In this document: positions 1 through 9,800 of the stretch, one piece after another
How the letters are laid out: every line of letters starts with the position of its first letter
How positions within the stretch are numbered: position 1 is the first letter of the stretch
Source: Desulfuromusa sp.
GTDB lineage: Bacteria; Desulfobacterota; Desulfuromonadia; Desulfuromonadales; Geopsychrobacteraceae
Direction of reading: 5' to 3'
DNA: 9,800 bases
Assembly (NCBI GenBank): GCA_029933365.1
Contig: JAOZOH010000105.1
Span: 1-9,800 of the forward strand
The notes under the pieces: model-generated
Told to the model about the DNA's origin: nothing
What the model saw: the letters and a program-made list of their open reading frames with translations, nothing else
Database searches by the model: none
Made by a program: the position numbers and the translations under genes

Positions 1-50
1 TCATCGACCACTAAAACCCTGGCATGCTGATAGTTTTGGGACATATCCAT
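1..50 (-). CDS. Response regulator, N-terminal fragment (runs off the left edge)
   Basis: Reading leftward from an ATG at 50-48, the frame gives MDMSQNYQHARVLVVD and is still open at the window edge. The hydrophobic run ending in Asp (RVLVVD) is the first beta strand and the start of the acidic pocket of a CheY-like receiver domain. An AGGAG sits 9 bases upstream of the ATG; a second ATG two codons in is an alternative start. The gene lies 129 bp downstream of the receiver-kinase gene on the same strand, so the two are probably one two-component operon. The output domain is outside the window, so nothing can be said about its target. Only 16 residues are visible; the family call rests on the motif, the ribosome binding site and the neighbour. 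Confidence 0.66.
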   Translation of the reverse strand, partial: MDMSQNYQHARVLVVD

Positions 51-81
51 TCTTGCTGGCTCCTGGTACAGCGTAATTTGT

Positions 82-168
82 GCGCCCCCTCCCTAACCCT
101 CCCCCATAAAGGGAGAGGGGATATTAAGCTCCTTCCCCCTTTATGGGGGAAGGTTGGGATGGGGGCGC
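82..168. repeat. 87-bp GC-rich inverted-repeat element (REP/BIME-like doublet)
   Basis: Two related units in opposite orientation, about 85-120 and 131-165, are bounded by perfect outer arms GCGCCCCC (82-89) and GGGGGCGC (161-168). Each unit is itself built of C-rich then G-rich runs around CCATAAAGGG. The whole segment can fold into one long imperfect hairpin. It lies between the kinase stop and the response regulator start, so it would be in the transcript and could act as an attenuator or mRNA-stabilising structure. It resembles the short CCCTC/GAGGG repeats common between proteobacterial genes. No coding capacity was seen. Confidence 0.7.
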
Positions 169-179
169 TGAATCTCTAT

Positions 180-1454
180 CTATCCTTCTTTATCAGGCAG
201 CGGCAACTTGATAGTAAAACGGGTTCCTTCACCAATCTCACTTTCAACCGTGATCGTCCCCTGGTGTTTCTGCAAAATATCGTGACAGATACTCAAGCCC
301 AGGCCTGTTCCTTTACCTACTTCTTTGGTCGTATAAAAAGCCTCAAAGATTCGTTCAAGGTTTTCCGGAGAAATACCGCTACCACTATCGCTGATCTCGA
401 CCACCGCCCAGTCCTTCTCCTGCCGGGTATTGACCGTGATGATCCCCTGATCTTCAATTGCCTGGGCTGCATTCACCATCAGGTTGACAAAAACCTGGCT
501 CAGTTGTTGCGGCAAGCAATTGATTGGCGGCAAGTCCTGATAGTTCTTTTCCACCTTCGCTTTGTATTTAATTTCATTCCAGGCGATACTTAACGAACCT
601 TCAAGACATTCTTGCAGATCCGTGGGTTTAAGGGTGTCATCTTCGGCACGGGAAAAACTTTTCAGGTTACGGACAATCAACGCAATTCGCTCGATCCCGT
701 CTTTTGATTCGGTAATCAGATCGTCAATATCTTCCTGGATGAAGTCAAATTTCAGCTTGCGTTTCATCTGTTTCAATTCGGCAGTTATCTCGGGATCGGC
801 CACCGCTTTGATGGTCTGCTCCATAAAAGCGATCCCTTCATTCAGTTTGCCAACATATTTCTGCAATGAATTAAGGTTGCTGCCGATAAAACCCGTAGGG
901 TTGTTAATTTCATGTGCTACCCCTGCTGCCAGTTGCCCGATTGAAGCCATTTTTTCCTGCTGCAGCATCTGGTCATGAACCTGTTTTAAATCTTTATAGG
1001 ACTCGGTCAATTCTTGTGTCTTGGCAGTGACCAGTTTCTGTAAATGATCCCGATGTTGTTTCAATTCCAGCTGGATTTTGACCCGCTGATTGACAATCGC
1101 CGGATTGAATGGTTTGGAGATATAATCGACAGCACCCAGTTCCAACCCTTTGGCTTCGTCTGCGGTGCTATCCAGCGCGGTAAGAAAGATAATGGGAATT
1201 TCACAGGTTTTTTCGTCGCCCTTTAAGGTGCGACAAACATCGTAACCATCCAGATCGGGCATCATGATATCGAGAAGAATCAGGTCGGGCAGGTAATCGG
1301 TTGCGATTAAATCGAGAGCAGCCCGGCCATCAATGGCAATCCGCAGATCATACCTATCGCCTAAAGCTGCCAGTAGGGTATCCAGATTTAGAGCGCTGTC
1401 ATCGACCAGCAAAAGTTGATAGCTGGGGGAATCCTTCATCACATCGTCAGCCAC
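180..1454 (-). CDS. Receiver-histidine kinase (REC at N-terminus, HisKA-HATPase_c at C-terminus)
   Basis: This 424-residue soluble sensor kinase has no membrane segment, so it should act in the cytoplasm. Residues about 12-130 form a receiver with acidic pair D18-D19, phosphoacceptor D62 (LLDIMMP), T92 and K114 (SKP). A coiled-coil linker at about 128-168 (LVTAKTQELTESYKDL) leads to the phosphohistidine H181 in AAGVAHEINNP. The HATPase_c domain has the N box (NLMVNAAQAI, about 325-333), the G1 box DSGSG (356-360), the F box (IFEAFYTTK) and the G2 box GKGTGLGL (380-387). All catalytic motifs are intact. The start is GTG, with AAGGAGG seven bases upstream. The receiver-first order suggests that another kinase or a phosphorelay controls it through D62; the likely output partner is the response regulator just downstream. 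The signal is not known. Confidence 0.95.
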   Translation of the reverse strand: MADDVMKDSPSYQLLLVDDSALNLDTLLAALGDRYDLRIAIDGRAALDLIATDYLPDLILLDIMMPDLDGYDVCRTLKGDEKTCEIPIIFLTALDSTADEAKGLELGAVDYISKPFNPAIVNQRVKIQLELKQHRDHLQKLVTAKTQELTESYKDLKQVHDQMLQQEKMASIGQLAAGVAHEINNPTGFIGSNLNSLQKYVGKLNEGIAFMEQTIKAVADPEITAELKQMKRKLKFDFIQEDIDDLITESKDGIERIALIVRNLKSFSRAEDDTLKPTDLQECLEGSLSIAWNEIKYKAKVEKNYQDLPPINCLPQQLSQVFVNLMVNAAQAIEDQGIITVNTRQEKDWAVVEISDSGSGISPENLERIFEAFYTTKEVGKGTGLGLSICHDILQKHQGTITVESEIGEGTRFTIKLPLPDKEG

Positions 1455-1493
1455 GTAAAGGCCTCCTTTTTAAACAATTATCATTAGAGAACC

Positions 1494-1521
1494 ATAATAC
1501 AATAAACCACCAATAAATCAA
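1494..1521 (-). promoter_or_regulatory. Sigma-70-like promoter for the receiver-kinase operon
   Basis: Read leftward, TTGATT (1521-1516) and TATTAT (1499-1494) are separated by 16 bases. Transcription would begin near 1487, leaving a leader of about 30 bases that contains the AAGGAGG ribosome binding site. Assigned by eye from the hexamers and spacing only. Confidence 0.5.
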
Positions 1522-1631
1522 GGTAAATATTCACTAATTTTTTATTTTTCTGCTAAAAAACCCATGGTTAGGTGTTACCGATCAGTAAAATAACGATATA
1601 GGTCTTGATAAGGCTATTTTGTCCATTGAGA

Positions 1632-1640
1632 TGTTATATT
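1632..1640 (+). promoter_or_regulatory. Possible extended -10 promoter for the SDR gene
   Basis: TG-T-TATATT fits an extended -10 element, and transcription would start about 40 bases before the SDR start codon. No good -35 hexamer is present at the proper distance, so this is weak. Confidence 0.33.
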
Positions 1641-1685
1641 TAACAAAAGGGAAAAGATGCTGATCTCGCAAAAAGAGGAGCCATT

Positions 1686-2579
1686 ATGAAAGTATTTGTC
1701 ACCGGCGGCAGCGGCTTCGTAGGTCGAAAGATCATTCAGCAACTCATAACCGAAAATCATTCGGTTCGGGCTTTGGTGAGACAAGCTGATGCTCTCGAAG
1801 ACTTTAGTGATATAGAAACTATTGTTGGCGATACGACACAACCTGAAACCTTGCGTGATCAACTCTCCGATTGCGCTGCGGTGATTCATCTGGTGGGAAT
1901 TATCCGTGAGTTTCCCGGCAGGGGGATTACATTTAAAAAGCTGCACGGTGAGTCAACCGCTAACATTCTGCGCGCAGCGGAACAGCAGGGGGTGAAGCGC
2001 TATATTCATATGAGCGCTAACGGCACCCGGCAAAATGCCGTCACCAGCTACCATCAATCTAAATGGGAAGCAGAAGAATTGGTACGAGAATCCAAGCTTG
2101 ATTGGACCATTTTTCGCCCTTCTTTGATTTTTGGCCCAGAGGATCAGTTTGTCAACATGCTGGCGCAATTGATTAAAACTTTACCCATTGTTCCGGTTAT
2201 GGGGGATGGACAATACCCATTGCAACCCATCAGCGTAATAGATATTGCACGGGGTTTTGTGACCGCCCTGGACAAACCGGAAACGGTGGGGAAAACCTAT
2301 CCATGCTGCGGGCCGCAAGCGTTCAGTTATGACCAGATCCTGGATCTGATTGCACAAACGCTAGGGCAGGTCGCCGGAACCCGGAAAATCCACCAGCCGC
2401 TCTGGCTGATGAAGCCGATTGTTGCGGTGTTGCAAGCTATCCCGCTGTTCCCCATGACCAGTGATCAACTACAGATGCTTTTGGAGGGAAATATTTGTGC
2501 TGATAACAGCTGGAAGAATGACTTCTCTTTAGAACTACAAGAATTTTCCAGGAGCATAAAAAGTTACTTGAAAGCTTAA
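1686..2579 (+). CDS. NAD(P)-binding atypical SDR, NDUFA9-like epimerase/dehydratase family
   Basis: This 297-residue Rossmann-fold protein begins directly with the nucleotide-binding motif TGGSGFVG (G7, G10, G13). GDTTQPETL (about 48-56) is the usual acidic loop after beta strand 3, followed by VIHLVGI (66-72). The catalytic pair Y122 and K126 lies in SYHQSKWEAEE, and the RPSLIFGPED segment (about 143-153) is typical of the atypical SDR group that includes the complex I subunit NDUFA9 and related bacterial sugar-nucleotide epimerase-like proteins. Length is normal for the family. AGAGGAG lies five bases before the ATG. It is divergent from the kinase gene and stands alone, with a repeat doublet right after the stop codon. 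In related proteins the substrate is often unknown and cofactor binding may be structural; no specific reaction is claimed. Confidence 0.88.
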   Translation: MKVFVTGGSGFVGRKIIQQLITENHSVRALVRQADALEDFSDIETIVGDTTQPETLRDQLSDCAAVIHLVGIIREFPGRGITFKKLHGESTANILRAAEQQGVKRYIHMSANGTRQNAVTSYHQSKWEAEELVRESKLDWTIFRPSLIFGPEDQFVNMLAQLIKTLPIVPVMGDGQYPLQPISVIDIARGFVTALDKPETVGKTYPCCGPQAFSYDQILDLIAQTLGQVAGTRKIHQPLWLMKPIVAVLQAIPLFPMTSDQLQMLLEGNICADNSWKNDFSLELQEFSRSIKSYLKA

Positions 2580-2581
2580 TT

Positions 2582-2618
2582 CCCCTCTCCCTGAGGGAGA
2601 GGGCTAGGGTGAGGGGGG
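2582..2618 (+). repeat. Palindromic repeat unit with GGGTGAGGGG tail (left half of a doublet)
   Basis: A perfect hairpin CCCTCTCCC-TGA-GGGAGAGGG (2583-2603) is followed by CTAGGGTGAGGGG. It starts 3 bp after the SDR stop and could end or protect that transcript. It is the inverted partner of the unit at 2673-2716. This is a repeat type often seen between proteobacterial genes. Confidence 0.75.
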
Positions 2619-2672
2619 GGCGTTACAAGACTAGCAAAATTACTCTTTATTTTTAGATAGTTCCACATAATT

Positions 2673-2716
2673 CCCCCTCATCCGGCCTACGGCCACCTTC
2701 TCCCTCATGGAGAAGG
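2673..2716 (-). repeat. Palindromic repeat unit, inverted partner (right half of a doublet)
   Basis: The reverse complement matches the 2582-2618 unit: a hairpin CCTTCTCC/GGAGAAGG (2696-2703 and 2709-2716), then a longer linker holding its own small hairpin GGCC-TAC-GGCC (2684-2694), then a GGATGAGGGGG tail. The tails of the two units face each other across a 54-bp AT-rich spacer that shows nothing else. Confidence 0.7.
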
Positions 2717-2776
2717 GTCCGGCGGGAGATCAAGCAACGATAAGAAGTCTGGGAAACATAGCGGAAGTTACACAAC

Positions 2777-2806
2777 AAAGCCTCCCGGAATCTTCCGGGA
2801 GGCTTT
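2777..2806 (-). terminator. Strong hairpin terminator of the GntR gene
   Basis: A perfect 14-bp stem, AAAGCCTCCCGGAA (2777-2790) with TTCCGGGAGGCTTT (2793-2806), lies 38 bp beyond the stop of the leftward GntR gene. The T tract on either side is short, so termination efficiency is uncertain; the symmetry would allow it to work in both directions. Confidence 0.75.
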
Positions 2807-2844
2807 ATGATATTCGTGTATGAACAAACGGCTGAAACCCCCAA

Positions 2845-3558
2845 TCAATAGATATCCAGCTTTTCGTTGAGTAACGATTTACTGGTCGGCTCCCCCCGCG
2901 AGTGAGCCATGCTTTCAAGCAGCACATTTCCACCAATTGCGGCGGTCTTTTTGACCAGTGCTTCAGCTGCTTTTCCATCACGATTGCGAAACGCATCAAG
3001 AAGCTTATCATGCTCAGCTACAGAAATAGCCATCCGCCCTTCGACCGAAAGCGATGCCATTCGCAAACGGCTGAACTTCATTCCCAGCTGCTTAATCAAG
3101 TCGTATAATTTACTATTATCTGCCGCCTTGAGAAAGGTATCGTGAAATTCATGATGGATTTTATAAAATGTTTTTACATCACCAATACTTGCCAACTGCT
3201 TAAGTCGCTCGTTGATCGACTCCATCTTTGCTAGTTCTTTTTCCGACAAGTTTTCTGCCGCCAGTTCTGCAGCATAGCCTTCTAGAACACTCTTGACCGC
3301 ATAATACTCCTGAACATCACGCTCCGAAAGGGCTGCAACAACAGCACCTTTTCGTGGTACAACCGTCAGGTAACCTTCGGACTCTAATTGGCGAAACGCT
3401 TCACGAATTGGGGTCCGGCTGATCCCAAACTGCTCCGCCAGCTCAGGCTCCGCTACCTTTTCACCCGGTTTAAGATCTCCCTTAAGAATTGCTTCACGGA
3501 TTGTCTCCAAAATTTTTTCGCGTAAAGTTTGGTGTCGCTCAATCTGTTTAGTTTTCAA
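2845..3558 (-). CDS. GntR-family transcriptional regulator, FCD (FadR-like) subfamily
   Basis: This 237-residue regulator has a winged helix at about 10-75 (LREKILETIREAILKGDLKPG, then ELAEQFGISRTPIREAFRQL, with the wing at YLTVVPRKGAVV) and an all-helical FCD ligand domain at about 80-220. The start chosen is TTG at 3558 (MKTKQIERHQ) because AGAGGAG lies seven bases before it; the frame stays open for 20 more codons upstream, but those run through the promoter and operator and lack a ribosome binding site. In the FCD metal pocket H139 (EFHDTF) and H183 (AEHDKLL) are present, the position usually Asp appears to be H135, and the last expected His appears to be T205. FCD members commonly sense small organic acids; the ligand here is unknown. 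Two operators overlapping its own promoter suggest autoregulation. Confidence 0.92.
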   Translation of the reverse strand: MKTKQIERHQTLREKILETIREAILKGDLKPGEKVAEPELAEQFGISRTPIREAFRQLESEGYLTVVPRKGAVVAALSERDVQEYYAVKSVLEGYAAELAAENLSEKELAKMESINERLKQLASIGDVKTFYKIHHEFHDTFLKAADNSKLYDLIKQLGMKFSRLRMASLSVEGRMAISVAEHDKLLDAFRNRDGKAAEALVKKTAAIGGNVLLESMAHSRGEPTSKSLLNEKLDIY

Positions 3559-3586
3559 AACAATTCTCCTCTTTATGATTAATAGA

Positions 3587-3614
3587 ATTGTATACTGTAT
3601 GCAATTATTGTCAA
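3587..3614 (-). promoter_or_regulatory. Sigma-70-like promoter of the GntR gene (proximal)
   Basis: Reading leftward, TTGACA (3614-3609) and TACAAT (3592-3587) are 16 bases apart. Transcription would start near 3580, about 22 bases before the TTG start codon. A second version of the same arrangement, TTGACA (3650-3645) and TACTAT (3628-3623), lies one repeat unit upstream. Confidence 0.6.
3588..3604. promoter_or_regulatory. GntR/FCD-type operator 1
   Basis: TTGTATAC-T-GTATGCAA is a palindrome with one mismatch, centred at 3596. GntR/FCD proteins typically bind GTATAC-rich or TNGTNNNACNA-type palindromes, which this resembles. It overlaps the predicted -10 (TACAAT, 3592-3587) and spacer of the promoter nearest the gene, the position expected for autorepression. 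Confidence 0.72.
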
Positions 3615-3623
3615 TCAATAGAA

Positions 3624-3640
3624 TAGTATACTGTATACAA
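3624..3640. promoter_or_regulatory. GntR/FCD-type operator 2
   Basis: TAGTATAC-T-GTATACAA is centred at 3632, exactly 36 bp from the centre of operator 1. It has one mismatch to a perfect palindrome. It also lies just upstream of the candidate rightward promoter of the K+ channel gene, so the regulator could influence both directions. Confidence 0.7.
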
Positions 3641-3643
3641 TTC

Positions 3644-3673
3644 TTGTCAATAAGTATTTACTTACTGGATAAT
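3644..3673 (+). promoter_or_regulatory. Possible promoter for the K+ channel operon
   Basis: TTGTCA (3644-3649) and GATAAT (3668-3673) are 18 bases apart and would start transcription near 3680. The -35 lies four bases from operator 2. Assigned by eye; weak. Confidence 0.4.
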
Positions 3674-3748
3674 TTATTATTTAACCGGCGATTTCTTGTT
3701 TTTTTCCTGCAAGATCCCTATCATCAATGAGTTGAAGCAGGAGCAGAC

Positions 3749-4753
3749 ATGGATTCGTTGAAAAAAGTTAAATATTCCCTGACAACATTGTTTATTCTTA
3801 TCGGTGGGGGGACTATCGGATACGCCACTATTGAGGATTGGGGCGTTTTCGAAGCGCTCTACATGACAATTATTACTCTGGCAACAGTCGGATATAGCGA
3901 AGTTCATACGCTGTCGCACCAGGGACAGATATTTACCATCCTTCTGATTGTGTTCGGGGTTGGAACCATTGCTTACACGATTGGCTCAATGATTCAATTT
4001 ATGGTGGAAGGGCAACTTCAGCAAATATTGGGGAGAAAAAAAGTGCAAAAAAAGATCAGCCGCCTGCAGGGGCACTACATTATCTGTGGCTATGGTCGCA
4101 TTGGTCGTCTGATCAGCCGCGAATTTGCGTCTAAACCGCTGCCGTTTATTGTCATAGAAAACGATCCTGAACGATGTCAATGCCTTGGGGAAGATAACTG
4201 CCTGTTTATTCAGGGGGATGCAACCCAGGACGAGGTTCTAGAGCGAGCGGGAATCCACCAGGCAAAAGGTTTGGTGACAGTAGTCACCTCCGATGCAGTC
4301 AACGTATTTATTACTTTGACTGCACGCGGGATGAATCCCAAGCTATTTATTATGGCTCGCGCCAGTGAAGAGGGGGCTGAAGTCAAATTGATGCGCGCCG
4401 GAGCCAACAAGGTTGTTTCTCCATACACAATTGGTGCTTCGCGCATGGCACAGGCAATTTTACGCCCTTCAGTCGTCGACTTTATCGATATTGCAACGGG
4501 TTGGAAAAATATTGAACTGCAGATAGAGGAAATCCCCGTTGCAGCTGAATCCCGTCTGGTCGGTAAAGACCTGAGCCAGTCAGGTATTCGTAAAGAGCTG
4601 GGGCTGATTATTGTCGGCATCAAACATGACGGGCAAATGATTTTTAACCCGGCAGCCAACACGATTATCGAAGCAGGCAATATTCTGATTGCCCTCGGCG
4701 AATACCCAGAAATCCAAAAACTCGAAATCATTGCAGCGACTAAACCTTTATGA
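3749..4753 (+). CDS. Two-TM potassium channel with cytoplasmic RCK (TrkA-N/TrkA-C) domain
   Basis: This 334-residue inner-membrane channel subunit would form tetramers. TM1 is about 10-28, the pore helix about 33-45, the filter T46-V-G-Y-S50-E, and TM2 about 60-86 with glycines G70 and G72 as likely hinge positions. The RCK N domain starts at about 107 with HYIICGYGRIGR (G114, G116, G119) and the acidic E137 of IEND after beta strand 2, fitting a nucleotide-binding RCK. A TrkA-C domain covers about 245-330. The layout is that of MthK and GsuK-type channels. The filter carries Ser where TVGYG/TVGFG is standard. AGGAG is five bases before the ATG. The next gene overlaps by four bases (ATGA), so the two are co-translated. 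Gating ligand is unknown; nucleotides or divalent cations are usual for the family. Confidence 0.93.
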   Translation: MDSLKKVKYSLTTLFILIGGGTIGYATIEDWGVFEALYMTIITLATVGYSEVHTLSHQGQIFTILLIVFGVGTIAYTIGSMIQFMVEGQLQQILGRKKVQKKISRLQGHYIICGYGRIGRLISREFASKPLPFIVIENDPERCQCLGEDNCLFIQGDATQDEVLERAGIHQAKGLVTVVTSDAVNVFITLTARGMNPKLFIMARASEEGAEVKLMRAGANKVVSPYTIGASRMAQAILRPSVVDFIDIATGWKNIELQIEEIPVAAESRLVGKDLSQSGIRKELGLIIVGIKHDGQMIFNPAANTIIEAGNILIALGEYPEIQKLEIIAATKPL

Positions 4754-5538
4754 TGGCGTCATCACTCTATATTTACACTCCGGCCCACCTGCTTCCGGCA
4801 CGGCTCCCCTTTCTCCTCAATCGCAGGTTGCAGCCTGAAGTTGCCTGCCAGGAAGTCCAATTAGAGAAGCTCGATTTTGCACAGCTTGGTGATTGTGCGG
4901 ATCAACTGCAAGAACAAGGTCTCAGCACCACTTTGCATGCCCCCTTTACCAACTTCAACCCCGGTAGTAGTAAAAAACGTACCCGCAACACATCACTGCA
5001 GATTGCGGATATGTCATTGCAGTTAGCGGAAAAGCTGCACGCCCGGCGGATTGTTTTTCATCCTGGACTGGCCTATGGATCTGCAGGAAAAAAACTGGAT
5101 ACCTGGGTGCAAAACAATCTCACTTTCTGGCCAGAATTTCTAGCTCGTGCAGCTGAATTCAACTGCACCATCTGTATTGAAAATATTTATGAAACAACTC
5201 CTGATCCCTTTATTCAGCTATTTTCCATGATGGATTCACCACAGCTGGGTCACGTTTTTGATATTGGCCACTGGAACCTGTTTGGTAGCGGCAAACTGGT
5301 TAACTGGTTAAATGAAATGGCACCCTATCTGAAACACATGCACCTCCATGACAATCATGGCGAACAGGACGAACATCTTGCCATCGGTCGGGGCTACGTC
5401 CCCTTTTCAACCCTGTTCAAATGGTTGCAGACAGCCAATTCCCTACCAACCATCACTTTAGAAAATCATACCCTGCCCGATATCGAGCATTCCCTAAAAG
5501 TTATCCACAAATATCTACCTGAGATCTCAAAACAATAA
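4750..5538 (+). CDS. TIM-barrel protein of the AP endonuclease 2 / xylose isomerase-like family
   Basis: This 262-residue predicted metal-dependent TIM barrel begins at an ATG overlapping the channel stop (ATGA); a second ATG follows at once. No clear ribosome binding site is visible, so translation is probably coupled to the channel gene. Metal-ligand-like residues sit at strand ends as in this superfamily: H63 (LHAPF), H104 (VFHPG), E144 (ICIENIYE), D171 and H174 (FDIGHWN), H198 and H200 (MHLHDNHG), D207 and H209, and E238 (TLEN). Length and motif order fit the sugar phosphate isomerase/epimerase and endonuclease IV superfamily (PF01261). Sequence alone does not separate a sugar isomerase from a DNA-repair nuclease; the short length and lack of endonuclease IV signature text favour the former. 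The functional link to the channel is unknown. Confidence 0.88.
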   Translation: MMASSLYIYTPAHLLPARLPFLLNRRLQPEVACQEVQLEKLDFAQLGDCADQLQEQGLSTTLHAPFTNFNPGSSKKRTRNTSLQIADMSLQLAEKLHARRIVFHPGLAYGSAGKKLDTWVQNNLTFWPEFLARAAEFNCTICIENIYETTPDPFIQLFSMMDSPQLGHVFDIGHWNLFGSGKLVNWLNEMAPYLKHMHLHDNHGEQDEHLAIGRGYVPFSTLFKWLQTANSLPTITLENHTLPDIEHSLKVIHKYLPEISKQ

Positions 5539-5757
5539 AAAAACCCGTTGCAATGTTAAGCAACGGGTTTTTGGTGATTTTATATGGAGCAGGTAATCAG
5601 GATTTCCCCAGAAGCCCTTTACCTTCATGATTCTCTTTGGCATTGTGGAGCCAGATGTGACATTGATCTAATCCGTAAAGGCTTAACCCAACCAGTAAGA
5701 CTGGAAGGAAGTTAGCAGCAATCGCACCGGAGAAGCAGTAGAAAGCGAAGAAGGCGG
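5527..5757. repeat. Direct repeat, copy 1 (source side of a duplication)
   Basis: This segment aligns without gaps to 9570-9800, same orientation, offset 4043 bp. About 14 of 231 positions differ: 8 in the 70 bp outside the three-TM gene and 6 in the 161 coding bases. It begins inside the last codons of the TIM-barrel gene (TCA AAA CAA TAA) and covers the terminator and the 3' part of the three-TM gene. The right limit is set by the window edge, so the repeat may be much longer. Confidence 0.95.
5539..5572. terminator. Bidirectional rho-independent terminator
   Basis: Stem CCCGTTGC (5544-5551) and GCAACGGG (5560-5567) with an 8-base loop, preceded by seven A and followed by five T, lies between two converging genes. 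It closes the rightward channel/TIM-barrel operon and the leftward three-TM gene. A near-identical copy is present at 9582-9615. Confidence 0.9.
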
Positions 5758-6064
5758 TACGATAACCAAGATGATTCCACTTTTGGGTTGGTTGAGCATC
5801 GTTAGCCATGGCGGTCAGTGTCAGGATAGCTGAGGAAAAACAATAAACAGCCAGGGCAACGCTGATCAGATAAGCTGGAGGAGGGCAACCGAGTAATTGA
5901 CGGACGGGCTCGGAGGAGGCTGCAAACAAATTAAAGTCTTTAAAAGTAAAAGCACAGATGCTGATCAGGAGAAAAGCAACCAGGCTCATCAAAGTATGGT
6001 TTTGAACCTTGGATTCGGTATTTGATTTGGTGTTTTGAATTGTTGCTGCTTTATAGTATCCCAT
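5597..6064 (-). CDS. Three-TM membrane protein of unknown function (copy 1)
   Basis: This 155-residue protein is not assigned to a family. The start is ATG at 6064 (MGYYKAATIQ): GGAGG lies five bases upstream in ATGGAGGAAATGATG, whereas the open frame reaching 6130 runs through the promoter. Hydrophobic segments are about 25-43, 64-86 and 102-133, so it is an inner-membrane protein. The short soluble tail ends HNAKENHEGKGLLGKS. Cysteines C36, C60, C75, C110 and C135 are present without any CxxCH or CxxC heme or metal motif. It lies downstream of the cytochrome b gene on the same strand, but a terminator and over 400 bp separate them; a sigma-54-like promoter lies just upstream. A second copy runs off the right edge with one amino-acid difference in 52, mainly silent changes, so the product is under selection. 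A role in the cytochrome module is inferred only from position. Confidence 0.78.
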   Translation of the reverse strand: MGYYKAATIQNTKSNTESKVQNHTLMSLVAFLLISICAFTFKDFNLFAASSEPVRQLLGCPPPAYLISVALAVYCFSSAILTLTAMANDAQPTQKWNHLGYRTAFFAFYCFSGAIAANFLPVLLVGLSLYGLDQCHIWLHNAKENHEGKGLLGKS

Positions 6065-6113
6065 CATTTCCTCCATGAGTTTGTTTGTTATTTCGTTGTT
6101 GCTATCTACATAC

Positions 6114-6129
6114 AGCATCAGCCATGCCA
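6114..6129 (-). promoter_or_regulatory. Candidate sigma-54 (-24/-12) promoter of the three-TM gene
   Basis: Read leftward, TGGCATG-GCTG-ATGCT fits TGGCACG-N4-TTGCW with exact GG-to-GC spacing and two differences. Transcription would start near 6103, about 40 bases before the ATG. A sigma-54 activator gene was not seen in the window. Confidence 0.5.
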
Positions 6130-6195
6130 AGTCTGATAAAAAAATAAACTCATAGAATATCAGCTAGTTATAAATCATTCTTGGTGGAGGGCCCT

Positions 6196-6266
6196 TTTGC
6201 TGAATGAGAGGATTCCTGTCCCGCAGGAATATTCCTGCGGAGTCAGAATGGTAGCAATTCAGCAAA
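6196..6266. repeat. Nested palindromic element
   Basis: Outer arms TTTGCTGAAT (6196-6205) and ATTCAGCAAA (6257-6266) are perfect inverted repeats. They enclose a perfect 20-bp palindrome CCGCAGGAATATTCCTGCGG (6221-6240). A competing hairpin, ATTCCTG (6212-6218) with CAGGAAT (6224-6230), uses part of the same palindrome, so the structures exclude each other in RNA. It lies upstream of the predicted start site of the three-TM gene and in no gene. Confidence 0.7.
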
Positions 6267-6307
6267 CCCGGAATTATTTCGAATAGCGCTAGTTGTGCAG
6301 CGTTGCA

Positions 6308-6375
6308 GTAAACGCGGGACTGTCCCCAGGTCCATCGGGGGCTGTCCCAAGTGTTTACGGGCTATGAAACCGTAA
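6308..6375. repeat. Imperfect inverted repeat with GTAAAC ends and GGGAC/GTCCC cores
   Basis: GTAAAC (6308-6313), then GGGACTGTCCCC (6316-6327), mirrors GGGGGCTGTCCC (6337-6348) and GTTTAC (6353-6358). A short hairpin TTACGG (6355-6360) with CCGTAA (6370-6375) overlaps the right end. The GGGACTGTCCCC core is like intergenic palindromes seen in Geobacteraceae-type genomes. No transposase is near. Confidence 0.6.
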
Positions 6376-6426
6376 AGCTTGGACACTTCCGGGTTTCCTA
6401 TATTGGATTCGACAAGCAGGAAATTA

Positions 6427-6465
6427 AAAAGCGGGCGGATTCTTTTCAGAAGCCGCCCGCTTAAG
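6427..6465 (-). terminator. Rho-independent terminator of the cytochrome c/b operon
   Basis: Stem AAGCGGGCGG (6429-6438) with CCGCCCGCTT (6453-6462), extended inside by TTCT/AGAA, is followed in the leftward direction by TTTAATTT. It sits about 35 bp after the cytochrome b stop. Confidence 0.88.
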
Positions 6466-6497
6466 AGTGGAGATATTTGGAATTTATTTAGATGCAA

Positions 6498-7187
6498 TCA
6501 AGAATTAACAGTGGGGTTACTCCCTTTTTCTTCCTCCTCATGCTCATGCTCTTCCTCTTCCTCTTCCCAACCTGTCCACATGGTCTTGATATGTTCCGTT
6601 GGGGTATGTCCCAAGGTTGCTAAATAAACATGAGTTGGTATAAAAGCGATCAAACAGCACGCCAATAAAATATGGAGCCCCGCCAGAAGTTTTACTCCAC
6701 CGACCATAACAATCAGCTCACGTAATGGATCTACGTTAATCAAAAAGAGCCCCGTCAAATTAACCAGTGGCATCATGACAAACATGATTGCCAGATAAAC
6801 AGACTTCTGCATCGGGTTAAACTTGCTATCAGGGGTCGGATGATGGGGATTATCCCAGCCAAGAAAATAGGTTAAAAAGTAGAATTTTGCTTGCCGTAAT
6901 AAACCGCTCTTCAAATCTTCAACCCTTGGGACATACAGGTTCGCCATACTTCGAGCAACAAAAGTATAATAGAAGAACCACAAGGAAAAGGAGATCGCCA
7001 CCATAATTCCGGCTGCATTATGAAGATAAATCGCCGATTTATAGCTGCCAAGAAACGAAACATATTCGGGGAAACGAATCTGTGCACCAGAAACTGTCAG
7101 GGTAACAATCCCAAAAGCATTCAGCCAGTGCCAGATACGAACCGGTATGGGTTGTAAATAAATTTGATCTTGATGTTCTTCAGCCAT
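6498..7187 (-). CDS. Diheme b-type cytochrome, four-TM (cytochrome b561 / FdnI / HydC-like)
   Basis: This 229-residue inner-membrane protein has the layout of the prokaryotic cytochrome b561 (Ni,Fe-hydrogenase/formate dehydrogenase gamma) superfamily. Four hydrophobic spans are at about 22-38, 52-76, 128-150 and 165-190. Likely heme-ligand histidines are H20 (RIWHWLN), H56 (YLHNAAG), H172 (GLHILL) and H186 (PTHVYLA), which would place two b hemes across the membrane. It should exchange electrons between the quinone pool and the periplasmic heptaheme cytochrome encoded just upstream; the two genes are 11 bp apart and its AGGGG ribosome binding site overlaps the stop codon of that gene. The C-terminus is odd: residues 208-220 are almost all Glu with H214 and H216, a possible metal- or partner-binding tail. 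Specific donor and acceptor are unknown. Confidence 0.92.
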   Translation of the reverse strand: MAEEHQDQIYLQPIPVRIWHWLNAFGIVTLTVSGAQIRFPEYVSFLGSYKSAIYLHNAAGIMVAISFSLWFFYYTFVARSMANLYVPRVEDLKSGLLRQAKFYFLTYFLGWDNPHHPTPDSKFNPMQKSVYLAIMFVMMPLVNLTGLFLINVDPLRELIVMVGGVKLLAGLHILLACCLIAFIPTHVYLATLGHTPTEHIKTMWTGWEEEEEEHEHEEEEKGSNPTVNS

Positions 7188-7198
7188 GAGTAATCCCC

Positions 7199-8242
7199 TT
7201 AGTGACGTCTGTTTTTACGGGTCAAGAAACGCAGCGTTCCATGACCAATCGGCATGATAAATCCACCACAGATAATAATTAAGCCAATGATATTCAGTGC
7301 TGTACTTCGACCACTTCCGGTCATATAAAAATTAGGAGTTCCAAACAAAGCATCTAGAACCGCACCCTCCTCAACTGACATCCGCTGATAAGCTCCGGTT
7401 TCCGTCGGGAAAGCAAAGTAACTAGTCTGCATACTTCCCGGTCCGGCCGCATGACAGAAGGTACAATCAAAACGATTATCCAGCGTGCTCAGGTCGTGAG
7501 AAATCTCGCTGGGAACCAATGTTCCACCTAGATGCAAAGCTTTATAAGCCGGATTATGGTTGAAAGAACGTAATTCAGGCAAAGAGACATGGTTATCCCC
7601 ATTGATGTCAATTAGACTTTCTATCTCTTTGTCTCCACTATACTCTTTCAAATCAGCATAACTGGAGTATTCATAGTTACCTAATTTCGCTGATTTACTC
7701 TTTTGAGCTATAGTTAAAACGACTTCATAGCTCTCCGCAGAGGTATGGCAGGTAATACAGGGAAGCTTGGCAATATGCAGCGGAGCTTGCACCAACCATC
7801 CCGAATGACTTTCTATAACATCTTCTTCCTCATGACACTGGTTGCATTGCTGGTTCATCTCGGGGCCCGACACAGACTCAAGTCCACGTACCTGATGAGG
7901 ATTATGACAATCGAGACAGGCTGCATTTTCTGCGTGGGCAGTCGCCATATACTCACTGCCAAGTTCCTCATGACAATCGAGACAGTCAGCACTGGTAACA
8001 GCTTCGCCATCGTCAGGATGCTCATCAGTTACAGACTCATGACAAGTGACGCAACCCATCTCAGAATGAACGGTATGGGTGAATTTATCCGCATCAATAA
8101 ACAACTCGTCACCTACCTCATCAGCATCACCGTGGCAGCCTAGACAATCGTCCATCTCCATTGCACTAACTGATAGCGGGACAGCAAGGATCATCAGTAA
8201 TAAAAAACTCCACAGATAATTAACACTACAATCCATTTTCAT
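7199..8242 (-). CDS. Membrane-anchored heptaheme c-type cytochrome with an EF-hand loop
   Basis: This 347-residue exported protein carries seven CxxCH heme sites: 33-37, 64-68, 87-91, 109-113, 133-137, 162-166 and 260-264. A signal peptide or N-terminal anchor (about 8-27, ending VSA) and a C-terminal membrane helix (about 314-340) hold it on the periplasmic side. Extra His residues (H56, H59, H75, H103, H116, H146, H156) could give bis-His coordination. Between hemes 6 and 7, a 95-residue heme-free stretch has D212-I-N-G-D-N-H-V-S-L-P-E223, an exact EF-hand calcium loop pattern. Two ATGs (8242 and 8236) share an AAGGG; the first is used here. With the adjacent cytochrome b it resembles the c and b parts of Cbc-type quinone oxidoreductases of Geobacter, but split into two genes. 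The partner and direction of electron flow are inferred, not shown. Confidence 0.93.
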   Translation of the reverse strand: MKMDCSVNYLWSFLLLMILAVPLSVSAMEMDDCLGCHGDADEVGDELFIDADKFTHTVHSEMGCVTCHESVTDEHPDDGEAVTSADCLDCHEELGSEYMATAHAENAACLDCHNPHQVRGLESVSGPEMNQQCNQCHEEEDVIESHSGWLVQAPLHIAKLPCITCHTSAESYEVVLTIAQKSKSAKLGNYEYSSYADLKEYSGDKEIESLIDINGDNHVSLPELRSFNHNPAYKALHLGGTLVPSEISHDLSTLDNRFDCTFCHAAGPGSMQTSYFAFPTETGAYQRMSVEEGAVLDALFGTPNFYMTGSGRSTALNIIGLIIICGGFIMPIGHGTLRFLTRKNRRH

Positions 8243-8313
8243 GTACTTACCCTTTTAATCGAGCTGTTTACGTCAAATTGGAAATACCCATGTTAAAAGC
8301 TACAAAATAAACC

Positions 8314-8330
8314 TTGAAAATAATTTTCAA
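8314..8330. promoter_or_regulatory. 17-bp palindrome upstream of the cytochrome operon, Fur-box-like
   Basis: TTGAAAAT-A-ATTTTCAA is a perfect palindrome centred at 8322. Its inner 15 bases match the 7-1-7 Fur pattern TGATAATNATTATCA at all but one symmetric pair. It lies 72-88 bp before the cytochrome c start and overlaps a poor -10-like TATATT (8334-8329). Iron control of a heme-rich operon is plausible but unproven; AT-rich palindromes arise by chance. Confidence 0.42.
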
Positions 8331-8362
8331 TATAATTAATAGCAGAAAAAACCAAAAAGCGC

Positions 8363-8394
8363 AAAAAAAGAGATGGGTCTCCCATCTCTTTTTT
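8363..8394. terminator. Rho-independent terminator after the small membrane-protein gene
   Basis: A 13-bp stem AAAAAGAGATGGG/CCCATCTCTTTTT with loop TCT has A and T tracts on both flanks, so it can stop transcription in either direction. It lies about 75 bp beyond the stop at 8468 and separates the receiver/small-protein unit from the cytochrome operon. Confidence 0.88.
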
Positions 8395-8467
8395 AACTTA
8401 GCGCTATCCAGTCCCTAAAGTAAACAGCATATATCCGACTTGTAAGCTTGTTAAAGCTATTCCTAAC

Positions 8468-8704
8468 TCAGTGTGTAAGGGGCGTTTTATCTTTCTTTTT
8501 CCCACTAAAAAATCCCTTGATTATGCCAAACCCCAGAGCGAAAACCGGGATAAGTTGGAGAAAAATAATCAATCCACAGATACCTAAAAACAGGTAGACC
8601 AACATCATACTGTTATCTTCTCTGGCTCCGGCATCAGCTAAAGCAGGAACGATTGTGGATAAAAATACGATTCCAGGGAAACTGTATTGGACTATTTTTT
8701 TCAT
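8468..8704 (-). CDS. Small exported membrane protein of unknown function
   Basis: This is a 78-residue protein. The start is ATG at 8704 (MKKIVQYSF) because GGAG lies six bases upstream; the frame extends 14 codons further but without a ribosome binding site. Residues 1-23 look like a cleavable signal peptide (basic KK, hydrophobic core, ALA then D), and about 34-63 is one long or two short membrane spans, followed by the basic tail SGKKKDKT. The mature protein would be about 55 residues with its basic end probably in the cytoplasm. No known domain or cofactor motif is seen. It follows the TM-receiver gene by 38 bp on the same strand and precedes a terminator, so these two form one unit. It could be a small accessory subunit of the nearby cytochrome system, inferred only from position. 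Confidence 0.75.
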   Translation of the reverse strand: MKKIVQYSFPGIVFLSTIVPALADAGAREDNSMMLVYLFLGICGLIIFLQLIPVFALGFGIIKGFFSGKKKDKTPLTH

Positions 8705-8742
8705 GATGAACTCCTTTTTTCTTTCTATGTATTGTTCTTTAA

Positions 8743-9390
8743 TCAACTCACTGCTGGTTGAAAAGTTTCAAAAGCACATTCCACTGCGGAACGTAACTCT
8801 TCATTATCTTCCTGATTATGTGGTTTCAACGCATGATAGAAGATTCCATCTTCACGAATCCGCTTCAAGGTTTCTAAAGAGCTATCATCCGACACCAGGA
8901 TGATACGCAGGTTTTTATTACACTTACGCATCAAAGCAATAACATCGACCGAGGCAATTTTTTCTTCGAACGAATCGCCCAGAATGACGATTGGTTCATT
9001 TTTCTGCACTATTTTCGCAATGGCGTAAGCAGCCGATGCTGTAGTCTCAACTTCGTAGTGTGAATTCTCAAAAAAAGCCGCCAACTCTTGCCGTGCTGCT
9101 TTATCTCGATCAGCGATCAGTATTTTTCTCGTTTTCATATCGGTTTCTCCATTTCTGATTAATGTTTTCTGGGTTGATTGTAATTGTCTCTTGGCTGATA
9201 TATTTTTAACTTTGGCAGCCAAAAACATTGCCCCCGGAACACTCTGGAAACTAATAATGGCTATAAAGAAAATCATAAAAAATTTCGTAAGTGGGGATAT
9301 CTGCAAACCAAGATCACAAAGCATAAAACTTCCCGTCAGCAGCAAAGCCATGGGAAGAGAAATTAATTTGAAGTTATTGTATTGATTCAT
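8743..9390 (-). CDS. Two-TM membrane protein fused to a receiver (REC-like) domain
   Basis: This 215-residue protein starts at ATG 9390, six bases after AGGAG. Hydrophobic spans are at about 8-28 and 36-59, followed by a basic linker. From M85 a receiver-like domain begins (MKTRKILIADRD) and runs to about 208. Aligned by eye, the phosphoacceptor is D139 (VILGD), S167 replaces the usual Thr/Ser, and K189-P190 is conserved; the usual second acidic residue of the Mg pocket is R95 (ADRD). There is no DNA-binding or enzymatic output domain. M85 (codon 9138-9136) has its own GGAGA seven bases upstream, so a soluble receiver of 131 residues could also be made. It could tune the membrane electron-transfer module, but that is inference. 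A sigma-54-like promoter lies upstream. Confidence 0.8.
   Translation of the reverse strand: MNQYNNFKLISLPMALLLTGSFMLCDLGLQISPLTKFFMIFFIAIISFQSVPGAMFLAAKVKNISAKRQLQSTQKTLIRNGETDMKTRKILIADRDKAARQELAAFFENSHYEVETTASAAYAIAKIVQKNEPIVILGDSFEEKIASVDVIALMRKCNKNLRIILVSDDSSLETLKRIREDGIFYHALKPHNQEDNEELRSAVECAFETFQPAVS
9136..9150 (-). promoter_or_regulatory. Internal ribosome binding site and start within the TM-receiver gene
   Basis: GGAGA (9150-9146), seven bases, then ATG (9138-9136) sits exactly where the receiver homology begins. It could allow a separate soluble receiver product in the same frame, or mark the place where two genes were fused. Confidence 0.5.
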
Positions 9391-9426
9391 CACATTCTCC
9401 TGAATTTGTTCTTTGTTTATAACTAA

Positions 9427-9442
9427 AGCAACCTACATACCA
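9427..9442 (-). promoter_or_regulatory. Candidate sigma-54 promoter of the TM-receiver gene
   Basis: Read leftward, TGGTATG-TAGG-TTGCT matches the TGGYACR-N4-TTGCW pattern with one mismatch and correct GG-N10-GC spacing. Transcription would begin near 9416, leaving a 26-base leader with the AGGAG ribosome binding site at 9401-9397. Confidence 0.58.
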
Positions 9443-9541
9443 ACTTTTACAAATCTCACATAAAATTATTTATCTAATAAATTCAAATAGTTACAGAAAG
9501 CTAAGAATTACTAGATAAAATAGCGGCTTCAAGAACTATAA

Positions 9542-9564
9542 AAGATTCCTACTGGACAGGAATC
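9542..9564 (-). terminator. Hairpin, possible second terminator of the copy-2 three-TM gene
   Basis: AAGATTCCT and AGGAATCTT form a perfect 9-bp stem around a 7-base loop, followed leftward by TTATAG. It shares GATTCCTGTCCNNNAGGAAT with 6211-6230 in opposite orientation, so it may equally be a dispersed repeat. Confidence 0.5.
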
Positions 9565-9581
9565 TTCCTTCAAAACAATAA

Positions 9582-9615
9582 AAAAACCCGTTGCCATGTT
9601 GAGCAACGGGTTTTT
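9582..9615 (-). terminator. Terminator of the copy-2 three-TM gene
   Basis: This copy of the hairpin at 5539-5572 (CCCGTTGC/GCAACGGG) has changes only in the loop, so termination function is preserved. Confidence 0.85.
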
Positions 9616-9639
9616 AGTGATTTTATCTGGATCACCTGA

Positions 9640-9800
9640 TCAGGATTTTCCCAGCAACCCTTTACCTTCATGATTCTCTTTGGCGTTGTGGAACCAGATG
9701 TGACATTGATCTAATCCGTAAAGGCTTAACCCAACCAGTAAGACAGGAAGGAAGTTAGCAGCAATCGCACCGGAGAAGCAGTAGAAAGCGAAGAAGGCGG
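9640..9800 (-). CDS. Three-TM membrane protein of unknown function, copy 2 (C-terminal part)
   Basis: Only the last 52 codons and the stop are in the window. They match residues 104-155 of the copy at 5597-6064, differing only by Leu to Phe at position 139 (IWLHN to IWFHN). The other nucleotide changes in this part are silent, including a two-base change between Leu codons. Reading frame and stop are intact, so it is probably a working paralog. Its start and promoter lie beyond the right edge. Confidence 0.88.
   Translation of the reverse strand, partial: AFFAFYCFSGAIAANFLPVLLVGLSLYGLDQCHIWFHNAKENHEGKGLLGKS

Follow-up and report, generated by a model that had tools for sequence, protein, structure and literature searches.

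The closest described system is CbcBA/Cbc5 of Geobacter sulfurreducens (GSU0593 cbcB, GSU0594 cbcA). In published reports, CbcB is a PF01292 b-type cytochrome encoded beside CbcA, a heptaheme c-type cytochrome that carries PF09699 and is membrane-bound (PMC7726332); CbcBA oxidizes menaquinol near -0.2 V (PMC12307469); and the Cbc5 complex comprises cbcEDCBA, with the c-type cytochromes CbcC (OmcQ) and CbcD (PMC11434368). A further report views CbcA-OmcQ as an outer-membrane conduit (PMC6246609), contrary to the inner-membrane view of CbcBA that we adopt here. A literature search covering titles and abstract openings, with subscription papers mostly outside it, returned nothing on the duplication or the receiver described here. 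BccR regulates cbcBA. The main CbcBA paper is reportedly that of Joshi et al. 2021.

Here we describe a CbcBA-type locus in a window of 9,800 nucleotides, the whole stretch of DNA analysed, from a Desulfuromusa-related bacterium in which, judging from sequence comparison with relatives, the accessory genes are probably doubled around one cytochrome pair. We favour, with a probability of about 0.8, a reading in which one CbcBA-type module was anciently duplicated in tandem, its upstream copy lost the cytochromes, and the copies of its three-TM gene, TM3, were recently converted. Loci of relatives are numbered from L001, and upstream and downstream copies are designated u and d.

Results

The features of the window are as follows.

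4750..5538, plus strand: convergent neighbour encoding a TIM-barrel protein, CbiR-like (PF01261; CbiR 71.6 bits, below the family cut-off of 105)
5527..5596, no strand: terminator region of TM3 copy d, common to the convergent gene 4750-5538, and left end of the repeat (sequence, repeat search)
5538..6137, minus strand: putative gene-conversion tract, resembling the upstream copy of L001, the closest relative, rather than its positional counterpart there (informative sites)
5597..6067, minus strand: TM3 copy d, a three/four-TM protein of 156 aa (translation)
6115..6129, minus strand: sigma-54-type site before TM3, TGGCATGGCTGATGC (motif scan)
6424..6462, minus strand: terminator-like hairpin with a T-run, 3' of cytB (read from the sequence)
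6498..7187, minus strand: b-type cytochrome, cytB, CbcB-like (PF01292 E 1.9e-26, 93.3 bits, cut-off 30.1)
7199..8242, minus strand: heptaheme c-type cytochrome, cytC, CbcA-like, with a hydrophobic C-terminal segment (seven CXXCH; PF09699 and others; PDB 28pb_A)
8468..8704, minus strand: small protein with a signal-peptide-like start and a TM helix (conserved in relatives)
8743..9393, minus strand: membrane-anchored receiver (RR), in which a receiver domain is fused to a TM segment and no output domain is present (Response_reg E 1.5e-9)
9428..9442, minus strand: -24/-12 site of sigma-54 type ahead of the receiver gene, TGGTATGTAGGTTGC (motif scan)
9570..9639, no strand: 3' flank of TM3 copy u, with its terminator-like hairpin (sequence, alignment)
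9640..9800, minus strand: last 52 codons and stop of TM3 copy u, the copy of the upstream unit, continuing past the window (51/52 residues as in copy d; dS 0.13)

We read these genes as one putative CbcBA-type quinol-to-cytochrome module, ordered receiver, small protein, heptaheme c and cytB, then TM3 with its own promoter-like site, and liken it to CbcBA by domains and gene order. Both parts of the CbcBA core are present: the PF01292 b-type cytochrome, whose His20, His56, His172 and His186 are among the invariant alignment columns, and, 11 bp away, the adjoining heptaheme c-type cytochrome with doubled CXXCH (PF09699), for which membrane binding is predicted from the hydrophobic C-terminal segment, itself kept in relatives. 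Residues 31-303 of cytC align with the heptaheme 'Cytochrome c' of PDB 28pb (E 1.3e-89), all seven heme motifs falling in the aligned part; 28pb covers the soluble part only (278 aa), and among the relatives named for it are those of Geotalea uraniireducens (77% identical) and Geobacter sp. FeAm09 (60-61%). The CbcC (OmcQ) and CbcD cytochromes of Cbc5 are absent from the window cluster, cytC being the sole CXXCH gene in 5597-9393. Unlike Cbc5, the cluster carries the receiver, small protein and TM3 alongside, and these accessory genes are doubled in relatives. Neither the small protein (8468..8704) nor TM3 has a Pfam or NCBIfam match at E 0.001. The TIM-barrel gene is outside the duplication and is the left border of the module; of 17 loci, 9 have a relative of it next to the module.

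At a minimum length of 30, a repeat search of the window found a single family of direct repeats, pairing 5527-5757 with 9570-9800 (231 nt, spacing 4043, 94%), and a direct count gave 217/231 identical positions. Search and count together bear out the first-pass annotation, which had claimed a 231-bp repeat in the same orientation at an offset of 4043 with about 14 mismatches. Of the 14 mismatches, eight are in the non-coding part, 5527-5596 (70 bases), and six in the coding part, 5597-5757 (161 bases). Similarity ends sharply on the left, at 5527/9570, and on the right runs to the window edge. The match is not attributable to chance. What is repeated is the 3' end of another TM3 gene with its terminator, and the partial copy-2 protein (52 aa) has one residue (L/F) unlike copy 1. 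The module composition given by that annotation also stands, with seven CXXCH in the c-type protein, Ni_hydr_CYTB in the b-type cytochrome and Response_reg in the receiver; its statement that the copy directly abuts the module needs a slight correction, since 176 bp, including the promoter-like site at 9428-9442, lie between the receiver start (9393) and the repeat.

What lies to the right of the window was bracketed from relatives rather than read from the window's own flank, and low-scoring matches of two query proteins (kinase, SDR) were dropped from the comparison of their loci. L001, L002, L004 and L006 each have another receiver and another small gene upstream of a second TM3, in the same order as in the module, and L039 shows receiver-small-TM3 followed by the contig end. 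The assemblies of many relatives are fragmented drafts, and contigs break at tandem repeats (that of L004 stops in cytB, that of L039 in TM3); of the five loci above, the ones reaching far enough, none has cytochromes between the small gene and TM3 of the upstream unit. Within L001, 1013-1241 matches 3049-3277 (small gene) and 1279-2133 matches 5308-6162, the second stretch starting 36 bp past the cytB stop and spanning TM3 and its terminator. L002 has a similar homology jump from the small gene to just past cytB, and the jump in both loci marks a deletion scar left by cytC-cytB loss. The upstream copies of L001, L002 and L006 have the TM segment and the receiver as separate, overlapping genes.

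A strong cytB match is single-copy in 21 of the 22 family genomes that have one, drafts among them; the exceptional genome has two cytB on different contigs. No cytB was found in G021, the genome of L039, a result that carries the caveat of a fragmented draft. Across the class, the matches listed include nine genomes with two or more cytB places, and in none of the nine are two such places closer than 20 kb. The first-pass annotation had read the repeat as a probable tandem copy of the entire module, with another, diverged set of cytochromes following just past the window. The repeat geometry suits that reading, as does the doubling of receiver and small gene in relatives, which takes the duplication beyond one gene; the upstream units and the scar support an old tandem duplication. 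They do not support a second cytochrome set. With cytochrome-free upstream units in 5/5 relatives, a deletion scar in two of them, single strong cytB genes across the family and no close cytB pair among the listed matches of the nine multi-cytB genomes, we regard such a set as very improbable.

Only TM3 and its terminator are doubled within the window, and TM3 can stand outside a wider unit: L003 and L009 have it directly before the receiver with no RR'/small', and L087 and L089 have it upstream of the module. These observations would suit a recent duplication of TM3 alone, placed before the receiver in the window's lineage. The wider unit is nevertheless present in L001, the closest relative, as well as in L002, L004 and L006, and the window groups with L001 in both relevant trees, its receiver with the L001 downstream copy (97/95) and its small gene likewise with the L001 downstream copy (99/98 with L001 and L004), which makes a TM3-only event very unlikely.

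Trees and synonymous rates support the old tandem duplication with later conversion. The RR tree sets upstream copies (99/95) apart from downstream copies (88/86), a split implying that the duplication is older than the sampled species; counting against this reading, the sole receivers of L003 and L009 are placed near the upstream clade. Receiver and small copy pairs in relatives have dS from 1.1 to saturated, and the L001 copy pairs stand at 2.04 (RR), 1.85 (small) and 1.24 (TM3), set against 0.13 for the window TM3 pair. Because the receiver and small copies are old and the window TM3 pair is young, the 94% identity provides no date for the duplication. Among u/d pairs with finite dS, dN/dS is 0.04-0.21, which indicates that both accessory sets are maintained by selection.

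In the TM3 tree, which includes one window copy of only 156 nt and is flagged for long branches and open forks, the window copies pair with moderate support (94/71) inside the L001-upstream clade (100/99). L001u and L001d differ at 130 sites; there, window d is like u at 96, like d at 24 and like neither at 10. Over their final 159 nt the window copies share 96.2% identity, and window-u and L001-u share 91.8%. TM3 identity most likely reflects later TM3-to-TM3 conversion, not a recent 4-kb duplication. By eye, divergence in the 70-base non-coding part is about that between window-u and L001-u, and the concentration of mismatches there suggests that the latest conversion may have missed the terminator. 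Synonymous distance between the window and L001 varies by gene (small 0.22, cytC 1.49), so recombination may reach beyond TM3. In L006, the two small genes pair together in the tree, another point against the favoured reading.

It may instead be the downstream TM3 of L001, and not that of the window, that was replaced. L001's downstream TM3 is closest to the upstream TM3 of L004 (87.6%), which would fit a window that kept the old state without conversion and an L001 that received the TM3 of an L004-like strain. We consider this unlikely, as the window copies resemble each other more than window-u resembles L001-u, despite an RR split that precedes the species, and their dS is low. Conversion in the window and replacement in L001 may both have occurred.

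The sigma-54 scan, based on the consensus, scored 10 positions and required GG and GC unchanged. On both strands of the window alone it gave three sites versus 2.0 expected from single-base shuffles; the significance of the sites comes only from their conserved position in relatives. Among 16 receiver gene copies, 13 carry such a site 35-64 bp ahead of the start (0.11 expected), and among 18 TM3 copies, 14 carry one 55-89 bp ahead of the gene (0.31 expected), counts that are not independent, the loci being related, and that include some hand-set starts (for example in L007, L014, L015, L016 and L053). Sigma-54 activator genes lie upstream in L006. These conserved positions make sigma-54 control of the accessory genes probable.

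The receiver, small protein and TM3 occur alongside CbcB in most loci examined. Among L075-L094 (n = 20), TM3 is found in 16, the small gene in 16 and the receiver in 11; L075-L089 and L094 were chosen by cytB, L090, L091 and L093 as exceptions, L092 was already known to have TM3, L084 is truncated by a contig end, and the first 16 relatives of the survey had been found via TM3. Both residues of the conserved phospho-acceptor pair (Asp/Lys) are present in the window receiver, and 26 homologs have the Asp in 13 cases and the Lys in 21. A structure model of TM3 (mean pLDDT 67.2, pTM 0.49) had no Foldseek match in the PDB within E 0.001, the best reaching E 2.0, and so offers no fold-based clue to function; TM3 sequence relatives were likewise absent from the PDB up to E 1. 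An assignment of TM3 and the small protein to CbcD and CbcE, from the gene order of L075, was dropped because CbcD is described as a c-type cytochrome (PMC11434368).

A second locus in the same genomes combines pentaheme c, Fe-S, NrfD and sensor genes with a TM3 paralog, and has small and receiver paralogs too. It appears to be Cbc4-like. Its redox subunits are unrelated to those of the module (Fer4_11, NrfD in L051), and its TM3 is 28-37% identical.

Discussion

The locus is tempting to read as an array of respiratory complexes. Comparison with relatives corrects this: the duplication is old and half deleted, and gene conversion has probably refreshed the identity of its copies. We propose that the module was duplicated in tandem in an ancestor and that the upstream copy then lost both cytochrome genes, leaving RR'-small'-TM3' next to an intact module. 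Beyond the right edge of the window, the remainder of TM3' would be followed by small' and RR', with no cytochromes. Trees, informative sites and synonymous rates suggest that gene conversion recently homogenised the two TM3 genes of the window, which would explain the near-identity of the edge repeat.

From their families, cytB would oxidize menaquinol and the heptaheme c would pass electrons into the periplasm, while the receiver, small protein and TM3 may be accessory membrane proteins co-produced with the cytochromes. Doubling the accessory set could alter accessory dosage or divide labour, leaving the number of respiratory complexes unchanged. It is possible, though rather doubtful, that these three proteins make up a membrane subassembly, portable and independent of phosphorylation, which docks on CbcBA and NrfD-type quinol:cytochrome complexes and gates or assembles them; the cytochrome-free Desulfuromusa set would then be a regulatory or titrating copy, its TM3 kept alike by conversion because both sets serve one complex.

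The accessory set, two of whose members (small protein and TM3) lack a family, stands behind sigma-54-type sites and has a putative role in low-potential quinol oxidation. Locus L006 belongs to Desulfuromusa kysingii, a named isolate.

A probable old, half-deleted duplication around a respiratory module

We read the right edge of the window as belonging to a respiratory module of known kind whose tandem duplication is old and half deleted, and the edge itself as probably altered by gene conversion; we put the probability of this reading at roughly 80%. The window holds one direct-repeat family of at least 30 nt, pairing 5527-5757 with 9570-9800 (231 nt, spacing 4043 nt), and a direct count gave 14 mismatches, 8 in 70 non-coding and 6 in 161 coding bases. 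The search and count bear out the same-orientation repeat described in the first-pass annotation (231 bp, offset 4043, about 14 mismatches). Copy 2 includes the 3' end of a second TM3 gene on the minus strand (TM3 being the three/four-TM protein encoded at copy 1), with 1 difference in 52 visible residues; the window's end cuts this copy and is the right limit of the similarity. The left end of the repeat lies inside a terminator region common to TM3 and the convergent gene at 4750-5538.

Genes of the module in the window, in module order
8743-9393 (start 9393), minus strand: receiver (RR) with N-terminal membrane segment, first gene
Between receiver and cytC, minus strand: small membrane protein (small), without a Pfam or NCBIfam match at E 0.001
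Between small and cytB, minus strand: heptaheme c-type cytochrome (cytC)
Between cytC and TM3, minus strand: b-type cytochrome (cytB), PF01292
Downstream of cytB, minus strand: TM3, last gene, likewise unmatched in Pfam and NCBIfam at E 0.001

The CbiR-like convergent gene lies to the left of the module, and 9 of the 17 loci compared have a relative of it next to the module. The window also carries a GC-rich, REP-like imperfect palindrome (82-168; 38-nt arms, 84% complementary) and, at about 6260-6350 between TM3 and cytB, a CTGGGGACAGTCCC-like sequence whose counterpart is absent from L001 (L-numbers denote loci in relatives, G-numbers their genomes).

By description, the cytochrome pair agrees with the G. 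sulfurreducens proteins CbcB (PF01292) and CbcA (heptaheme, PF09699) as presented in PMC7726332. Other papers report CbcBA activity near -0.2 V (PMC12307469), propose transfer from Desulfuromonadales to Seep-SRB2 (PMC10553843) or instead regard CbcA-OmcQ as an outer-membrane conduit (PMC6246609). A solved structure, cytochrome 28pb_A, aligns with the window cytC; proteins from Geotalea and Geobacter are among the named relatives of this structure.

The neighbouring unit in relatives

Searching a TM3 alignment against genome contigs yielded 17 loci, onto which ten window proteins were mapped. A single module, RR-small-cytC-cytB-TM3, occurs in L005, L007, L010 (whose contig begins just ahead of RR) and L013-L017. 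In Desulfuromusa the order is RR'-small'-TM3'-RR-small-cytC-cytB (L001, L002, L004, L006; primes mark the upstream unit), with a terminal TM3 in L001 and L002 and none at that place in L006; the L004 contig ends within cytB. L039, from another genome, shows RR'-small'-TM3' as far as its contig end. L008, L011 and L012 have TM3 in stretches lacking this module; in L008 (8921-10462) and L012 (1486-3039) TM3 genes lie beside a secreted-looking protein of 275-279 aa, in stretches without cytochromes.

The first-pass annotation took the 4.04-kb module to be duplicated whole, with a second, diverged cytochrome set to the right of the window. Relatives do retain an old duplication including receiver, small and TM3, but the second cytochrome set is very unlikely, since all five loci showing the neighbouring unit (L001, L002, L004, L006, L039) lack cytochromes in it. 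Alignment of the L001 upstream unit runs to the small gene and resumes at 1279 on sequence that starts 36 bp beyond the cytB stop, the mark left by deletion of cytC-cytB; a comparable jump is seen in L002. Also against a second set, a strong cytB match (E 1.6e-58 or better) occurs in 22 of 44 family genomes and is single in 21 of these, although several family genomes are fragmented and a copy may be missed in any one. The remaining genome, G011, has two on separate contigs, and G015 and G035 have weak matches. The b-type gene is widespread, with 150 of 244 class genomes matching at E 1e-40.

One G011 locus, L093 (contig C31, 4273-4938), has a cytB of this family with no cytC, TM3, small or receiver nearby and with kinase-like and NtrC-like open frames upstream. 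G041 (L090), G039 (L091) and G037 have cytB and no TM3 match; in L090 and L091 a CbiR-like open frame, judged by first residues, still follows.

Age of the copies and probable conversion of TM3

The receiver tree groups the upstream copies of L001, L002, L004, L006 and L039 in a single clade (branch supports 99/95) and sets the downstream copies apart (88/86); the duplication is therefore older than these species. Counter to a clean separation, the L006 copies pair in the small-gene tree (82/87). Copies are 67-86% identical in DNA (receiver and small in L001, L002, L004 and L006; TM3 in L001 and L002). Between upstream and downstream copies dS is 1.08-2.39 or saturated for receiver and small, and 1.24 (L001) and 0.74 (L002) for TM3; dN/dS is 0.04-0.21 where dS is finite. 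The window's TM3 pair has a dS of 0.13 (52 codons). L003 and L009 have the order TM3-RR-small-cytC-cytB, their sole TM3 lying ahead of their only receiver, which falls near the upstream clade (85/96); this arrangement may reflect a different fate of that duplication or a hybrid formed by recombination.

The downstream TM3 of the window shares 91.9% identity with the L001 upstream TM3 (dS 0.37) but 81.5% with its positional counterpart, the L001 downstream TM3 (dS 1.08). Among 130 sites in 5538-6137 that differ between the L001 copies, 96 are upstream-like, 24 downstream-like and 10 neither; the TM3-cytB interval (6138-6497) favours neither copy (29, 27 and 27). The TM3 tree pairs the two window copies (94/71), with 8 of 15 inner branches open and a long-branch warning applying elsewhere in the tree. 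In our reading of these sequences, the upstream TM3 was probably copied recently over the downstream one in the window lineage, which would explain the noted repeat without a recent module duplication. The L002 copies pair too (82/64), so homogenisation of TM3 may be a recurring event.

The accessory set and its promoter-like sites

Among 37 cytB loci including the window, a sample selected in part through TM3, the accessory genes TM3 and small each lie on the same strand within 4.5 kb in 33, and an accessory receiver does so in 28. Because the phospho-acceptor Asp is kept in only 13 of 26 receivers (S, N, E, G or M in the other 13), receiver phosphorylation is probably dispensable in general; the window receiver retains the Asp. 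The receiver's membrane segment, which weakly resembles the small protein in a six-sequence search (best E 9.6e-8, L053; window 0.04), is a gene of its own in the upstream units of L001, L002 and L006.

A second locus with TM3 paralogs 28-37% identical occurs in family genomes (L051, L052, L054, L056-L059, L061, L062), and small and receiver paralogs are both present in 7 of the 9 stretches. The L051 locus encodes a pentaheme c, a TAT-signal Fe-S protein, NrfD and a 2-TM sensor; L057 appears similar by its open frames.

Scanning with a sigma-54 consensus placed a -24/-12 type site 55-89 bp ahead of TM3 for 14 of 18 gene copies, against 0.31 expected. For the receiver gene, 13 of 16 copies have one at 35-64 bp (0.11 expected). 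The copies are related rather than independent, and the L002 downstream receiver has no such site. The window alone has 3 sites on both strands against 2.0 by chance, a count near chance; the evidence for promoters is their conserved position in relatives. In L006 an NtrC-type regulator and a hybrid kinase lie ahead of the module, along with a second sigma-54 activator-like protein that is shorter.
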